From Nostoc sp. CENA543 (GTDB taxonomy: Bacteria; Cyanobacteriota; Cyanobacteriia; Cyanobacteriales; Nostocaceae), in the NCBI RefSeq assembly GCF_002896875.1, contig NZ_CP023278.1, positions 1,674,001 to 1,738,000 on the forward strand: a stretch of DNA of 64,000 nt, read 5' to 3'. A program made the position numbers and the translations under genes. The notes under the pieces are model-generated. The model was not told where the DNA came from, searched no databases, and saw nothing but the letters and a program-made list of their open reading frames with translations. Below, piece after piece: positions 1 to 64,000 of this stretch; the stretch's first letter is position 1; each line of letters starts with the position of its first letter.

Positions 1-741
1 TTTGCCAAAATAACTACAAAGTTCTTCTATGGCTTGGTCGGCGGTTAGCCTTTTTTGTCCTAAAACTAGCCTGCGTGGTTTATCGTTTTGGGGAGGATTG
101 ACAATTAAATATTTAACTACAGTTGCAATATCTTGACCGTGGATAAAGTGAAAACTACCATCAGCTTTGAAGAAACGAATTAAATTAATATATTTGGTAA
201 CTTCGGGAATTCCTGATGTTAAATGAGAATAGGGTTTTTTGGCATCACCACCTAAAACTAAAGTTGGGAAAACAGTAGTAATTTTCGGTGCAATCGCCAA
301 CTGTGATATCTTTTGTAAACACTCATATTTAGACCGGATATAATCTGTACCAATTTCTCCAGCTTCTTTGAGTGGTTGATTATGAGAGTCTAAAACACTG
401 GCTGTAGAAAAATAAATAACTTGTTGACAACGTTCAGGATTTAATAGACTGAGTAATTCTAAAGTTTTAGATACATTAATATCAAAAGTTTGTTCACCAC
501 CCCAAGCCGTAGCTGTGAGAACAGCGACATCAATTGTAGGTAGTAAATCTGCTAATTGGCTAATATTTTGCATATCACCCTGCAAAACATGAATACCAGG
601 GCGAACAGTGGTATCAACTTGTAATTTTTGGGGGTTTCTGACTAGTAAATATAATTCGTCTTCTGTTTGTTGAATTAATGTTTCACTTATATAGTGACCA
701 ATACAGCCACTAGCACCAGTTATTAAAATTCTTTTATTCAT
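1..741 (-). CDS. NAD(P)-dependent epimerase/dehydratase, 3' end cut by window edge
   Basis: I translated this by hand: the ATG lies at 741 and the frame stays open for 247 codons to base 1, so the C-terminus is missing. The protein opens MNKRILITGASGCIGHYISE, giving the GxxGxxG dinucleotide-binding loop (GASGCIG) right after the first strand, as in short-chain dehydrogenase/NAD-epimerase proteins. A YIRSKYE segment in the middle fits the YxxxK catalytic pair. The family acts on nucleotide sugars, flavonoid-like or other small substrates; nothing here fixes the substrate. It is probably cytoplasmic. It is followed by about 160 bp of repeats before hemE, which runs on the same strand and lies downstream of nothing shared, so co-transcription is doubtful. 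Confidence 0.8.
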   Translation of the reverse strand, partial: MNKRILITGASGCIGHYISETLIQQTEDELYLLVRNPQKLQVDTTVRPGIHVLQGDMQNISQLADLLPTIDVAVLTATAWGGEQTFDINVSKTLELLSLLNPERCQQVIYFSTASVLDSHNQPLKEAGEIGTDYIRSKYECLQKISQLAIAPKITTVFPTLVLGGDAKKPYSHLTSGIPEVTKYINLIRFFKADGSFHFIHGQDIATVVKYLIVNPPQNDKPRRLVLGQKRLTADQAIEELCSYFGK

Positions 742-864
742 AAGAGAGAGGCAGGATAATTTTAGATTGTAAATTGAACAATCTAAAAATCGCAAATCCA
801 AAATTAAATTTTATCGATAGAGTCAATAGTCTCTAATCCAAAGTCAATAGTTCCCAGAACAAAA

Positions 865-903
865 ACTAATGACTATCGACTAATGACTATTGACTAATGA
901 CTA
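865..903. repeat. Short tandem heptamer array (TGACTAA type)
   Basis: Units of the form taatgac/tattgac follow one another with small changes. The array reaches into the 3' end of hemE: the hemE stop codon is read from its last unit. Confidence 0.85.
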
Positions 904-1953
904 AACCAACGCATTGAGTTGCTTGGCGGTTTCAAAGAAGAAAGCCACGTTTTCTTCTGGGGTGTCTGGGTGTACACCGTGACCGAGGTTGAGGATGTGA
1001 CCCCAGTTACCGGCTTTGCGAACAGTGTCAATGATGCGATCGCGGATAAATTCTTTTGAGCCGTATAATACGCCAGGGTCAAGATTACCTTGCACTTTGA
1101 CGTGTTTTCCTAATCTGGCTCGCGCATCGGCCATGTCTACTGTCCAGTCTACGGTGACGATATCCGCACCAGATTGTGCCATCCGTTCTAATACGCCTGC
1201 GCTACCACTGACTAACAAAATCAATGGGGTGTCTGGGTGAGTTTCCTTAACTTGCTGGAATACCCGCTTTTGGTAAGGTAGAGCAAAAATATCATAGTCT
1301 TGGGGGCTGAGATATCCTGCCCAAGAATCGAACATTTGCACTACTTGCGCGCCGGAGTCGATTTGATAACGGACGTAATCTGCGATCGCATCTGCTAATT
1401 TAGTTAGGAGTTGATGCAGCAAATCTGGCTGGGTGAAAGCCATGTTCTTGATGACGGAGTAGGTTTTAGAACCTTTACCCTCTACTGCATAAGCCGCTAA
1501 AGTCCACGGCGCACCCACAAAGCCCAATACCGTCGATTTGTTGCCTACTTCTTGACGTAATGCCTGCAAAATAGTTTTGATAAAAGGTAGAGCCGTTTCT
1601 GGTTCTAGTGGGTGCAGCGCGTCAATTTGTGCTTGAGTGCGAATGGGCGCATGAATAATGGGGCCTTTACCTTCCGCAATGTCCATGTCAATCCCCAAAC
1701 CGGGTAAGGGAGTCACAATATCGGAAAATAAAATTACGCCGTCTGGTTGGAAAGCTCTCCAAGGTTGCAGGGAGACTTCAATCGCTACTTCAGGAATTTC
1801 GGAGCGTTCGCGAAATGAAGGATATTTCTCCCGTAAATCCCGATATGCTTTCATGTATCGTCCCGCTTGGCGCATCATCCACACAGGGGGACGATCTACA
1901 ATTTCACCACGAGCAGCCCGCAAAAGATGAGGAGTCGTTGAAGCAAAACCCAT
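901..1953 (-). CDS. hemE: Uroporphyrinogen decarboxylase
   Basis: Converts uroporphyrinogen III to coproporphyrinogen III by four decarboxylations, in the tetrapyrrole pathway leading to heme and chlorophyll; a cytoplasmic enzyme. The 350-aa product has the family length. It carries both family signatures: [12 protein letters not shown] near residue 22, with the Arg and Asp/Gln pocket residues, and [16 protein letters not shown] in the middle. The ATG at 1953 gives the expected N-terminus ([17 protein letters not shown]). No neighbour belongs to the same pathway. The stop codon is formed inside a heptamer repeat array, so the last residues (NALV) abut the repeat. Confidence 0.97.
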
Positions 1954-2166
1954 TTAACACTTCATCCTAAGTCACTTTTTTATGTCAATGTTTAGCTTAT
2001 CATTCTGAGATTACGCTTTCTCAAATAGAGGTAACAGCTCAACAGTAACAAGTGACACGCGAGATGCTCAAAGCCCTACGCCCCATGACCTATACCCATT
2101 TTCATACTTAGGTTACAAATGTTTTTATTGAGATTATTTTTTTTAAATTTCTTAACTTAAATTAAT

Positions 2167-2904
2167 ATGAAAACTAATTCTCATCATGCAACTAGTCAGA
2201 GTAAATCTCCAGCAGTGAGATTATTGATCCCCCGTTCCCAACGCCGGACATTTTTATTTCAGTTTACTTTGATGACGGTTTTGGGTTGGGTGGTGGGTGG
2301 TATTGTCAGTTTGGCGATTGAAAAAATTCTCTGGCAAGGTTTTCTGCCGTTTTTTGCCGAACAGCCACAAATATGGAGTTTTTGGGTAAAAATACTCGGT
2401 AATATTGTATTTGCACTAGTTTTCGCAGCCGATCAGGCCTTAGTGATGCGCCGTTACATCTCTGGTTGGCGGTGGATGTTGGCTACTAGTATCGGTTGGC
2501 TACTAGCCAATGCTGTCTCCACTGCTTGGATTAACTATATTGCTAATTTATTTAATCAACCATTGGCTGCTGATACCGCTTTCGCATTGGGTCTTTTGTC
2601 AACACTTCCATATATTTTATCTGGGGTTTGGTTGGGTTTATTGCAATGGTTAGTCCTGCGGAGTTACACATTTAAAAGTTGGTGGTGGAATTTTTTGCCC
2701 TCGATTTCCTTCTTCTGTATTAGTCTGGTAGTTTGGTTACTTTCTTTCATACAAAATTTAATTCCAGTACCCGTAATGTCTTGGATTGAACAAGGATTTA
2801 CGGCTATGATCCTGGGAGTCATACCAGCTATTGGCTTGTGTACTTTAAAAAAACAACTACAACGTCAGACTGGAATCTCTAGTTTCCCCTCAAACTTGGG
2901 GTAG
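2167..2904 (+). CDS. Conserved multi-pass membrane protein, function unknown
   Basis: A 245-aa protein with about six hydrophobic stretches (near residues 31-55, 73-95, 100-125, 140-165, 180-205 and 212-230) and a basic N-terminal tail containing RSQRRTF. Trp- and Gly-rich membrane segments such as GWVVGGIVSLAIEK resemble other cyanobacterial proteins of unknown role. I recognise no catalytic motif. The ATG at 2167 follows an AT-rich leader. It ends 36 bp before the oligopeptidase gene on the same strand, so the two may be co-transcribed. I assign no function. Confidence 0.7.
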   Translation: MKTNSHHATSQSKSPAVRLLIPRSQRRTFLFQFTLMTVLGWVVGGIVSLAIEKILWQGFLPFFAEQPQIWSFWVKILGNIVFALVFAADQALVMRRYISGWRWMLATSIGWLLANAVSTAWINYIANLFNQPLAADTAFALGLLSTLPYILSGVWLGLLQWLVLRSYTFKSWWWNFLPSISFFCISLVVWLLSFIQNLIPVPVMSWIEQGFTAMILGVIPAIGLCTLKKQLQRQTGISSFPSNLG

Positions 2905-2940
2905 CTAGTTGGTTGATTTGGGATAAAAGGTTACAGAAGG

Positions 2941-5007
2941 ATGACAAAAGACCGGGTGTTACAAACAAATATTCTGCCGCCTGTAGCTGAGAAACAGCTA
3001 CAGGTTCTAGAATTACATGGCGATCGCCGCCTAGACAACTACTTTTGGCTGCGCGACATTGATAACCCCAAAGTAGTCCAATATTTGGAGGAAGAAAACG
3101 CCTACACTGACGCAATCATGCAGCATACAGCATCCTTGCAAACTCAACTTTATGAGGAAATGCTCTCACGCATTCAAGAAACTGATTTAACAGTACCCTA
3201 CCGCAAAGACAATTATTACTATTATTCCCGCACCGAAGCCGGTAAAGCCTATCGTATTTATTGCCGGAAAAAAGATAGTTTAGATGCGCCAGAAGAGATA
3301 CTTTTAGACGAAAATGAATTAGCAGAGGGACATGATTTTTTTGATTTAGGTATCTTTGATGTTAGCCCTGATCATCAAATCTTAGCCTACTCTTTTGATA
3401 CCAGTGGCTCAGAAAGATATACACTTTACTTTCTGGATTTAAATACCCGTCAATTCTATCCGGAAACTATTGCTGATACTTATTTTTCTTTTTGTTGGGC
3501 TAATGACAACCGCACAGGTTTTTATACCAAAATTGATCATGCAAATCGTCCTTACCAATTATTTAGACATACCCTTGGCACTTCTCCAGAATCTGATGAA
3601 TTAATTTATCACGAACCTGATGATGCTTACTCTCTATACGTTGGCAATACTCGCTCACAAGCTTATATTTTAATGAGTTTGCAAAGTAGTATCACCACAG
3701 AAATTCACTACTTAGATGCTAATCATCCCCACAATAGTTTTCAGATCATTTATCCCCGCCAAACAGGTATAGAATATTATATAGACCATCACAACGATGA
3801 CTTTTACATCGTCACTAATGAAGCCGCCACTAATTTCAAATTAGTCAAAACTCCCATCACTGCACTATCAAAGGATAACTGGGAAACTATTATTCCTCAC
3901 CGTGAAGATGTGTTACTTTCAGGAATTAGCCTGTTTACTGACCATTTAGTAATTTATGAACGCAAAGATGGGCTACAAGCTGCTAGGGTGAGAAACTTAT
4001 CTACAGGTGATGAAGATAATATTGCTTTTCCTGAACCCACCTATGCGTTTTCAGAAGGTAGTAACCCAGAATTTAATACTAATATTTTGCGTTTTCATTA
4101 TACTTCTTTAATTACGCCCCCATCGGTTTTTGATTACAATATGGCAACCAAGGAGCGAGAATTAAAGAAGCAAACCGAAGTGCTTGGCGGCTATGATCCT
4201 ACTCAATATTGTAGTGAATGGTTAATGGCCACAGCCCCAGATGGTGTACAAGTTCCCATCTCCATAGTCTACAAAACAGGAACTAAAAAAGACGGCAAAA
4301 ATCCTTTATTACTCACGGGTTACGGTTCCTATGGTTCTTCTTACCCTGCGTCTTTTTCTTCCACTAGATTAACATTGTTAGACAGAGGATTTGTCTTTGC
4401 GATCGCACACATTCGTGGTGGCGAAGAAATGGGGCGCGAATGGTATGAAAATGGCAAATTCTTACACAAGAAAAACACCTTCACCGATTTTATTGCCTGC
4501 GCCGAATATTTAATTAACGAGGGTTGGACAACAAACACAAATCTAGCGATTACAGGTGGTAGTGCAGGCGGTTTATTAATGGGTGCAGTCATTAATATGC
4601 GTCCTGATTTATTTCAGGTAGTTGTTGCTAATGTGCCATTTGTTGATGTAGTGACAACAATTTTAGATACATCTTTACCCCTCTCAGCCGCAGAATGGGA
4701 AGAATGGGGAAATCCCAACGACCCAATCTATTATGAATACATGAAATCCTACTCACCCTACGATAACGTCGAGGCTCAAACTTACCCCGATTTATTAATT
4801 ACCGCCGGTTTAAATGATTCCCGCGTCAAATATTGGGAACCCGCCAAATGGACAGCCAAATTGCGAGAATTGAAAACCGACAATAATATTTTGTTGCTCA
4901 AAACTAACATGGATGCTGGACATAGCGGTGCTTCTGGACGCTACGAAAGTTTAAAAGAATTAGCCTTTGAGTATGCCTTTATTTTGGAACAATTAAAATT
5001 GGTTTAA
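2941..5007 (+). CDS. Prolyl oligopeptidase family serine peptidase (oligopeptidase B-like)
   Basis: A cytoplasmic peptidase of family S9 that cleaves short peptides; the oligopeptidase B branch prefers bonds after basic residues. The 688-aa length fits. The N-terminal half (to about residue 410) is the beta-propeller gate and the C-terminal half the alpha/beta hydrolase. The nucleophile is in GGSAGGLLMG, the Asp probably in GLNDSRV, and the His in DAGHSGASGRYES. The loop GGEEMGREWYENGKFLHKKN is typical of oligopeptidase B. The start has an AAGG ribosome site eight bases upstream. A perfect 14-bp hairpin follows the stop codon. The symbol ptrB would be reasonable, but substrate preference cannot be read here. 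Confidence 0.92.
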   Translation: MTKDRVLQTNILPPVAEKQLQVLELHGDRRLDNYFWLRDIDNPKVVQYLEEENAYTDAIMQHTASLQTQLYEEMLSRIQETDLTVPYRKDNYYYYSRTEAGKAYRIYCRKKDSLDAPEEILLDENELAEGHDFFDLGIFDVSPDHQILAYSFDTSGSERYTLYFLDLNTRQFYPETIADTYFSFCWANDNRTGFYTKIDHANRPYQLFRHTLGTSPESDELIYHEPDDAYSLYVGNTRSQAYILMSLQSSITTEIHYLDANHPHNSFQIIYPRQTGIEYYIDHHNDDFYIVTNEAATNFKLVKTPITALSKDNWETIIPHREDVLLSGISLFTDHLVIYERKDGLQAARVRNLSTGDEDNIAFPEPTYAFSEGSNPEFNTNILRFHYTSLITPPSVFDYNMATKERELKKQTEVLGGYDPTQYCSEWLMATAPDGVQVPISIVYKTGTKKDGKNPLLLTGYGSYGSSYPASFSSTRLTLLDRGFVFAIAHIRGGEEMGREWYENGKFLHKKNTFTDFIACAEYLINEGWTTNTNLAITGGSAGGLLMGAVINMRPDLFQVVVANVPFVDVVTTILDTSLPLSAAEWEEWGNPNDPIYYEYMKSYSPYDNVEAQTYPDLLITAGLNDSRVKYWEPAKWTAKLRELKTDNNILLLKTNMDAGHSGASGRYESLKELAFEYAFILEQLKLV

Positions 5008-5026
5008 ATTAGGAATACGTCCAAAA

Positions 5027-5060
5027 ATTTTAGATTTTAGATTTACCTAAAATCTAAAAT
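5027..5060 (+). terminator. Perfect 14-bp inverted repeat after the oligopeptidase gene
   Basis: Arms attttagattttag (5027-5040) and ctaaaatctaaaat (5047-5060) flank a 6-nt loop. No T-run follows, so it may be an mRNA-end hairpin or a copy of the 'attttagatttt' intergenic repeat rather than a classic terminator. Confidence 0.4.
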
Positions 5061-5094
5061 TGAAATCATAAACACCTACTCAGCAAGAACAGTC

Positions 5095-5454
5095 ATGAAA
5101 GAAAATAGTATCATCACTGGTTTTCATGCTCATATTTACTATCAACCCGAAACTCGCTCAGTTGCTGCCAAAATTAGGGAAGAATTAGGTGCTAGATTTG
5201 AAGTTCAGTTAGGCAGATGGCATGATCAACCAATTGGGCCACATCCTCAATCAATGTATCAAGTCGCCTTTTCCCAGAACCAATTTCCTCAAGTTGTACC
5301 TTGGTTAATGCTAAACAGTCAGGGGTTAGATATTCTCGTTCATCCTGAGACGGGTGATGATCTCACAGATCATACAGCACACGCTCTATGGTTAGGAAAT
5401 AGACTGGAATTAAATATTAATTTCTTAGCGCGAATCAAGTCTAATGCTTCCTAA
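5095..5454 (+). CDS. DOPA 4,5-dioxygenase family protein
   Basis: A small (119 aa) protein of the DOPA-dioxygenase type (PF08883), a non-haem iron(II) extradiol enzyme fold. Members can open the ring of L-DOPA to give betalamic acid or muscaflavin; the role in cyanobacteria is unsettled. The His-rich motifs are visible: GFHAHIYY at the start, GRWHDQPIGPHPQSMYQ in the middle and ILVHPETGDDLTDHTAHALW near the end. The ATG at 5095 gives the family-like N-terminus. It follows the oligopeptidase gene by 87 bp across a hairpin, and its stop codon lies within a terminator-like stem. Confidence 0.85.
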   Translation: MKENSIITGFHAHIYYQPETRSVAAKIREELGARFEVQLGRWHDQPIGPHPQSMYQVAFSQNQFPQVVPWLMLNSQGLDILVHPETGDDLTDHTAHALWLGNRLELNINFLARIKSNAS

Positions 5455-5484
5455 TAGAGACGAAAATTTTCTCATCTCTATTAG
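5451..5484 (+). terminator. Hairpin overlapping the stop codon of the DOPA-dioxygenase gene
   Basis: Arms ctaatagaga (5451-5460) and tctctattag (5475-5484) pair perfectly; the left arm contains the TAA stop. The interior is T/A-rich. Its position suggests a transcript end. Confidence 0.5.
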
Positions 5485-5499
5485 CAACACCACAACTAG

Positions 5500-5648
5500 T
5501 TAGAGAACACCAAAAAATAAATTATCCCAAATAAATAGCTTAGTAGCTTAGTAGGGTGCGTCAGTATGAATAATCTGTTGGTATAGTTAGGTTTTCTCGC
5601 ACTGACGCACCCTACAGTTTGGATATTTTTTTATCTGGAAGTCCCTTA
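5500..5648. repeat. Inverted-repeat element, family A copy 1, carrying element B inside
   Basis: The right end is tggaagtccctta (5636-5648) and the decayed left end ttagagaacacc is followed by aaataaattatcc. The same ends bound copies at 29671, 31661 and 39449. The interior holds an inserted 65-bp element B (5551-5615). The right end supplies the TAA stop of folE (read on the minus strand). Confidence 0.7.
5551..5615. repeat. Inverted-repeat element B, copy 1 (65 bp)
   Basis: Terminal inverted repeats GTAGGGTGCGTCAGT and ACTGACGCACCCTAC (15 bp, perfect) enclose about 35 bp. A close relative lies at 35313-35378. It is too short to encode anything and is probably a non-autonomous or REP-like element. 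Confidence 0.8.
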
Positions 5649-6296
5649 ATGAAAATTGGCGTTGTGTCGCACTAAATTCATAAATTCCTCGCGAGTACGT
5701 GCATCATCAGCAAATACACCCCGCATCGCACTGGTGACAGTCCAAGAACCTGGTTTTTGTACACCACGCATCACCATGCACATATGAGTGGCTTCGATGA
5801 CTACAGCTACTCCTTGAGGTTTGAGTAAACCTTGGAGCGCATCAGCAATTTGCAAGGTGAGACGTTCTTGTACTTGCAAACGTCGCGCATACATTTCACA
5901 AATGCGCGCAATTTTTGATAACCCAATTACTTTACCATTAGGAATATATGCCACATGGGCGCGTCCAATAATTGGTAAAATATGGTGTTCACAAGAACTG
6001 AAAATATCGATATCCCGAATTAATACCATTTCATTGGCATCTTCTGTAAATACAGCTCCATTCAGGAGTTCATCTAGAGATTCATGATATCCTTTCGTCA
6101 GAAATTGCAAAGCTTTCACAACTCGTTTAGGAGTATCTAATAAACCTTCTCTATCAGGATTTTCTCCTAAACCAATTAACAAAGTACGTACAGCCTGCAC
6201 CATCTCTGCTTCGGTGACAGTGGGAACATTTTTGGTAGCGATAGATGATACTACTTCAGCAGCAGAATTTGTATCGGGATGAATCGATAAAGTCAT
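5646..6296 (-). CDS. folE: GTP cyclohydrolase I (type IA)
   Basis: Opens GTP to 7,8-dihydroneopterin triphosphate, the first step to tetrahydrofolate and pterins; a zinc-dependent cytoplasmic homodecamer. The 216-aa length is right. Zinc ligands are visible in [10 protein letters not shown] (Cys and His) and [10 protein letters not shown] (Cys), and the active-site stretch [19 protein letters not shown] is intact. It starts at the ATG at 6296, about 100 bp downstream of the COG0523 GTPase gene on the same strand and behind the same Zur-like box. Since this enzyme needs zinc, the setting suggests a copy served under zinc limitation. Its TAA stop is part of the end of a family A repeat. Confidence 0.95.
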
Positions 6297-6394
6297 TTTC
6301 TTTGTTGAATTGGTAAAAGACTATGAATTAGTTAATAGTGAAGAATCTGTGACTCACTATTAACTAAAGTTGTTGATCACTTAACACATCTTTA

Positions 6395-7468
6395 TCATAT
6401 CAAACATTCGTTAAGCTGTGAGTGAATTTGATGAGAATCTAATTTTCTACCAATAAAAACTAATTGATTTTTAGGAACATCACGCCATTCATCTGCGTGC
6501 AGATTATAACGTTGTCCACTTAGTTGAAAAATATGGCGTAATTCACTATCACTAAACCACAGAATCCCTTTAGCACGAAACACATTTTGCGGCATTTCTT
6601 CTGCGAGGAAGTTTTCAAATTTATGCACATCAAAAGGTCTATCATATTGACAAGAGATAGATACAAATCCATCATTCTCTAAATGGTGAGAATGGTGTTC
6701 GTGGTGATGGTGATGATGGTGTTCATGATGATCATGCTCATGATGATCATGCTCATGATGATCATGTTCATGATGGTCATGATGTTCATCTCCTTCTAAA
6801 TCATGACTAGTATATTCATCAGTGGGAGTTAAACCCACACCTAAAATTAAAGGTAAAGCCACCTCGCCATATTGAGTATGTAAAATCCTCGCCCCATGTT
6901 TCACATCATGAATATAGCTTTCCACTTCTTGCAGCTTTTCTGGGGTGATTAAATCTGTCTTATTGAGGAGAATAATATCTCCATAGGTGATTTGTTTTAA
7001 AGCCGCTTCACTTTCAAAATGTTCTCGATTAAATGTCTCGGCATCAACTACAGTCAAAATCGAATCTAGACTAGTTAAATCTCTTAATTCTGTCCCTAAA
7101 AAAGTTAAAATAATCGGTAATGGGTCAGCAACGCCCGTAGTTTCAATTACCATGTAATCAATGCGGTCTTCTCGCTCTAGCACACGATAAACAGCATCAA
7201 CTAGACCATCATTAATAGTACAGCAGATACAGCCGTTGCTGAGTTCTACCATATCTTCATCAAGAGAAACTAGCAGTTGGCTATCAATGTTAATATCGCC
7301 AAACTCATTGACTAAAACAGCGACTTTTAAATCTTGTTTATTTTTCAGAATTTGATTGAGGAGGGTAGTTTTACCACTCCCTAAAAATCCCGTAATAATC
7401 GTAACAGGCATTCCCCGTTTAGGGATATCAGGAATGATGTCTTTAGTCGGTGCAGTGATAGTATTCAT
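6395..7468 (-). CDS. COG0523 (CobW-type) GTPase, putative zinc metallochaperone
   Basis: A P-loop GTPase of the G3E family thought to deliver metal to client enzymes. The ATG at 7468 gives 357 aa. The order is Walker A GFLGSGKTTLLNQ near residue 30, the metal-binding CxCC motif (GCICCTI), ETTGVADP, the base-recognition NKTD, then a long His/Glu/Asp-rich loop (6680-6790) built from 15-bp DNA repeats encoding HDHHE units, and the CobW C-terminal domain. The reading frame extends upstream only to a TTG, so the ATG is preferred. A His-rich linker, a Zur-like box upstream and the zinc enzyme folE downstream all argue for zinc rather than cobalt. Confidence 0.9.
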   Translation of the reverse strand: MNTITAPTKDIIPDIPKRGMPVTIITGFLGSGKTTLLNQILKNKQDLKVAVLVNEFGDINIDSQLLVSLDEDMVELSNGCICCTINDGLVDAVYRVLEREDRIDYMVIETTGVADPLPIILTFLGTELRDLTSLDSILTVVDAETFNREHFESEAALKQITYGDIILLNKTDLITPEKLQEVESYIHDVKHGARILHTQYGEVALPLILGVGLTPTDEYTSHDLEGDEHHDHHEHDHHEHDHHEHDHHEHHHHHHHEHHSHHLENDGFVSISCQYDRPFDVHKFENFLAEEMPQNVFRAKGILWFSDSELRHIFQLSGQRYNLHADEWRDVPKNQLVFIGRKLDSHQIHSQLNECLI

Positions 7469-7547
7469 AGTGCAATTAGATTTTTGTAAATTACTCAATT
7501 TCGATTTATCTTCCCAAATTCTTGAATAAATCAGGAAGCTTGAGAAA

Positions 7548-7712
7548 TTAAGGACAATCAAAGTCGTAGTAAAGTCCGGTTTCTGTAACTAGGCCAATTG
7601 CTACCTTAGTCCCTGGATATAGTTGCTGTACCGCGATCGCCATGATGTGGGCGCAGGTATGAAGGATGCTTGTAAGTTTGTCGCTATGGGACTGGGTGAG
7701 GGAACTGACCAT
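7548..7712 (-). pseudogene. Remnant of a threonyl-tRNA synthetase gene (thrS2-like)
   Basis: A 54-codon frame from ATG 7712 reads [20 protein letters not shown] and continues through [20 protein letters not shown] to [12 protein letters not shown], then stops. This matches the start of the second (editing/HxxxH) part of ThrRS, where the usual text is H(T/S)xAHIMAxAVQxLFPGTK. The TGS domain, the rest of the editing domain, the catalytic core and the anticodon domain are all missing, so it cannot be a synthetase. It lies between the Zur-like box and the COG0523 gene. In Anabaena a zinc-regulated thrS2 next to a COG0523 gene is known to me, so I read this as a decayed relative that may still serve as an upstream ORF. 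Confidence 0.65.
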
Positions 7713-7853
7713 AGATTTCAATTCAAAGTTCAAAGTTCAAAATACTCTGGGAATTGGGGGTAGTGTCGCGCCTACAAAATGCAAAGAGGACTAAAGTCCT
7801 CACTACAAATGGGTTTTGTTAAGGGTGTTGGAGATTGGTGGTCTAACAAAGAA

Positions 7854-7868
7854 TGAGAATCGTTATCA
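7854..7868 (-). promoter_or_regulatory. Zur-like box
   Basis: TGAGAAT-C-GTTATCA is a 7-1-7 inverted repeat close to the cyanobacterial Zur consensus TGATAATnATTATCA (six of seven positions in each arm). It lies about 140 bp upstream of the thrS remnant and 386 bp upstream of the COG0523 gene, correctly placed to repress that transcript when zinc is ample. Confidence 0.65.
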
Positions 7869-7930
7869 TGTTAACGCAAAAAAGGCGTTTTGGTTAAAAG
7901 ATTTTGAGATATGGGAAATTTGGAGAGTAA

Positions 7931-9418
7931 TTATGCTGGTTTTAAATGATACTGTTCTTCTAAGAAGTTAAATAGCCAGTCTTTGACGAGGTGGGTGGCG
8001 TGACAGTCGTCTTCATTGTAGCGGCTGATGATTTCCAGTAAAGTGCGATCGCCTGTCTCTAGCCATAGGTCATACCAGTAAATACACTTAGCACCACTAG
8101 CTTCAGGATTACGCCATTCAAATCCTAACCAACGAGCGATCGCTTTTAGGGCGTAACTTTCAATGGGTAATGTTACAGTCTCGGTGAGATATTCATAAAT
8201 ATCGACAAATCGATTTAAGACTGGCTGGACTAACTTATTGGGAGTACGGTATAACTTGGCCAGGCGTTTCACTGTATCTAATTCGTAGACGCAAAAATGA
8301 TAAATCGGTGCATCGGGATATTGCCAGACTAATTCGAGAAATTGTTGCCAAATTAATTCTTCCTGGGCTGGTGTTTCCGCTAACAAAGAATAGAATTCCT
8401 TGGTATTGGTTTGTTTATTCACCACCAACACCCCTAAAAGATAATCTAAATTGATATCTGGTTGGGCTTCAATATCAAAGTACAGTTCTACCGGAGCATT
8501 AAGATCAACGTGGGGATGGGGAAAGGAAAATGGTAAAGTTAGGGGTATTTTTTCTAAAACTGATTGGGCTTGAATGACTAATTTTGTGGCGACTTTGGCA
8601 TCAAAACCCGTAAGATTTTCCAAAAGGCTGGGACTGGTGTTAGCCAGAGAATCTAGAGTAGTGAGATTGAGGCTTTGAAGTTGGGTGTAGCGGATGGGTG
8701 TCACTCCTGGTAGGAGGGAGAGGTGCTGCTGAGATTGGGCGATCGCATGACATTGACTGTGCCACTGACAAAGATTACACTTTTGACGAGCAATAAAGAT
8801 TTCTGGCTCAGTTTGGGACTCTAAAGCCTGGATGAACTCCTGCAAAATTTCCTGCATTTGCGGTGTCCATCGAGATAAATCTATGAAGTATTTTGTTTCC
8901 TTACTGCGTAGCATTAACCAAGCCGTTGACGGTGTGACCCCTTGGACTGTAGCTAACACCTGATTATGAAAAGCGGTGACAACCTGGTATTCCTGTTTGG
9001 GACGCTTACCCAATTCAATATTGACTGCTGTATACATCCACTCACCAAAGCATGATTCTCCTGGTTGCTTCACCAGTAAATCAGGAATACTGAGGAGAGT
9101 AGGATTTAAGGATTCTGACTCTGTGTCTACTAACTGACCGTAATTAGCTAACAGCACTCCTTGATAGATGTAATCAACCCCAAGCTGCATTAATTCTATA
9201 GTGGCCGCTTGTCCGGCTTCCCATTTTCCTCTAGGGTAACTGGGTTTTTGATAGGAAACCCGAGCCAAAATATTCAGCCGATGGGCGTTTTTGTCCTGTT
9301 GTAGTTTCAGCAACAACTCACTAGGCTGATCCCGTAGGCTTCTGTCGCCGTGAATATCTAAAACCGGACGACGTTTACAGCGTTGGTATTGCAGGAGGTG
9401 TTCAGCATTAATTAGCAT
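7931..9418 (-). CDS. TM0106-family RecB-like putative nuclease with RNase H-like C-terminal domain
   Basis: A 495-aa protein of the TM0106-type RecB-like family. The N-terminal third carries a PD-(D/E)xK-like region (WMYTAVNIELGKRPKQEYQ). A Cys set (YQRCKRRP at the start, then CNLCQWHSQC near residue 220) looks like the iron-sulfur cluster ligands seen in Cas4/AddB-type nucleases. A helix-hairpin-helix-like stretch follows (LSLLPGVTPIRYTQLQSL). The C-terminal part is a DEDD exonuclease-like fold (ELYFDIEAQPD at the front, YNEDDCHATHLVKDW at the end). Its substrate is unknown. It stands alone between the zinc group and modBC. The start is ATG 9418, with GGAGGTG upstream. Confidence 0.85.
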   Translation of the reverse strand: MLINAEHLLQYQRCKRRPVLDIHGDRSLRDQPSELLLKLQQDKNAHRLNILARVSYQKPSYPRGKWEAGQAATIELMQLGVDYIYQGVLLANYGQLVDTESESLNPTLLSIPDLLVKQPGESCFGEWMYTAVNIELGKRPKQEYQVVTAFHNQVLATVQGVTPSTAWLMLRSKETKYFIDLSRWTPQMQEILQEFIQALESQTEPEIFIARQKCNLCQWHSQCHAIAQSQQHLSLLPGVTPIRYTQLQSLNLTTLDSLANTSPSLLENLTGFDAKVATKLVIQAQSVLEKIPLTLPFSFPHPHVDLNAPVELYFDIEAQPDINLDYLLGVLVVNKQTNTKEFYSLLAETPAQEELIWQQFLELVWQYPDAPIYHFCVYELDTVKRLAKLYRTPNKLVQPVLNRFVDIYEYLTETVTLPIESYALKAIARWLGFEWRNPEASGAKCIYWYDLWLETGDRTLLEIISRYNEDDCHATHLVKDWLFNFLEEQYHLKPA

Positions 9419-9510
9419 TCACTCTAGTCACCTTTCATAAGAAATTAAAAGCCCCTACTTTAGTGTAGGGGATAGGGAGAAGAAGGCAGGGGGCAGGGGG
9501 CAGGGAGCAG

Positions 9511-9571
9511 GGGGAGACAAGGTAGAATTTATTTCTCAACTCATTACTCATTACTCATTACTCATTACTCA
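9511..9571. repeat. Heptamer array plus unique tail, inverted copy at 12869-12960
   Basis: 'gacaaggtagaatttatttc' followed by tcaac and four tcattac units. The reverse complement of nearly the same block lies at 12869-12960, beyond modBC, rbp and the DUF760 gene. Confidence 0.75.
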
Positions 9572-11389
9572 CCACTGTTCTGGTAACTTTTCCGACAATA
9601 AAATTAGGCTCAATGGCTCTAAACGCACATACCAAGGGAAAGGCTGATCTTTGATGAGTTCCCATTTCTCCTTAAAAACTTCTGCTTGCAGGTGGTAATC
9701 CTGTAAATCATTTACTGGAGAATTTAATTTTAGAAACAGTGTAACGCGATGGGGTGTTTCACTGGTTCTGGCTAACCAGCAAGGAAAAGTATTAGTCGCG
9801 GTTGGGTCTGGAGTAAATTTGAGATGATGGGCGCGAATACCAATATGGGTGATTTCTGTGGGAATTGGTGCAATTATCTGCAACTTACAACCCCAATCAA
9901 CCGCTTCCACTTCCTGGGATGATTGCATAATCACCTGGGAAAAGTTTTTACAGCCAGTGATTTGGGCGACGCTAACAGTAGCAGGACGCTCGAAAATATC
10001 GTATTTAGAACCATGATGCACGACTTGACCATGTTCCATTACCAAGAGATGCGGACAAACGCGGTAAGCTTCTTCCATGTTGTGGGTGACAAATAAAGTC
10101 ACACCTTGATATTGAGCTAAAGTTTCCGTCATTTGCTGTTCTAATTTGTTACGCAGATGTGTATCCAGTGCAGAAAAAGGTTCATCTAAGAGTAAAATCT
10201 CTGGTTGACTGGCTAAGGCTCTGGCTAAGGCGACTCGTTGTTGTTGTCCGCCGGAAAGTTGGTGCGGGTATCGTTCGCCTAATCCCTCTAACTGCATGGC
10301 GATGAGTAATTCTGCAATTTGTTGTCGTTCTTTCCCATTCGGTAGACCTTGCGGTAAACCAAACGCAATGTTTTCTACTACCGTCATATTTGGGAACAAA
10401 GCATAATTCTGCACTAAAAAACCGACTCGGCGATCGCGGCTAGGTAAATTAATTCCCTTTTCAGAATCGAATAAAACCCGACCATTTAAAACTATCCTGC
10501 CTCTAGTGGGTGTTTCAATCCCCGCAATACAGCGCAAAATCATACTTTTGCCTGCACCCGAACCCCCCAACAATCCCAAGGGCTGCTCATCGGTATTAAA
10601 TGTCACCTTAAGGCTAAAACTGGGCAATCGTTTCTCAATATCTACAAACAATTTCACATCCGTCGCCACAGGTGACAAAACAGACATCTCACCTTTTTCT
10701 CTTCCTAGTTGTTTTGTCCCCTGATTTCTCTTATGCCTGACTTCTTGCCAAAAGTTAACCGTAATAATCCCCGACAGGGAAACGATCATAATAGCTATCG
10801 ACCAAAACCAAGCCTCATTCGTTGCACCAGCTTCCACAGCAAAATAAATTGCCATTGGAATCGTCTGAGTTTGCCCAGGAATGTTACCAGCTAACATCAA
10901 AGTAGCACCGAACTCACCCAGCGCGCGGGCAAAAGCTAAAGATGTGGCTGCTAAAATCCCTGGAAACGCTAGGGGTAAACTGATGCGGCGAAAAATTGTC
11001 AATTCGCTTGCGCCCAAAGTTCTCGCTACCTGGAGGAGAGTACCATCAATCTGTTCAAAAGCACCCAGAGCAGTTTTATACATTAAGGGGAAAGAAACAA
11101 CCGTCGCTGCGATCGCTGCCCCATACCAAGTAAACACTACACTGAAATCAAAAGATTGCATCAATTTACCCATAGGGCCATTCGCGCCAAAAAACAACAG
11201 CAACAAAAAGCCCACCACCGTAGGAGGTAAAATCAACGGGGCGACAAATATACCTTCAATCACAGATTTACCCTTGCCCCGATATCCCAACATCCAATAT
11301 GCTGCGGCTATTCCTAAAACAAAGGTGATCAATGTCGCTAGTAACGACGTTTTCAGCGATATCCAAAGAGGTGAAAAATCCGATGGCAT
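9569..11389 (-). CDS. modBC: Molybdate ABC transporter, permease and ATPase fused (ModBC)
   Basis: A single 606-aa chain that combines the inner-membrane channel and ATPase of the molybdate importer. The permease part (about 1-215) has five or so membrane spans and the ATPase-docking loop ARTLGASELTIFRRISLP. The ATPase part (about 240-450) has Walker A GGSGAGKS, the signature LSGGQQQRVALARALA, Walker B ILLLDEPFSALD and the His switch VTHNMEEAY. The last 150 residues form the regulatory tail. The family usually has separate ModB and ModC; the fusion is known in cyanobacteria. The ATG is at 11389. A perfect 32-bp palindrome lies 75 bp upstream. Its partner modA is 2.2 kb away on the other strand. 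Confidence 0.95.
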   Translation of the reverse strand: MPSDFSPLWISLKTSLLATLITFVLGIAAAYWMLGYRGKGKSVIEGIFVAPLILPPTVVGFLLLLFFGANGPMGKLMQSFDFSVVFTWYGAAIAATVVSFPLMYKTALGAFEQIDGTLLQVARTLGASELTIFRRISLPLAFPGILAATSLAFARALGEFGATLMLAGNIPGQTQTIPMAIYFAVEAGATNEAWFWSIAIMIVSLSGIITVNFWQEVRHKRNQGTKQLGREKGEMSVLSPVATDVKLFVDIEKRLPSFSLKVTFNTDEQPLGLLGGSGAGKSMILRCIAGIETPTRGRIVLNGRVLFDSEKGINLPSRDRRVGFLVQNYALFPNMTVVENIAFGLPQGLPNGKERQQIAELLIAMQLEGLGERYPHQLSGGQQQRVALARALASQPEILLLDEPFSALDTHLRNKLEQQMTETLAQYQGVTLFVTHNMEEAYRVCPHLLVMEHGQVVHHGSKYDIFERPATVSVAQITGCKNFSQVIMQSSQEVEAVDWGCKLQIIAPIPTEITHIGIRAHHLKFTPDPTATNTFPCWLARTSETPHRVTLFLKLNSPVNDLQDYHLQAEVFKEKWELIKDQPFPWYVRLEPLSLILLSEKLPEQW

Positions 11390-11463
11390 GATGATTTGCG
11401 GGAAAATTGAATGTGCAACTATTGACTTGATTGCTCTGCTACTTTTATGTGATTACTTAAAAC

Positions 11464-11495
11464 TATACCAACTTTATAATTATAAAGTTGGTATA
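11464..11495 (-). promoter_or_regulatory. Perfect 32-bp palindrome upstream of modBC
   Basis: The sequence reads TATACCAACTTTATAA and then its exact reverse complement. The ends contain the half-sites TACCAAC and GTTGGTA, which also occur (as TACCAA/TTGGTA) in the promoter between the RHH-Mop gene and modA. It is a likely operator. The rest of the 459-bp gap 11390-11848 is AT-rich leader with no recognisable gene and includes the rbp 5' region. Confidence 0.55.
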
Positions 11496-11848
11496 TAATC
11501 ACCAATTATGGCATTAACGCTCAGAGTCTCGCTGTTGAGAGAAAAATATATAGGTTGAATGACCTGAAGAGAAGTTAGCCTGGATAATACATTCTGTCTA
11601 AAATACTACCAACTAAAATATATTTAAGTATAAATAATTACAAAATAGTCCATCGAGCGTTCGTATATTTTTGTAACTTTTTCTCAAGATTTCACACAAT
11701 GAGGAATTATATGTGTTACTATATGCTCTGAGAATTATATTCGGTTATAGTGTTTGTTTTTAGTATTGACAGGCTTTTTCCTTTTGGTATTTGCAGACTC
11801 TCTCCGAAATCTAAATCTCTGCAAACTGATGATTTTGGAGACATATAA

Positions 11849-12154
11849 ATGTCGATTTACGTAGGCAATCTCTCTTACGAAGTTACACAAGATGCCCTCA
11901 CTGCTGTTTTTGCAGAATATGGTGAAGTGAAACGAGTACAAATACCTACTGACCGTGAAACAGGTCGCCCACGAGGCTTTGCCTTTGTAGAAATGAATTC
12001 CGACACACAAGAAGCTGCTGCTATTGATGCCCTTGATGGTGCTGAATGGATGGGTCGTGATTTGAAAGTTAACAAAGCCAGACCCAAAGAAGACAGAGGC
12101 GGTTCATTTGGTGGAAATCGTGGCGGTGGTGGTTACAACCGCAACCGCTACTAA
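11849..12154 (+). CDS. rbp: Glycine-rich RRM RNA-binding protein (cyanobacterial Rbp type)
   Basis: A 101-aa protein with one RNA-recognition motif and a short Gly/Arg/Asn tail (GGNRGGGGYNRNRY). RNP2 is IYVGNL at residues 3-8 and RNP1 is RGFAFVEM near residue 42. Such proteins are cold-inducible RNA chaperones in cyanobacteria; other members help localise thylakoid mRNAs. The ATG at 11849 has GGAG eight bases upstream. A leader of several hundred AT-rich bases precedes it, in keeping with the long 5' UTRs of cold-regulated rbp genes. A hairpin with a T-run follows at 12284. The exact paralogue (A, B, C...) cannot be named from sequence alone. Confidence 0.93.
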   Translation: MSIYVGNLSYEVTQDALTAVFAEYGEVKRVQIPTDRETGRPRGFAFVEMNSDTQEAAAIDALDGAEWMGRDLKVNKARPKEDRGGSFGGNRGGGGYNRNRY

Positions 12155-12283
12155 GACCAATAAGAAGCAGGGGAGAGGAAAGCAGGGAGCAGGGGAGAAA
12201 GCCATCCACAAAGGGTGAGGTTTGTACCTACAGTCACCTTTTCTCTCTGATTCCTACCTCTTAGCGAATAATATCTAGATGAT

Positions 12284-12321
12284 TGAAGGAGATGCGATTT
12301 ATCACATCTCCTTCAGTTTTT
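12284..12321 (+). terminator. Rho-independent terminator after rbp
   Basis: Stem TGAAGGAGATG (12284-12294) pairs with CATCTCCTTCA (12305-12315) and is followed by gtttttcg. It lies 130 bp past the rbp stop codon. Confidence 0.7.
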
Positions 12322-12421
12322 CGCTCACGTCTAATGTGAATTACAGATTTTTTGAAGTAATTGATGTACATCACGAGTAATGAGTGAGGAAATTTACTTA
12401 TTACTCACTATTTATTACTCA

Positions 12422-12754
12422 TTACTTGTCAACACTGGGAGGTAAACAAGCCTTTTCTAACTCCAGTCGTTGCTCTACATTACGCAAGAAATACCCATCT
12501 ACCATTGCAGAGCCTAAAAGTTTACCCAACTCATCGCGACTGGTAGTAATAGTTGTATTGAATTTTCCCCCAGGTAAATTACCCAGAGTCGCTACAATAG
12601 AGCGTTGAATTAACTGAAGTACCTCTGGCGAAGCGGGTTTAGATAATTGGCTAACGGTTTGACTATCCATTGACTGCAAATAATCCCATAACCGATTTTG
12701 ACTCATCACATCAGTTAGAGAATTTTCGGGCTGGCGATGGGAATCATTACTCAT
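12422..12754 (-). CDS. DUF760 family protein
   Basis: A 110-aa protein of the DUF760 type, found in cyanobacteria and plant plastids, function unknown. Recognisable features are LWDYLQSMDSQTVSQLSKP followed by SPEVLQLIQRSIVATLGNLP and the tail DGYFLRNVEQRLELE. It is soluble with no signal peptide. The start is ATG 12754. It is convergent with rbp, and its TAA stop is formed by a taatgag repeat unit. Neighbouring modBC and the RHH-Mop regulator give no clear functional link. Confidence 0.75.
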   Translation of the reverse strand: MSNDSHRQPENSLTDVMSQNRLWDYLQSMDSQTVSQLSKPASPEVLQLIQRSIVATLGNLPGGKFNTTITTSRDELGKLLGSAMVDGYFLRNVEQRLELEKACLPPSVDK

Positions 12755-12868
12755 AGTAATTATCTCAAGTGCTGCTTAACTATCAACTAATTTAGCAATT
12801 TACTTTTACTCACCCAGTGCGCTTAACCGAACTCTGCCATAGGGGTTTTGACACTCATGGGAGTGGGG

Positions 12869-13003
12869 AGTGGTGAGTAATGAGTAATGAGTAATGAGTA
12901 ATGAGTAATGAGTAATGAGTAATGAGTTGAGAAATAAATTCTACTTTGTCTACCTTGTCCCCATGCCCAATGCCCAATGCCCAATGCCCCATACCCCATG
13001 CCC
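12869..13003. repeat. Tandem taatgag array, unique block and 'ccaatgc' array
   Basis: Seven to eight GAGTAAT units (12874-12928) are followed by a block matching 9511-9571 in reverse complement, then repeated 'cccaatg' units (12960-13003) that run into the end of the RHH-Mop gene. Confidence 0.8.
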
Positions 13004-13458
13004 TAATCCCTGGCAATCACAATATCATTAGACTTAATGACCGCATAAGCTTCTGCACCTTCCTCTAGTTCTAATTCTTCAGCTGACATTCTGGTGATGA
13101 TGGAAGTCAGCTCGACTTTGTGGACAATTTCTAGAGTTACTTCGCTATTGACTGCACCTGTCACAACTTTTTTCACCACACCTTTAAGAATATTACGGGA
13201 GCTAACTTTTAGGGGCCTTTTGGGAAGATTAGGTTCTAAATCTAAGTTTTCAGATGTTTGCGTTGCTACTTTATCTACTTTATCTACCCCTTTGGTTGGT
13301 AATGATTTTGCTGCTGGGGGTTGCTGATGAAGACCGCGCACAAGTTCCCGCAGAATCTCAGTTTTAGTGCGCTGAGAATGCTGGCAGAATTCCTCTAGAA
13401 TCTTGCGTTCTTCTTCTGATGTTTGAAAAGTGATCCATCCTTGTTCTTTTCTTGGCAT
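13003..13458 (-). CDS. Ribbon-helix-helix / Mop (TOBE) domain protein, probable molybdate-responsive regulator
   Basis: From ATG 13458 this gives 151 aa. Residues about 5-45 (GWITFQTSEEERKILEEFCQ then HSQRTKTEILRELVRGL) fit a ribbon-helix-helix DNA-binding fold: one strand and two helices. Residues about 85-148 fit the Mop molybdate-binding fold (SSRNILKGVVKKVVTGAVNS then EVTLEI, ending EGAEAYAVIKSNDIVIA). The link between is polar and Pro-rich. Classic ModE uses winged-helix DNA binding, so this is a different build. It is divergent from modA, 100 bp away, with an inverted TACCAA/TTGGTA site just upstream of its start. An upstream TTG start (13515) is possible but would absorb that site. I infer a Mo-dependent repressor; VnfR-type repressors of Anabaena variabilis should be compared. 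Confidence 0.75.
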   Translation of the reverse strand: MPRKEQGWITFQTSEEERKILEEFCQHSQRTKTEILRELVRGLHQQPPAAKSLPTKGVDKVDKVATQTSENLDLEPNLPKRPLKVSSRNILKGVVKKVVTGAVNSEVTLEIVHKVELTSIITRMSAEELELEEGAEAYAVIKSNDIVIARD

Positions 13459-13463
13459 AATGT

Positions 13464-13480
13464 TACCAATTTGGTTGGTA
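13464..13480. promoter_or_regulatory. Candidate operator in the RHH-Mop/modA divergent promoter
   Basis: TACCAA-n5-TTGGTA is an inverted repeat 6 bp upstream of the RHH-Mop start codon and about 80 bp upstream of modA. The same half-sites bound the palindrome upstream of modBC. Confidence 0.5.
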
Positions 13481-13558
13481 AATATCACGGTTATCTTTAA
13501 GTACGATCCGACCAAGCCTCAACTCTTGGAGAAGAATCCATCTCAGCCTGATTTTCCT

Positions 13559-14356
13559 ATGAAACGAAGACAAATTCTTGCTTTTCTTGGTGCGGCGATC
13601 GCTAGTTGTTTGATAGCAGTTGGCTTGCCTTTTATGACACCCTCTCCTGTAGCAGCCCAATCTAATGTCAGTTTACTGGTATCTGCTGCGGCTAGTTTAA
13701 AAGATGCTCTAGAAGAAATTAAACCACTTTATCAAAAGAATAATCCTAATATCAACATCAGTTATAACTTTGGTGCATCTGGTGCGTTGCAGCAACAGAT
13801 TGAACAGGGTGCGCCAGCAGACATTTTCATTTCGGCAGCGAAAAGACAAGTAGATGCTTTAGAACAGAAAGGATTATTACTGCCAGGTACAAGAGCGATC
13901 GTAGCAAAAAATCGCCTAGTCCTAGTTGTGCCGAAGGGAAAAACGGGCATCACTAGCTTTTTAAATTTTAGGAATCCTGAAATTAAGCGTATTGCTATTG
14001 GCGAACCCAGGAGTGTACCCGCAGGTCAGTATGCTGAACAAGTCTTGCAAAAGCTGAAATTATTGCCAGAAATCAAGCCGAAATTAGTATATGCCAACAA
14101 CGTGCGTCAGGTTTTAGCGGTGGTAGAAAGTGGTAACGCTGATGCGGGGTTAGTCTATGCTACTGATGCCAAAATTTCCGACAAAGTAAAAGTTGTAGTG
14201 GCGGCAGATGAAAAATATCACTCAGCAATTACTTATCCCGCCGCAGTTGTGAAAAAGACAAAAAATCCTGATGCAGCGAGGAATTTTGTCACCTTTTTAA
14301 CTACTGATGGCCAAGCAAAAGCTGTATTGAAAAAGTACGGGTTTATTTTGCCTTAG
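13559..14356 (+). CDS. modA: Molybdate ABC transporter periplasmic binding protein
   Basis: Captures molybdate (or tungstate) in the periplasm and passes it to the ModBC channel. The 265-aa product starts at ATG 13559 with a signal peptide, MKRRQILAFLGAAIASCLIA, ending near AAQS; the KRRQ start could be Tat type. Mature features are the ModA oxyanion-site elements VSAAASLKDALEEI, NFGASGALQQQIEQGAPADI and GEPRSVPAGQYAEQ, and the late NADAGLVYATDA. The frame is open further upstream, but that would read through the promoter. The gene is followed at once by a gggtgta repeat array. Confidence 0.95.
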   Translation: MKRRQILAFLGAAIASCLIAVGLPFMTPSPVAAQSNVSLLVSAAASLKDALEEIKPLYQKNNPNINISYNFGASGALQQQIEQGAPADIFISAAKRQVDALEQKGLLLPGTRAIVAKNRLVLVVPKGKTGITSFLNFRNPEIKRIAIGEPRSVPAGQYAEQVLQKLKLLPEIKPKLVYANNVRQVLAVVESGNADAGLVYATDAKISDKVKVVVAADEKYHSAITYPAAVVKKTKNPDAARNFVTFLTTDGQAKAVLKKYGFILP

Positions 14357-14358
14357 TA

Positions 14359-14415
14359 GGAGTGTAGGGGTGTAAGGGTGTAAGGGTGTAAGGGTGTAAG
14401 GGTGCAGGGGTGTAG
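14359..14415. repeat. Tandem gggtgta array
   Basis: About seven units of gtaaggg/gtagggg follow the modA stop codon directly. The same unit type lies at the nirA 3' end (50961-51001). Confidence 0.85.
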
Positions 14416-14507
14416 AGAGATTTTACACAATGCCCTATGCCCTATTCCCCATGCCCCATGCCCCATAATGTCACAATGAAGATAGGTATTATCTGGAATC
14501 TGTGGCT

Positions 14508-15290
14508 ATGTATTTAACTTGGTTAGATAGCAATAGTTGGTTGCTGGAAATTGGTCAACAAAATATATTGATAGACCCGTGGTTGGTTGGTTCGCTGACT
14601 TTTGCTAATTTGGATTGGCTATTTAAAGGGTTACGAAATCAAGAACGCTCTATTCCTGACCATATCGACTTAATTTTACTGTCTCAAGGTTTAGAAGACC
14701 ACGCTCACCCACCGACGCTAAAACAGCTTGATAAACAGATTCCGGTGGTGGCTTCTCCGAATGCGGCGAAGGTGGTGCGGGAGTTGGGTTATACGAATGT
14801 GACTAGTTTGGCGCATGGGGAAAGTTACAAATTAAATCAGCAAGTGGAAATTACTGCTGTTCCTGGTTCTCCCATTGGGCCGACGTTGATAGAGAATGGT
14901 TATGTTCTTAAGGATTTGACCACGGATTTAAAGCTTTATTATGAGCCTCACGGCTATCATTCTCCACAGTTGAAACAGTTTGCACCCATAGATGTTATTG
15001 TTACACCTTTGATTGATTTGGCTTTACCTGTGGTGGGTGCGATTATTAGAGGTCAGCAAAAGGCAGTGGAGGTGGCAGAGTGGTTACAGCCGCAGGTGAT
15101 GTTACCGACAGCTTCCCCTGGTGATGTGATGTATGAGGGATTACTGGTGAAGTTGCTTCAAATAGTGGGAAATACGGATGAGATCCGATCGCAGTTAGCC
15201 CAACGTCAACTCTCAACTCAAATTATTGAACCACGCCCAGGCGATCGCCTAGAGTTACCATTACAACAGCGTCAAGTGCAATCGCGCTAA
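14508..15290 (+). CDS. MBL-fold protein with altered metal-binding motif
   Basis: About 260 aa with a metallo-beta-lactamase-like layout (N-terminal strand MYLTWLDSNSWLLEI, then NILIDPWLVG). The usual HxHxDH ligand motif is replaced by SQGLEDHAH, so only the Asp-His end remains; the later PGSPIGPT and YYEPHGYHS segments stand where further ligands are expected. Metal hydrolysis may therefore be reduced or use other ligands. Plant and cyanobacterial relatives of this kind are known but uncharacterised. The start may be ATG 14508 or GTG 14502. Its end overlaps the end of the convergent DUF4351 gene by 4 bp. Confidence 0.8.
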   Translation: MYLTWLDSNSWLLEIGQQNILIDPWLVGSLTFANLDWLFKGLRNQERSIPDHIDLILLSQGLEDHAHPPTLKQLDKQIPVVASPNAAKVVRELGYTNVTSLAHGESYKLNQQVEITAVPGSPIGPTLIENGYVLKDLTTDLKLYYEPHGYHSPQLKQFAPIDVIVTPLIDLALPVVGAIIRGQQKAVEVAEWLQPQVMLPTASPGDVMYEGLLVKLLQIVGNTDEIRSQLAQRQLSTQIIEPRPGDRLELPLQQRQVQSR

Positions 15291-16240
15291 GTTGGTTGAT
15301 TTGCGTCTAGCCAAGCAAATAAATCAGCGATCGCACTAAAATCTAACAAAGCTTCTCCTAGTGCTTCCAGTTGTTCTAGCGTCAGAGTTTGAATACGTGC
15401 TTGAACTTCTGGGGGTAACTCTCCTACTCGTTTTTGTATTTGTCGTAGGACAAGTGTTTGCTCGCCTTCTTGTTTACCGCGTTCGTAGCCAATGCGCTCA
15501 CCTGTTGTAATGTAACTCATGCTACGCTCCTGCTCAAATTGTTTAAACTCTTGCCAAAATTCTGCTTCCAAGTCTTTTGGTAAAATCATAACCCAATCGA
15601 TAAAACGATAGAGATTACGAATATCTCTTTCTTGCAAACCTTGTTCATATAATCGCCGAATTAAGCTAAATTTCCAAGTTTTGCGTTCTCCTAGTTGTTT
15701 AGTGGTTTGCTGTGTCTTGAGATGCGCCATTACCACTGTTGCAAAGGGGTTATTGCTAGCGGCTAATTCTGCCCAGCGATTTTGATAGTCAAGTAGTTTG
15801 ACTGTGCCAAATTTAAAGTCCAAACTACAGTCAGGATAATTATAACTGTATTGATTGGGTCGCCAATTTGAGTCAGTGTCACACAAAATTGCTAGACTGA
15901 TGGCGGGTTGACCAAATTTGTCAAAGATTCGCAGGTTGTAACAAAACATTCTTTCGGCAAAGTTATCTTCTGGTTTGGCTTGAATTTCGACGTGAATTAA
16001 TAGCCAAATTTCTTCTCCTTGTAGTAGCCAAACTTTAACCAATTTATCGGCGTATCTTCTTCCTAGTTCTGCTTCTCGTGCTATTTGTTGAAATTCTTTG
16101 TCGAGAAATTGGTGTGGGCGTTCCCAATTAATTAGGGCGGCTGTTTGGGGAAAGAAAAACTGCATCGCTTGAGGAAAGTATGCTTCTAAAATTTCTTTCC
16201 ACGGTGAATCATTATCGGATCTTTGAGGTTCTTTCGTCAT
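15287..16240 (-). CDS. Rpn/YhgA-type putative nuclease with DUF4351 tail
   Basis: A 317-aa protein of the cyanobacterial 'DUF4351' group. The N-terminal 150 residues contain a PD-(D/E)xK-like core: LVKVWLLQGEEIWLLIHVEI has the central strand and ends in the E-x-Q pattern (VEIQAK). The last 60 residues (VGELPPEVQARIQTLTLEQL then EALGEALLDFSAIADLFAWL) are the DUF4351 helical tail. Relatives are annotated as transposase-like or recombination-promoting nucleases (Rpn), and many are multicopy in Nostocales. A second, divergent member with the same tail is at 35375. The start is ATG 16240. Function is unproven. Confidence 0.8.
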   Translation of the reverse strand: MTKEPQRSDNDSPWKEILEAYFPQAMQFFFPQTAALINWERPHQFLDKEFQQIAREAELGRRYADKLVKVWLLQGEEIWLLIHVEIQAKPEDNFAERMFCYNLRIFDKFGQPAISLAILCDTDSNWRPNQYSYNYPDCSLDFKFGTVKLLDYQNRWAELAASNNPFATVVMAHLKTQQTTKQLGERKTWKFSLIRRLYEQGLQERDIRNLYRFIDWVMILPKDLEAEFWQEFKQFEQERSMSYITTGERIGYERGKQEGEQTLVLRQIQKRVGELPPEVQARIQTLTLEQLEALGEALLDFSAIADLFAWLDANQPT

Positions 16241-16416
16241 TAGTTGATTGGTAAATTTATGTTATTGATATTCATGTTAATTTGAATAATCACTTTGCTT
16301 TTAAGTGCTTACAGATATAATTTTATGTTTGCATCAATTTACGTCAATTATTTAATATATTGAATGATACATAAATAAATTATTTAGCAATTTACAAGCT
16401 GATTATTCACACTCTC

Positions 16417-19020
16417 CTATATTATTGGCAATGTAATTTTTACTGTCGTTCCTTGGTTTAAACCAGCACTATATAGAATTATAGTACCTCCCATAAGTTC
16501 AATTAAATGACGAGAAACCGCTAAACCCAACCCTGTACCTTGGTTTTTGGAGGTATTGGCATTATCCAGAATCACAAAGGGATGGAATAGTTTTTCCTGT
16601 TGAGATGGTTCAATTCCTAACCCTGTATCTGTGATAGTTATAATTACTTCATATTTATCAACACTTTGATGTAAAGATGTGGAGATGGTAATACTACCTT
16701 CATCTGTAAATTTAGTAGCATTATCAATAATATTTATCAATACTTGTTTTAGTTTTGCTTTATCTACCTTGACAAGAATAGTTTCAGTTTCTAAATTAGT
16801 CTTTAGCTGCAAACCTTTTTGCTGAATTTTAATTGAGCATAAATTGATAGATTCTAGTAGAACTATTTTCAAATCTGTTGTTTCTAACATTACAGATATT
16901 TTACTAATTTCAATTCTAGATATATCTAGGAAATCATTGATAAGTTTTAATAGATAAATAGACATTTCATCAGCTCGTTCAAGAAATTCGATTTCTTCTT
17001 CTCGACTATCACATAGGTCATCTTTAACTAGGCGTATGCAGTTGATGATAATGTTCATTGGATTTCGTAGCGCATGGAAAGTTGTAGCTAAGAATTGGCT
17101 TTGAGTTTGACTGGCTGTTTTGACTTCTTTCCAAGCTGTTTCTAGTTCTAAACTTCTCAATTCTCTTAATTTGAACTTTCCTTGCTGATGAATAAGGTTG
17201 GCTAAATAGTCATGCACTAGTTGATAGAGATCGGCTGATTTTTCCGGTAGTAAAACAACTAAACCTGATTTGACAAAAATCTCTAACACTAAATCAAGAG
17301 ACGCTGGGTTTACCATCTCTACAAGCGATATCTCTACACCCAAACTCTGCAAATCCCGTTCTAATTCCACACGAGTCTTTAAAGGACGCGTCCCTTGTTC
17401 ATCAGTCAGCAAAAACAGCACAAATTCCGCCAACTGCTGATGTTCTTCCCCGCAGTCATGAATAACTTCATTTAAATAATGCTGCACCAAGTCTTGTTTA
17501 GTGCCGAACTGCCGATATTTTTCTAAAGTAGTAATATTCTCAGCTTGCAACTGCGCTCCCACCACTTGCAATTCAATGGGGCGCACTTCGCCCAACTCTC
17601 CGGCTAAGTCCTCTACCAGTGCATCAACTAAAGCGGGTTCTAATTGAAAGCTAGTATTTGCAGTTAACCGTTCAATAATTGACTTCGCATCCTTGGGGGA
17701 GAAGTTACCCAACTTATAAAGCACACGATGACTGAGAATGTCATTACCAATAATCTGAAAGCTAGGTAAATCATTACATTCCAGCAAGTAATGGATGTAA
17801 TCAACCCGCAAGGATAAGATAACTTTCGCTGATAGAATCTCTAGACACGACCCCAGAAACTCAAAGAACTGCTTACGTTGTGCAGGTTCGGTGTAAACAA
17901 AGAAAAATTCCTCAAATTGATCAAAAACTAGCACCGTGCGGAGGTTGTGTTGTTCTTTTTCGCGCAATAAGTCGAGGAGGGAATTTAGAAACAGGGGAGC
18001 AGAGGAGCAGGGGAGCAGGGGAGAAGGGAAAGAATTAGGGTTTGAGTGAGAGTTTTCTGGATCTGAAGCTGAAGGTTGAGCCTCTGAGGTCGAAACTTGA
18101 GCCTCAGAGGTCGATGTTTGAGCCTCAGAACTCGAAAGTTGAGCCTCTGAGGTCGAAGCGTGAGCCTCTGAGGTTGAAAGTTGAGCCTCTGAGGTCGAAG
18201 GTTGAGCCTTTGAGGTCGAAGGTTGAGCCTCTGAGGTCGAAGCGTGAGCTTCTGAACTCGAAAGTTGAACCTCCGAACCCGAACTGTCAACCTCTGAACT
18301 CGAAACGTCAACATTCCCAGTCCCCAATCCCAACAATTGCCCCAACTCCTTCTCCCAATTGGTATAAACCCGCATAACGATGACTAAGTTATCTTTGCCG
18401 CGAATTGATTGTTGTTGCAAGGCTGGGACTAAACCCGCATTCACTAGCGAACTTTTACCAACTCCAGATTGACCGTGAATAACTATTAATTTATATTCAT
18501 CATCATTGAGGCGTTCAAGCAATCTTTCTACATCTAATTGACGACCGGAGGCTGAAATTTCTGGGGATATATTAGACGTTGTCTGTAACGTCTCTAGCAA
18601 TGTTTGTCGTCTAGCTTCTAATCTCCCTGCGCCAACAAAAGCCCTTAAGCCAAATTGTTGTTCTATCGAGCGTCGTTGCTGTTTAATGTTGTAAGCTTTG
18701 AGATATGCTTTCCGTTCTTTCTGTTCAAAATAAAATTCCTGTAATTGATTGAGAATTTTAATATAAAGTCGGATATCTTCTTGGGGATTTGCCCCGTCTT
18801 TGGCAGTTTCTAAGATACTAATTGCTTCTTGAGTATTACCCAAATTATATTGAGCGCGACTCAAGATAAATTTATATAAGTTTAAGTCGTAAGTTTGAAC
18901 AGATTTGAATAATCTATTATCTAAAGAAGTCTGGGGAATTGTGGGGATGATTGCTAATGCTTGTTTAACTAAGTCTATTGCTTGTTGCCAGTTTGATTCA
19001 GCTAAAGCTACTTCCGCCAA
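16417..19020 (-). CDS. TPR-STAND ATPase-histidine kinase, C-terminal part of an interrupted gene
   Basis: The frame is open from 19212 down to 16417 and is the same frame as the gene before it; only the TAA at 19213-19215 separates them. Its best start is TTG 19020, and no ATG occurs until after the P-loop, so this is probably the larger part of a broken gene. Order: TPR-like helices (1-110), STAND-type NTPase with Walker A IHGQSGVGKSSLVNAG and Walker B TVLVFDQFEEF (150-500), an inserted 7-residue repeat array near 235-310, then a kinase core with H-box FHALRNPMN, N-box IIDNATKF, DTGLGI and GTGLGLAVS. It could phosphorylate an unknown response regulator. No regulator gene is adjacent. Confidence 0.75.
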   Translation of the reverse strand: MAEVALAESNWQQAIDLVKQALAIIPTIPQTSLDNRLFKSVQTYDLNLYKFILSRAQYNLGNTQEAISILETAKDGANPQEDIRLYIKILNQLQEFYFEQKERKAYLKAYNIKQQRRSIEQQFGLRAFVGAGRLEARRQTLLETLQTTSNISPEISASGRQLDVERLLERLNDDEYKLIVIHGQSGVGKSSLVNAGLVPALQQQSIRGKDNLVIVMRVYTNWEKELGQLLGLGTGNVDVSSSEVDSSGSEVQLSSSEAHASTSEAQPSTSKAQPSTSEAQLSTSEAHASTSEAQLSSSEAQTSTSEAQVSTSEAQPSASDPENSHSNPNSFPSPLLPCSSAPLFLNSLLDLLREKEQHNLRTVLVFDQFEEFFFVYTEPAQRKQFFEFLGSCLEILSAKVILSLRVDYIHYLLECNDLPSFQIIGNDILSHRVLYKLGNFSPKDAKSIIERLTANTSFQLEPALVDALVEDLAGELGEVRPIELQVVGAQLQAENITTLEKYRQFGTKQDLVQHYLNEVIHDCGEEHQQLAEFVLFLLTDEQGTRPLKTRVELERDLQSLGVEISLVEMVNPASLDLVLEIFVKSGLVVLLPEKSADLYQLVHDYLANLIHQQGKFKLRELRSLELETAWKEVKTASQTQSQFLATTFHALRNPMNIIINCIRLVKDDLCDSREEEIEFLERADEMSIYLLKLINDFLDISRIEISKISVMLETTDLKIVLLESINLCSIKIQQKGLQLKTNLETETILVKVDKAKLKQVLINIIDNATKFTDEGSITISTSLHQSVDKYEVIITITDTGLGIEPSQQEKLFHPFVILDNANTSKNQGTGLGLAVSRHLIELMGGTIILYSAGLNQGTTVKITLPII
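18075..18305. repeat. Eleven 21-bp tandem units inside the STAND-kinase gene
   Basis: Units resemble gttgagcctctgaggtcgaa with single changes. Because 21 is a multiple of three, each unit adds seven residues (pattern S-T-S-E-A-Q-x) and the array can grow or shrink without a frameshift. It lies in a hydrophilic insert between the P-loop and Walker B. Confidence 0.9.
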
Positions 19021-19212
19021 AAATCCATAATCTCTGGCGATTTCTCTTTGCTGATTATTATTTTGATGAAGAGATAGAGCTTGTTGAGCAAAGGTTTTTA
19101 ATTGTTCCCAAAGGTTTAATTCTTGGAGAACATCACCAATTTTTTCTATAGAATTAGCAATGATATTTGGGCGGTTAATTTGAGTGATTAGTTGAATATA
19201 CTCGTCAATATA

Positions 19213-20121
19213 TTACTGTGTCGCCTGCCAAGTTGGATGTTTTTTATCTTGTTGTTTAATTGCTTCGAGATAAGCACAAAAGGTTTTTTCTCCCAGAATC
19301 TTTACTTGCCATTCTAGGTTATTGTTTTGCTGCCACAGGGTTAAAGCTGTGTGATAATGCTGAATGGCGGCATCTTTTTTATTGTTGATTTGATTGGTTA
19401 AACCTAATAATGATTCTATATAAGCATTAAGTTCGGAGGATTGACCTAACCCCCTAACCCCCTTCCCTAGTAGGGAAGGGGGAATAAGATAAGCCTCTCT
19501 CCTTTTAGGGGAGAGGTTTGGAGAGGGGTTTTCTTGTGAAGGGTCGAGGGAATCACCTATTAGTTCTTTTTTGGCTGCTGTTAATTCAGTCGCTAATTTC
19601 CGATATTCATAGAAATTTAAATTAAGTTGATTATTAAACCATTGATGAGCAGTGTTGATAATAAAATCTATTAATTCTTGGCTGTTAATTTCAAAGCTTT
19701 TCGTAATTGCCCAACTTTCTAAATCTGGTGCAATTTGCATGAATTGTTGATAGATGGCATCATCAATCCACACTACCAAAGGGAAATTAAAATGCTGCCG
19801 AAATTCTTCTCTCACTTGATTCGCAGCAGTTAACATCTGGGATAAATTCTGCACAGTCTCTAAGCCGACAACCATCACACAGCCAGAGATGTTTTCGCCA
19901 AAGGTTTCTTGAATGGCGGAGAACAAAGTCCTATGAGACTGCTGGACTACCAAAACTTGAATGTCAACTTGGCAAATTTCCCGCAATCTGGAAATCAAGC
20001 GATCGCGCAATTGACTATAATTACACCGTGCCAAAATCAGCTTGAACTGTCCGACGCTATTTTCAATAGCCCAAGCCAATTGTATAAGAGAGCGATCGCT
20101 ATTTTCTTGGTTATTAGTCAT
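19213..20121 (-). CDS. N-terminal part of the interrupted STAND/TPR kinase gene
   Basis: 302 aa from ATG 20121. Residues 1-165 look like a worn P-loop domain found at the front of bacterial TPR/STAND proteins: LILARCNYSQLRDRLISRL early, then FPLVVWIDDAIYQQFMQIAP in Walker-B position, with no intact Walker A. TPR-like helices follow. About 35 residues near 205-240 (NPSPNLSPKRRE...PPSLLGKGVRGLG) come from an inserted intergenic repeat. It ends HPTWQATQ-stop; the same frame then continues YIDEYIQLIT. I infer that the TAA is a recent nonsense change or a truly split gene. The start codon lies at the edge of a tgacta repeat. Confidence 0.7.
   Translation of the reverse strand: MTNNQENSDRSLIQLAWAIENSVGQFKLILARCNYSQLRDRLISRLREICQVDIQVLVVQQSHRTLFSAIQETFGENISGCVMVVGLETVQNLSQMLTAANQVREEFRQHFNFPLVVWIDDAIYQQFMQIAPDLESWAITKSFEINSQELIDFIINTAHQWFNNQLNLNFYEYRKLATELTAAKKELIGDSLDPSQENPSPNLSPKRREAYLIPPSLLGKGVRGLGQSSELNAYIESLLGLTNQINNKKDAAIQHYHTALTLWQQNNNLEWQVKILGEKTFCAYLEAIKQQDKKHPTWQATQ
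19441..19536. repeat. Intergenic-type palindromic repeat inserted in frame in a gene
   Basis: Two hairpins: a perfect 12-bp stem (cccccttcccta at 19458-19469 with tagggaaggggg at 19471-19482) and a second cctctctcc/ggggagagg stem. The translated motif PPSLLGKGVRGLG is a well-known signature of a Nostoc intergenic repeat, here read as protein. Confidence 0.75.
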
Positions 20122-20200
20122 GAGTCAATAGTCATTAGTCAATAGTCAACAGTCATTACTCATTACTCATTACTTATTACTTATTACTCCTTAGTTTTTC
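20118..20200. repeat. Heptamer arrays (tagtcat and attactc types)
   Basis: Consecutive gtcaata/gtcatta units followed by ttactca/ttactta units upstream of the STAND gene. The first unit contains its ATG. Confidence 0.8.
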
Positions 20201-20257
20201 TTCCCCTGTCTCCCTTGTCTCCCCTGTCTCCCTTGTCCCCCCCACACCCCTACACCC

Positions 20258-21610
20258 CTACTCATTCAACTCCCTCGCCTCAGCCAAAATTGGGTTAACA
20301 TCAAACCACGACTCGCCGCTATCTCGATATTCAAACACAAAGCGACTGCGGATTAATTTTTGATATCCGTCATCGTCGCTGACTCTTTTATTCCGCTTGA
20401 CATCCCTTAACAATTGCCATTCTGACTGGGAAATCGGTAACATCATTTCATTGCGGCGAGAACGTATCACTTGTTCTAAAGTTTTGCGGCTGAGGGGAAG
20501 TGACATTTCTTCCATAATCCAGCTATTCAACAGCCTCAGCAAGTCCCGCACATGACCACCACTCATGATACATAAACGCTCTAGGGTGCTAACGCTGTCA
20601 AAAATCTCGGTAATCTTTTCTGTGCGTGCTGCTGGTTCTAAGTCGGGAAAGGCTCTGGCTAATACCATCTGTTGCATTAACCCCATCCCCTCTTGATGGA
20701 TACTGCCATCAGGATACACTACAGACACCATCGGTAAGACTTTGGGGTCTTCGTGAAATCGCTGGGTTAATGTGCCGTAATCATTGGAAAACTTCAGGGA
20801 CAGGGGCATGGTGTAAACTAGGTGACAATCCAGCTTGGTGAGATATTCACCTTGGTCTACAAATAAATATTCCTGTTGTGGTCTTCCCCAAGGTTTGGGA
20901 CTATTATCTATGCGGTCGAGGTTATCGACAATGACGACGAGTCCTTGTTTTCCTTGCTGCTTGAGTTTATTAATAGCTGGCTGCAATAATTCTTGATTAA
21001 TAGCGTCTAATAGCTGAATTTTCTGCGGTGCAAGATATTGATTGATTTTCTCCCGGAGTTTAGGATCGCTTTTAATCTTGGTGGTGATTTCGCCAATACC
21101 CATAGATAGGGAGAGTTTTTCCTTCTCCGCACTAAAACCCACATCACCCACTACGGGAACTTTCGCTTTAACTCCCGTCACCTCAGCGTTAAGCAAGTTC
21201 AACGCGCCTTGCAACAGAGCATTAAATTTGTTGGTATCTTCCAAGATAATTTTATCGAGACTTTGACTAATGCGGCGTGCGATCGCCAGCAGCACATCAG
21301 CAATACCCACATCGGTAATTTCTAAGTCATCGGTAGACTCAAAATACACCACATGAAAGCCTAACCTTTCTAATTCTGCCTGTAGTCTAATCAGTTCGGT
21401 AGATTTCCCACAGCCAATATGTCCGGTAAATAATGTGCAAGTAGGTTCATCCGGCTGAAAAAAGGTGATTCTTTTTTTGAGAGTTTGAATAATGTCCCCA
21501 CCACGCACCGATGAGAAATCAATATAAAACTTACTATCTAAGCTATTGTTAATGAACAGAGTCCGGCTAGGGTCTGTTGCTTTAAAGAATGCCCGTAAAT
21601 CTATAGCCAT
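20258..21610 (-). CDS. AAA-type P-loop ATPase of unknown role
   Basis: 450 aa from ATG 21610 (MAIDLRAFFKATDPSRTLF). Walker A is GHIGCGKST near residue 65 and Walker B LVVIVDNLDRI near 220, with an arginine-rich C-terminal part (IRSRRNEMM). The second half resembles the winged-helix region of AAA/STAND ATPases such as KAP- or Orc/Cdc6-like proteins. Similar ATPases commonly sit beside TPR/STAND proteins in Nostocales, so the gene downstream (the broken STAND kinase, 137 bp away, same strand) is a likely partner. No DNA-binding or transmembrane segment is visible. Its stop codon is formed by a ggggtgtag repeat. Function unknown. Confidence 0.7.
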   Translation of the reverse strand: MAIDLRAFFKATDPSRTLFINNSLDSKFYIDFSSVRGGDIIQTLKKRITFFQPDEPTCTLFTGHIGCGKSTELIRLQAELERLGFHVVYFESTDDLEITDVGIADVLLAIARRISQSLDKIILEDTNKFNALLQGALNLLNAEVTGVKAKVPVVGDVGFSAEKEKLSLSMGIGEITTKIKSDPKLREKINQYLAPQKIQLLDAINQELLQPAINKLKQQGKQGLVVIVDNLDRIDNSPKPWGRPQQEYLFVDQGEYLTKLDCHLVYTMPLSLKFSNDYGTLTQRFHEDPKVLPMVSVVYPDGSIHQEGMGLMQQMVLARAFPDLEPAARTEKITEIFDSVSTLERLCIMSGGHVRDLLRLLNSWIMEEMSLPLSRKTLEQVIRSRRNEMMLPISQSEWQLLRDVKRNKRVSDDDGYQKLIRSRFVFEYRDSGESWFDVNPILAEARELNE

Positions 21611-21770
21611 AAATCTGGTAATCAAGCTGACATTGCCACTTTGTACAAGCTTGATTACCAGAATAAAATTTTTTACACCCTGTTCCTAAAATTTTCCAGT
21701 TTTTCTTAGAATTTAGCCAATTATCCAAAATCAAGCAACAGATGCAACACTGAAATCGTAGGTAAAAGCT

Positions 21771-21812
21771 TTAGAGACTTCCAGAGAATCAACTATCCAA
21801 TTTATCTGCTTC
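21771..21812. repeat. Decayed fragment resembling family A repeat end
   Basis: 'ttagagacttccagagaatc' followed by aactatccaattta is close to the left arm of the copy at 39449. No matching right end is visible. Confidence 0.4.
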
Positions 21813-21863
21813 ACAACACTGTCTTTCACCTGCTCCCTGATCATTAAGGTGATTTTATATTTT

Positions 21864-23912
21864 TTAACTCACCATAACGGAAGGCTGCATAGGAATTTCT
21901 ATGCAAAACTCACACCCCTGTCCAGGAATACAATTAAAACTCAGTTGTCCTTCGTGTTCTTCAACAATAATTTTGTAGCTAATAGATAGCCCTAATCCTG
22001 TACCTTTTCCTGGTGGCTTCGTCGTAAAAAATGGTTCAAAAATCCGCCCTTGAAAATTCTCTGGAATACCACAGCCATTGTCAGCAATAGTAATCATAAT
22101 TTTCTGGTTATCATTTAACTTTGTTGAGATCACAATTTTGGGTTCGACAATAAATTTACCTAAGTTTGTGGACTCTTCTAAAGCATCAATGGCATTATTG
22201 AGCAAATTCATAAACACTTGATTAATCTGCGCTGCATAACAAAATACTTTAGGTAATTTGCTATATTTCCTAATCACTTTGATGGCTGGCAGATTATGTT
22301 TTGCTTGTAGCCGATGTTGTAAGATTAGCAGCGTACTTTCAATGCCTTCATGCAGGTCAATAGGCTTCATATCTGCTTCGTCTAATCGAGCGAAAGTCCT
22401 CAGTGATAAAACTAACTGAGCAATTCGCTCTGCGCCTATCCTCATAGATTTAATAATTCTTGGTAGGTCATCAGCAATATAATCAAAATCTAATTCTGTT
22501 AACTCTTCTTGAACTTCTTTGCATGGATTTGGGTAATTTTTTTGGTAAACAGAGATCAATTTTAATAAGCTATCTGCGTGTTCCTTAATATGGCTAATAT
22601 TGCCGTAGATGAAATTAATTGGATTATTAATTTCATGGGCAACTCCTGCTACTAGTTGTCCCAAACTTGCCATTTTTTCAGCTTGAACTAGCTGGCTTTG
22701 AGTTGCTTGTAATTCTTTGAGGGCTTGGCTAATTTCTTCCTTTTGGCGTTGAGTTTCTGCGAGTAATTCTGCTTGTTGTAAAGCTACACCCAATTGAGTA
22801 CCGACTTGAGTGAGTAAATACACTTCATCTTCTTGCCAAAATCGAGTGCCTGAGTTTTGATAAACTGCCAACAAACCCCACAGTCTTTGACCGTGGTAAA
22901 TAGCAATAATCACATAGGCTCTAGCCTGATAAATTTCTAATACATTGAGATAGCAATCACTAAAGCCAGCGTTGTAAATATCATAACAAACGCGATAAAC
23001 TTCACCTTTGCTAAACCGACCACCTTGTGTATCTTGTAAATAACTATCGACAACAGGAGCCTGAGCTAAATCTTTAGCACTACAGCTACTGACATTATCT
23101 TTGAGTTCTGGTCTTTGTAATTGTTCATCTATGAGGGAAATCCAGCCTTCTGCTACAGATTCATAGACAAATTCCCCACTCCAATCTTCATTAAAGCGAT
23201 AGATAGCAACACGATCAGCATTGATTAATTTTCTGATTTCTGTAGTGCTAGTACGGAAAATTGTTTCTAAATCAAGGGACTGACGAATTTTTTCAATGGC
23301 GATCGCGATCGTCTTTTGCCATTCTATGGCTTTTTCTTGGGCTTTGGCCTGTGCTAGTTGTGTTGATTGACTGTGAACTTGTTCTATATATTCTGCTTGC
23401 TGTAAAGCTAACCCCAAATGTTCAGCGATTAATTTCACAAACTCGATTTCTGAAGTATTCCATTTTCGTTCAGCACGGCACCGACAAATACATAATAATC
23501 CCCACAAATCCCTACCCTTCATTAAAGGCGCAGCCAGATTTTCACAGGCTAGCAAATTCTCTCGCATCTGAATTTGATAGTGACTGACACCAGAATGAGA
23601 AATATCAGCGATGGCGTTAATTGCACCTTGTTGATCAAGTTGAGCAAATTCCTTGATTAAATCACAACTGTCTGATTCTGCTATTGATGGATAACTCAAC
23701 TTCTGATCCACATCTTCATAGACAAATTCGCCTTCCCATCCCAAACCAGGATAAAACCGAAACACCCCAACCCTATCGGTGTTAAGTGATTGACGCACTT
23801 CCGTCACCGTAAACTTGAATATGCTATCTATGTCCAAAGACTCACGAATTTGGGCTATTACTTTAGACAAAGCTTCATTCATACTCTCTCGGTAATTTTT
23901 ACATTGAGTCAT
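21864..23912 (-). CDS. GAF-GAF sensor histidine kinase
   Basis: 682 aa from ATG 23912. Two GAF domains (about 10-180 and 215-380) share the pattern LNTDRVGVFRF...GEFVYEDV / INADRVAIYRF...GEFVYESV, which is common in cyanobacterial light or small-molecule sensors. I see no clear bilin Cys-His pair typical of a photoactive site, so the ligand is open. A coiled-coil (KEEISQALKELQATQSQLVQ) leads to the kinase: H-box AGVAHEINNPINF, N-box FMNLLNNAIDAL, G1 ADNGCGIP and G2 GTGLGLSISYKI. It is soluble with no transmembrane segment. A TTG upstream (24011) could add 33 residues but is unlikely. No response regulator is adjacent. Confidence 0.88.
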   Translation of the reverse strand: MTQCKNYRESMNEALSKVIAQIRESLDIDSIFKFTVTEVRQSLNTDRVGVFRFYPGLGWEGEFVYEDVDQKLSYPSIAESDSCDLIKEFAQLDQQGAINAIADISHSGVSHYQIQMRENLLACENLAAPLMKGRDLWGLLCICRCRAERKWNTSEIEFVKLIAEHLGLALQQAEYIEQVHSQSTQLAQAKAQEKAIEWQKTIAIAIEKIRQSLDLETIFRTSTTEIRKLINADRVAIYRFNEDWSGEFVYESVAEGWISLIDEQLQRPELKDNVSSCSAKDLAQAPVVDSYLQDTQGGRFSKGEVYRVCYDIYNAGFSDCYLNVLEIYQARAYVIIAIYHGQRLWGLLAVYQNSGTRFWQEDEVYLLTQVGTQLGVALQQAELLAETQRQKEEISQALKELQATQSQLVQAEKMASLGQLVAGVAHEINNPINFIYGNISHIKEHADSLLKLISVYQKNYPNPCKEVQEELTELDFDYIADDLPRIIKSMRIGAERIAQLVLSLRTFARLDEADMKPIDLHEGIESTLLILQHRLQAKHNLPAIKVIRKYSKLPKVFCYAAQINQVFMNLLNNAIDALEESTNLGKFIVEPKIVISTKLNDNQKIMITIADNGCGIPENFQGRIFEPFFTTKPPGKGTGLGLSISYKIIVEEHEGQLSFNCIPGQGCEFCIEIPMQPSVMVS

Positions 23913-24157
23913 AATTCTAGAATTCCCCAAAGCACCCAAGTATCTAACATGGAATTGTGGATTTTGATTGTTTAACCTCTTGATTAAAAAGTGAGGGACA
24001 CGATAAACCAATACCGTGTCCCTACGAGAATATTCTTGAAAAAACTGCGTTGTGTTAATGCTTTAGTCAAGCATGGCAGTGATTAAACTACCATCTACAG
24101 TATAGGAAAAGACTACAAAATAAGCATTTTTGACAGTTGCCTTTTCCTCATAGAGAA

Positions 24158-24322
24158 TCATCGCCGTTTGGGGGTACTGCGTCGCAAGTCGCGTTTTTCG
24201 TTATCTCGCAGACGGCGATCGCGCCATTCTGCCAATGTCAAATAACCAACACCGCCAGTGACTGCTAGTAACAGCACCAAGGCAACTAAGGCCAAAATAC
24301 CCAGGAATGGATTTTCTACCAT
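24158..24322 (-). CDS. Small membrane protein (54 aa) downstream of petN
   Basis: Translated by hand: MVENPFLGILALVALVLLLA, then a Gly-rich turn, WRDRRLRDNEKRDLRRS and PKRR. There is one hydrophobic span at residues 6-29 and a strongly basic, probably cytosolic tail. Its ATG lies 4 bases past the petN stop on the same strand, so the two are almost certainly one transcript. I do not recognise the family. The position suggests a small factor linked to the cytochrome b6f complex or thylakoid membrane, which is inference only. Confidence 0.65.
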   Translation of the reverse strand: MVENPFLGILALVALVLLLAVTGGVGYLTLAEWRDRRLRDNEKRDLRRSTPKRR

Positions 24323-24326
24323 GCCT

Positions 24327-24413
24327 CTACAGTCCGTTACGACCCCATACTACCATTGCAATTGACCAAGTAAACACAACTAACAGTGATACCCAACCCA
24401 ATGTCAAAATCAT
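24327..24413 (-). CDS. petN: Cytochrome b6f complex subunit 8 (PetN)
   Basis: Found by hand; too short for usual ORF limits. 28 aa starting [20 protein letters not shown] and ending VVWGRNGL, which matches the highly conserved PetN peptide (ILTLGWV...[15 protein letters not shown]). It is a single-span thylakoid subunit needed for assembly and stability of the dimeric cytochrome b6f complex, which links plastoquinol oxidation to plastocyanin or cytochrome c6. The rest of the complex is not in this window. The gap 23913-24157 downstream holds no gene I can see. Confidence 0.95.
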
Positions 24414-24586
24414 AGTTTTACTTTGGAAATTATTTACAAAACGTCTCTAATATTTATCATACTGGGGACTAGGAATTTTAGATTTTGGATTTTGGATTTT
24501 AGATTGATGGATTGACACTCAATCTGAAATCCACTCATTGAATTGCCCATTCCCCAATCCCTAATCCCTAATAATTAATTCAGATT

Positions 24587-25042
24587 ATGAACCGAATTTT
24601 AGATCAGCAATACCTTGCAGAACGTTTAGAATCCCTGAAAGCCGGAATTATTGGGGCTTTTTCTTTAAGTTTTGCTTTTTTAATAACTAGTCTTGTCAAT
24701 ACCTTAGTGCTAGCCAAGTCTTTTCCTATACTCGTAAGTCTGCAAAGAGAATTAAACTGGTATTGGTTATTGAGTGGTGCGATCGCCGCTTTTTCTGGTT
24801 TACTATTCGGAGTCACTTACCGCTACATCATCCGCACCGATCAAAATCCGCACTTAAGTTCTGGTGGTGTGCTAGCCTTTGGTTTAGTGCGAGGCTTAAG
24901 TCAAACGGAAGCATTCAACACCCACACCCACCTTTTAGCCTTCGTAGTTTTAGTAGGTGAGAGTATATTATGGTTTGCGATCGCCGCGATCGCGATTGAC
25001 ACCGCAATTAAATTTGCTTGGTTAAAGCCTTTTGGTCAATAG
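24587..25042 (+). CDS. Conserved cyanobacterial membrane protein, function unknown
   Basis: 151 aa with three to four hydrophobic segments (about 18-45, 60-77, 85-100 and 115-140). A conserved-looking interior reads GLLFGVTYRYIIRTDQNPHL and GGVLAFGLVRGLSQTE. Homologues appear to exist in plants as plastid proteins, from memory, but I know of no assigned role. The ATG 24587 follows an attttggatttt repeat region. It is divergent from petN (173 bp between starts), so the two share a promoter region. Confidence 0.7.
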   Translation: MNRILDQQYLAERLESLKAGIIGAFSLSFAFLITSLVNTLVLAKSFPILVSLQRELNWYWLLSGAIAAFSGLLFGVTYRYIIRTDQNPHLSSGGVLAFGLVRGLSQTEAFNTHTHLLAFVVLVGESILWFAIAAIAIDTAIKFAWLKPFGQ

Positions 25043-25107
25043 TCATTAGTCATTAGTCAATAGTCATTAGTCATTAGTCATTAGTCATTAGTCATTAGTC
25101 ATTAGTT
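25040..25107. repeat. Heptamer array (tagtcat type)
   Basis: About nine units of ttagtca/ttagtcaatag immediately follow the stop codon of the upstream membrane protein gene. Confidence 0.85.
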
Positions 25108-25184
25108 GTTCTCCTCTGCTTCCCACACTCCCCACACTTCCCACACTCCCCACACTCCCCAATCCCCATGCCCAAAATCTTCGG

Positions 25185-25883
25185 CTATACACCTAAATTC
25201 CCTTGGCGTTCACACTTAAAACCCTGATTTCGCCAAGCTTGTATATCTACATCACTCAACTGAGTGATGTTAGAACATTGGGGATGAATAAATTGACTCA
25301 AAATAGCCCACAGTATACTACGTATAACATCTAGTGCGGTTTTTAACCAAGATTCACGATTGCCGGGGACACCAACTTCTTCCACCGCTTCAACTTCTAC
25401 CCATATGCCGTGCGAGCCAAAAAGAATTTGTGACATCCATTGGGCGCGGGGTAAGTGGGTAGGAGAGGTAATCAGTTTGACTTTGTTTACTCCCCATTTC
25501 CGTAAAATTGGGATTCCGTAATAAAAATTGTCAAATGTAGAATTAGCACATTTTTCTAACCACACGTTTTCTAAATCTGCGGCTTCTCTTTGAAAAATTA
25601 GCCATATACAAGGGTCTTTAGAACCTTGGGAAATTAAAATAGGAATCTGTGGATTTTGTTTTGCTATTTGGGCAATATAAATTTCACGGCGAATGCTGCC
25701 ACCCAGGACAAAAAAGGCATCGGCTGGTTTTGTGGAAGCGACAACTAGGTTAGTAGCTATAATAATTAACCAAATCCCCAGTAACAAGCATAGAGCTAAA
25801 CCAAGTTTTTGTAGCAACGGCAACTGTTTGCGGAATTTACTACCCTGGATAATCGAGGAATTCTTGCTAAAGTTGTGTCTCAT
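25185..25883 (-). CDS. DUF218 (YdcF/SanA/ElyC) family membrane-anchored protein
   Basis: 232 aa from ATG 25883, with one N-terminal span (LGLALCLLLGIWLIIIATNL, near 28-47) placing the rest outside the cytoplasm. The DUF218 core is ADAFFVLGGSIRREIYIAQI...ILISQGSKDP and KVKLITSPTHLPRAQWMSQI. Family members such as ElyC and SanA act in envelope integrity. It has two Cys in the periplasmic part that could pair. It stands divergent from the Ctp protease across 325 bp. A direct link is not shown. Confidence 0.85.
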   Translation of the reverse strand: MRHNFSKNSSIIQGSKFRKQLPLLQKLGLALCLLLGIWLIIIATNLVVASTKPADAFFVLGGSIRREIYIAQIAKQNPQIPILISQGSKDPCIWLIFQREAADLENVWLEKCANSTFDNFYYGIPILRKWGVNKVKLITSPTHLPRAQWMSQILFGSHGIWVEVEAVEEVGVPGNRESWLKTALDVIRSILWAILSQFIHPQCSNITQLSDVDIQAWRNQGFKCERQGNLGV

Positions 25884-26208
25884 GTTATTAGGACAAAACA
25901 ACTGATTAACTTAGTTGAAAAAAACCGGCATTTTTAACGATGAAATGCTATCTTAGGAAATTAATATAGGGTGTAAATAAGACGGTTATATAACTGTCAC
26001 ACTATTGTCACAAAGTTAAATTAGATTAGCAAACAAGGTAAAAAAGTCCACTCACAAGTTTTCACAAAATCAAGGCAAGATCCTAGCATGATTCAGAGGG
26101 GAAAATTATGAGGGAAGCGTAGCTGCAAGTTGAGTATAAAAACTTAAGAAACTTCTAAAAGCCTGATTGCTAAACTGTCAACACCACCGTAAATTCCTGC
26201 TGATATAC
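25884..26208. other. Divergent intergenic region between DUF218 and Ctp genes
   Basis: No gene seen. Contains an imperfect 18-bp palindrome (gacggttat/ataactgtc, 25981-25998) followed by two TGTCACA-type direct repeats. These could be regulatory sites for either gene; no known factor is assigned. Confidence 0.4.
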
Positions 26209-27546
26209 ATGAATCAATCTGCGAAACGTCACTCGCTGCTCCAAGTAGCTCTGATTGGAGGAGCGATCGCCACAACTGCCACAGTATCCGTATTTGGCCC
26301 TGCTTGGACTCGGAGTGTTCGTGCTGCACTCCAAGATAGTCCTAAAGCATTGGTTGACCAAGTATGGCAAATAGTCAATAGCGAATATGTTGACGGCACA
26401 TTTAATCAAAAAAACTGGCTAGCAGCAAGGCAAAGTCTATTAAGCAAAGACTACTCATCGAAAGAAGAGGCGTATATAGCCATTCGGGAAGCTTTACAAC
26501 AGCTAAACGATCCATACACTCGGTTTATGACTCCCTCTCAGTTTGAAGCCTTAACCAATCAAACCTCTGGGGAAGTCTCTGGGATCGGCATTCGGATGGA
26601 AATTAACGAAAGCACCAAGCGATTGACTATTGTCGAAGCCATAGAAAATTCCCCAGCATTGAAAGCCGGCATTAAACCAGGGGATGAAATTTTGGCAATT
26701 GATGGCAACTCTACTCAGTCTATGAAAATAGATGATGCCTCCAAACTAATTCGCGGTAAGGCTGGCAGCAAAATTACCCTGCGTCTAGGACGTAGCGGCC
26801 GTAGTGCTTTTGATGTGCAGTTGACAAGAGCCACCATCGAAGTTCCAACCGTTTTTTCCTCCGTCAAGCAAGAAGGCAACCGTCGTATCGGTTATATTCG
26901 GTTACGTGAATTTAGCTCCCATGCAGCTGAACAAATGCAACGAGCGATTCGCGATTTAAACGGTAAAAAAGTTGATGCCTTTGTCTTAGATTTACGTGGT
27001 AATCCAGGCGGATTATTACAAGCTAGCATTGAAATTGCCCGGATGTGGTTAGATGATGGCGGGATTGTACGTACAGTCAACCGCAAAGGCATGAATGAAG
27101 ATACAAAAGCTAACCGCACCGCTTTAACAAAACTACCTTTAGCCGTATTAGTAGACGGAAATTCCGCCAGTGCTAGCGAAATTCTCACAGGCGCGCTCAA
27201 GGATAATAAACGCGCAGTGGTAGTTGGTAGTCAAACTTTCGGTAAAGCCTTGGTGCAGTCTGTCCATGAATTATCAGATGGTTCTGGGTTAGCTGTCACT
27301 ATCGCCCACTACTACACCCCCAATGGCACAGATATCAACCATAAAGGGATTACACCAGATATTAAATTAGACCTGACAGAAGCTCAAGAACGTTTACTAG
27401 CTTCTAATCCTAATTTAATTGGTACACCAAACGATCCTCAATACAGTCGAGCGATCGCCATTTTATCTACTAATAGCTTTGCCCAATCTTCCGGCAATCA
27501 GACACCCCGGCCTTTAAGTGTCCGCGCCCAAGACTTACAATATTAA
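26209..27546 (+). CDS. Carboxyl-terminal processing protease, S41 family
   Basis: A Ser/Lys-dyad endopeptidase exported across the membrane. 445 aa from ATG 26209, with a signal peptide (LLQVALIGGAIATTATVSVF...). A PDZ domain spans about 115-200 (VSGIGIRMEI; SPALKAGIKPGDEILAIDG). The catalytic Ser is in DGNSASASEILTGAL and the Lys in GSQTFGKALVQS. Cyanobacteria have CtpA (D1 processing), CtpB and CtpC; this sequence looks more like the CtpB/CtpC type than CtpA, but I cannot settle it. The further upstream in-frame codon (26167) would put a hydrophilic stretch before the signal and is not preferred. Confidence 0.92.
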   Translation: MNQSAKRHSLLQVALIGGAIATTATVSVFGPAWTRSVRAALQDSPKALVDQVWQIVNSEYVDGTFNQKNWLAARQSLLSKDYSSKEEAYIAIREALQQLNDPYTRFMTPSQFEALTNQTSGEVSGIGIRMEINESTKRLTIVEAIENSPALKAGIKPGDEILAIDGNSTQSMKIDDASKLIRGKAGSKITLRLGRSGRSAFDVQLTRATIEVPTVFSSVKQEGNRRIGYIRLREFSSHAAEQMQRAIRDLNGKKVDAFVLDLRGNPGGLLQASIEIARMWLDDGGIVRTVNRKGMNEDTKANRTALTKLPLAVLVDGNSASASEILTGALKDNKRAVVVGSQTFGKALVQSVHELSDGSGLAVTIAHYYTPNGTDINHKGITPDIKLDLTEAQERLLASNPNLIGTPNDPQYSRAIAILSTNSFAQSSGNQTPRPLSVRAQDLQY

Positions 27547-27775
27547 ACATCCGTACATTGACGATTTATTTATCAGGTGTTGTTCTTCAAATATCAGCAA
27601 TTTTTTCATTTCTACCCTTAGAGTCTTAACCAGCTCCTCACAAGACCGTTATATGATGGTGAATCGGGAATACTAAGTCAGGGACTGGGGATTAGGGACT
27701 AGGGATGGGTTAAACACATCTTTAATTCCTCCCCCTACAACCCTATACCCCTATACCCCCATACCCTTATTCATC

Positions 27776-28753
27776 ATGAATGATCAAAAACTTGATGCAA
27801 CCACCGCTACCAGCTTTTTGCCAATGGTTTCGGTGGTTGTTCCTATTTATAATGGTGAAGCAGATTTACCAGATTTAATGAATTGTCTGGTGTCTCAAAT
27901 CTACCCACCAGACAAAGTAGAGTACCTAATAGTAGATAATAATAGTCGCGATCGCACCTTAGACGCTCTCAAAACCACCGCACTCCATAGCCTAATTACC
28001 ATTCGCCCCTTGAGTGAAAACCAAATACAAAGTTCGTATGCGGCTCGTAATCAAGGAATTCGGGCGGCTGTGGGCGAAATTATCGCCTTCACCGATGCTG
28101 ATTGCCGTCCCCAACCCCAATGGCTCACATCACTAATTCAGCCTTTTGTCAACCAAGATGTGGTAATTGTGGCAGGGGAAATTACAGCACTGCCAGGTAC
28201 AACGCTTTTAGAAGAACACGCAGAACGCCAAGCCACTCTTTCGCAAAAACACACCCTGGCTCATCCCTTTTGTCCTTACGGTCAAACTGCTAACTTAGCA
28301 ATACGTCGGAGTGTTTTCGCCCAATCAGGTTTATTTCGTCCCTATCTCACCACAGGCGGAGATGCAGACATTTGCTGGCGAATTTTGCGAGCCAATCTTG
28401 GTAAGTTAGAATTTGCCCCAGACGCAATTGTACAGCACCGCCACCGGATGACACTCCCAGAATTAGCTAGTCAATGGCGACGCTACGGGCGTTCTAATCG
28501 TTATTTACATGAACTACATGGCATAGACCTCATGCCAGATACGAAAATTAAGGATATTAGTTACCGTTTAGTGCGGTGGTTGCTCAAAGACTTGCCCAAA
28601 AATAGTGTGAGAGCGATCGCAGGTCAAGCCACGCTGGTAGATTTATTAGATACTCCGTTGAGCTTATACACTGCCAGACAAAGAACAATGGGACAACGAA
28701 ACGCCCAGTTACCAGAAGCAGCTAAAACAATTGCGTGGCTAGAGGAAATTTGA
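27776..28753 (+). CDS. Glycosyltransferase family 2
   Basis: 325 aa with a GT-A fold: SVVVPIYNGEADLPDLMNCL at the front, the metal-binding D-x-D in AFTDADCRPQPQWL (near residue 105) and TTGGDADICWRIL for acceptor handling. A C-terminal hydrophobic stretch is not obvious, so it may be peripheral to the membrane. Cyanobacteria use such enzymes for exopolysaccharide, lipid or protein glycosylation; the substrate is unknown. It lies 57 bp before the NarL-type regulator and may share its transcript. Confidence 0.88.
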   Translation: MNDQKLDATTATSFLPMVSVVVPIYNGEADLPDLMNCLVSQIYPPDKVEYLIVDNNSRDRTLDALKTTALHSLITIRPLSENQIQSSYAARNQGIRAAVGEIIAFTDADCRPQPQWLTSLIQPFVNQDVVIVAGEITALPGTTLLEEHAERQATLSQKHTLAHPFCPYGQTANLAIRRSVFAQSGLFRPYLTTGGDADICWRILRANLGKLEFAPDAIVQHRHRMTLPELASQWRRYGRSNRYLHELHGIDLMPDTKIKDISYRLVRWLLKDLPKNSVRAIAGQATLVDLLDTPLSLYTARQRTMGQRNAQLPEAAKTIAWLEEI

Positions 28754-28810
28754 ATTTTAGATCAAGGATTCGCTAAATTGGAGACAGGTAGACCATAAGG
28801 AAATGTTTCG

Positions 28811-29506
28811 ATGTCAGCACAATTATTACTGGTAGATGATGAACCTGGGTTACGGGAAGCTGTGAAAGAATATTTGCAAGAAAGCGGTTTCGCCGTTCAA
28901 GTCGCCAGTAATGCCCGTGAAGGCTGGGATTTGATGCAGCAAAATACGCCTGATTTGGTCATTTCTGACATTATGATGCCCCAAGTTGATGGCTATCAAT
29001 TTCTCAAGCAATTGCGAGAAGACCCCCGCTTTCAATCCCTACCTGTGGTATTTTTAACAGCAAAAGGCATGACTAGCGATCGCATCCAAGGTTATCAAGC
29101 TGGTGTTGATGCCTATCTTCCTAAGCCCTTCGACCCCGATGAACTAATCGCCATTGTAGAGAACTTACTGGCTCGCCGCACCGCCAAACCGCAAATGCTC
29201 GGTGAAGACAGCGAAACCCCTGATATTGCCGAATTAGCTCATCAAATTGCCCAAATTAAAGCTTTATTGACCCAAAAAAGTGCAATTTCTCAGTCTCCAG
29301 CCCCCTTCAAAATCGACCTGACACCCAGAGAACAAAGCGTTTTAAACTTGGTTGCAGAGGGATTGATGAACAAAGAAATCGCCCGTCGTTTAGAAACAAG
29401 CGTGCGAAATGTCGAAAAATATGTGAGTCGCTTATTTAGTAAGACGGGTACCAACAGCCGTACAGAGTTAGTTCGTTTTGCTTTAGAACATGGACTAGCT
29501 AATTAA
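28811..29506 (+). CDS. rre1: NarL-family response regulator, Rre1/Ycf29 type
   Basis: 231 aa: receiver domain with phospho-acceptor Asp in DLVISDIMMPQVDGY, Thr in FLTAKGM and Lys in LPKPFDPDEL; a linker with coiled coil; LuxR-type HTH (KIDLTPREQSVLNLVAEGLM). Overall wording matches Rre1 (slr1783) of Synechocystis and the plastid-encoded Ycf29, e.g. IQGYQAGVDAYLPKPFDP and NVEKYVSRLFSKTGTNSRTE. Rre1 works with Hik2/Hik34 and is tied to stress and plastoquinone redox state in that species. Start ATG 28811. A perfect 20-bp-arm terminator follows the stop. Confidence 0.85.
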   Translation: MSAQLLLVDDEPGLREAVKEYLQESGFAVQVASNAREGWDLMQQNTPDLVISDIMMPQVDGYQFLKQLREDPRFQSLPVVFLTAKGMTSDRIQGYQAGVDAYLPKPFDPDELIAIVENLLARRTAKPQMLGEDSETPDIAELAHQIAQIKALLTQKSAISQSPAPFKIDLTPREQSVLNLVAEGLMNKEIARRLETSVRNVEKYVSRLFSKTGTNSRTELVRFALEHGLAN

Positions 29507-29550
29507 GATTTTGTAGCTTTCGATTCCCGTGGGGTACTTTGAATTGATAT

Positions 29551-29599
29551 TACCCCTCCTATAGTCCTCTGCTGGCAGTAGAGGACTATAGGAGGGGTA
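29551..29599 (+). terminator. Strong hairpin after the Rre1-type regulator gene
   Basis: Twenty-bp arms (29551-29570 and 29580-29599) pair perfectly around a 9-nt loop, 44 bp past the stop codon. Such a long, GC-containing stem is unusual and may be an interspersed repeat that also ends transcription. Confidence 0.7.
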
Positions 29600-30136
29600 T
29601 AGTTATATTTATTTCGACAATCTAAAAGTTGGTGCAATTAGCCTTAACCTATTCACCCTATTTTTAGATGTTAGGGACTTCCAGAAAATAAATTATCCCA
29701 TTGGAAATCCCTATCAACCCACCTAATTACTGAGTTCAAAAACTACATTCAGTGCAATCTGAAATAATAGATTATTGCTGATATGTTACTTGACTAAATT
29801 AATACCTACACAATGAAGTAAAACCCTGGTTGGATAAATTAACTTGAGCTGCTCATCTTCCAAAACTATGACACCGACTGGAAGTTAAGTATGTTTGCAT
29901 TATTCAGCACTAAATCATCTACTTAGTGCCAACGTTAAAATTCACTTGTAGATGCTCAATTTAGTTTTTTTTCAAGCTGAAGTTGAAGTTTATAGTCTAG
30001 GAATTGAATTATACAATTACTAGCTTACCCACTGAGAGCAAATAGACAAATTTACTCAATTTAAACAAGTTAAAACTGCCTAACCATCCTGTTTCATTTT
30101 TAGTTTCACACTACTCCTATTGCCGTTGGATTTTCA
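29600..30136. other. Intergenic region between the Rre1-type gene and the small regulator
   Basis: About 540 bp, AT-rich, without a supported gene. It contains a core-deleted family A repeat (29671-29714), where the two ends ttagggacttcca and tggaaatccctat are nearly joined. The rest shows no clear motif. Confidence 0.6.
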
Positions 30137-30418
30137 TTACGGAGTATTATCAACAGCATTACGCAAACGCATGAGTTGGCGACGCATTTGTGGTGAAGCT
30201 TTAAATTCCGTCACTTCCTGCGCTTTTACAGATGCTTGTAGCATCTCTAAGAAATCGTCAGAGCCTTCTGTTAAAGCATCTAGCAACACTTGCAGCAGTT
30301 GTTCGCGATCGCCTAATAAACTTTTCTCTTCAATCAGGCGAAACTTTAGATGTATTTCGCAATCATAAACCCCTACTTCGATATTATTTATCTGACGTGG
30401 TAATGCTTTCGAGTTCAT
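30137..30418 (-). CDS. Small protein resembling the Npun_R1517-type heterocyst regulator family
   Basis: 93 aa from ATG 30418: MNSKALPRQINNIEVGVYDC, LKFRLIEEKSLLGDREQLLQ, VLLDALTEGSDDFLEML. I recall a family of about 90 residues named after Nostoc punctiforme Npun_R1517 (Anabaena asr1734), reported to influence heterocyst development; I rate the match by memory as plausible, not certain. It is a soluble helical protein without a recognisable HTH. It stands alone, with about 600 bp of gene-free DNA downstream and 770 bp upstream, in keeping with complex regulation. Confidence 0.6.
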   Translation of the reverse strand: MNSKALPRQINNIEVGVYDCEIHLKFRLIEEKSLLGDREQLLQVLLDALTEGSDDFLEMLQASVKAQEVTEFKASPQMRRQLMRLRNAVDNTP

Positions 30419-31187
30419 AGTTTTGAGGATTCCTGTACTTGGTGGTTACGAGGCAGACAGCGATATCTCCAGACAAAGTTCTTTATATTTTTTTGAATCC
30501 ACTCTGCTGACATTAAGAATGTTTTTTCAATTCATAGCATTTATATTCCATTGCACTCTCCTGTGTGTTTTGAGACAGACTCTCAGGGTTTATCTTGCCA
30601 TCTATCTGTTGCCGATGCTTTTCAAGCAAGCCATAACTATTATTCAGTTTTTGAGATTCTATACAATAAAGTTTCTGTAAGAAGTTGTTCTAGCTTTTTA
30701 AAGCTTTTTACATCAACTTTATTTTTAAGTCAATAACAGTTTGAGTTTTTACTGAACTTTTCGTGTTTACACGTAAGTAAATTCGCTAGTTTTTAGAGAT
30801 TTAATTAGAGCTAGAGAGATTTTTATCGTGGCTACGTAAAATTACTTGATGTACGTTTTTTTCAGCATAAAATTCGGGAAAGCAAAATAAACATTTTTAT
30901 CAAGAGTAAAATCTTGGTTTTCAACAATAGCATAGACTACCAGCTACATTAACCTGAATTTCTTCACTTGAGTTTATAAAGATAGGGATTGGGGACTGGG
31001 GACTGGGGATTAGGAATTGGGCATCAAATGAAAGTAACAATGGTCTTCTCTTTTACATTTCACCTTTTACCCTTTGCCTTTTGCCTTCCCAGTTCTCAAT
31101 CCCCAATCCCCAGTCCCTTTATTTGTCGCAGGTGTAGCGTCTACAATGATTTCAGTATAATCAACCTAAAATCCTACATCTTCATCT
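30419..31187. other. Long intergenic region upstream of the small regulator and ndhM
   Basis: About 770 bp, AT-rich, with divergent genes at either end. Short ORFs here show no family features and I reject them. At 30988-31030 tandem 'ggggactg' style repeats occur. No NtcA-type GTA-n8-TAC site was found by eye. Confidence 0.5.
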
Positions 31188-31538
31188 ATGGACAACCCAA
31201 CGCTGCTTAAGTCTACAACCCGGCACATACGCATTTTTGCAGCAGAAATTGACCGGGCAGGCGAAATGATTCCCAGTAATCAAGTCTTAACATTGGATGT
31301 TGACCCAGACAACGAGTTCAACTGGAATGAAGATGCTTTGCAAAAGGTTTATCGTAAATTTGATGAACTGGTGGAAGCCTCTAGCGGTGCAGACCTGACA
31401 GACTACAACTTACGTCGGATTGGTTCTGACTTAGAACATTATTTGCGATCGCTCCTACAATCAGGAGAAATCAGCTACAATCTCTCTGCACGAGTGACTA
31501 ACTACAGTATGGGTCTTCCCCAAGTGGCTGTTGATTAA
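31188..31538 (+). CDS. ndhM: NAD(P)H dehydrogenase-like complex subunit M
   Basis: 116 aa: MDNPTLLKSTTRHIRIFAAE, DVDPDNEFNWNEDALQKVYR, DLTDYNLRRIGSDLEHYLRS, matching the conserved NdhM sequence throughout. It is an oxygenic-photosynthesis-specific subunit on the stromal/cytoplasmic face of the NDH-1 complex, which carries out respiration, cyclic electron flow and CO2 uptake. Soluble and extrinsic. Start ATG 31188. The remaining ndh genes are not near. Confidence 0.95.
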   Translation: MDNPTLLKSTTRHIRIFAAEIDRAGEMIPSNQVLTLDVDPDNEFNWNEDALQKVYRKFDELVEASSGADLTDYNLRRIGSDLEHYLRSLLQSGEISYNLSARVTNYSMGLPQVAVD

Positions 31539-31660
31539 CCTTGATTTTTTCGCTCATAGGGAATAGAAACCAATAACAGCGCATTCTCGGCGCATAGGCT
31601 TCGGCAGTTGCTATAAATCGGTCAAACCGCCCAAAGCACTGCCTTCCCAACCTACGCCAC

Positions 31661-31780
31661 TAGGGACTCCCAGCTACAAAAATAGCCTATCGCTTTTTAG
31701 GCAAGGGGGCAGGGGGCAGGGGAGATATAGAAAATATCAGCTAGGTAAAATGAATAATTTATTTTATAGGAACAAGTTAG
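31661..31780. repeat. Family A element copy 3 (right end decayed)
   Basis: Starts tagggactcccag and contains ggcaagggggcaggg and ggggagata followed by ataatttatttta. It is closely the reverse orientation of the copy at 39449-39575. The right inverted-repeat end has mutated. Confidence 0.65.
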
Positions 31781-32998
31781 GTTTTAACCCGGACTTGCGT
31801 CCAAAAATCCTTGTTCCCCTAGCCTGCGGCACTCGTAGAGAAGGTAGGTACAAACCCCAACGCCAGTTCTCTCAAGTCCTGAAATCCGCCCACGCCACTC
31901 CCCCTTGTGGGTGGCTGTCTTTAATTTTGAATTTTGTAGGCGTAAGCCTTCCCGTAGGGTATTTTGAATTTTGAATTGATTCATGGGAGTCCACTAAGTT
32001 AAATTCTGATAGTAGATTCCGATACAAAAATTTGCTCATAAAATCGCAATAATACTTCTACTATCCAAGACGACTGACTCTCATTTCGTCTTCGCATAAA
32101 GCATGGGCTGTAATTTTGAGGTTGCTTAACTATTTTTCCGAAGCAATTCTTAACATTAAAAAGTTAAATTTTGTAAAAAGTTTAGTTATTCGGTTGCACT
32201 TAATACTTGATGGGATTTTCTGGGTGGTAAAACTCAACCAAAATGATTGTAATTACATCACTAAGAGATGATTTAGCCAAATTACTGATGATAAGATATA
32301 CCAAGTTGCAGGACAATTTGACACCAGGTTGGAATATCTTGGATTTCGTCGAGTAATCTTAAGATTCTTAATGAAAGTTTATCCCTAGATAACCAAGCCT
32401 CAACTATAGAGGATGCCTGTTTTAGCGGTAATAGCTAGTTACAAAGTAACACCCTACTACTCAAAATAGCACACTATAGTGATTATGCTGAACTTATGGA
32501 GTAGATTAAGTTGTTTTATTAGCATCAGACTGATACAGGAATTAGGAAAATCAAGGGATAGGAGTTGAGGAGGATTCCAAAAGCTTTTACCCCATGCTAT
32601 TAACCTTTTGCACCCTCTACTAGCGAAAAGTCTTTTGTAGGCAAGTCCTGTAATCGGGAGTCATGGAAAAATAGAAGCTATGATGAGGCCGTATGGTTGA
32701 CAAAAAAGTCTAATCTTGGCATAGGTTGTAAATTAAGTATTACTATTTTCTAGTAACTTAAGTTGCGTCAGTTAAAGGGTGATGCTTGGTGATGGGTAAC
32801 GGGTAATTCGGTAAATCAATTTTCCTAATTACCGACTAGCAATTACCAAACCTCAAAACCATGTCTTCCGTAATTGAGTAACTTGGGTTAGTAGCTACTA
32901 GCTAAAATCATCATTCCTAGTTGGATACGTCCAATTCAAGAGAAATGAGCGGTTTAGATTGTTGAACAAATTGCCAATCGCTGATCGGTGCGAACACT
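31781..32998. other. Long gene-free stretch upstream of the PP2C phosphatase
   Basis: About 1.2 kb with many stops in all frames and no family features. It includes a gaattttgaattttg repeat near 31925-31985 and short 'ctagctacta' inverted bits near 32890. No tRNA-like or known sRNA motif was seen by eye. The start codon at 32999 would have a long leader if the promoter is far upstream. Confidence 0.5.
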
Positions 32999-35227
32999 AT
33001 GGAAAATGATGCGGCAACGCTCCACTGTCCAATTTGTCAGGCTGAGAACCCCCTGACTAATAAGTTTTGCCAGCAATGCTCCACACCCTTACCTCAACGT
33101 TATTTGTGGGTGGTTGGAGACGTTTCAGGTGTAGGTTCTCCGGGAGACTTATTAGCCGATCGCTATTTAATCATTAATCCGTCCGTTGTTTTAGATACCC
33201 ATCCTGGTTTACCACCACAAGTACCAGACTTAGACAACATCCAAGCGATTAGACCTTATCTGAGGCTAATTCCTTATCGTTTAAATGTTCCGCAAATTTA
33301 CGGAGTAGTCCACCTCCCACCAGGCCACAGTCCTAATGAGTTGTTGCTGTTGGAAAAACCGCCATTGGTAGTTGATGGTGCAGAACCGAAAATCAGTTTG
33401 TGTAGTAAATTGATAGACGCTTGGCAAAATGCCACATCCATGCGCCAACTGAATTGGTTATGGCAAATAGCCCAGCTATGGCAACCTTTAAAGAGTGAAG
33501 GTGTAGTCTCTAGCCTGCTGGATACCGATTTATTACGGGTGGAAGGCTCATTAATTAAGCTATTAGAATTGCGCTTTGATCCAACTCAACCGCCAGAATT
33601 AGTCCAATTAGGTGAGTTTTGGCAGCAATTAGGAAAAACTGCCAAACCTGCGATCGCGGAATTTGTAGAACAAATCAGCAACTTATTAATCGCTGGGGAA
33701 ATCAACACACCAGAATTACTAATTGCCGTTTTAGACCAAGGATTAAGAGACTTAGGACAAACTCAAAACTCTAGTATCCACATCATCACCAAAACCGATA
33801 CTGGCCCCAGACGAGAAAGAAATGAAGACGCTTGTTATCCATCTAGTGGCACAATCGTTAATAAACCACCTCATACAGCCTTAGCCATTGTTTGCGATGG
33901 CATTGGAGGACACGAAGGTGGCAATGTCGCCTCTAATTTAGCTATCGATACCATTCAGCAGCAAGTGCAGGAATTAACCAGGCTACCTGCTGATCATGTA
34001 GATCCGGCACTAGTGTTAGCCGATTTAGAAAAAGCAGTAGCGATCGCCAACGACAAAATCAGCCAGCGCAATGATAGTGAACATCGCCAAGGTAGAAAAC
34101 GTATGGGAACTACCTTGGTCATGGCATTACCCCTGGGTCATGAAATGTATATTACCCATGTGGGTGACAGTCGGGCTTACTGGATTACACCCCAAGGTTG
34201 TTATCAAGTCACCCTAGATGATGATGTCGCCTCACGGGAAGTCAGATTAGGCTACGCCATTTATCGGGAAGCAGTGCAGCAAAGTGGTGCAGGTTCTCTC
34301 GTCCAGGCCTTGGGGATGAGTCCTAGTAGTTCCTTACATCCCACAGCCCAAAGATTTATTTGCGACGAAGATACAGTATTTTTGCTGACCTCCGACGGCT
34401 TGAGTGATTTTGACAGGGTAGAAGAATACTGGGAAAAAGAAATCCTGCCCATTCTCAATGGCGGCAAGAATCTAACCGATGTCGCTAATCGCTTAATAGA
34501 ACTGGCTAACACTAAAAATGGTCATGACAACGTCACCATTGCCTTAGTCCACTATCAAGTTAAATACACTGAACCATCTGTCAAGATTCAAGCAGTCATA
34601 CCTGATAGTACCGCCATACCAACGGCGGCTGCGGTAGTCAGACCTGCCCCAGCCACACCACAACCCACTAATCTGGGACAACCTACAAAAGTCCTGCGAA
34701 AAAAATCACCCACAAAAATCAGCAATTTACCCTTAACGATTATCGTGCCGTTATTATTGGCACTTGCCGTGGGTTCCTTGACATTTTGGATTACTTCCTC
34801 AATTCGCGCCAGATTTGTCAGTAATCCCTCAAATCCTATTCCAGCCACCAATTTACCAGCAACTACCGAACAACCAGAAATACCCCAGAGGCGATCGCTT
34901 GATAATCTCGCTCCTGGATGGGTAATTAGAACCAAGCAGGCTATTCCCTTAGCAAATAATACGCGCCTCCAGCCTGACACCTTTTTAAAAGTTGATAATA
35001 GAGAAAATGACAGCGTTTCTTTGCGACGGTGTCCAGTTAAAACACTACCCCCAGAAGTAGCAAAATTATTTGCAGCACCAATCAAACTCGAATACTCAAA
35101 ATTGCAAGGATTGGAGAAGGAAGGGACACTGGAAGTATTACAAGCTAATTCTGATAATCCCTGCGAATCCCCCATCTCAGATAATTTACCTTCTGCGCCA
35201 AATACCCCTGGTAATCTCAATCAGTAG
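32999..35227 (+). CDS. Zinc-ribbon PP2C-type Ser/Thr protein phosphatase, membrane-anchored
   Basis: 742 aa in four parts. A zinc ribbon at 10-27 (CPIC...CQQC); a middle region of about 230 residues that may be a ligand or kinase-like remnant; a PP2C catalytic domain from about 265 to 520 with TDTGPRRERNEDACY, VCDGIGGHEGGN, GDSRAYWI, TSDGLSDF and NGHDNVTIALV (the metal-ligand Asp residues are present); and a single transmembrane span near 580-600 (LPLTIIVPLLLALAVGSLTF) with an exported tail. It removes phosphate from Ser/Thr with Mn/Mg. No kinase is adjacent, but two FHA proteins, which read phosphothreonine, follow within 6 kb. Confidence 0.9.
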   Translation: MENDAATLHCPICQAENPLTNKFCQQCSTPLPQRYLWVVGDVSGVGSPGDLLADRYLIINPSVVLDTHPGLPPQVPDLDNIQAIRPYLRLIPYRLNVPQIYGVVHLPPGHSPNELLLLEKPPLVVDGAEPKISLCSKLIDAWQNATSMRQLNWLWQIAQLWQPLKSEGVVSSLLDTDLLRVEGSLIKLLELRFDPTQPPELVQLGEFWQQLGKTAKPAIAEFVEQISNLLIAGEINTPELLIAVLDQGLRDLGQTQNSSIHIITKTDTGPRRERNEDACYPSSGTIVNKPPHTALAIVCDGIGGHEGGNVASNLAIDTIQQQVQELTRLPADHVDPALVLADLEKAVAIANDKISQRNDSEHRQGRKRMGTTLVMALPLGHEMYITHVGDSRAYWITPQGCYQVTLDDDVASREVRLGYAIYREAVQQSGAGSLVQALGMSPSSSLHPTAQRFICDEDTVFLLTSDGLSDFDRVEEYWEKEILPILNGGKNLTDVANRLIELANTKNGHDNVTIALVHYQVKYTEPSVKIQAVIPDSTAIPTAAAVVRPAPATPQPTNLGQPTKVLRKKSPTKISNLPLTIIVPLLLALAVGSLTFWITSSIRARFVSNPSNPIPATNLPATTEQPEIPQRRSLDNLAPGWVIRTKQAIPLANNTRLQPDTFLKVDNRENDSVSLRRCPVKTLPPEVAKLFAAPIKLEYSKLQGLEKEGTLEVLQANSDNPCESPISDNLPSAPNTPGNLNQ

Positions 35228-35312
35228 CTATGTTTTTCGGCATAAGTGGATTGGGTTTCCTTACGTCAACCCAACTACAATGTATTTGTAACATCTAAGG
35301 CTTGCCACGCCA

Positions 35313-35378
35313 GTAGGGTGTGTCAGTATGGATAATTTCTGGGTGTAGTTAGGTTTTTTTTACACTGACGCACCCTAC
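35313..35378. repeat. Inverted-repeat element B, copy 2 (66 bp)
   Basis: Ends GTAGGGTGTGTCAGT and ACTGACGCACCCTAC; the interior is close to that of copy 1 at 5551. The TAG stop of the DUF4351 gene is formed inside its end. Confidence 0.8.
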
Positions 35379-36232
35379 TCAACTCTTAATTTATTCAACC
35401 AAGCTTCTAAATCTGTAATGCTCTGAAAATCTAACAAAGCTTCCCCCAGATTTTCCAAATCTTCTAAACCGAGAGTCTCCACTCGTCCTAATAATGTTAA
35501 AGATAATTGTCCCACACGGCGAGTGAGAAGTCGGAGAATAAGCGATCGCCCTTCTGCTAGTCTTCCCCGTTGTTCTCCCCGTTGTTCTCCCCGTTGTTCT
35601 CCTTCAGCAAGAATTTCTTGATAAATCGCTGACTCGCGCATCATATCCTCCCGAAATATTTGTCGAATCAAGCCTTTGTCATATTTTAACCCGGCAAAGA
35701 TTTGAGTATAAGCTGAGATGGTGGCTTTTTGCTCTCGTTCAATTTGATTGACTCGTGCTGCTACTTGTTGTAACAAGGCTTGTGGTTGGGTAGTAGCTGT
35801 TAAAGGTGCTAGTGGTAATAAAGCTGGGTTCTCTAGAAATATTTGCGGATCTTCTTCCCACATCTGAATGACTCGATATTCATGGCGGGTGTTTTCTACA
35901 TGAAATACGGTTTCAATGACTGTATCGGGTGCGGGAGGAAGTAAGAGTACAATGACTTGGGTGATGGGTAGACGATATAGACGATATAATCTCACCCAAT
36001 AATCGAGCATCCGCAGGGGTAGTGGTGGGTTGGATTCGAGTCTGGTTTGAAATTCTAAATGCAGGATGCGGTTTTCCAGTTGTAGAAATGTGAGGTAATC
36101 GGCTCGGATTGGTTCGATACTCAATTCGGTTTTGAGGATGGTGGCACTGGGTTGTGGTGTTCCTATTACCCAACTGGCGAAGGTGGCGGGATGTTTTTCT
36201 GAGAGGAGTTTACACAGGTTATCGAAGGACAT
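35375..36232 (-). CDS. Rpn/YhgA-type putative nuclease with DUF4351 tail, second copy
   Basis: 285 aa from ATG 36232. Its N-terminal part has a PD-(D/E)xK-like core (YLTFLQLENRILHLEFQTRL, ending E-F-Q) different in wording from the 15287 gene. The tail (LGLEDLENLGEALLDFQSIT DL) is nearly the same DUF4351 module. Before the tail lies a GEQR repeat (three tandem 12-bp units near 35575-35611, a possible length-variable linker). It is inserted between the PP2C gene and a duplicated fragment of that gene, on the opposite strand, suggesting that it arrived by a local insertion event. Function unproven. Confidence 0.8.
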   Translation of the reverse strand: MSFDNLCKLLSEKHPATFASWVIGTPQPSATILKTELSIEPIRADYLTFLQLENRILHLEFQTRLESNPPLPLRMLDYWVRLYRLYRLPITQVIVLLLPPAPDTVIETVFHVENTRHEYRVIQMWEEDPQIFLENPALLPLAPLTATTQPQALLQQVAARVNQIEREQKATISAYTQIFAGLKYDKGLIRQIFREDMMRESAIYQEILAEGEQRGEQRGEQRGRLAEGRSLILRLLTRRVGQLSLTLLGRVETLGLEDLENLGEALLDFQSITDLEAWLNKLRVE

Positions 36233-36286
36233 TGATGATTGTGGATAATCTCATAGACTATTGTGATTATCTCGCGGTTTTGGATG

Positions 36287-36378
36287 GCGATCGCTTGATA
36301 ATCTCTCTCCTGGATAGGTAATTAAAATCAACAAGACAATTCCTTTAGCAAATAATACGCGCCTCCAGCCTGACTCCT
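36287..36378 (+). pseudogene. Duplicated fragment of the PP2C gene tail
   Basis: About 90 bp match PP2C positions 34891-34985 with roughly ten differences by eye (shared start gcgatcgcttgataatctc, shared 'acgcgcctccagcctgac'). It contains stop codons in the PP2C frame, so it is not expressed as protein. The remaining bases of the 313-bp gap 36233-36545 show only AT-rich leader. Confidence 0.8.
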
Positions 36379-36545
36379 TAAAGCCAAGTGATTCTAGTGC
36401 CAGACAAACAAATAATCGGTAAACTGGTAAAAACCTGAAATAATACAGATAATAAATACACTTACAATTTATAAGATAGAAATTTTCTTACGGGAAAATT
36501 TTTGGTAGAAATTATCTGTGTTTACCTATTTAGTTTGACGAATCC

Positions 36546-38138
36546 ATGCCATCCCTGAACTTGGCGATCGCCCGTCTCATCAATACTGGCAATGATACTT
36601 TCGCCATTTGGGTGGTTAAAGCTCCCTATCCCAGTGGCTACGTTTTGCGTGACTGTGTATGGCCGGCTGAACTCACTCAAGTTTGGCAAGAATGGCAGCA
36701 AATGTTTGCTGGCCACAGTGGTATCAATATTTCTACAGGCTCTAACCAACGCTCAGTCAATCAACTGCCCATCAACTTAGTTACACCCGCCAGTGGACAA
36801 AATACAGGTTACGGCAGTCGTTTGATGCAATACTTAGGTATTAACCTATGGCGATGGGTTTTTGAAGGTTCAATTCTCGGCAGTCTAGAGCGTAGCCGTG
36901 GTATGGCTATGGGTCAAAATAAACGTCTGCAATTTCGGTTGGAAATCCGTGACCCCGATTTAATTGCCTTGCCTTGGGAAATTATGCAGCGAGAGCCAGG
37001 ACAGCCAGCTATGTCCCTTTCCCCTGATTTGCTCTTTAGCCGCACCACTAGTGAAGTTGAACACCTACCAACTTTACGTACTGACCAAGCCTTAAAAGTT
37101 CTCTTGGTTCTTGGTCATGATCAAAACCTACAGCTGCAAACCGAAGCAGCGATCTTAGAACAAACTCTGTTGAGTGGTGGACAAGTGGGTAGTTACGGTC
37201 AAAGATACGCCCCTTGCACAGTCAAAACCTTACTGCAACCCACTCCCCAAGAGTTAATTCAAGAATTAGAAACTAAAGCATACAACGTCTTTTTCTACGC
37301 AGGGCATGGTTTACCAAATCCCGATGGTGGAATGTTATTTTTGCGTCCTGGTATGACCCTCAACGGCATAGAATTAGCCCAAGTGTTAACCCGCAGTGCC
37401 GTCAAATTAGCAGTTCTCAATGCCTGCTGGGGAGCGCAACCCGCCGCCATCAATCATCAAGCTATCCCCGCTAGCAGCTTGGCAGAAGTTTTGATTCGTC
37501 ACGGTGTACCGGCAGTTTTAGGAATGCGTGATGAAATTGCTGATCGGGAAAGTCACAGTTTTATCCAAGTATTTGCCAAAGCTTTAAGATCACGCAAACC
37601 CATCGACGAAGCGGTAGCGGAAGCGAGGCAAGAACTGTTAACACTATATAAATACAATCAACCTGCTTGGACTTTGCCTGTTCTATATCTACACCCAGAT
37701 TTTGACGGGGAACTGATTAAAAGCGTAGATGAGGGAATAACAGAGTTACCTGATACCGTCATCCCTCATATAGATGAGTCAGTACCTATGGCTTGTTTGC
37801 GATCGCTCTCCCCAGGAGGTCGCAGTTGGTCATTGAGAATCGGTGTCACCCGCATTGGGCGCACTAAAGACAATGATATTGTCATTCCTGAACCCTCAAT
37901 GTCTAGAAGACACGCCGAAATTCTCTGCCGTAATACTTTTAACGGTACAACCCAAGTCAGAACATACTACATACAAGATTTTTCCACCTACGGCACAACC
38001 TGGTATTTAGGAGCTAATGGTTGGCAACAAATCCTCCGAGAGGAAGTACCCTTAAAATCAGGAATGCAATTAAAGTTTGGTAGCTCTAGAGGAGAAACTT
38101 GGGAGTTTATTATTGAAGATTCTAAGGTGTCTTCTTGA
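36546..38138 (+). CDS. CHAT-domain (caspase-like) protein with C-terminal FHA domain
   Basis: 530 aa. The CHAT domain (about 150-400) carries the catalytic His in FFYAGHGLPN (residue 254) and Cys in LNACWGAQ (residue 294), the layout of caspase/separase-type peptidases (clan CD). The C-terminal FHA domain (about 420-520) has IGRTKDNDIVIPEP and SMSRRHAEIL, which binds phosphothreonine. The N-terminal 150 residues contain GNDTFAIWVV...YPSGY and may sense or bind a partner. Bacterial CHAT proteases serve in cell suicide, gasdermin cleavage and CRISPR-linked proteolysis. Here a phosphatase (32999) and a second FHA protein with a protease (39573) are near. Substrate unknown. Confidence 0.9.
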   Translation: MPSLNLAIARLINTGNDTFAIWVVKAPYPSGYVLRDCVWPAELTQVWQEWQQMFAGHSGINISTGSNQRSVNQLPINLVTPASGQNTGYGSRLMQYLGINLWRWVFEGSILGSLERSRGMAMGQNKRLQFRLEIRDPDLIALPWEIMQREPGQPAMSLSPDLLFSRTTSEVEHLPTLRTDQALKVLLVLGHDQNLQLQTEAAILEQTLLSGGQVGSYGQRYAPCTVKTLLQPTPQELIQELETKAYNVFFYAGHGLPNPDGGMLFLRPGMTLNGIELAQVLTRSAVKLAVLNACWGAQPAAINHQAIPASSLAEVLIRHGVPAVLGMRDEIADRESHSFIQVFAKALRSRKPIDEAVAEARQELLTLYKYNQPAWTLPVLYLHPDFDGELIKSVDEGITELPDTVIPHIDESVPMACLRSLSPGGRSWSLRIGVTRIGRTKDNDIVIPEPSMSRRHAEILCRNTFNGTTQVRTYYIQDFSTYGTTWYLGANGWQQILREEVPLKSGMQLKFGSSRGETWEFIIEDSKVSS

Positions 38139-38195
38139 GTTATGGGGACTGGGGCATAGGGCATGGGGCATAGGGCATGGGATAAAAACTATTTC

Positions 38196-38262
38196 TCTTA
38201 CTTACTCATTACTCATTACTCATTACTCATTACTCATTACTTATTACTCAGCACTCATTACT
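38196..38262. repeat. Heptamer array (ttactca type)
   Basis: About eight units of attactc/ttacttatt between the CHAT-FHA and following gene. Confidence 0.85.
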
Positions 38263-38343
38263 CACAAAATTCTTTTTGCGGAAAATTGCATTGAACCCGT
38301 GTAGCAGTCAATATCCCTAAATAAATTGTTTTGGAGACAATCA

Positions 38344-38985
38344 ATGACTCATCAAATTAAAGGTTCAGATAATCACTCTTCTGTAGTATCTCAAGTTGAA
38401 TTGGAATTATTAGCCGCTTTATTAGAACCAGAAGATGCTACTTATCCGTGGAATCCCTTAGATAATGAATCAGAAGCGTATTTTATTGAATTAGAAGCAC
38501 AATTTGCACGGCAAGATATGCTAGAAGAAGAACTTACTAGCAGAGCGCAAAATTTTTATCAGCAATTAGATAACCTGTGGTCACAGGTGGAAAATTCCTC
38601 ATACTACAATTGTAATACAATTGCGACGGCTGTTAACAGTCTTCAAGAAAATTTACAGAAGGTGTTTGCGGCGGGAATACCACAAAACTGGCTGAGTGCG
38701 ATCGCTACTAAAGCTACAGAAATTGTTGCGTCTCAACAAACTTTAGGCGAACAACTAGTGGAATGTGTTCAAGCTGTACTACCTACATGGGAAGCAGATG
38801 ATCTGTTGATTTTAGCCCGTCCCTATGCCTATGCGATGCGTAGTCGTGAGGCACAAAATATCAGTTCTGTGGTTAAGCCTGTAGAAGATTGGGCAGCGTT
38901 ATCAGAAATCGAACAGGCAAAAATGGGGATGGCGATCGCTTATTATGCTCTCACACAACTCAACGCATCTGACACTGAAGGTTGA
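38344..38985 (+). CDS. Hypothetical helical protein next to the CHAT-FHA gene
   Basis: 213 aa from ATG 38344, with GGAG 8-9 bases upstream; the in-frame TTG at 38326 is less likely. Acidic and helical: EDATYPWNPLDNESEAYFIE, EEELTSRAQNFYQQLDNLW. No signal peptide or membrane span, no recognisable motif. Its place between CHAT-FHA and FHA-PrsW suggests a partner of that group, but the gap to either is 200-600 bp with repeats, so this is only context. I assign no function. Confidence 0.6.
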   Translation: MTHQIKGSDNHSSVVSQVELELLAALLEPEDATYPWNPLDNESEAYFIELEAQFARQDMLEEELTSRAQNFYQQLDNLWSQVENSSYYNCNTIATAVNSLQENLQKVFAAGIPQNWLSAIATKATEIVASQQTLGEQLVECVQAVLPTWEADDLLILARPYAYAMRSREAQNISSVVKPVEDWAALSEIEQAKMGMAIAYYALTQLNASDTEG

Positions 38986-39448
38986 TTAATGTCTTGATTG
39001 TCTTTTCTTACTGGTTTTTTAGGACATTAACACAACTATCACAGATGATATATCGAAAATCTTTTTTGCTTATCCCCAATTCTGACCCTGAATTGGTAGA
39101 GTCCGGCTGACAAACAAAGGTTACAAGTCAGAATTTGAGGGTCGTTGAGTTATTGAGCGACATGGCTGGGTCTTTTAATTAATTATCATTGGTTTCGCAC
39201 AAAATTATGCCGCAGTAGGCTAACCATAAATAAATTCTCCCATCTCTACATCTATCGTGAGATATAAAGCCAGCCTTAGCATCGCCATTCTACATTTCAA
39301 ATCCCAAATTTGCTACGAGTCTCCAAATACAATAAAATTCACATTTGATTTTGGAACAAAAATCAGTACAGTTTTCTGTTCCCTATTCCCTATTTCAAGT
39401 CATACATTTAACAATCAAATTGGCATCCCATAACTCTAGCTTCTAAGA
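38986..39448. other. Intergenic region before the family A element
   Basis: About 460 bp, AT-rich, between convergent genes. No coding features, tRNA or clear terminator found beyond a T-rich tract at 39005-39020. Confidence 0.5.
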
Positions 39449-39575
39449 TTAGGGACTTCCAGAAGATAAATTATCCAATTTACTTAGTTGATATTTCTTG
39501 TATCTCCCCTGCCCCCTTCTCCCTGCCCCCTTGCCTACATAGTGATAGGATATTTTTTAAGTTGGAAGTCCCTTA
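39449..39575. repeat. Family A element copy 4 (127 bp, most intact)
   Basis: Ends ttagggacttccaga and tggaagtccctta (inverted, about 12 bp). Internal motifs: ataaattatcc and a 'ctgccccctt' tandem. The right end supplies the TAA stop of the PrsW gene. Confidence 0.75.
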
Positions 39576-40913
39576 TTTCGGCCCTAGAAAACGGGTAGCA
39601 AAATTTTGCGATCGCGTTGGTGATAATGCTCTAGCTTTGAGAATGGCGGCCATTAAAAAAGCATAGGATAGAACACCCACCACCACTAAGAACAAATTAT
39701 TACTATGTCCGGCGGTATTCCAAAAAGCATGGAGTGCAGACGCGCTAAAGTAACCAACAGCCAGGATTTGTGTAGCATGGCGGGGTTTGAGCGCAGCTAA
39801 CCCAATAAAATATCCTAAATAACCACTGTAAGCCATATGTCCGGCTGGTAAACCGAGAATTCTGGCAATTAGCACCTGTAAACCTACTTCTGAACCAGCT
39901 TGTAAGGAGGCGGCTGGGACATATTGGCCTAAAGTTTCTACCAAAGTAAAACCAACAGCAGAAGCAGTTCCCAACAAAATACCGTCTAAAGGTTCCCAGA
40001 CTCCAATTTTTTCTCGCCAAGGAGAAGGGAGTGCTAAGGCTGTCAGATATGCTCCCAAAATTGGCAAAGCTTTGAGTAGTTCTTCCATCAACCCAGCACC
40101 AAAAAAGTACCTGACAAATAATTCCGTTAGGCTATTAATGGGTTGATCAATGGGGGGTACATTCCCAGGAAGCAGTTCCCGAAAGAAGAAAATAAATAAA
40201 TTTAATATGGGACTGAGGAGGATGATCACTGTAGATAAAGCTGCGCCCACTAGCATCCACCAAGGTTTGGGTTTACCACACAGTTGGTAGATAAAGTAGT
40301 AAGCAGCTAATGCTATGTAAGTCGCAACAATTACCTGATTTGCTTGTGGTTGACCGACTGTAGCAAACATCAACACCACAAATATTACCGTCAGGATTCC
40401 TGGTATTAAATAAGCCTTACGAGTTAAGTCTTTCCCCGTAGAGATAATGGGGAATAGTTGGGTAAAGCTGACAGCATCAGGCTTGGATTGTGTGGGGTTT
40501 TTAGCTGATGGTAGCGGTGCAACTTGGTTAGTAATTACTGTAGGTTGGGGTGCAACAGCGTACTCAAATAGGAATTGTGGCCCATCAGCACCCAAGGCGA
40601 TGCGATCGCCTGCGTGCAGTTCTTGACATCCGTATAAACGTTGTCCATTGAGATAAGTGCCATTAGCACTGTTCAAATCACAAAGTACCCAGCTAAATTT
40701 GCTGTTTTCTGCGGCAGCAACTGGGCGCACCACAGCATGGCGACGAGATACCATTCGGTACATCATGGCATCCAAGACAACTTGGCAGCTGGGGTCTCGT
40801 CCAATTACTGCTTCTTTACTGGTAAGTGAGTGGCGAGATTCTGTTTCAAATGCTTCGCCATTACCAGACACTAGCCGCAGAAAAGCGTGATGTCTTGCGT
40901 TTTTGCCTGTCAT
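39573..40913 (-). CDS. FHA-PrsW: FHA domain fused to intramembrane glutamic-type protease
   Basis: 446 aa. An N-terminal FHA domain (about 15-115) with AVIGRDPSCQVVLD and MVSRRHAVV, then a Pro/Thr-rich linker, then a multi-span region of the PrsW type: MEELLKALPILGAY (EExxK motif), GFTLVETLGQYV, LPAGHMAYSGYLGYF (His) and SALHAFWNT (second His). PrsW in Bacillus cuts the anti-sigma factor RsiW. FHA would bring it to phosphothreonine-bearing partners. Start ATG 40913. The stop codon is formed by the repeat element. It is the second FHA protein of this region. Confidence 0.9.
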   Translation of the reverse strand: MTGKNARHHAFLRLVSGNGEAFETESRHSLTSKEAVIGRDPSCQVVLDAMMYRMVSRRHAVVRPVAAAENSKFSWVLCDLNSANGTYLNGQRLYGCQELHAGDRIALGADGPQFLFEYAVAPQPTVITNQVAPLPSAKNPTQSKPDAVSFTQLFPIISTGKDLTRKAYLIPGILTVIFVVLMFATVGQPQANQVIVATYIALAAYYFIYQLCGKPKPWWMLVGAALSTVIILLSPILNLFIFFFRELLPGNVPPIDQPINSLTELFVRYFFGAGLMEELLKALPILGAYLTALALPSPWREKIGVWEPLDGILLGTASAVGFTLVETLGQYVPAASLQAGSEVGLQVLIARILGLPAGHMAYSGYLGYFIGLAALKPRHATQILAVGYFSASALHAFWNTAGHSNNLFLVVVGVLSYAFLMAAILKARALSPTRSQNFATRFLGPK

Positions 40914-41421
40914 CGAGTTAGAGAGTGTCTTTCCAAACTAATCCACAAAATATCCTTGGCAGTAGGACTTAACCTCAGCCACACGAAAAGCAGAATTGCT
41001 AAGTACACTATAGCTTTACTCTATGCAAATAAATTCAAAATTAGCTCACTCAAAATTTAAAATTCTTCCCACCCATGATTTCATTCAATTGTGGCAAGGA
41101 TTTAAACTGCAAAAAGTATCTTTTGTACATTGTTGATAAGATGTCCCAATGAGATTATCTGTCTTCTGGCTTTTGACAAACCTGAGATTCTTAATATGTA
41201 CAGATATGAACTAATTTCTAGTGTTACTTACGACAATCTATTTTTTGTACATTGGTATTAAAGGCAATTTTCCCAGTGTAGTTTGTTTTTTATAACATCA
41301 ATAAAGTATAGATAAAAATTTAAGGGTTGCAAGAATTTGCAGCCCCTATCAAAGATATTATTTTGCTTCACTCACCCTGAGAATTTTCTAGTAGTGAATA
41401 ATTCCCAGATAAGTGTTTTAA
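40914..41421. other. Intergenic region upstream of FHA-PrsW
   Basis: About 500 bp, no gene seen. Two direct repeats TTTTGTACATTG (41121-41132 and 41243-41254) lie about 210 and 330 bp upstream of the PrsW start and might be regulatory. Confidence 0.4.
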
Positions 41422-42021
41422 TTAAACTTTAGCTACTTCTGGATGTTGAATTTTAGTCCCCAGAACCTTAAGAAATTCTGCTAACCACTGGGGATGAGCA
41501 GGCCAAGCTGGTGCTGTAACTAAGTTACCATCAACTATGGCTGTATCGACGGCAATTTGTACATAGTTACCGCCAGCACTCCGCACATCAGGGGCGCAGG
41601 CTGGGTAGGCGGTGCAGTTCTTACCACGCAAGACATCCGCCGCAGCTAGTAATTGTAAGCCGTGACAAATAGCAGCAATTGGTTTATTGGTTTGGGCAAA
41701 ATGACGCGTGATTTCTAAGACTCTTGGGTTTAAACGAATATATTCTGGTGCGCGTCCACCAGGGATAACTAAAGCATCGTAATTTTCGGCTTTGATGTCA
41801 GCAAAGGTGGCGTTGAGGGTGAAATTGTGTCCTGGTTTTTCACTGTAAGTCTGATCTCCCTCAAAATCGTGGACGGCTGTGCGTACTTTATCCCCTGCTT
41901 GCTTGTCTGGACAAACTGCTTCAACAGTGTGTCCTACCATTTGCAAAGCTTGGAAGGGAACCATAACTTCGTAGTCTTCAACATAGTCACCCACTAACAT
42001 CAAAATCTTCTTCGCAGCCAT
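41422..42021 (-). CDS. DJ-1/PfpI family protein
   Basis: 199 aa: [34 protein letters not shown] and the nucleophile elbow [16 protein letters not shown] (Cys), with a Glu near residue 14. The family covers intracellular proteases, chaperones and glyoxalases; the exact activity cannot be read. It lies 148 bp downstream of the nitrate-reductase-associated gene on the same strand. Start ATG 42021. It is likely cytoplasmic. Confidence 0.9.
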
Positions 42022-42168
42022 ATTTCCTGATATCCTCGCTGAACTTGTGAAATTTCGGTATTTAATACATCATGAGTTCAAGTAAATATTATTCGACGAA
42101 GATAGGCCACACCCAATTAATTCGCCAATTTTTACATACGACATAGTTCTATAGTTTAAAACTAATGA

Positions 42169-42633
42169 CTAATGACCAAGATTAAATTCTGCGATCGCAC
42201 GCGGAAAATTTTTGTTCTCGTGTCCAGGACGACTTAGTTTAATTAAGGCAAAGCGTTGTAATGGGGTTAAATCTGACCACTGTGACAAAGTGATAGTAAT
42301 CCCTATTTCCTGGGCTTTTTCTTGGAGATTAACCGGCATATTGTTAGAGTCTAGCCATGCTGGATAAGGATCTATAGGTAAAGTAGCTACAGGTTGAGAT
42401 GTACGCTCTAAAATTAATTGCTGGAGATATTCTTGATAGGTTTGAATTTCTGTTTCTGTGGTACAAGGTAAGGTGACTAAAGCTTCCCGTTCCGCTTGAG
42501 TCAGTTGATGCCAATCAGATAATTTTAGTTTGATACCGCAAGTATCTAAGTTATAGCGCACCTGCATAGGTATACAACGCAGAGAGTCTACAAAATCAGC
42601 TTCAAATTCAAAGAAGGTTGTCATAATTGGCAT
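42169..42633 (-). CDS. Nitrate reductase-associated protein
   Basis: 154 aa of the cyanobacterial 'nitrate reductase associated' family (PF09655-type). It is soluble, with repeated DWHQLTQAEREAL / QWSDLTPLQRFALIKLSR motifs that look like two copies of a helical unit. Its role in nitrate assimilation is inferred from being beside narB in many genomes. It follows narB through the PsiE-like gene on the same strand. Start at ATG 42633 or 42624. Confidence 0.75.
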   Translation of the reverse strand: MPIMTTFFEFEADFVDSLRCIPMQVRYNLDTCGIKLKLSDWHQLTQAEREALVTLPCTTETEIQTYQEYLQQLILERTSQPVATLPIDPYPAWLDSNNMPVNLQEKAQEIGITITLSQWSDLTPLQRFALIKLSRPGHENKNFPRAIAEFNLGH

Positions 42634-42661
42634 TTTTTAAACGCAAATTAGCGTAGAAATT

Positions 42662-43120
42662 CTAATATCTATCTTTGGAATTACTAAAACGAATTATGAG
42701 GTAGCTGATCGATAAGGCTAAAACCGCAGTTCCTAAGCCTATGATATCGAGTCCTTTGACTTTATCTAAATCTAAGATAATAATTTTTCTGGCTACAGCT
42801 ATCAATGAAGTGACAATTACTAATTCTACTTGAAAAACGTGTCTTTTAAGATAGGCTGTAATATTTTCTAATATTTCTAAGGCAATTAAAATATTCAGAA
42901 ACAGACCAAAAACTTTAAAAAGTGTAGTGTTAATTAAACCGTATGGTGTAGTAAAGACTTCTTTAACTATATAAGTTCCTAAATCTACAATTGCTACCAA
43001 AATTACTATTACCATAAAAATAGATAGAATTTTGGAAACTATGACCTCTATATTTTCAATGGCGTGCATGAAGTTTTCATCTTTAGTCAATCCGAAAATT
43101 TGTCTGATTAACTTTTTCAT
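42662..43120 (-). CDS. PsiE-like membrane protein
   Basis: 152 aa from ATG 43120 (the in-frame GTG 43129 is an alternative). Four hydrophobic spans (about 27-50, 62-85, 95-115 and 122-145), ending in a basic tail. The wording FMVIVILVAIVDLGTYIVKE, with KVFGLFLNILIALEILENIT between, resembles the phosphate-starvation-inducible PsiE family, whose role is unknown. It lies 204 bp downstream of narB and may be transcribed with it. Confidence 0.7.
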   Translation of the reverse strand: MKKLIRQIFGLTKDENFMHAIENIEVIVSKILSIFMVIVILVAIVDLGTYIVKEVFTTPYGLINTTLFKVFGLFLNILIALEILENITAYLKRHVFQVELVIVTSLIAVARKIIILDLDKVKGLDIIGLGTAVLALSISYLIIRFSNSKDRY

Positions 43121-43323
43121 TGGCTGCACCCACTTTTATCTAAATTAAAATTTTTACAAGAAAAAATAAAAACCCTCTAGTTTTCACTACAGGATTAATC
43201 ATTGATATCTTATTGGCATATGAGAATTATCTTATCTTGCTAATAGCCAATATTAGTACATCAGAAGTTATAATGGTAACTATTGACTATTATCTAGAAA
43301 TCCGATTACTATCCAGCAGCTTA

Positions 43324-45540
43324 TCATTGGATGGACTGGAGTTGAGAAGCTTTAACTGTGATTTTTAACGAAATAGGGATGATTTGTACAGCACAGGCTT
43401 TTAATTCCGGCTGGAGGGAATCAGGACAAGATTCGGGATGGGTGAGGGCGTTGGCTTCGGCGTTGTCAGCCCAGAGTGAACCCCAGTGCATCGGGACGAA
43501 AACTGTACCAGGGGCGATCGCTTTGGTCACTTTGGCTTTAAACTGGGCAGTACCACGACGCGATCGCACTTCTACCATTTGACTATCAATAATTTCTAAC
43601 TTAGCCGCATCACGGGGATGAATTTCTATAAATGGTTCTGGGTGCATAGAACGAATTTTTTCAATGCGACCTGTACGCGTTTGGGTGTGCCAATGTCCGT
43701 ACAGTCTTCCAGTGGTTAACACAAAAGGATAATCTGGGTCTGGTGGTTCTGCCAATCCTTTGGAATAATAAGCTGCAAACTTGGCGCGTCCATCTGGTGT
43801 AGGAAAGTGTAAATCAGTATAAAGTCTTTTGGAGTGCTGAGTGCTAAGTGCTGGGTGCTGAGTGAGTTGTTGAGTTTGATCAGTAGTTAGAGGGTGAGGC
43901 CATTGAGTTGCACCTTCTTGGCGTAACTGTTCGTGACTAATACCAGTCATATCACAAGTACGACCCTTGGTTAGTTGGACGAACTCTGTGTAAACTTGGG
44001 CAGAATTATTAAAGGCGAATTTATCCCCAAAGCCTAATCGCCGTCCCACTTCCGCGAATATTTCCCAATCGGCTTTAGCTTGGTGTGGTGGTTGGCGGAA
44101 TGCTGAACATAAAGTCACTCGGCGTTCAGAATTGGTCATTACACCCGTTTTTTCACTCCACTGCGCCGCCGGTAAGAGAACATGGGCAAAAGCTGAGGTT
44201 TCTGTGGGGTAATATGCGTCTTGGTAAATTGTAAAAGGCGATCGCAATAAGGCTTTTTTTGTTCGTTCTAAATCTGGCATACTCACAGCTGGGTTAGTCG
44301 CTGCAATCCACAATAAACCTACATTCCCAGCTTCTAAACCTAGAATCATCTCCCACGCTGTTAAACCAGGATGGGGTGAAATTTGTCCTGGTTGTAAGCC
44401 CCAAAATGCTTCTACTTCAGCCCGATGTTGGGGATTTTTCACCGAACGATAACCGGGTAATAAATGGGCTAACCCGCCAGCTTCCCTTCCTCCCATTGCA
44501 TTGGGTTGACCGGTGAGGGAAAAAGGCCCTGCGCCTGGTTTCCCGATTTGTCCGGTCATCAGGTGGAGATTGATAATGGTTCTAACTTTCGCTGTTCCTT
44601 CCGTTGATTGATTTACGCCCATCGACCACAACGACAACACACGTTGTGATTTACCCCAATAACGGGCGGCGGTTTCTAAATCTGCAACGCTAATTCCACA
44701 TTGACGGGCTACTACTTCCGGGGAATAGTGGCGGATGACTTCGGCATAGGCGGAAAAGTTACTGGTACAATCTTCGATGAAACTGACATCTATCATCTGC
44801 CAACGCATTAATAAATGGGCAATTCCATTTAACAAGTCGATATCTGTACCGGGACGAATCGCCAAATGCAAGTCGGCTGCTTCGGCGGTGGGTGTGCGTC
44901 GGGGGTCAACCACAATCATTTTCACATGGCGGTTTTTTTTGTGGTATTTCGCCAAGCGGTTGAAAACGATGGGATGACATTCGGCGGTATTCGTCCCAAT
45001 TAAAAATGCACAGTCAGTTAACTCTAAGTCTTCATAGCAGCAAGGCGGCCCATCTGACCCAAAACTTTGGATGTAGCCAGACACCGCACTCGACATACAT
45101 AAACGAGAGTTCGCATCGAAATTATTCGTACCCAAACACCCTTTCATAAGTTTTTGGGCGATGTAGTAGTCCTCAGTCTGGAATTGACCAGAACCGTACA
45201 TACATATAGCCTCTGCACCTTGGGTAAGGCGTACAGTTTGAATGCGTTGGGTGATTAGATCAAAAGCTTCATCCCAACTGACGCGGCGGAACTCTTGGTC
45301 TAGAGAGTCGCGCACCATTGGGTAATGTAGTCTATTTTTATCTAAAGATTCGGCGATCGTTGCACCTTTGACACACACCATCCCCTGGCTAGATGGATGG
45401 GATTTATCGCCGCGTACTCTCCAAATGGGGTTTCCTTGGCTGTCGCGGTTGGTGGCTTGATTTGGTTGGGCTGGGGGGGATACTTCTAAGCCGCAGCCTA
45501 CACCACAGTAAGGACATACGGTCTTGGTAGATTCGGGCAT
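43324..45540 (-). CDS. narB: Ferredoxin-nitrate reductase catalytic subunit
   Basis: Reduces nitrate to nitrite with electrons from ferredoxin, in the cytoplasm. 738 aa from ATG 45540 ([16 protein letters not shown]), which gives the [4Fe-4S] Cys set C9, C12, C16 plus a later Cys in GMVCVKG. The chain carries the bis-molybdopterin guanine dinucleotide enzyme pattern ([24 protein letters not shown] with Cys ligand, and the C-terminal MGD-binding VPMHWGSLW). It is the last gene of the operon, 51 bp past nrtD. An upstream in-frame start (45558) is possible but adds only six residues. Mo is supplied by the transport genes at 9.5-14.4 kb. Confidence 0.97.
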
Positions 45541-45591
45541 AGGAATTGTTTCGCGCAAAGGCGCAAAGGTGCAAAGAAGAACAACTATTGA

Positions 45592-46428
45592 CTACTCTTG
45601 GTGAGCAAATCGGCGATATAAGAAATCTAGGGCGTAGTTGCGGAGGTTGTAGTATTCTGGGTCTTCCATGATGCGGCGGCGGTTGCGGGGGCGGGAAAAG
45701 GGTATATCTAAGATTTCGCCGATTTGGGCGGCTGGGCCGTTGGTCATCATGACGACTCTATCAGCGAGGAAGAGGGCTTCGTCGATGTCATGGGTAATCA
45801 TTAAGACGGTGACTTGATGATCACTCCAAATTTGCAGGAGTTCTTCTTGGAGTTCTTCTTTGGTGATTGCGTCTAGTGCGCCGAAGGGTTCATCGAGAAT
45901 TAGGACTTGGGGACGGATGGATAAAGCGCGGGCGATCGCAACTCTTTGTTTCATCCCGCCGGAAATTTGGCTGGGTTTTTTGTCGGCGGCTTCTGTGAGT
46001 CCGACCATTGCTAGATGTTCTCTGACGATGGCGCGTTTTTGGGCTTGGGGTTTGTTGGGGAAGACTGCATCTACTGCTAAATAGACGTTATCGAAGACGG
46101 TTAGCCAGGGTAGTAAGCAGTAGTTTTGAAAGACCATCATCCGGTCGGGGCCTGGTTCGGTGATGGGTTGGTCTTGGAGGAGAACTACACCATCTGTGGG
46201 GGTGTTGAAGCCGGAAATCATGTTGAGTAGGGTGGATTTCCCGCAGCCTGAGTGACCGATTAAGCAGACAAATTCGCCTTCGCGGATTTTGAGGTCGATT
46301 CCATCTAGGACGGTGTAGGGGCCTTCTGGGGTGGGGTAGATTTTGCTGACACCTTCGACTACTAGGAAGTTGTCTGCTTTTGGGGTGGGGGGTGTTTGGG
46401 GTTGGGTGTTTTTATTGATTATTTGCAT
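45592..46428 (-). CDS. nrtD: Nitrate/nitrite ABC transporter ATPase NrtD
   Basis: 278 aa, the second ATPase subunit of the NrtABCD importer. Walker A GHSGCGKSTLLN, signature ISGGMKQRVAIARAL, Walker B VLILDEPFGALD and the switch His in LMITHDIDEAL. It shows no NrtA-like extension, unlike NrtC. ATG 46428. It is 101 bp after nrtC and 51 bp before narB. The intergenic DNA on both sides contains 'gcgcaaagac' repeats. Confidence 0.95.
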   Translation of the reverse strand: MQIINKNTQPQTPPTPKADNFLVVEGVSKIYPTPEGPYTVLDGIDLKIREGEFVCLIGHSGCGKSTLLNMISGFNTPTDGVVLLQDQPITEPGPDRMMVFQNYCLLPWLTVFDNVYLAVDAVFPNKPQAQKRAIVREHLAMVGLTEAADKKPSQISGGMKQRVAIARALSIRPQVLILDEPFGALDAITKEELQEELLQIWSDHQVTVLMITHDIDEALFLADRVVMMTNGPAAQIGEILDIPFSRPRNRRRIMEDPEYYNLRNYALDFLYRRFAHQE

Positions 46429-46529
46429 GGGTTTTATGGATTTTGGATTGGCTCACGCATACCGCTAAAGCGGAACCCGCAGGGTAGGCGCAAAGACGCA
46501 AAGAAGGAGAGGAAGGGAGAAAGTAATGA

Positions 46530-48506
46530 CTAAATGAAGATTTCTTCGATGCGGATGGGATGTTTGATTTCTAGGCTTTTGAGGTAGTCTAGGGGTTCGG
46601 ATGGGTTGAAGGTTTTACTGTCGAATAGGTGTATGGGGTTGTCTTCGCCGATGTCTAGTAAGCCGAGGTCGCGGGCGGCTGCGCCAAATATGTCTGCGCG
46701 ACATACTCTTTCGATGATTTCTACCCAGTTTTTGGGGAAGGGTGTAATACTCCAGCGTGCTAGTTGGGTGAGCATCCACAGGGTTTCTGTGCGGTTGGGG
46801 TAGTTGGTTTTATTGAGGTAAAACTGGTTGTATGTGGTGAGTTCTTGGGGTGGTTTACCGTCGCCGCGATCGTAGGGGTCGATAAAACCAGGGCGAATGT
46901 ATGCAGGAGATATGTTTAAATATTCGGGGCGGGAGAGTATTTCTAGGATTTCTGGACGGTTGCGGAGGTCGTCACAATATTCGCAAGCTTCTAGGAGTGC
47001 TTTGGTTAAGTTTAAATGGGTTTCTGGGTGTTTTTGCGCCCAGGTTTCGCTTACTCCTAAAACTTGTTTTGGTTGTCCTGACCAAATGTCTAAGGCGGTG
47101 GCTGCAACGAAACCTGCGTCTTGATGTACTGCTTGATAGTTCCAGGGTTCTCCCGCACAGTAACCTTCAATATAGCCGGCTTCTAGTTGGGCAAGCATTT
47201 CTGTGGGTGGGATGACTCTCAAGCTAATATCTCTATCGGGATCTATCCCACCAGCTGCTAGCCAGTAACGCAAAAGTAGGTTTTGCATGGCTGCTGGATG
47301 CACTACACCCAAGGTGAGAATCTGGTCAGGGGTGGTGTTAATTACGGCTTTTAAATCAGCCAGATTCCGCACGCCTTGGCTATACAGTCTTTTACTTAAG
47401 GTGATAGCGTTGGCGTTGCGTGAGAGATTCAGGGCGTTAACTACGGGAATAGAAGGATTTCCACCTGCACCTAATGTTAATGCTAAAGGCATTCCGGCAA
47501 GCATTTGAGCGGCTTCTAGTTTTCCTGTAACAAAACCTTTAGTGATTTCTTGCCAACTGTTAGCTTTAGTGAGGACGATATTTTCTAAGCCATATTTAGC
47601 AAAAAAGCCCTTCTCTTTGGCAACAATTAAAGGTGCAGCATCAGTTAAGGGCATAAAGCCAATTTCGAGGATGGCTTTGGCTGCGCTGTTTTCTGATGTT
47701 ACTAAACGCTGGCTTTGACGTTTTTTGGCTTGTTTTTGCTGATTGAGGAAGTAAATCATTTCATTCCGCAGATTGTAGTAACTGGGATGTTTGACTACTT
47801 CCAAACGCTGACGGGGACGAGGGATTGGGACTTCTAAGATTTGTCCGATGTGGGCTTCTGGGCCGTTGGTGAGCATCACTACGCGATCGCTCAACAATAA
47901 TGCTTCATCCACATCATGCGTTACCATCACACAAGTAACGTTATGTTCATTGCAGATTTTCATCAACTGTTCCTGCAAACTCCCCCTAGTTAAAGCATCC
48001 AAAGCCCCAAAGGGTTCATCCAACAGCAACAACTTGGGACGAGTAGCCAAAGCGCGCGCGATCGCCACCCGTTGTTTCATCCCTCCAGACAACTCATGAG
48101 GGCGTTTATTCGCTGCATGGCGCAGTCCCACCATATCAATATGTTCTTCAATAATTCCTCGGCGTTCACCCTTCGGCTTATCTTGATGAACCTCATCCAC
48201 AGCCAGAGCAATATTTTCTCTCACCGTCAACCAAGGAAGCAACGAATAGTTTTGAAATACTACCATGCGATCGGGACTAGGGTCTCTCACTTCCCGTCCT
48301 TCCAAAGTCACACCGCCAATACTTGCACGATCCAAACCTGCAATAATATTCAACAGTGTGGACTTACCACAACCAGAATGCCCAATTAAAGAAACAAACT
48401 CCCCTTGCTTAATCTTCAACTCAATATTTTTCAGAGCAATATATCTACCACCATTCGGTAAATCAAATACCCGATCAACGTGGTCAACTTCAACAAAAGT
48501 AGTCAT
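46530..48506 (-). CDS. nrtC: Nitrate/nitrite ABC transporter ATPase NrtC with NrtA-like domain
   Basis: 658 aa. The N-terminal 260 residues are an ABC ATPase (GHSGCGKSTLLNIIAG, ELSGGMKQRVAIARALA, LLLLDEPFGALD). From about 280 on, the chain repeats the NrtA substrate-binding fold (LEIGFMPLTDAAPLIVAKEK with SWQEITKGF, VIPPTEMLAQLEAGYIEGYC), known in Synechococcus to mediate ammonium and nitrate regulation of uptake. The ATG 48506 lies in a tgactaa repeat array. Same strand and operon as nrtB, 65 bp away. Confidence 0.97.
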   Translation of the reverse strand: MTTFVEVDHVDRVFDLPNGGRYIALKNIELKIKQGEFVSLIGHSGCGKSTLLNIIAGLDRASIGGVTLEGREVRDPSPDRMVVFQNYSLLPWLTVRENIALAVDEVHQDKPKGERRGIIEEHIDMVGLRHAANKRPHELSGGMKQRVAIARALATRPKLLLLDEPFGALDALTRGSLQEQLMKICNEHNVTCVMVTHDVDEALLLSDRVVMLTNGPEAHIGQILEVPIPRPRQRLEVVKHPSYYNLRNEMIYFLNQQKQAKKRQSQRLVTSENSAAKAILEIGFMPLTDAAPLIVAKEKGFFAKYGLENIVLTKANSWQEITKGFVTGKLEAAQMLAGMPLALTLGAGGNPSIPVVNALNLSRNANAITLSKRLYSQGVRNLADLKAVINTTPDQILTLGVVHPAAMQNLLLRYWLAAGGIDPDRDISLRVIPPTEMLAQLEAGYIEGYCAGEPWNYQAVHQDAGFVAATALDIWSGQPKQVLGVSETWAQKHPETHLNLTKALLEACEYCDDLRNRPEILEILSRPEYLNISPAYIRPGFIDPYDRGDGKPPQELTTYNQFYLNKTNYPNRTETLWMLTQLARWSITPFPKNWVEIIERVCRADIFGAAARDLGLLDIGEDNPIHLFDSKTFNPSEPLDYLKSLEIKHPIRIEEIFI

Positions 48507-48560
48507 TAGTCATTAGTCCTTAGTCATTAGTCATTAGTCATTAGTCATTAGTCATTAGTC
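48501..48560. repeat. Heptamer array at the nrtC start
   Basis: Seven to eight ttagtca units; the last provides the ATG of nrtC on the minus strand (taATGac). Confidence 0.85.
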
Positions 48561-48571
48561 AACCGTGTTAA

Positions 48572-49411
48572 CTATTTTTGTTCTGCTACAACTTTACTAG
48601 CGATAAAACCGACTAATCTATCTAAAAACAAACCGACTAACCCCACGTAAATCAGAGCCAAAATAATCTCACTCAAATTAGTTTCTGTAGTCGTGTTGTA
48701 AGCATCCCAAATAAAAGAACCAATACCCACACCACCGACTAACATTTCCGCCGCCACAATGGCTAACCAAGATAAACCAATACCAATTCTCAGCCCTGTG
48801 AATATATAAGGAACAGTCGCTGGAAACACAATTTTCAAGAAATACTTTGTACCCTTGAGCTTTAACACTCTCGCCACATTGATATAGTCTTGCGGAATTT
48901 GTTGTACACCGACAGTAGTGTTAATAATAATCGGCCAAATTGAAGTGATGAAAATCACGAAAATTGCCGAAGGATTAGCTTGTTGAAATGCTGCTAAAGA
49001 AATTGGTAGCCATGCTAGAGGCGGGACAGTTCTTAATACTTGAAAGATGGGATCTACAGCATTGTAAACTAACTTATTTGCCCCAATTAAAATTCCTAAA
49101 GTAATACCAACAATTGCAGACAAAGAAAAACCTAAGCCAACTCTACCCAAACTACTCAATATTTGCCAACCCAAACCTTTATCACTTTCACCATTATCAA
49201 AGAACGGATGAATAATAAAGGGGTTCCAAGTTTCTCTCAAAGTTTCAATTGGCCCAGGTAACTTAAACCCAGGATTTAAACACAACAGTTGCCAAACTAC
49301 TAGAAAAATTAATAATGCCAGGATAGGGGGTAAAATTTTTTCGGCAACAAATTTATCAAGATTTTTGCGAGACTTTTTTCTGAAATTCCGACTTCCTAAA
49401 ACAGCAGCCAT
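48572..49411 (-). CDS. nrtB: Nitrate/nitrite ABC transporter permease NrtB
   Basis: 279 aa with about six membrane spans and the ATPase-docking loop VARVLKLKGTKYFLKIVFPA. The N-terminal part (KILPPILALLIFLVVWQLLC) starts the first span. It forms the channel for nitrate and nitrite with NrtA, C and D. ATG 49411. The gap to nrtA carries a stem-loop. Confidence 0.95.
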   Translation of the reverse strand: MAAVLGSRNFRKKSRKNLDKFVAEKILPPILALLIFLVVWQLLCLNPGFKLPGPIETLRETWNPFIIHPFFDNGESDKGLGWQILSSLGRVGLGFSLSAIVGITLGILIGANKLVYNAVDPIFQVLRTVPPLAWLPISLAAFQQANPSAIFVIFITSIWPIIINTTVGVQQIPQDYINVARVLKLKGTKYFLKIVFPATVPYIFTGLRIGIGLSWLAIVAAEMLVGGVGIGSFIWDAYNTTTETNLSEIILALIYVGLVGLFLDRLVGFIASKVVAEQK

Positions 49412-49516
49412 GTTTTCTCTTTTGTACGTGATTTTTACAGTGGTTTATATTTTAATGAGGACAGCAGCAAATTCTCTAAAACAGAATTATCACTGTTTTC
49501 TCCTAAGTATTTGCTC

Positions 49517-49545
49517 ATCTGAGTGGTAACTCAAGCCACTCAGAT
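49517..49545 (-). promoter_or_regulatory. Stem-loop between nrtA and nrtB
   Basis: Arms atctgagtgg and ccactcagat (10 bp, perfect, 9-nt loop) begin 9 bp beyond the nrtA stop. In transcript sense no T-run follows, so it more likely stabilises the nrtA end of the message or partly terminates, as in other binding-protein operons. Confidence 0.55.
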
Positions 49546-49554
49546 TTTTTCTGA

Positions 49555-50874
49555 TTAAACTTTCTTGATAGTCAAGCCTTGTAAATATGCTTCTGGTTTT
49601 TCAGGGTCAAATTTTACGCCATCAAAGAAGGTTTCAATACCACGAGATGAGCTAGTAGGAATTTCTGCTTCAGGTACACCAATGGCTTTAGCAGCTTTCT
49701 TCCATAAGTCTTCTTTATTGACTTGATCCACAATTTCCTTAATCTTGGTATCTTTTGGCAGATAGCCCCAACGAATATTTTCAGTTAAAAACCAAATATC
49801 ATGGCTCTTGTAAGGATAGGAAGCATTATCTGCCCAGAATTTCATCCGATAAGGAAATTCTTTTGCGGTGCGTCCATCACCATAGTCAATATTGCCTTTA
49901 GCCCTTTCTATAATATCTGCGGCGGCAACATTAAAGTATTTGCGATCGCTGCAAATTTTACACATTTCTTCTTTGTTTTCTTGCTTTTCACACCACTGTT
50001 GAGCTTCTAAAACTGCCATTAATAAGGCTTGGGTAGCATTGGGATTTTTATCAACCCAATCTTGGCGCATTGCAAAGGCTTTTTCTGGATGATCTTTCCA
50101 TAGTTCACCAGTAACTAAAGCTGAATAACCCAATTTTTGACTAACTAATTGCGCGTTCCAAGGTTCTCCTACACAGAACGCATCAACAGTCCCGACTTTC
50201 ATGTTGGCTACCATTTGTGGTGGTGGTACAGGTTCTAAAACCACATCTTGATCAGGGTTAATTCCCCCAGCCGCTAGCCAATAGCGCATCCATAAATCGT
50301 GAGTTCCACCGGGAAAGGTAATACCAGCTTTTAATGCTTTTTGATTAGCTTTAGCTTGAGTAGCAGCTTCTTTGAGTGCTTTGCTTTCTAACTGGACTTT
50401 GATTTCTTTGAACTTATTAGCAACAGAAATCGCTTGACCGTTAGTATTTAATCTAGCTAAGAGATACATCGGTACTTGATCCTTAATAGTAATCAAGTAA
50501 GGCATAGGGCTAAGGATATGTGCGCCATCAATCCCACCACCTGCTGAACCAATTTTGAGATTATCACGGGTGACAGGCCAGGATTTTTGTTTAATAACCT
50601 CTACATCAGTCATCCCATACTTAGCAAAGAAGCCTTTTTCTTTAGCAATAATTAGAGGTGCAGCGTCAGTGAGGGCGATAAATCCGAGTTTGGCTTTAGT
50701 TGTTTCTACCTTGGGTGCGTTAGCTACTGTGGAGACGTTAGAGGCTGGATTTGCTGAAGGTGCTTGTTCACTTGTAGTTGTTGAGTTGTTAGAGGCACAA
50801 GCATGAGTCACAATGGAAGCCGCAGCCGCCGCACCTGTGGTGAAAATGAATTTTCTTCTGGAAAAATTGCTCAT
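49555..50874 (-). CDS. nrtA: Nitrate/nitrite-binding lipoprotein NrtA
   Basis: 439 aa. The N-terminus MSNFSRRKFIFTTGAAAAAS carries a twin-arginine motif and ends in the lipobox region THAC (Cys26), so the protein is probably a lipid-anchored periplasmic receptor. The core matches NrtA: AKLGFIALTDAAPLIIAKEK, GGGIDGAHILSPMPYLI, TFPGGTHDLWMRYWLAAGGI. Binds nitrate and nitrite. ATG 50874, about 110 bp after nirA, second gene of the operon. Confidence 0.96.
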   Translation of the reverse strand: MSNFSRRKFIFTTGAAAAASIVTHACASNNSTTTSEQAPSANPASNVSTVANAPKVETTKAKLGFIALTDAAPLIIAKEKGFFAKYGMTDVEVIKQKSWPVTRDNLKIGSAGGGIDGAHILSPMPYLITIKDQVPMYLLARLNTNGQAISVANKFKEIKVQLESKALKEAATQAKANQKALKAGITFPGGTHDLWMRYWLAAGGINPDQDVVLEPVPPPQMVANMKVGTVDAFCVGEPWNAQLVSQKLGYSALVTGELWKDHPEKAFAMRQDWVDKNPNATQALLMAVLEAQQWCEKQENKEEMCKICSDRKYFNVAAADIIERAKGNIDYGDGRTAKEFPYRMKFWADNASYPYKSHDIWFLTENIRWGYLPKDTKIKEIVDQVNKEDLWKKAAKAIGVPEAEIPTSSSRGIETFFDGVKFDPEKPEAYLQGLTIKKV

Positions 50875-50960
50875 TGTTCTTTAATGTGTTGTTAATTCGT
50901 CGTTATTGGGGTATGGGGTATGGGGCATGGGGCATTGGGCATTGGGTTAAAATCTCCCTT

Positions 50961-51001
50961 GCACCCCTACACCCTTACACCCTTACACCCTTACACCCTT
51001 G
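50961..51001. repeat. Tandem gggtgta array at the nirA 3' end
   Basis: Units 'cttacac' repeated five times on the plus strand. The last unit encodes the final NirA residues GVRV and the stop codon. Confidence 0.8.
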
Positions 51002-52596
51002 ACTAAAGCTTCTTCTTTAGCTTTCGCGCCGAAGTGTTGGATGAGTAAATCTCGTAAGAATGGTTGTAAGTCTTCGCAGGGTATGCCTTTTTGGACGCAC
51101 TTACCTAAATGTGCATCTTTTCCCACTTTTCCACCCATGTAAATGTCAACGCCTTCTACGGCTTTACCGTTTTTTCGGGCTTTTGTTCCCATGAGTCCGA
51201 TGTCTGCAACTTGGGGTTGTCCACAGGAGTTGGGACAACCTGTCCAGTGAATGCGGACTGGGCGAGTGAATGTTAACTCGGTTTCTAAGGCTTGAATTAT
51301 GCTGAGGGCGCGGTTTTTGGTTTCGATGAGGGCAAAGTTGCAAAATTGTGCGCCGGTGCAGGAAACTAGCGATCGCGTCAATAAACCAGGATCAATGGAA
51401 AATCTCTCCAGTAAAGGATCGGTTAAAAATGTACTCAAGCGCGAGTCGGGAATATTGGGAATAATCACATTCTGTTCAACGGTTAACCGCATCTCTCCGC
51501 TACCGTAAACGTCAGCTAACCGCGCTAACTCAAACATATCCTCGGCATACAATCTACCCACGGGAATGTGTAGACCTACATAGTTTAACCCTGGTTGTTT
51601 TTGTTTATAGACTCCAATGTGATCCCGTTTTTCCCAATCGATTTCGTCTTTTGGTGCGGCGGGTAGTAATGACTTACCCAATCGTTTCTCCACTTCTAGA
51701 CGAAACTTATCTATACCCCATTCATCTATTAGCCACATCAGACGAGATTTCAGACGATTAGCCCGTAAACCGTTGTCTCGATAAACTTCCAAAATGGCTC
51801 GACATACCTCTAATACTTCTTCTGGAGTTACCCAAGCATTAAGAGGAATTGCAGCTTCACAGCGTTTAGCCGAGAAGAAGCCACCGACTAGGATATTGAA
51901 ACCGAAGACTGGGGATGGGGAAAAATCTTGCCCAGTCCCCAGTACCCAGTTACCAGTCCCTTCCTTAAAGGCTGGAACGAAGGCTAAATCATTGATTTCT
52001 GCATGAACAGAATTATCTCGACCACCAGCGATCGCTATATTAAATTTGCGTGGTAGGTTACTAAATTCGGGATTCCCTTGTCCTTTGTTGGTGAACATAT
52101 CTTGAATTTGTTGCACCAACTCGCGAGTATCATACAATTCATCTGCATCCAAACCCGCTATAGCATCACCTGTAATGTTGCGGATGTTATCCATCCCTGA
52201 TTGGATGCTGGTTAAACCTACAGCTTGAAATCGATTAAAGATGTCTGGTAAGTCTTCAATTCTGATTCCCCGCAGTTGAATATTTTGTCTGGTGGTAATA
52301 TCAGCGTTACCATCATCCCCGTAACGCTGCACGACCTCTGCTAATACTCCCATTTGTTCACTATTAATAATCCCATTCGGCATCCGCATCCGCAGCATGA
52401 ACTTACCAGGAGTAACCGGGCGGAAAAACACACCCACCCATTTCAGACGATGATCTCGGTCAGTTTCATCCATTGCTTCCCATCCCAAGGAAGCAATTTG
52501 CGCTATTTCCTCTTTAATCTTTAAACCATCTTTTTCAGCTTTCAATTTCTCGAACTTATTTAAATTGCCTGTGGTGATAGTTGCTGTATCCGTCAC
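50983..52596 (-). CDS. nirA: Ferredoxin-nitrite reductase
   Basis: Six-electron reduction of nitrite to ammonium with siroheme and a [4Fe-4S] cluster, using ferredoxin. I take GTG 52596 as start (GGAG nine bases upstream; VTDTATITTGNLNKFEKLK as in relatives), giving 537 aa; a TTG at 52617 is an alternative. Cluster/siroheme Cys motifs: CTGAQFC and CPNSC (TGCPNSCGQPQVADIGLMG). Near residue 225 a stretch GTGNWVLGTGQDFSPSP is extra relative to the usual KDG-x-GFN text and comes from an inserted repeat. The C-terminal GVRV and stop come from another repeat. First gene of the operon behind an NtcA-type promoter. Confidence 0.96.
   Translation of the reverse strand: MTDTATITTGNLNKFEKLKAEKDGLKIKEEIAQIASLGWEAMDETDRDHRLKWVGVFFRPVTPGKFMLRMRMPNGIINSEQMGVLAEVVQRYGDDGNADITTRQNIQLRGIRIEDLPDIFNRFQAVGLTSIQSGMDNIRNITGDAIAGLDADELYDTRELVQQIQDMFTNKGQGNPEFSNLPRKFNIAIAGGRDNSVHAEINDLAFVPAFKEGTGNWVLGTGQDFSPSPVFGFNILVGGFFSAKRCEAAIPLNAWVTPEEVLEVCRAILEVYRDNGLRANRLKSRLMWLIDEWGIDKFRLEVEKRLGKSLLPAAPKDEIDWEKRDHIGVYKQKQPGLNYVGLHIPVGRLYAEDMFELARLADVYGSGEMRLTVEQNVIIPNIPDSRLSTFLTDPLLERFSIDPGLLTRSLVSCTGAQFCNFALIETKNRALSIIQALETELTFTRPVRIHWTGCPNSCGQPQVADIGLMGTKARKNGKAVEGVDIYMGGKVGKDAHLGKCVQKGIPCEDLQPFLRDLLIQHFGAKAKEEALVKGVRV
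51906..51962. repeat. Intergenic-type repeat inserted in frame in nirA
   Basis: The block 'ccagtccccagtacccagtt' with flanking tgggga/ccagtccc belongs to the gggactggg-type intergenic repeats. It adds about 17 residues (GTGNWVLGTGQDFSPSP) without changing the frame. Confidence 0.65.
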
Positions 52597-52912
52597 GTCA
52601 CTTCGCTCCGAATTCAAAATAGCCTATATTCAGACTTGTGCCTACAAAATTCCAAATTAATCACCATAACCATTCACCTGTAGGTAACTCCACGAGGTTG
52701 AAATCATGGTCAATGAATGTATATTTATGCCTGATTACCTTTACTCAAGATGTTGCTTAAGTCTCGTCAGTTGCTATTTCTAATGAATCTTCAGCCGCCT
52801 ATGTTCATTGAACGCAACTTTTTTAATGAGGGAAGCACTTGTAATTTTTCACATAGGAAACATTTGTCAAGAGGTTTGCATGAATGTTTATGTAACAATT
52901 TCGACACTTATC

Positions 52913-52954
52913 AGGTTATGTTGGGATTTGCGATAAAATCGTATAAACAGCTAC
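52913..52954 (-). promoter_or_regulatory. NtcA-activated promoter of the nirA operon
   Basis: GTA-n8-TAC (52941-52954) is an exact NtcA consensus; 22 bp downstream in the minus direction is TAACCT (52913-52918), a TAN3T -10 box. This is the class II NtcA layout. It predicts a start near 52906 and a leader of about 310 nt to nirA. On the plus side TAAAAT lies 20 bp from the same site, so the Rieske gene could share it. The rest of the 518-bp gap 52597-53114 holds no supported gene. Confidence 0.75.
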
Positions 52955-53067
52955 AAAATTTGAGTAATAATGCTTAAAATAAATCTGTATGATGCGTTTT
53001 CTGCATAACATAGGGATTAGGGACTGGGAATGAGGAGACAAGGAAGACAAGGTAGCAGATCAGAAAA

Positions 53068-53112
53068 AACTAATGACTATTGACTAATGACTATTGACTA
53101 TTGACTAACTAA
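53068..53112. repeat. Heptamer array before the Rieske gene
   Basis: Tandem tgactaa/tgactat units end 3 bp before the ATG of the Rieske gene. Confidence 0.85.
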
Positions 53113-53114
53113 CT

Positions 53115-53525
53115 ATGAAACGTCGTGATTTTTTGAATTGGGTTGGTTTGGGTTTGTTAGCTAGTAGCTTACCTGTAGCGATCGCAGCTTGTACTACTCA
53201 AACAACCGCATCAGGCGAATGGCAAACTGTTGGTACGGTTGCGGAACTAGATAAGGCTGGGAAATTACTCAAGGAAAACTTACCTGTTGGTTCTGTTTTA
53301 GTGGTGGGTACATCAAAATCAGCTAATTTAGTGGCTGTCAATCCCACCTGTACCCATAAAGGTTGTATCGTGGAATGGAAAGATGCCACCAAAAAATTTG
53401 TCTGCCCTTGTCATGGCGCAGAATATGGTGTTGATGGTACAGTACAGAAAGCTCCAGCTACGAAACCACTCAAAACTTACGCCGCCAAGATTGAGGGTAA
53501 TTCGGTCGTAGTTAAGCCCAGTTAG
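53115..53525 (+). CDS. Rieske [2Fe-2S] protein with Tat/lipoprotein signal
   Basis: 136 aa. The N-terminus MKRRDFLNWVGLGLLASSLP has a twin-arginine motif and the next residues end in a lipobox-like IAAC (Cys26), so it may be a lipid-anchored periplasmic or lumenal protein. The Rieske ligands are CTHKGC (Cys79, His81) and CPCHGAEY (Cys97, His100), with Cys84 and Cys99 as the usual disulfide. It is not a standard PetC because the N-terminal membrane helix is replaced by a cleavable signal. It is divergent from nirA, sharing the NtcA region, and 184 bp before the HEAT-repeat gene. Partner unknown. Confidence 0.85.
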   Translation: MKRRDFLNWVGLGLLASSLPVAIAACTTQTTASGEWQTVGTVAELDKAGKLLKENLPVGSVLVVGTSKSANLVAVNPTCTHKGCIVEWKDATKKFVCPCHGAEYGVDGTVQKAPATKPLKTYAAKIEGNSVVVKPS

Positions 53526-53709
53526 TGTAGGCAGGGGGGCAGAGGACAGGGAGACAAAGTAGACACGGTAGACACGGTAGAATTTTCCCAATTCCCAATC
53601 CCCAGCCTTTCAATTTTGGATTTGATTCAATCTAAAATCCAAAATCTAAAATCTAAAATTCCTAGTCCCCAATCCCCAATCCCCAATTTAAGAATTCAAG
53701 CAAGGTTTT

Positions 53710-54921
53710 GTGAATAATATCGGGCAGCTTTTGGTGCAAGCGCAGACAGCGCATAATGAGGCTGATTGGTCATCGCTAATTCAAGATTTACAACAATTGA
53801 TTTTGGTTAATGACTCAAAACATTCAGAGACACTAAATCCAGAACATCTGTTGGAATTAGCATTAAAAATTTTAGAGATGGGAGATTTTCAGCAGCGTTG
53901 GGATATTACCAAGGTGCTGACTCAATTGGGAACTATCGCCATTCCCTCATTGATTGCCATCTTAGAAGATGAAGATGCCGATGATGAATTACGCTGGTTT
54001 GCAGTGCGGATTTTAGGAGAGTATCAGCATCCAGATGCGATCGCTTCTTTAGTAGAATTATTACAAACTACTGAGGATGAAGAACTGCAAGCGATCGCCG
54101 CTACAGCACTGGGACGAATGGGAAATTTGGCGATTCCTTACCTTTGTGAACTTCTAAAGCCAGAAAATACTAGACTTTTAGCAGTGCGATCGCTTGCTTA
54201 TATTCGCAAGCTAGAAACTATCACACCACTATTGAGTGTAGTTAAAGACTCTCAAGTCGCAGTCAGACAAGCCGCTTTAGAAGCTCTCAGCAGTTTTCAT
54301 GATGAGCGTGTACCACCCGTACTTTTGAATGCGCTGGAAGATGTTGCTGCTGGTGTTAGATGTGTGGCTGTCAAAGGTTTAGGTTATCGTACTGATTTAG
54401 CCACTCAATTAGATTTAGTGGCTAAATTACAGCCTCGACTCTATGATTTTCATATTGAGGTTTGTTGTACTACTGCTGTAACCTTGGCGCGAATAGGTGG
54501 CGATGTAGCGACTCAGCATTTATTTACGGTTTTAATTTCACCCCATACACCGATTACTCTACAACTAGAAATCATCCGCGCCTTAATTTGGGTAGAAACA
54601 TTATTAGGTTTGGAATGTTTACAAACAGCACTCAATCAACTAACTTCACCCACAATCTGGCAAGAAGTTGTCACAGTTTTAGGCAGAGTCAGAAAACCAG
54701 AATTAATCACTAAAGGTACACAAATTTTGCTGGAAATGCTGGAAACACAGCATCCAGCCACTAAAATTACTGCTGTGAAAAGTGCGATCGCACTATCTTT
54801 AGGTCAGTTGGGTTGTCAAGATGCTACACCGTTATTAACTGCTATGCTGGGAGATGAAGATGAATTTGTTAGACTTCATGCGATCGCTGCACTCACAAAA
54901 CTAGGCATTCGTAGCGTGTAA
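53710..54921 (+). CDS. HEAT/PBS-repeat protein
   Basis: 403 aa from GTG 53710. Repeated about-30-residue helical pairs such as LGTIAIPSLIAILEDEDADD and ELRWFAVRILGEYQHPDAIA, LVELLQTTEDEELQAIAATA fit the E-Z/PBS lyase-type HEAT repeats found in cyanobacterial scaffold and phycobilin lyase proteins. No lyase motif can be claimed. It is soluble. A 32-bp gap to the Crp-family gene suggests one transcript with it. A partner-binding scaffold is the likely role. Confidence 0.8.
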   Translation: MNNIGQLLVQAQTAHNEADWSSLIQDLQQLILVNDSKHSETLNPEHLLELALKILEMGDFQQRWDITKVLTQLGTIAIPSLIAILEDEDADDELRWFAVRILGEYQHPDAIASLVELLQTTEDEELQAIAATALGRMGNLAIPYLCELLKPENTRLLAVRSLAYIRKLETITPLLSVVKDSQVAVRQAALEALSSFHDERVPPVLLNALEDVAAGVRCVAVKGLGYRTDLATQLDLVAKLQPRLYDFHIEVCCTTAVTLARIGGDVATQHLFTVLISPHTPITLQLEIIRALIWVETLLGLECLQTALNQLTSPTIWQEVVTVLGRVRKPELITKGTQILLEMLETQHPATKITAVKSAIALSLGQLGCQDATPLLTAMLGDEDEFVRLHAIAALTKLGIRSV

Positions 54922-54953
54922 AAATTTATCGTTTCGCACCCAATTTCGCCATT

Positions 54954-55631
54954 ATGACTTTGACTGAACGTGTCTTGGAAGTCAAACAATTTTTACATAA
55001 GACACCGATTTTTCAAGATATTTTAGATGAACAATTGCAAGCACTAGCTCATATTGCGATTCCCCAAACTTATCAAAAAGGAGAAACTCTTTTTTGGGAA
55101 GGAGACTCAGGAACAGGGTTTTTTATTGTCAAATCCGGCAGAATTAAAGTCTTTAAAGTAGCCAATGGAGGTAAAGAACAAATTCTGCACATTTTTGGCG
55201 CAGAAGAACACTTTGCTGAAGTTCCCGCCTTCGATGGCGGAAATTTCCCCGCATCCGCCGCCGCCTTAGAAAATTCGGAGGTGGTTTTTATTCCCAGAAC
55301 AGCATTTTTGATGGTTTTGCAACAACATCCTACACTAGCGATCGCTATGTTAGGAACATTTGCCCGACATTTACGCCGATTAGCGCATTTAGTCGATACC
55401 CTTTCGTTTCAGGAAGTTCCAGAACGCTTGACAAAATATTTATTAATGTTGAGCGATCGCCAAGGCAATGCTGATATAGTTGAACTCGATTTACCAAAAG
55501 GACAATTAGCTGCACTTCTAGGAACAATTCCCGAAACTCTATCCCGCGCCTTTTATAAACTCTCTCAATCTGGCATGATTGAAATAAACGGCACAAAAAT
55601 TAAGTTATCTCCTCAATTACGCCAACATTAA
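54954..55631 (+). CDS. Crp/Fnr family transcriptional regulator
   Basis: 225 aa. A cyclic-nucleotide-binding-type beta barrel (about 15-125; GETLFWEGDSGTGFFIVKSG, FAEVPAFDGGNFPASAAALE) and a C-terminal winged-helix HTH (LPKGQLAALLGTIPETLSRA, SGMIEINGTKIKLS). The sequence is unlike NtcA and resembles the DNR/NnrR branch, but the ligand cannot be fixed. No Cys set for an Fe-S cluster is seen. It follows the HEAT gene and may act on nearby genes; no operator was identified. Confidence 0.88.
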   Translation: MTLTERVLEVKQFLHKTPIFQDILDEQLQALAHIAIPQTYQKGETLFWEGDSGTGFFIVKSGRIKVFKVANGGKEQILHIFGAEEHFAEVPAFDGGNFPASAAALENSEVVFIPRTAFLMVLQQHPTLAIAMLGTFARHLRRLAHLVDTLSFQEVPERLTKYLLMLSDRQGNADIVELDLPKGQLAALLGTIPETLSRAFYKLSQSGMIEINGTKIKLSPQLRQH

Positions 55632-55665
55632 AATCAACAGGTTTGATGACATCCCGTTTTTTTAT

Positions 55666-56070
55666 TTACAAAGTTTCAATGGCTACAGGATGCCAAACTT
55701 CCCCATACTTTTCTTTTAAACCTTGCCAAGCTTCCACTTGTCCTGGTTCATATTCACCTGGTTTACCCCACTGCAAAAATATACTCAAAGCAGGTTCTTG
55801 CTTTTCATCTAAAAAGCGAATTGCATAAGTTGTAAAATTACCTCTTTTTGCTTCTCCAGTTTCAAATTTCACTTGTGTAATTTTGTCCATATTCAAATGA
55901 AATTCAAAACCCTCTGTGTGCATATTGGCATATTTACCCTTGGGTAATTCTGCATAAAAGAGTTTTTCTATTTTTCCCCTTGCTTCTAAAACTGCTGCAC
56001 TACTAGTCACAATTAACCGCAGTGTTCCCAAACTTTCACAAGCTTCTAAAAATTCTTTTAAATTAGACAC
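55666..56070 (-). CDS. ChuX/HutX-type heme-utilization family protein
   Basis: 134 aa from GTG 56070 (codes SNLKEF...). The core ANMHTEGFEFHLNMDKITQV and RFLDEKQEPALSIFLQWGKP matches the HutX/HuvX/ChuX family, which bind or degrade heme. Cyanobacterial members are uncharacterised. It is convergent with the Crp-family gene (34 bp apart) and 107 bp downstream of phoH on the same strand. Confidence 0.75.
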   Translation of the reverse strand: MSNLKEFLEACESLGTLRLIVTSSAAVLEARGKIEKLFYAELPKGKYANMHTEGFEFHLNMDKITQVKFETGEAKRGNFTTYAIRFLDEKQEPALSIFLQWGKPGEYEPGQVEAWQGLKEKYGEVWHPVAIETL

Positions 56071-56127
56071 AGTTAATACCCTCTTTTATCAATTCAAAAT
56101 TCAAAATTCCGTTGCTGTTCCCTGTTC

Positions 56128-56178
56128 TCCAATGACTAATGACTAATGACTAATGACTAATGACTATTGACTAATAAC
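56128..56178. repeat. Heptamer array at the phoH 3' end
   Basis: Seven tgactaa-type units adjoining the phoH stop codon. Confidence 0.85.
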
Positions 56179-57131
56179 TACTGCTCATATTTTTCGTACG
56201 CGCTCACAATGCGCTGTACTAAAGGATGACGCACAACATCTTTTTGCGTAAACTCCGAAAAAGCAACCCCTTCAACATGCTTTAAAATTTGCAAAGCTAC
56301 CGCTAAACCTGATTGTTGATTCATGGGTAAATCAGTTTGTGTGATGTCACCTGTAATTACCATGCGTGAACGGAAACCCAAGCGAGTTAAAACCATTTTC
56401 ATTTGCGCGGGTGTAGTGTTTTGGGCTTCATCCACAATCACAAAAGCATGGTTTAAAGTCCGTCCCCGCATATAAGCTAATGGCGCAACTTCAATAATTC
56501 CCCGTTCAATTAGGTTAGCTACTTTTTCTTGATCAACAAACTCATAAATGGCATCGTAAAGAGGACGCAGATAGGGGTCAATTTTCTGTTGTAAGTCTCC
56601 TGGTAAAAATCCCAGTCTCTCGCCAGCTTCTACAGCCGGACGGGTTAAGATGAGTTTCTCGACTTGATTGGTGAGGAGTGCTTGAACTGCAATCACGACA
56701 GCTAAATAAGTCTTACCTGTTCCCGCAGGGCCAGTACAGAAGGTTAAGTCATGCTGACGAATTTGGTCAATGTACTGGCGTTGTTTAAAGGTTTTGGCAC
56801 GAACTTCATCGCCACGACGAGTTTTGGCTAATACATCTCGCTGTAATTGTTGCAGTTCTTCTTGGCGATTGGTGTCTAAAGCTTGACGTGCGGTTGCAAT
56901 ATCGGCACTGGAGATAATATTGCCATGAATCCAGATATTTTCTAGCGATCGCACTAATCTAGCGGCTAATTCTTTTTGTGCATCTGTACCAGAAATATAT
57001 AATTCTTGCCCACGCAGGACTAAGTTAGCTCCCGTTTGTTTGGCTAAGATTTTTAGGTTTTCTTCTCTATCACCTGCTAAAGCGATCGCACTGGAAACGT
57101 TAGGCAGCTGAATTATTAAGGCATCTGCCAT
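56178..57131 (-). CDS. phoH: PhoH family ATPase
   Basis: 317 aa. An N-terminal KH-like part (1-95), then a P-loop ATPase: Walker A CTGPAGTGKTYLA, Walker B HAFVIVDEAQNT, sensor GDITQTDLP and LTRLGF. The family is YbeZ/PhoH, linked to phosphate starvation and ribosome/RNA work. Length fits. ATG 57131. It lies upstream of the HutX-like gene and downstream of rpsU on the same strand. Confidence 0.95.
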   Translation of the reverse strand: MADALIIQLPNVSSAIALAGDREENLKILAKQTGANLVLRGQELYISGTDAQKELAARLVRSLENIWIHGNIISSADIATARQALDTNRQEELQQLQRDVLAKTRRGDEVRAKTFKQRQYIDQIRQHDLTFCTGPAGTGKTYLAVVIAVQALLTNQVEKLILTRPAVEAGERLGFLPGDLQQKIDPYLRPLYDAIYEFVDQEKVANLIERGIIEVAPLAYMRGRTLNHAFVIVDEAQNTTPAQMKMVLTRLGFRSRMVITGDITQTDLPMNQQSGLAVALQILKHVEGVAFSEFTQKDVVRHPLVQRIVSAYEKYEQ

Positions 57132-57362
57132 AGTTATTGTTTAATGTGTGAGGGGCAATTTTTAACAAAAGTTGATTACTTTCGTGAGTTTTTTATTATT
57201 TTACTAAGGTCTATTTTTATACTATCTTACAATTAAAAATCTGGCTCATCTTTAGTTTTATTTAGTTTAAATTTATGAATATTCTTATTATTAAATTCTG
57301 ATATTTAGCCAGTAGAGACGCGATCGCATCTCTACTTTACTTGAGGTTGTAACTACATTAGT

Positions 57363-57539
57363 TTAGTAGCGTCCACCTCTACGTGCTGTTTCTGCTTTGC
57401 GTTTACGGCGCAAGCTAGGTTTTTCGTATCGTTCCCGACGTTTAACTTCCGATAAAATGCCGGCTTTTTGAATTTTTCTTTTAAAACGTCTAATTGCTGA
57501 GTCAATAGACTCATTTTCACCTAAACGAACTTCAGCCAC
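57363..57539 (-). CDS. rpsU: 30S ribosomal protein S21
   Basis: Found by hand; 58 aa from GTG 57539. Translation: [40 protein letters not shown] and [18 protein letters not shown], the S21 family with its basic tail. An AGGAGGT Shine-Dalgarno site lies at 57551-57557. S21 is a small-subunit protein near the anti-SD helix. It lies between phoH and khpA on the same strand. Confidence 0.95.
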
Positions 57540-57861
57540 TCCCTGGTTTCACCTCCTGAGAGAGATTATCAGAGTTGTGTATCAGCATCACTAACTGTCT
57601 ATAGTGGTAACTTTGAAAGGAAATTCCCAAAAGATTTTTCATCTTGAGAGTTTTTCCTGTATTTTTCTGGAAGATTCTGAGCGGAGGCGAGTTAAAAAGG
57701 CAAAAGTTCAAGGGTAAAAGGCAAAATAAGAAGTAGTATCACCAGAGTTACAAACCCCTAATTTTATTTCAATTACCTAATTTCCATTACGGTAACTGTC
57801 TTTTTCCTGTTTCCTTTTTCCTTTTTCCTTTAACCGCTCAGGCTTCTTATTTATTTTTAAC
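57540..57861. other. Intergenic region between khpA and rpsU
   Basis: About 320 bp. It contains the rpsU ribosome site and leader, and near 57800-57830 a run of 'tttcc' repeats. No further gene seen. Confidence 0.6.
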
Positions 57862-58284
57862 CTAACGGGAGCGGGGTTTAACAACAGGTCTTGATGAATT
57901 ACGCCGTTCTCGTGTTCTGGGAGTAGGCGATCGCTCTGGCTGATCTTCTTCAGCAGACAAACCTTCCCGTCCGGGGTTGGTGTTGCCATAAATATCCAGG
58001 TAAACTGTTTGTTGCGACAGTTGCGCCGCCGCAGCAATCACTGTCCTAATTGCCTGAATATTCCTGCCTCCCCGGCCAAAGACTTTCCCTTTATCGGTAC
58101 TTTCAAAGGCGATGCGAATCCAAACCCGTTTTAAGGTTTGAGACATTTCACAATCAACACTTAAAGAATCTGGAAACTCTAAAAATGGCTGCATCAAAAA
58201 TTTGACTAGCCCAACATAGTTAGGGCTAGCTGTTGCTGCTGTGGGATTATGATGCGGTTGTGGCACTGACCTGTTCAAAGACAT
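57862..58284 (-). CDS. khpA: KH-domain RNA-binding protein, KhpA type
   Basis: About 140 aa. A single KH domain with [20 protein letters not shown] (GxxG loop GRGG) and a Pro/Arg/Ser-rich C-terminal tail. In other bacteria KhpA pairs with KhpB to bind RNA and control cell size. The start is uncertain: ATG 58284 overlaps rpsP by 38 bp; a GTG 18 bp on is possible. The gene order ffh-rpsP-KH is conserved in bacteria. Confidence 0.85.
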
Positions 58285-58507
58285 TGGCTTTTTGTAAGAT
58301 GCGACGTACTGTGTCAGTAGGTTGTGCGCCTTGCTGTAGTCGCTTGACGATGCCGGGGACATCCAACCGCACTTCGTCGGTTCTGGGGTTATAGAAGCCC
58401 AGTTCTTCTAAAGGACGGCCATCGCGGCGAGAGAGACTATTCATAGCGACAATGCGGTAGCTCGCTTCCCGCTTTTTACCGTATCGCTTCAAGCGCAATT
58501 TGATCAT
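58247..58507 (-). CDS. rpsP: 30S ribosomal protein S16
   Basis: 86 aa, [20 protein letters not shown] and [20 protein letters not shown], the S16 family in full. It is a small-subunit assembly protein. ATG 58507. It lies 259 bp downstream of ffh and overlaps khpA by 38 bp. Confidence 0.97.
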
Positions 58508-58766
58508 GGTTGAAGAATCATTCTCCTATTCGTGGATAGTTTCAGGAAGCGACCCGTTTAAAGTCATAACTTCCCATACTGAAATGCTAATTTTAGCACT
58601 TGTCTATGGTTTACGGCTATGATTTCTCAGAGGAAATTGGGTATAGGGCTAATCAATTCAAAATTCAAAATTCAAAATGAAAGAAATTTTATTGGGCATG
58701 GGGCATAGGGCATGAGGGTAAATTTTCCCCTACACCCTTACACCCTCATACCCCTAAACCCTTAGC

Positions 58767-60245
58767 TTAAAGATTCCCAAACCCTTTTTTCTTCTTATCT
58801 TTGGGTTTTTTCTTCTTCGCGCCGCCGCCACCGTTATAGCCGCGCCAGCCAGGGGCTGCGGGACGGCCGCCGCCCATACCAGCGAAGGCGTTACCCATAC
58901 CGCCACCACCGAACATTCCGGGCATTCCTCCTGGCATTCCAGGGAAGCGACCTTGACCCATTTGTTGCATGAGCGATCGCATTTTTTGGAAATCAGCTAC
59001 TAATTTACTTACGTCGGCTTCTCCATAACCCGAACCTTTAGCAATTCGCCGCCTTCTACTTGGTGAACTCGCCAGTAAATCTGGGTCGCGGCGTTCTTCT
59101 ATAGTCATGGAGTTGATCATGGATTCACAGCGTTTTAACTGAGTTTCGCCGTGTTTTAGCTGATCATCAGAAAGTTTACCCATCCCTGGAATCATCTTGA
59201 GGATTCCCCCCAATGACCCCATATTTTTCAACAGGCGCAGTTGCTTGACGAAATCGGTAAAGTCAAATTTCGCTGACAGGATTTTCTCCTGCATTTTTTC
59301 TGCGTCTGCTAGGTCGATTTCTTCTTGGGCTTTTTCTACTAAGGTGAGAACGTCACCCATCCCCAGAATTCGAGAAGCCATACGGTCTGGGTAAAAGGGT
59401 TGTAGGGCTTCGACTTTTTCCCCTACACCCACAAATTTAATCGGCGCGCCGGAAATTTGCCGTACTGACAACGCTGCCCCACCACGGCTATCACCATCCA
59501 TTTTGGTGAGAATTGCGCCAGTGATACCGATTTGTTCATGGAAGGTACGGGTAAGATTTGCTGCTTCTTGACCCGTCATGGAATCCACGACTAACAGAGT
59601 TTCGTGGGGTTCGACTGTGGCTTTGATGCGGGCTAATTCCGCCATCATATCAGCGTCAATTTGCAGACGACCTGCGGTATCTATAATAACTGTGTTTACA
59701 CCTTCCGCCTGGGCGCGTTCCACCCCTTGACGGGCAATTTCTACGGGGTCTGCATCGCTTCCCATGTCAAAAACAGGGACATCAATTTGCTTACCAAGGG
59801 TAATTAACTGGTCGATAGCGGCGGGACGATATACGTCTGTAGCTACTAACAGGCAACTACGCTCTAATTTGCGTAAATGTAGGGCTAACTTAGCGGTGGC
59901 TGTGGTTTTACCAGTACCTTGTAAACCAGCCATTAAAACGATAGTCGGTTTTTGTGCAGCTTCCGCTAGGGGAACATTCTCTTCCCCCATCACTTGCACT
60001 AACTCATCGTAGACAATTTTGATGAATTGCTGGTCAGGACGCACACCGCTAATGACTTCGGCCCCCTGCGCCTTGGCTTCAACTTCGCTAATAAAATCTT
60101 TGACTACCTGGAGATTAACGTCTGCTTCCAACAGGGCGCGGCGCACTTCCCGCAAAGCATCTTGGATATTAGATTCCGAAATTTTATCTTGACCGCGTAG
60201 TTTCTTCCAGGCGGATTCTAAACGTTCAGCTAATGCGTCAAACAT
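58767..60245 (-). CDS. ffh: Signal recognition particle protein (SRP54)
   Basis: 492 aa. The N and G domains carry GLQGTGKTTATAKLA (G1), DTAGRLQIDADMM (G3) and TKMDGDSRGGAALS (G4/G5). The M domain (about 300 on) has the Met-rich, Gly-rich end (MRSLMQQMGQGRFPGMPGGM) and a basic tail (KKKKPKDKKKKG). Binds SRP RNA and signal peptides to deliver proteins to the membrane. ATG 60245. Gly- and Pro-rich end longer than in E. coli, as in other cyanobacteria. Confidence 0.97.
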   Translation of the reverse strand: MFDALAERLESAWKKLRGQDKISESNIQDALREVRRALLEADVNLQVVKDFISEVEAKAQGAEVISGVRPDQQFIKIVYDELVQVMGEENVPLAEAAQKPTIVLMAGLQGTGKTTATAKLALHLRKLERSCLLVATDVYRPAAIDQLITLGKQIDVPVFDMGSDADPVEIARQGVERAQAEGVNTVIIDTAGRLQIDADMMAELARIKATVEPHETLLVVDSMTGQEAANLTRTFHEQIGITGAILTKMDGDSRGGAALSVRQISGAPIKFVGVGEKVEALQPFYPDRMASRILGMGDVLTLVEKAQEEIDLADAEKMQEKILSAKFDFTDFVKQLRLLKNMGSLGGILKMIPGMGKLSDDQLKHGETQLKRCESMINSMTIEERRDPDLLASSPSRRRRIAKGSGYGEADVSKLVADFQKMRSLMQQMGQGRFPGMPGGMPGMFGGGGMGNAFAGMGGGRPAAPGWRGYNGGGGAKKKKPKDKKKKGFGNL

Positions 60246-60572
60246 ATCTTAGTTACAGTTATTGAGCCAATGGGGATGTCCGAATCACCGTTTGGGTGCG
60301 ATTCAGAATTTGTGAATTTTGAATGTGCTATCTACCAGCTTAGTAGTTTTTTCCCTAACTTGAGCAGTTGAAGGTTATGGATATGGTATGTGGCGATCGC
60401 ACATACAGAACTTAGGGCAAGACCGCATAGTCTCATTCGGGTAGAGTGAATTGATAGATTACATCATTTAACTTCTGTAATAAATTTTATTACAAAAAAT
60501 CCTCAATTTTCATTTCAACATTATTGAACACGAGTATAATCAGCCAGGAAATTTTTGTGATATGGGGTCAAC
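60246..60572. other. Divergent intergenic region ffh/hypothetical
   Basis: About 330 bp, AT-rich, one HIP1 site near 60395. No gene or clear regulatory motif found. Confidence 0.5.
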
Positions 60573-61283
60573 ATGATTGCAGATGCAATAAAACTGATAG
60601 AGTTTATATCAGGTCAATTGTCAAAAGCTCAAGAGAAAAAAGAAAAATTATTAGAACAATTTGTTGAGCCTGCTTACTCAAAATTCCAGGTAATTCATGA
60701 AGATTATCTCAACGCTTGTCGTAGATACTGGGAATCAATTAGATATGATGAACCTCTGAATCTTGCAAAAGTTATTAATGAAATTGATCAAGATGTCAGA
60801 TTTGCTCCTCATGAATCAAGAATAGAATTGTTAGCTTCTTTACAAGCAAACGACCCTGATTTCCAAGATTTTATTGATAGTATTAAAAATTATTTATTAG
60901 CCTCTCAAGAGGCTGTTAGGGGAACAATCGTTTACAACCCCCCTGCAAGTAGAAGAGTAACAGGACTTAAAACAAACTTATTGCAAGCACTTGAGAGACA
61001 CTCTAAAAATAGATGGCAAATATCACCAGAAGAAATTGCGGCTTTAAAGCGGGGCAAGATTGTGTTGCCTTATTCTGTTCATTTCACGATGGATTTAGAG
61101 CCTAACAACCCTTTACGGAACATCAGTGATGATCCTGAAGAAGCAATGAAAAGTTTTGATGAATACATTCGTTATCGCGCATTAGCATATGTGGAATGTT
61201 TCATCGCAATTCTGCAAAGAGATTATGCTGAAGTTAGTAATAGTTATTGGGCATTAAAGCATCAACTCCAAGGTATTAACTAA
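60573..61283 (+). CDS. Hypothetical helical protein
   Basis: 236 aa from ATG 60573. Predicted mostly helical and charged (SGQLSKAQEKKEKLLEQFVE, KVINEIDQDVRFAPHESRIE, EAMKSFDEYIRYRALAYVEC). No signal, membrane span or recognised motif. Wording resembles small accessory ORFs of unknown function. Codon use and AT-richness look higher than neighbours by eye, which might mark transfer. It stands alone. Confidence 0.55.
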   Translation: MIADAIKLIEFISGQLSKAQEKKEKLLEQFVEPAYSKFQVIHEDYLNACRRYWESIRYDEPLNLAKVINEIDQDVRFAPHESRIELLASLQANDPDFQDFIDSIKNYLLASQEAVRGTIVYNPPASRRVTGLKTNLLQALERHSKNRWQISPEEIAALKRGKIVLPYSVHFTMDLEPNNPLRNISDDPEEAMKSFDEYIRYRALAYVECFIAILQRDYAEVSNSYWALKHQLQGIN

Positions 61284-62185
61284 GGCTGAAGTAGATTTAC
61301 TGTCACGGAAGTATTCCCTTTTGAAAGCCACATTTGGCGATTATATTTAAGTAAAAATAATGCTCTTATGGGCTTATATCCCGTCTGGTGAGGGCTATAA
61401 GCTCTCACCACAAGAACTTATTTTGGCATCACTTTAAGTTTGCCACACCAGTAGTTCAGTTAATACACCCGCATCCTAGGTGAGAAGTAAAGTAGCGATC
61501 GCTGACTTTATATAGTTTATTGTTATAACAATACCATTTTGAATTTCTTAAATTTATATATAAACACAGTAGTGGATAAATGGGACTCGACAACATCAGT
61601 AAATAGTCGGGTTTTTGGTTGAAGGCATATTTCTATTGCCCAGTCTCAAGAATGTATTCTTTTAGAGTAAATTAACCCAAGTAAAAATATTTTTTGGGCA
61701 GAATCTCCAGCTTTAAAAAAAATTATTGCTTTTTTTGTAAAAAATTATGAAAACAGATAAAACACTTAAGTAAAAAATCTCAAAACGCCACAGGACAGTT
61801 AGAACATTTAAAAGTTTTTTGTGACTTCCTATACCGTTATTCAATGAATCAGCATTATTGCCATTAATTTGTCAATTCGTACATTTAGTAAAAATAAATA
61901 CGATTTTTTCTGTTTACAAATTTGGCAAATTATCTCATCATAGCCAAACAATAATCAAGACAACTAACTGCGCCTTATGTATTTCAAAACCTGAGTGCGT
62001 AAAGCTTTAGTTGCAAATCTTTAGCTCACTTTATGGGCAGTAAGAAATCTTGACAACACTTGTAATCTATCAAAAATGGAATTGCTTGGCGGATAAATCA
62101 ATTTCAACGAAACTCTGCGACAAATGACTCCCAACTGAATATCCATATTTTACCAGTTACTAACACATCCAACCAGAAAATAATC
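61284..62185. other. Long AT-rich gene-free stretch
   Basis: About 900 bp. A hairpin tggtgag/ctcacca (61386-61410) may end the previous gene. The rest is AT-rich with T-runs and no coding feature. It could hold the promoter of the phytochelatin-synthase-like gene. Confidence 0.5.
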
Positions 62186-62752
62186 ATGAAAGACTTCGAT
62201 AATATTCAATTAGCAGAATTCCAACAACCGATTCGTTGTTGTAATGTTACAGCCCTGGCTTATGCCATGACTTCTTTAGGTTTTACAGCTACAGTTGATG
62301 ATATTTTCTATGTGACGAAGCTACCGATCGCCTCCGTGTTAGATGATGGTATGACCTTGGCTGAAACCTACGACACTTGTGTGAAATATGTAGAAAATGC
62401 CAATTTACCACTAACTGTGAATTTGGAATATTTTGATAATCCATCAATGACGATGGAGAAGTTCACAGACATTGTAGAAAAGGCTGTGGTAGATGCCAAT
62501 GATATTCATATTCTCAATTTCAACACTAAAATTGCTCACAATAACCCCAACTTAGAAGGGGGACATTTTTCACTGTTAGCAGACTATAACCCTAGTTCTC
62601 AAGAAATCATGATTGCAGATACCAATCCCAAGCGATACACTCGCTTTTGGAAATGTCCCATAGACCGGATGTATAAAGCTTGTGTGGATAAAGATTCAGC
62701 CTGCGATCGCTCCCGTGGGATGATTATTTTGCAAAAGGCTTCCCTGAACTAA
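62186..62752 (+). CDS. Phytochelatin-synthase-like cysteine peptidase
   Basis: 188 aa. Distant but clear agreement with the phytochelatin synthase catalytic domain: RCCNVTALAYAMTSLGF (Cys19 as nucleophile), DDGMTLAETY, EGGHFSLLADYNPSSQEIMI (His127) and the following ADTNP (Asp145), then FWKCPIDRMYKACVDKDSAC and RGMIIL. The 18-residue His-Asp spacing is exactly that of plant PCS (His162-Asp180) and Cys-His is 108 residues here against 106. The plant enzyme makes phytochelatins from glutathione; bacterial short forms mainly hydrolyse glutathione. It is followed after 96 bp by a large gene that may share its transcript. Confidence 0.8.
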   Translation: MKDFDNIQLAEFQQPIRCCNVTALAYAMTSLGFTATVDDIFYVTKLPIASVLDDGMTLAETYDTCVKYVENANLPLTVNLEYFDNPSMTMEKFTDIVEKAVVDANDIHILNFNTKIAHNNPNLEGGHFSLLADYNPSSQEIMIADTNPKRYTRFWKCPIDRMYKACVDKDSACDRSRGMIILQKASLN

Positions 62753-62848
62753 AGTATCTCCTAGCATAAGTCCAAAAACCTTTATTCATTAGGTACAAGC
62801 GGCCTTTTACCTACAAGTACAACAATTACCCAAAACCAAATAGAGAAT

Positions 62849-64000
62849 ATGACAACCATCCCAGATAAGACCCTAGAAGCGCGCAATCGTGTAATTGAAT
62901 CTGCTAACCGCTTGGGTGTACAACTCAATGAGCAAGAATTAGAGCGTTGGATGAAGTCAATCACCGAAGCCACAGGGGACAGTGATATTGTGGTTGACGA
63001 AGAAACTGGTGTATTTGGTCACAAAGTCACCATGTTAGATTTCGACCCCAAAGATTTAGAACGCTTTCGAGCTATAGGTAAAATTGTCGAATTTGATGAT
63101 ATTCCTGGTGTTGTGGAAACCGCACTGGCTCTTTCTGGTTCAGCTGCCCAATCTAAAGTGCAAACTCACCCAGGAGACTGTGATTACTTTGAGAGAGTCA
63201 ATATTATTGCTCCCACCAGAGCCGCAGCCTGTGAGATTCTAGCGCGAATTATGCGTGAGAAAGCACTCGGTAGTATGTCCGGGGTTAACTTTCAATTTAT
63301 TGAACTCAAATTTGGTAGCTATTCCCAAAATGTAATTCGCCATAATCGCACCTATCACAAAGGTTCACCAATCTCCTGGTCTCCTGATGAAGTGATAGCC
63401 GGAGAAATTCAAGCAAAGGATAGCCAAGGAAATCCTCTAGTCATCACTTGGGATGCTGTAGCTAAAGAACCGGGTTGGTGCAAGCTAGACTGGGTAGTCG
63501 CGGATCAAGTGCGTGGTCAATTATCCAACGCCAGCAACGTCTTAGATGTGACTTGGGAAGCTCCCGACGGTACAATCACACCCCTAGACGGCTATCTAGA
63601 CGGCTACTTCCAAGAGGTTTACTTAGATGCTCAATCTGCACCCATCTTTTCTAAACTAGTCAAACAAGTTTCCACAGATGTCTTAGATGACTATGTAGCA
63701 ACATTAAAAAAAGAAGTCAAAAAATACGTTAGAGAAGACCATCTCAACTACGGTAAAGCCGCTAAACGCCTGTACAACATCTTCCGACTGAACGGTCAAT
63801 ATGAAGAAGCCGCCTTTTTGCGTGAACTATTCGACGAACCAGCCGCATTACTTTATCAAGTCCACTCCCTAGTCAAGACTGTCCAAGAGGCTACAGAAAA
63901 AGCCACTGTTTTTGATATCGAAAGTATTCTTGATCAGACAGATGAACTCATTATGTCAGTCATCAGGGTCTTGGAAGGAGAAGAGGAATTAGAAATTGTG
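62849..64000 (+). CDS. Large protein of unknown function, possible nucleotidyltransferase fold, cut by window edge
   Basis: Translated by hand from ATG 62849: 384 codons open to base 64000, so the C-terminus is missing. Starts MTTIPDKTLEARNRVIESAN. Near residue 90 a stretch ALSGSAAQSKVQTHPGDCDY (G-S, then D-x-D) fits the nucleotidyltransferase motif in pattern only. Later parts are helical (KKEVKKYVREDHLNYGKAAK). No family name recognised. Downstream of the phytochelatin-synthase-like gene, same strand, 96 bp gap. Function unknown; the fold reading is a guess. Confidence 0.55.
   Translation, partial: MTTIPDKTLEARNRVIESANRLGVQLNEQELERWMKSITEATGDSDIVVDEETGVFGHKVTMLDFDPKDLERFRAIGKIVEFDDIPGVVETALALSGSAAQSKVQTHPGDCDYFERVNIIAPTRAAACEILARIMREKALGSMSGVNFQFIELKFGSYSQNVIRHNRTYHKGSPISWSPDEVIAGEIQAKDSQGNPLVITWDAVAKEPGWCKLDWVVADQVRGQLSNASNVLDVTWEAPDGTITPLDGYLDGYFQEVYLDAQSAPIFSKLVKQVSTDVLDDYVATLKKEVKKYVREDHLNYGKAAKRLYNIFRLNGQYEEAAFLRELFDEPAALLYQVHSLVKTVQEATEKATVFDIESILDQTDELIMSVIRVLEGEEELEIV

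Follow-up and report, generated by a model that had tools for sequence, protein, structure and literature searches.

A candidate molybdate regulon of a ribbon-helix-helix-like Mop protein and conserved TACCAA/TTGGTA sites in Nostoc sp. CENA543 and related cyanobacteria

The mod locus of Nostoc sp. CENA543 raises the question of whether two inverted repeats, both built from the half-sites TACCAA and TTGGTA, are the operators of a molybdate-sensing regulator that is encoded between them. We analysed a window of 64,000 nucleotides, which is the whole stretch of DNA, together with related genomes. An earlier note on this DNA had proposed a molybdate regulon of sensor, two operators and importer, and this reading is largely supported by comparative genomics. 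We consider it likely that the protein, called RHH-Mop for its ribbon-helix-helix (RHH) and Mop parts, is a ModE analogue that would repress modA, modBC and its own gene when molybdate or tungstate is bound.

The genes had been assigned correctly. The modBC gene (9569 to 11389, minus strand) encodes a fused molybdate permease and ATPase, with BPD_transp_1 and ABC_tran domain matches and 255.7 bits to the modB model TIGR02141 (cut-off 182.6). The modA gene (13559 to 14356, plus strand) encodes the molybdate-binding protein and scores 226.3 bits with TIGR01256 (cut-off 62.5). Divergent from modA is the RHH-Mop gene (13003 to 13458, minus strand), whose product has 151 amino acids and carries a Mop/TOBE domain at residues 86-146. 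RHH-Mop lies between the two sites as the earlier note claimed, but so do two bystanders recognised by domain matches, an RRM RNA-binding protein gene divergent from modBC (11849 to 12154, plus strand) and a DUF760 gene (12422 to 12754, minus strand). On either side of the DUF760 gene, at 12395-12426 and 12875-12930, the heptamer GAGTAAT or its complement is repeated in tandem, and we take these runs to resemble the short tandem repeats of Nostoc.

The protein consists of an RHH-like stretch at residues 1-44, a linker and one Mop domain at residues 83-150. The Mop domain was found above the cut-offs of TIGR00638 (70.5 vs 55 bits) and PF03459 (54.8 vs 22.3), and its nearest relatives in the PDB are ModG, MopII and tungbindin. 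Against the ModE model PRK10676 of NCBIfam the protein reaches 21.9 bits (cut-off 369). The RHH domain is plausible, with weak sequence matches. Pfam RHH_1 matched four of 14 aligned members below threshold (best E 0.0023) and left the window protein itself unmatched; other weak N-terminal matches were to TraY (three of 14) and RHH_9 (one of 14). The AlphaFold2 model, of low confidence (mean pLDDT 60.9), has helices at residues 15-28 and 32-44 and no strand before them. Among the best 50 of 932 Foldseek matches to the whole model, which include Mop-type proteins and OB-like barrels, the N-terminus is unmatched. No DNA-binding helix-turn-helix match was found in Pfam for the window protein at E-values up to 10. 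Residues W8, T10 and Q12 are invariant in all 46 aligned proteins and, by alignment to NikR, would face the DNA. Elsewhere in the genome, a gene for a 70-amino-acid protein with only a Mop domain (C1:111820-112026, within C1:110020-114026) lies among genes that by eye resemble hesA, hesB and ferredoxin genes of a nif-type cluster.

Both sites were found in the window. Site A (11464 to 11495), the putative modBC operator, is confirmed as a perfect 32-bp palindrome with the core TACCAA-N16-TTGGTA at 11466-11493. Its half-sites are two helical turns apart, the middle position between them (TAATTA) is degenerate, and the core is 76 bp from the modBC start codon. Site B (13463 to 13481), TTACCAA-N5-TTGGTAA with its core at 13464-13480, is the putative operator O1 that modA and RHH-Mop would share. 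The distance from this core to the start codon is 5 bp for RHH-Mop and 78 bp for modA. The gap of 5 bp given for Site B is borne out, but the gap of 18 bp given for Site A is wrong, the real one being 16 bp (11472-11487). The difference between the two gaps is thus 11 bp, which makes one helical turn.

TACCAA-N4..20-TTGGTA is found twice in the window; 100 shuffles averaged 0.10, and a single one of them had at least two. Across the entire genome (7.2 Mb) there are 41 matches to TACCAA-N1..24-TTGGTA and 26 to the reversed control. Since such pairs are common, a pair of half-sites alone is not special and conservation had to decide; the weight rests on exact spacing (5 or 16 bp), position and conservation. 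An in-gene repeat at 13285-13301 has two mismatches and is within chance numbers.

With an E-value limit of 1e-20, we scored 93 of 118 genomes as having RHH-Mop. Of 113 genomes with modA, 107 leaders were used, taking the best-matching modA where a genome has several and leaving out G155, G178, G193, G224, G227 and G244. In genomes with RHH-Mop, the inverted pair at gap 5 is present in 78 of 90 modA leaders (250 bp) when one mismatch is allowed and in 51 when none is, and reversed half-sites are found in none of the 90. In genomes without RHH-Mop the pair is found in six of 17 leaders and never exactly. The genomes are related to each other and such occurrences are non-independent events. Of the 56 such leaders (up to 400 bp) from RHH-Mop genomes in which modA and RHH-Mop are not neighbours, 48 still have the N5 site with at most one mismatch, compared to 0.22% of Markov-1 sequences. 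The site is thus associated with modA and, independently, with the regulator gene.

Other gaps also recur in the modA leaders of RHH-Mop genomes. Gap 16 is found in 24 of 90 leaders, and gaps 24, 25 and 26 in 19, 30 and 18 (exact pairs in 16, 17 and 8); the latter pairs are read as O1 paired with O2. In relatives O2 is an everted TTGGTA-N6-TACCAA over the putative -10 of modA. Among 78 anchored leaders, 57 have a TANNAT hexamer that begins 17-20 bp past the TTGGTA of O1, compared to one at a control offset, and this near-fixed offset suggests that TTGGTA of O1 can serve as the -35. By comparison with relatives, the window would have its O2 at 13498 to 13515 as the degenerate everted element TAAGTA-CGATCC-GACCAA, over a putative modA -10, TACGAT, at 13502-13507, with a predicted distance of 21 bp from TTGGTA to the hexamer. 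A simple promoter scan of 13400-13600 found no promoter.

The leaders of RHH-Mop itself were collected from the best 80 of 223 relatives and from 15 loci of the order and family, giving 95 leaders of which 85 are distinct. Exact TACCAA-N5-TTGGTA is found in 12 of these first 15 loci. The remaining three have TACTAA-N5-TTAGTA (L022), a form with two mismatches (L028) and no site (L035). In L022 both half-sites are changed with the spacing kept, and the same genome (G128) has TACCAA sites at modA. Among the 85 distinct leaders, 34 have the exact N5 site and 35 have it with one mismatch; many of the 51 without an exact site belong to orphan paralogues that show other arrangements. None of the 85 has an exact inverted pair at gaps 0-4 or 6-12. 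Allowing one mismatch, pairs were found at gaps 1, 11, 16, 21 and 25 in 4, 14, 14, 16 and 12 leaders, respectively, and the everted TTGGTA-N6-TACCAA is present exactly in 34 and with one mismatch in 56. By linkage, the exact N5 site is found in 12 of 24 named leaders linked to modA and in 14 of 50 others. The N5 site is also kept in other families of the order (L023-L027, L029 and L441, the last exactly) and, with one mismatch, in a locus outside the order (L444). Given the spacing spectra and the reversed and Markov controls, we reject a chance origin of the sites.

Several RHH-Mop loci have a third half-site 11 bp further on. The array TACCAA-N5-TACCAA-N5-TTGGTA has eight matches in 148 whole genomes of the order, seven directly upstream of RHH-Mop and one upstream of modBC, compared to none for the control. 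Some Nostoc genomes have a second RHH-Mop gene away from modA, e.g. NMS8, which has both L062 and L117. These second genes (L056, L072, L090, L117 and similar, upstream of position 8001) have a changed leader with CTTGGTAGAATTTTACCAAG and ACCAAAATTGATAA and other neighbours. Seven loci were viewed, and some RHH-Mop loci without modA nearby have quite different neighbours.

For modBC we scanned 300-bp leaders in genomes of the family at every gap from 0 to 30, using 99 near full-length matches out of 111 genomes with a match. Among the 82 leaders from RHH-Mop genomes, with at most one mismatch, 20 have a pair at gap 16 and 12 have one at gap 5, and each remaining gap is found in at most three. 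Neither gap is present in the 17 genomes without RHH-Mop. A part of the remaining modBC genes are the second gene of a modA-modBC operon, defined by the best modA of the genome lying at most 700 bp upstream on the same strand; operons with a second modA (e.g. G239, G214, G253 and G181) were counted as apart. As a first gene, modBC has a site at gap 5 or 16 in 24 of 51 leaders with RHH-Mop, leaving 27 with no site, and in none of six without RHH-Mop. As a second gene it has a site in five of 31. The earlier note expected such sites upstream of orthologous mod genes, and they do recur, at gaps 5 and 16, at modA, modBC and RHH-Mop, also where these are unlinked.

The longer motif of Site A, TACCAAC-N14-GTTGGTA, has 30 sites in 118 genomes, compared to 11 for the control. 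Nineteen of the 30 adjoin mod genes, among them Site A, which is the sole match in its own genome. The other 11, a number equal to the control, are not by mod genes. They comprise four copies of TACCAACAACCAACTAAGGTTGTTGGTA (G111, G176, G225 and G245) and sites in G165, G178, G199, G210, G229, a small contig of G111 and G194:C77. TACCAACAACCAACTAAGGTTGTTGGTA in these four genomes (L253, L264, L265 and L278, at position 1501) has no mod gene nearby and resembles a hairpin repeat that is dispersed. In G178 (L263, at position 1501) an N16 operator-like site stays beside an RRM gene, with no modBC match within the locus.

Based on these patterns we propose the following mechanism. In place of ModE's winged helix the protein would have an RHH domain, followed by a linker and a single Mop (molbindin) domain. 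Once Mop has bound molybdate or tungstate, each RHH dimer would read one TACCAA half-site. At a spacing of 11 bp (Site B) or 22 bp (Site A), and likewise in the arrays of three with their 11-bp register, the half-sites would align the dimers along the same side of the helix. More than one dimer on the longer site, as suggested earlier, fits the 11-bp register. At modA, the right half of O1 would overlap the -35 and the everted O2 the -10, so that RNA polymerase would be blocked. The position of Site B just before the RHH-Mop start codon would allow autoregulation, and occupancy of Site A would block modBC. At low molybdate the protein would be released and import would rise. Free molbindins assemble as hexamers. 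A more speculative extension, which we favour much less than the regulon itself, is that a Mop hexamer carries three RHH dimers and reads a ladder of TACCAA rungs with an 11-bp pitch, where modA would have two adjacent rungs, modBC the two outer rungs around an empty middle one and some species all three. If so, the number of rungs and their gaps would set the molybdate needed to silence each gene, and transcription from the modA/RHH-Mop promoter would be governed in its two directions by one and the same O1-O2 array.

The sites might instead belong to another factor, e.g. NtcA, and stand beside RHH-Mop by coincidence. Pooling the modA and modBC leaders, a site is present in 84 of 90 genomes with RHH-Mop and in six of 18 without a recognised one (Fisher p about 1e-7, uncorrected for kinship). 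The six (G160, G170, G175, G203, G204 and G205) keep a site with one mismatch, with no exact modA site among them, as another factor would allow. A more sensitive search of these genomes found no full-length RHH-Mop; G203 has an RHH-like stretch of 46 residues, and G160 and G205 have no match to the RHH-Mop protein at E-values up to 0.001. Their sites may be left from recent losses or may be those of another factor. Conversely, six of the 90 genomes with RHH-Mop (G180, G188, G189, G196, G246 and G252) have no site in the modA or modBC leaders examined. A coincidence is hard to reconcile with sites that accompany RHH-Mop and modA separately when the two are unlinked, and with exact sites at unlinked modA genes in 23 of 56 genomes with RHH-Mop compared to none of 17 without. 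Furthermore, GTA-N8-TAC, the NtcA pattern as given in the relevant part of PMC4284476, is absent from 11440-11520 and 13440-13540. We regard another factor as unlikely, though it is the strongest of the competing readings.

Sequence alone does not reveal whether a regulator activates or represses, and RHH-Mop might bind and activate, or bind ligand-free and be released by molybdate. We infer repression by the ligand-bound form from the overlap of the sites with the putative -35 and -10 of modA, which suits a repressor, and from a Mo-transport gene of Anabaena variabilis that is repressed by Mo and W according to the part of PMC4284476 on Mo transport; activation or ligand-free binding appears improbable to us. 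A terminator scan flags Site A on the minus strand, with 14 pairs of which three are G-C (0.1 in shuffles), as would be expected of an intrinsic terminator or RNA hairpin. Relatives keep the ends TACCAAC and GTTGGTA while the 14 bases between them vary and most of the pairing is lost. Moreover, Site A lies 5' of the modBC start codon and has no strong T tract, and the terminator reading is disfavoured to the point of being very improbable.

The regulon of the RHH-Mop repressor looks small. In its own genome, TTACCAA-N5-TTGGTAA with at most one mismatch has eight matches (control three), and the seven besides Site B are all inside ORFs of at least 80 amino acids. An exact 12-base N5 match at C1:4080893 is outside ORFs of at least 90 amino acids with no mod gene near. 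Because the remaining matches are in ORFs or lack a mod gene, the predicted regulon looks confined to modA, RHH-Mop and modBC. As candidates for a wider regulon we viewed the three exact 12-base N5 sites other than Site B (L288, L289 and L290) and the one N16 site other than Site A (L291, C1:4164204). L288 and L290 are inside ORFs, L289 is outside ORFs of at least 90 amino acids and L291 lies between divergent ORFs without the inner AC..GT; by eye, the ORFs shown around these four sites include nothing related to Mo, and they were rejected.

These results offer a sequence code and a candidate architecture by which nitrogen-fixing cyanobacteria may adjust molybdate uptake to Mo, and they predict, for dozens of genomes, that modA, modBC and the regulator gene form one regulon. 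If true, a Mop sensor paired with a different DNA-reading domain would do the job of ModE. Among the open-licence papers listed, no title or abstract opening describes the RHH-Mop build or its operator.

Several known systems can be compared. VnfR1 and VnfR2 of A. variabilis, suggested earlier as comparators, are Mo-dependent repressors in a related cyanobacterium. By description only, they are not close ones, as the part of PMC4284476 on them presents helix-turn-helix proteins acting on vnf genes, and RHH-Mop has no such match. More relevant is the 'modE homolog' of A. variabilis ATCC 29413, which lies just upstream of modA, with modA and modBC 2.7 Mb apart, and is the suspected regulator of Mo transport, where tungstate can replace molybdate in repressing a transport gene (PMC4284476, in its part on these genes, citing Zahalak et al. 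2004 for the gene). It is probably the same gene as RHH-Mop; the part of PMC4284476 that describes it does not mention an RHH domain or an operator.

ModG, MopII and tungbindin are the closest solved relatives of the RHH-Mop C-terminus and, by their chain lengths, consist of Mop only without a DNA-binding part. NikR, the nickel-responsive RHH repressor, joins an RHH to a C-terminal ligand domain, as is proposed for RHH-Mop. Its operator has a 16-bp gap between the hexamers, like the N16 of Site A. The half-sites GTATGA lie at opposite ends of its inverted repeat, as given in the relevant part of PMC4486848. Unlike NikR, RHH-Mop has a Mop C-terminus instead of a nickel domain, its half-sites differ and its putative operators are mostly N5. 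ModE of Escherichia coli, with a winged helix and a di-Mop, is similarly a Mop-type oxyanion sensor with a DNA-binding domain near mod genes. RHH-Mop differs from it by the RHH-like N-terminus, the single Mop and a length of 151 compared to 262-265 amino acids. Repression of molybdate uptake would be expected of both.
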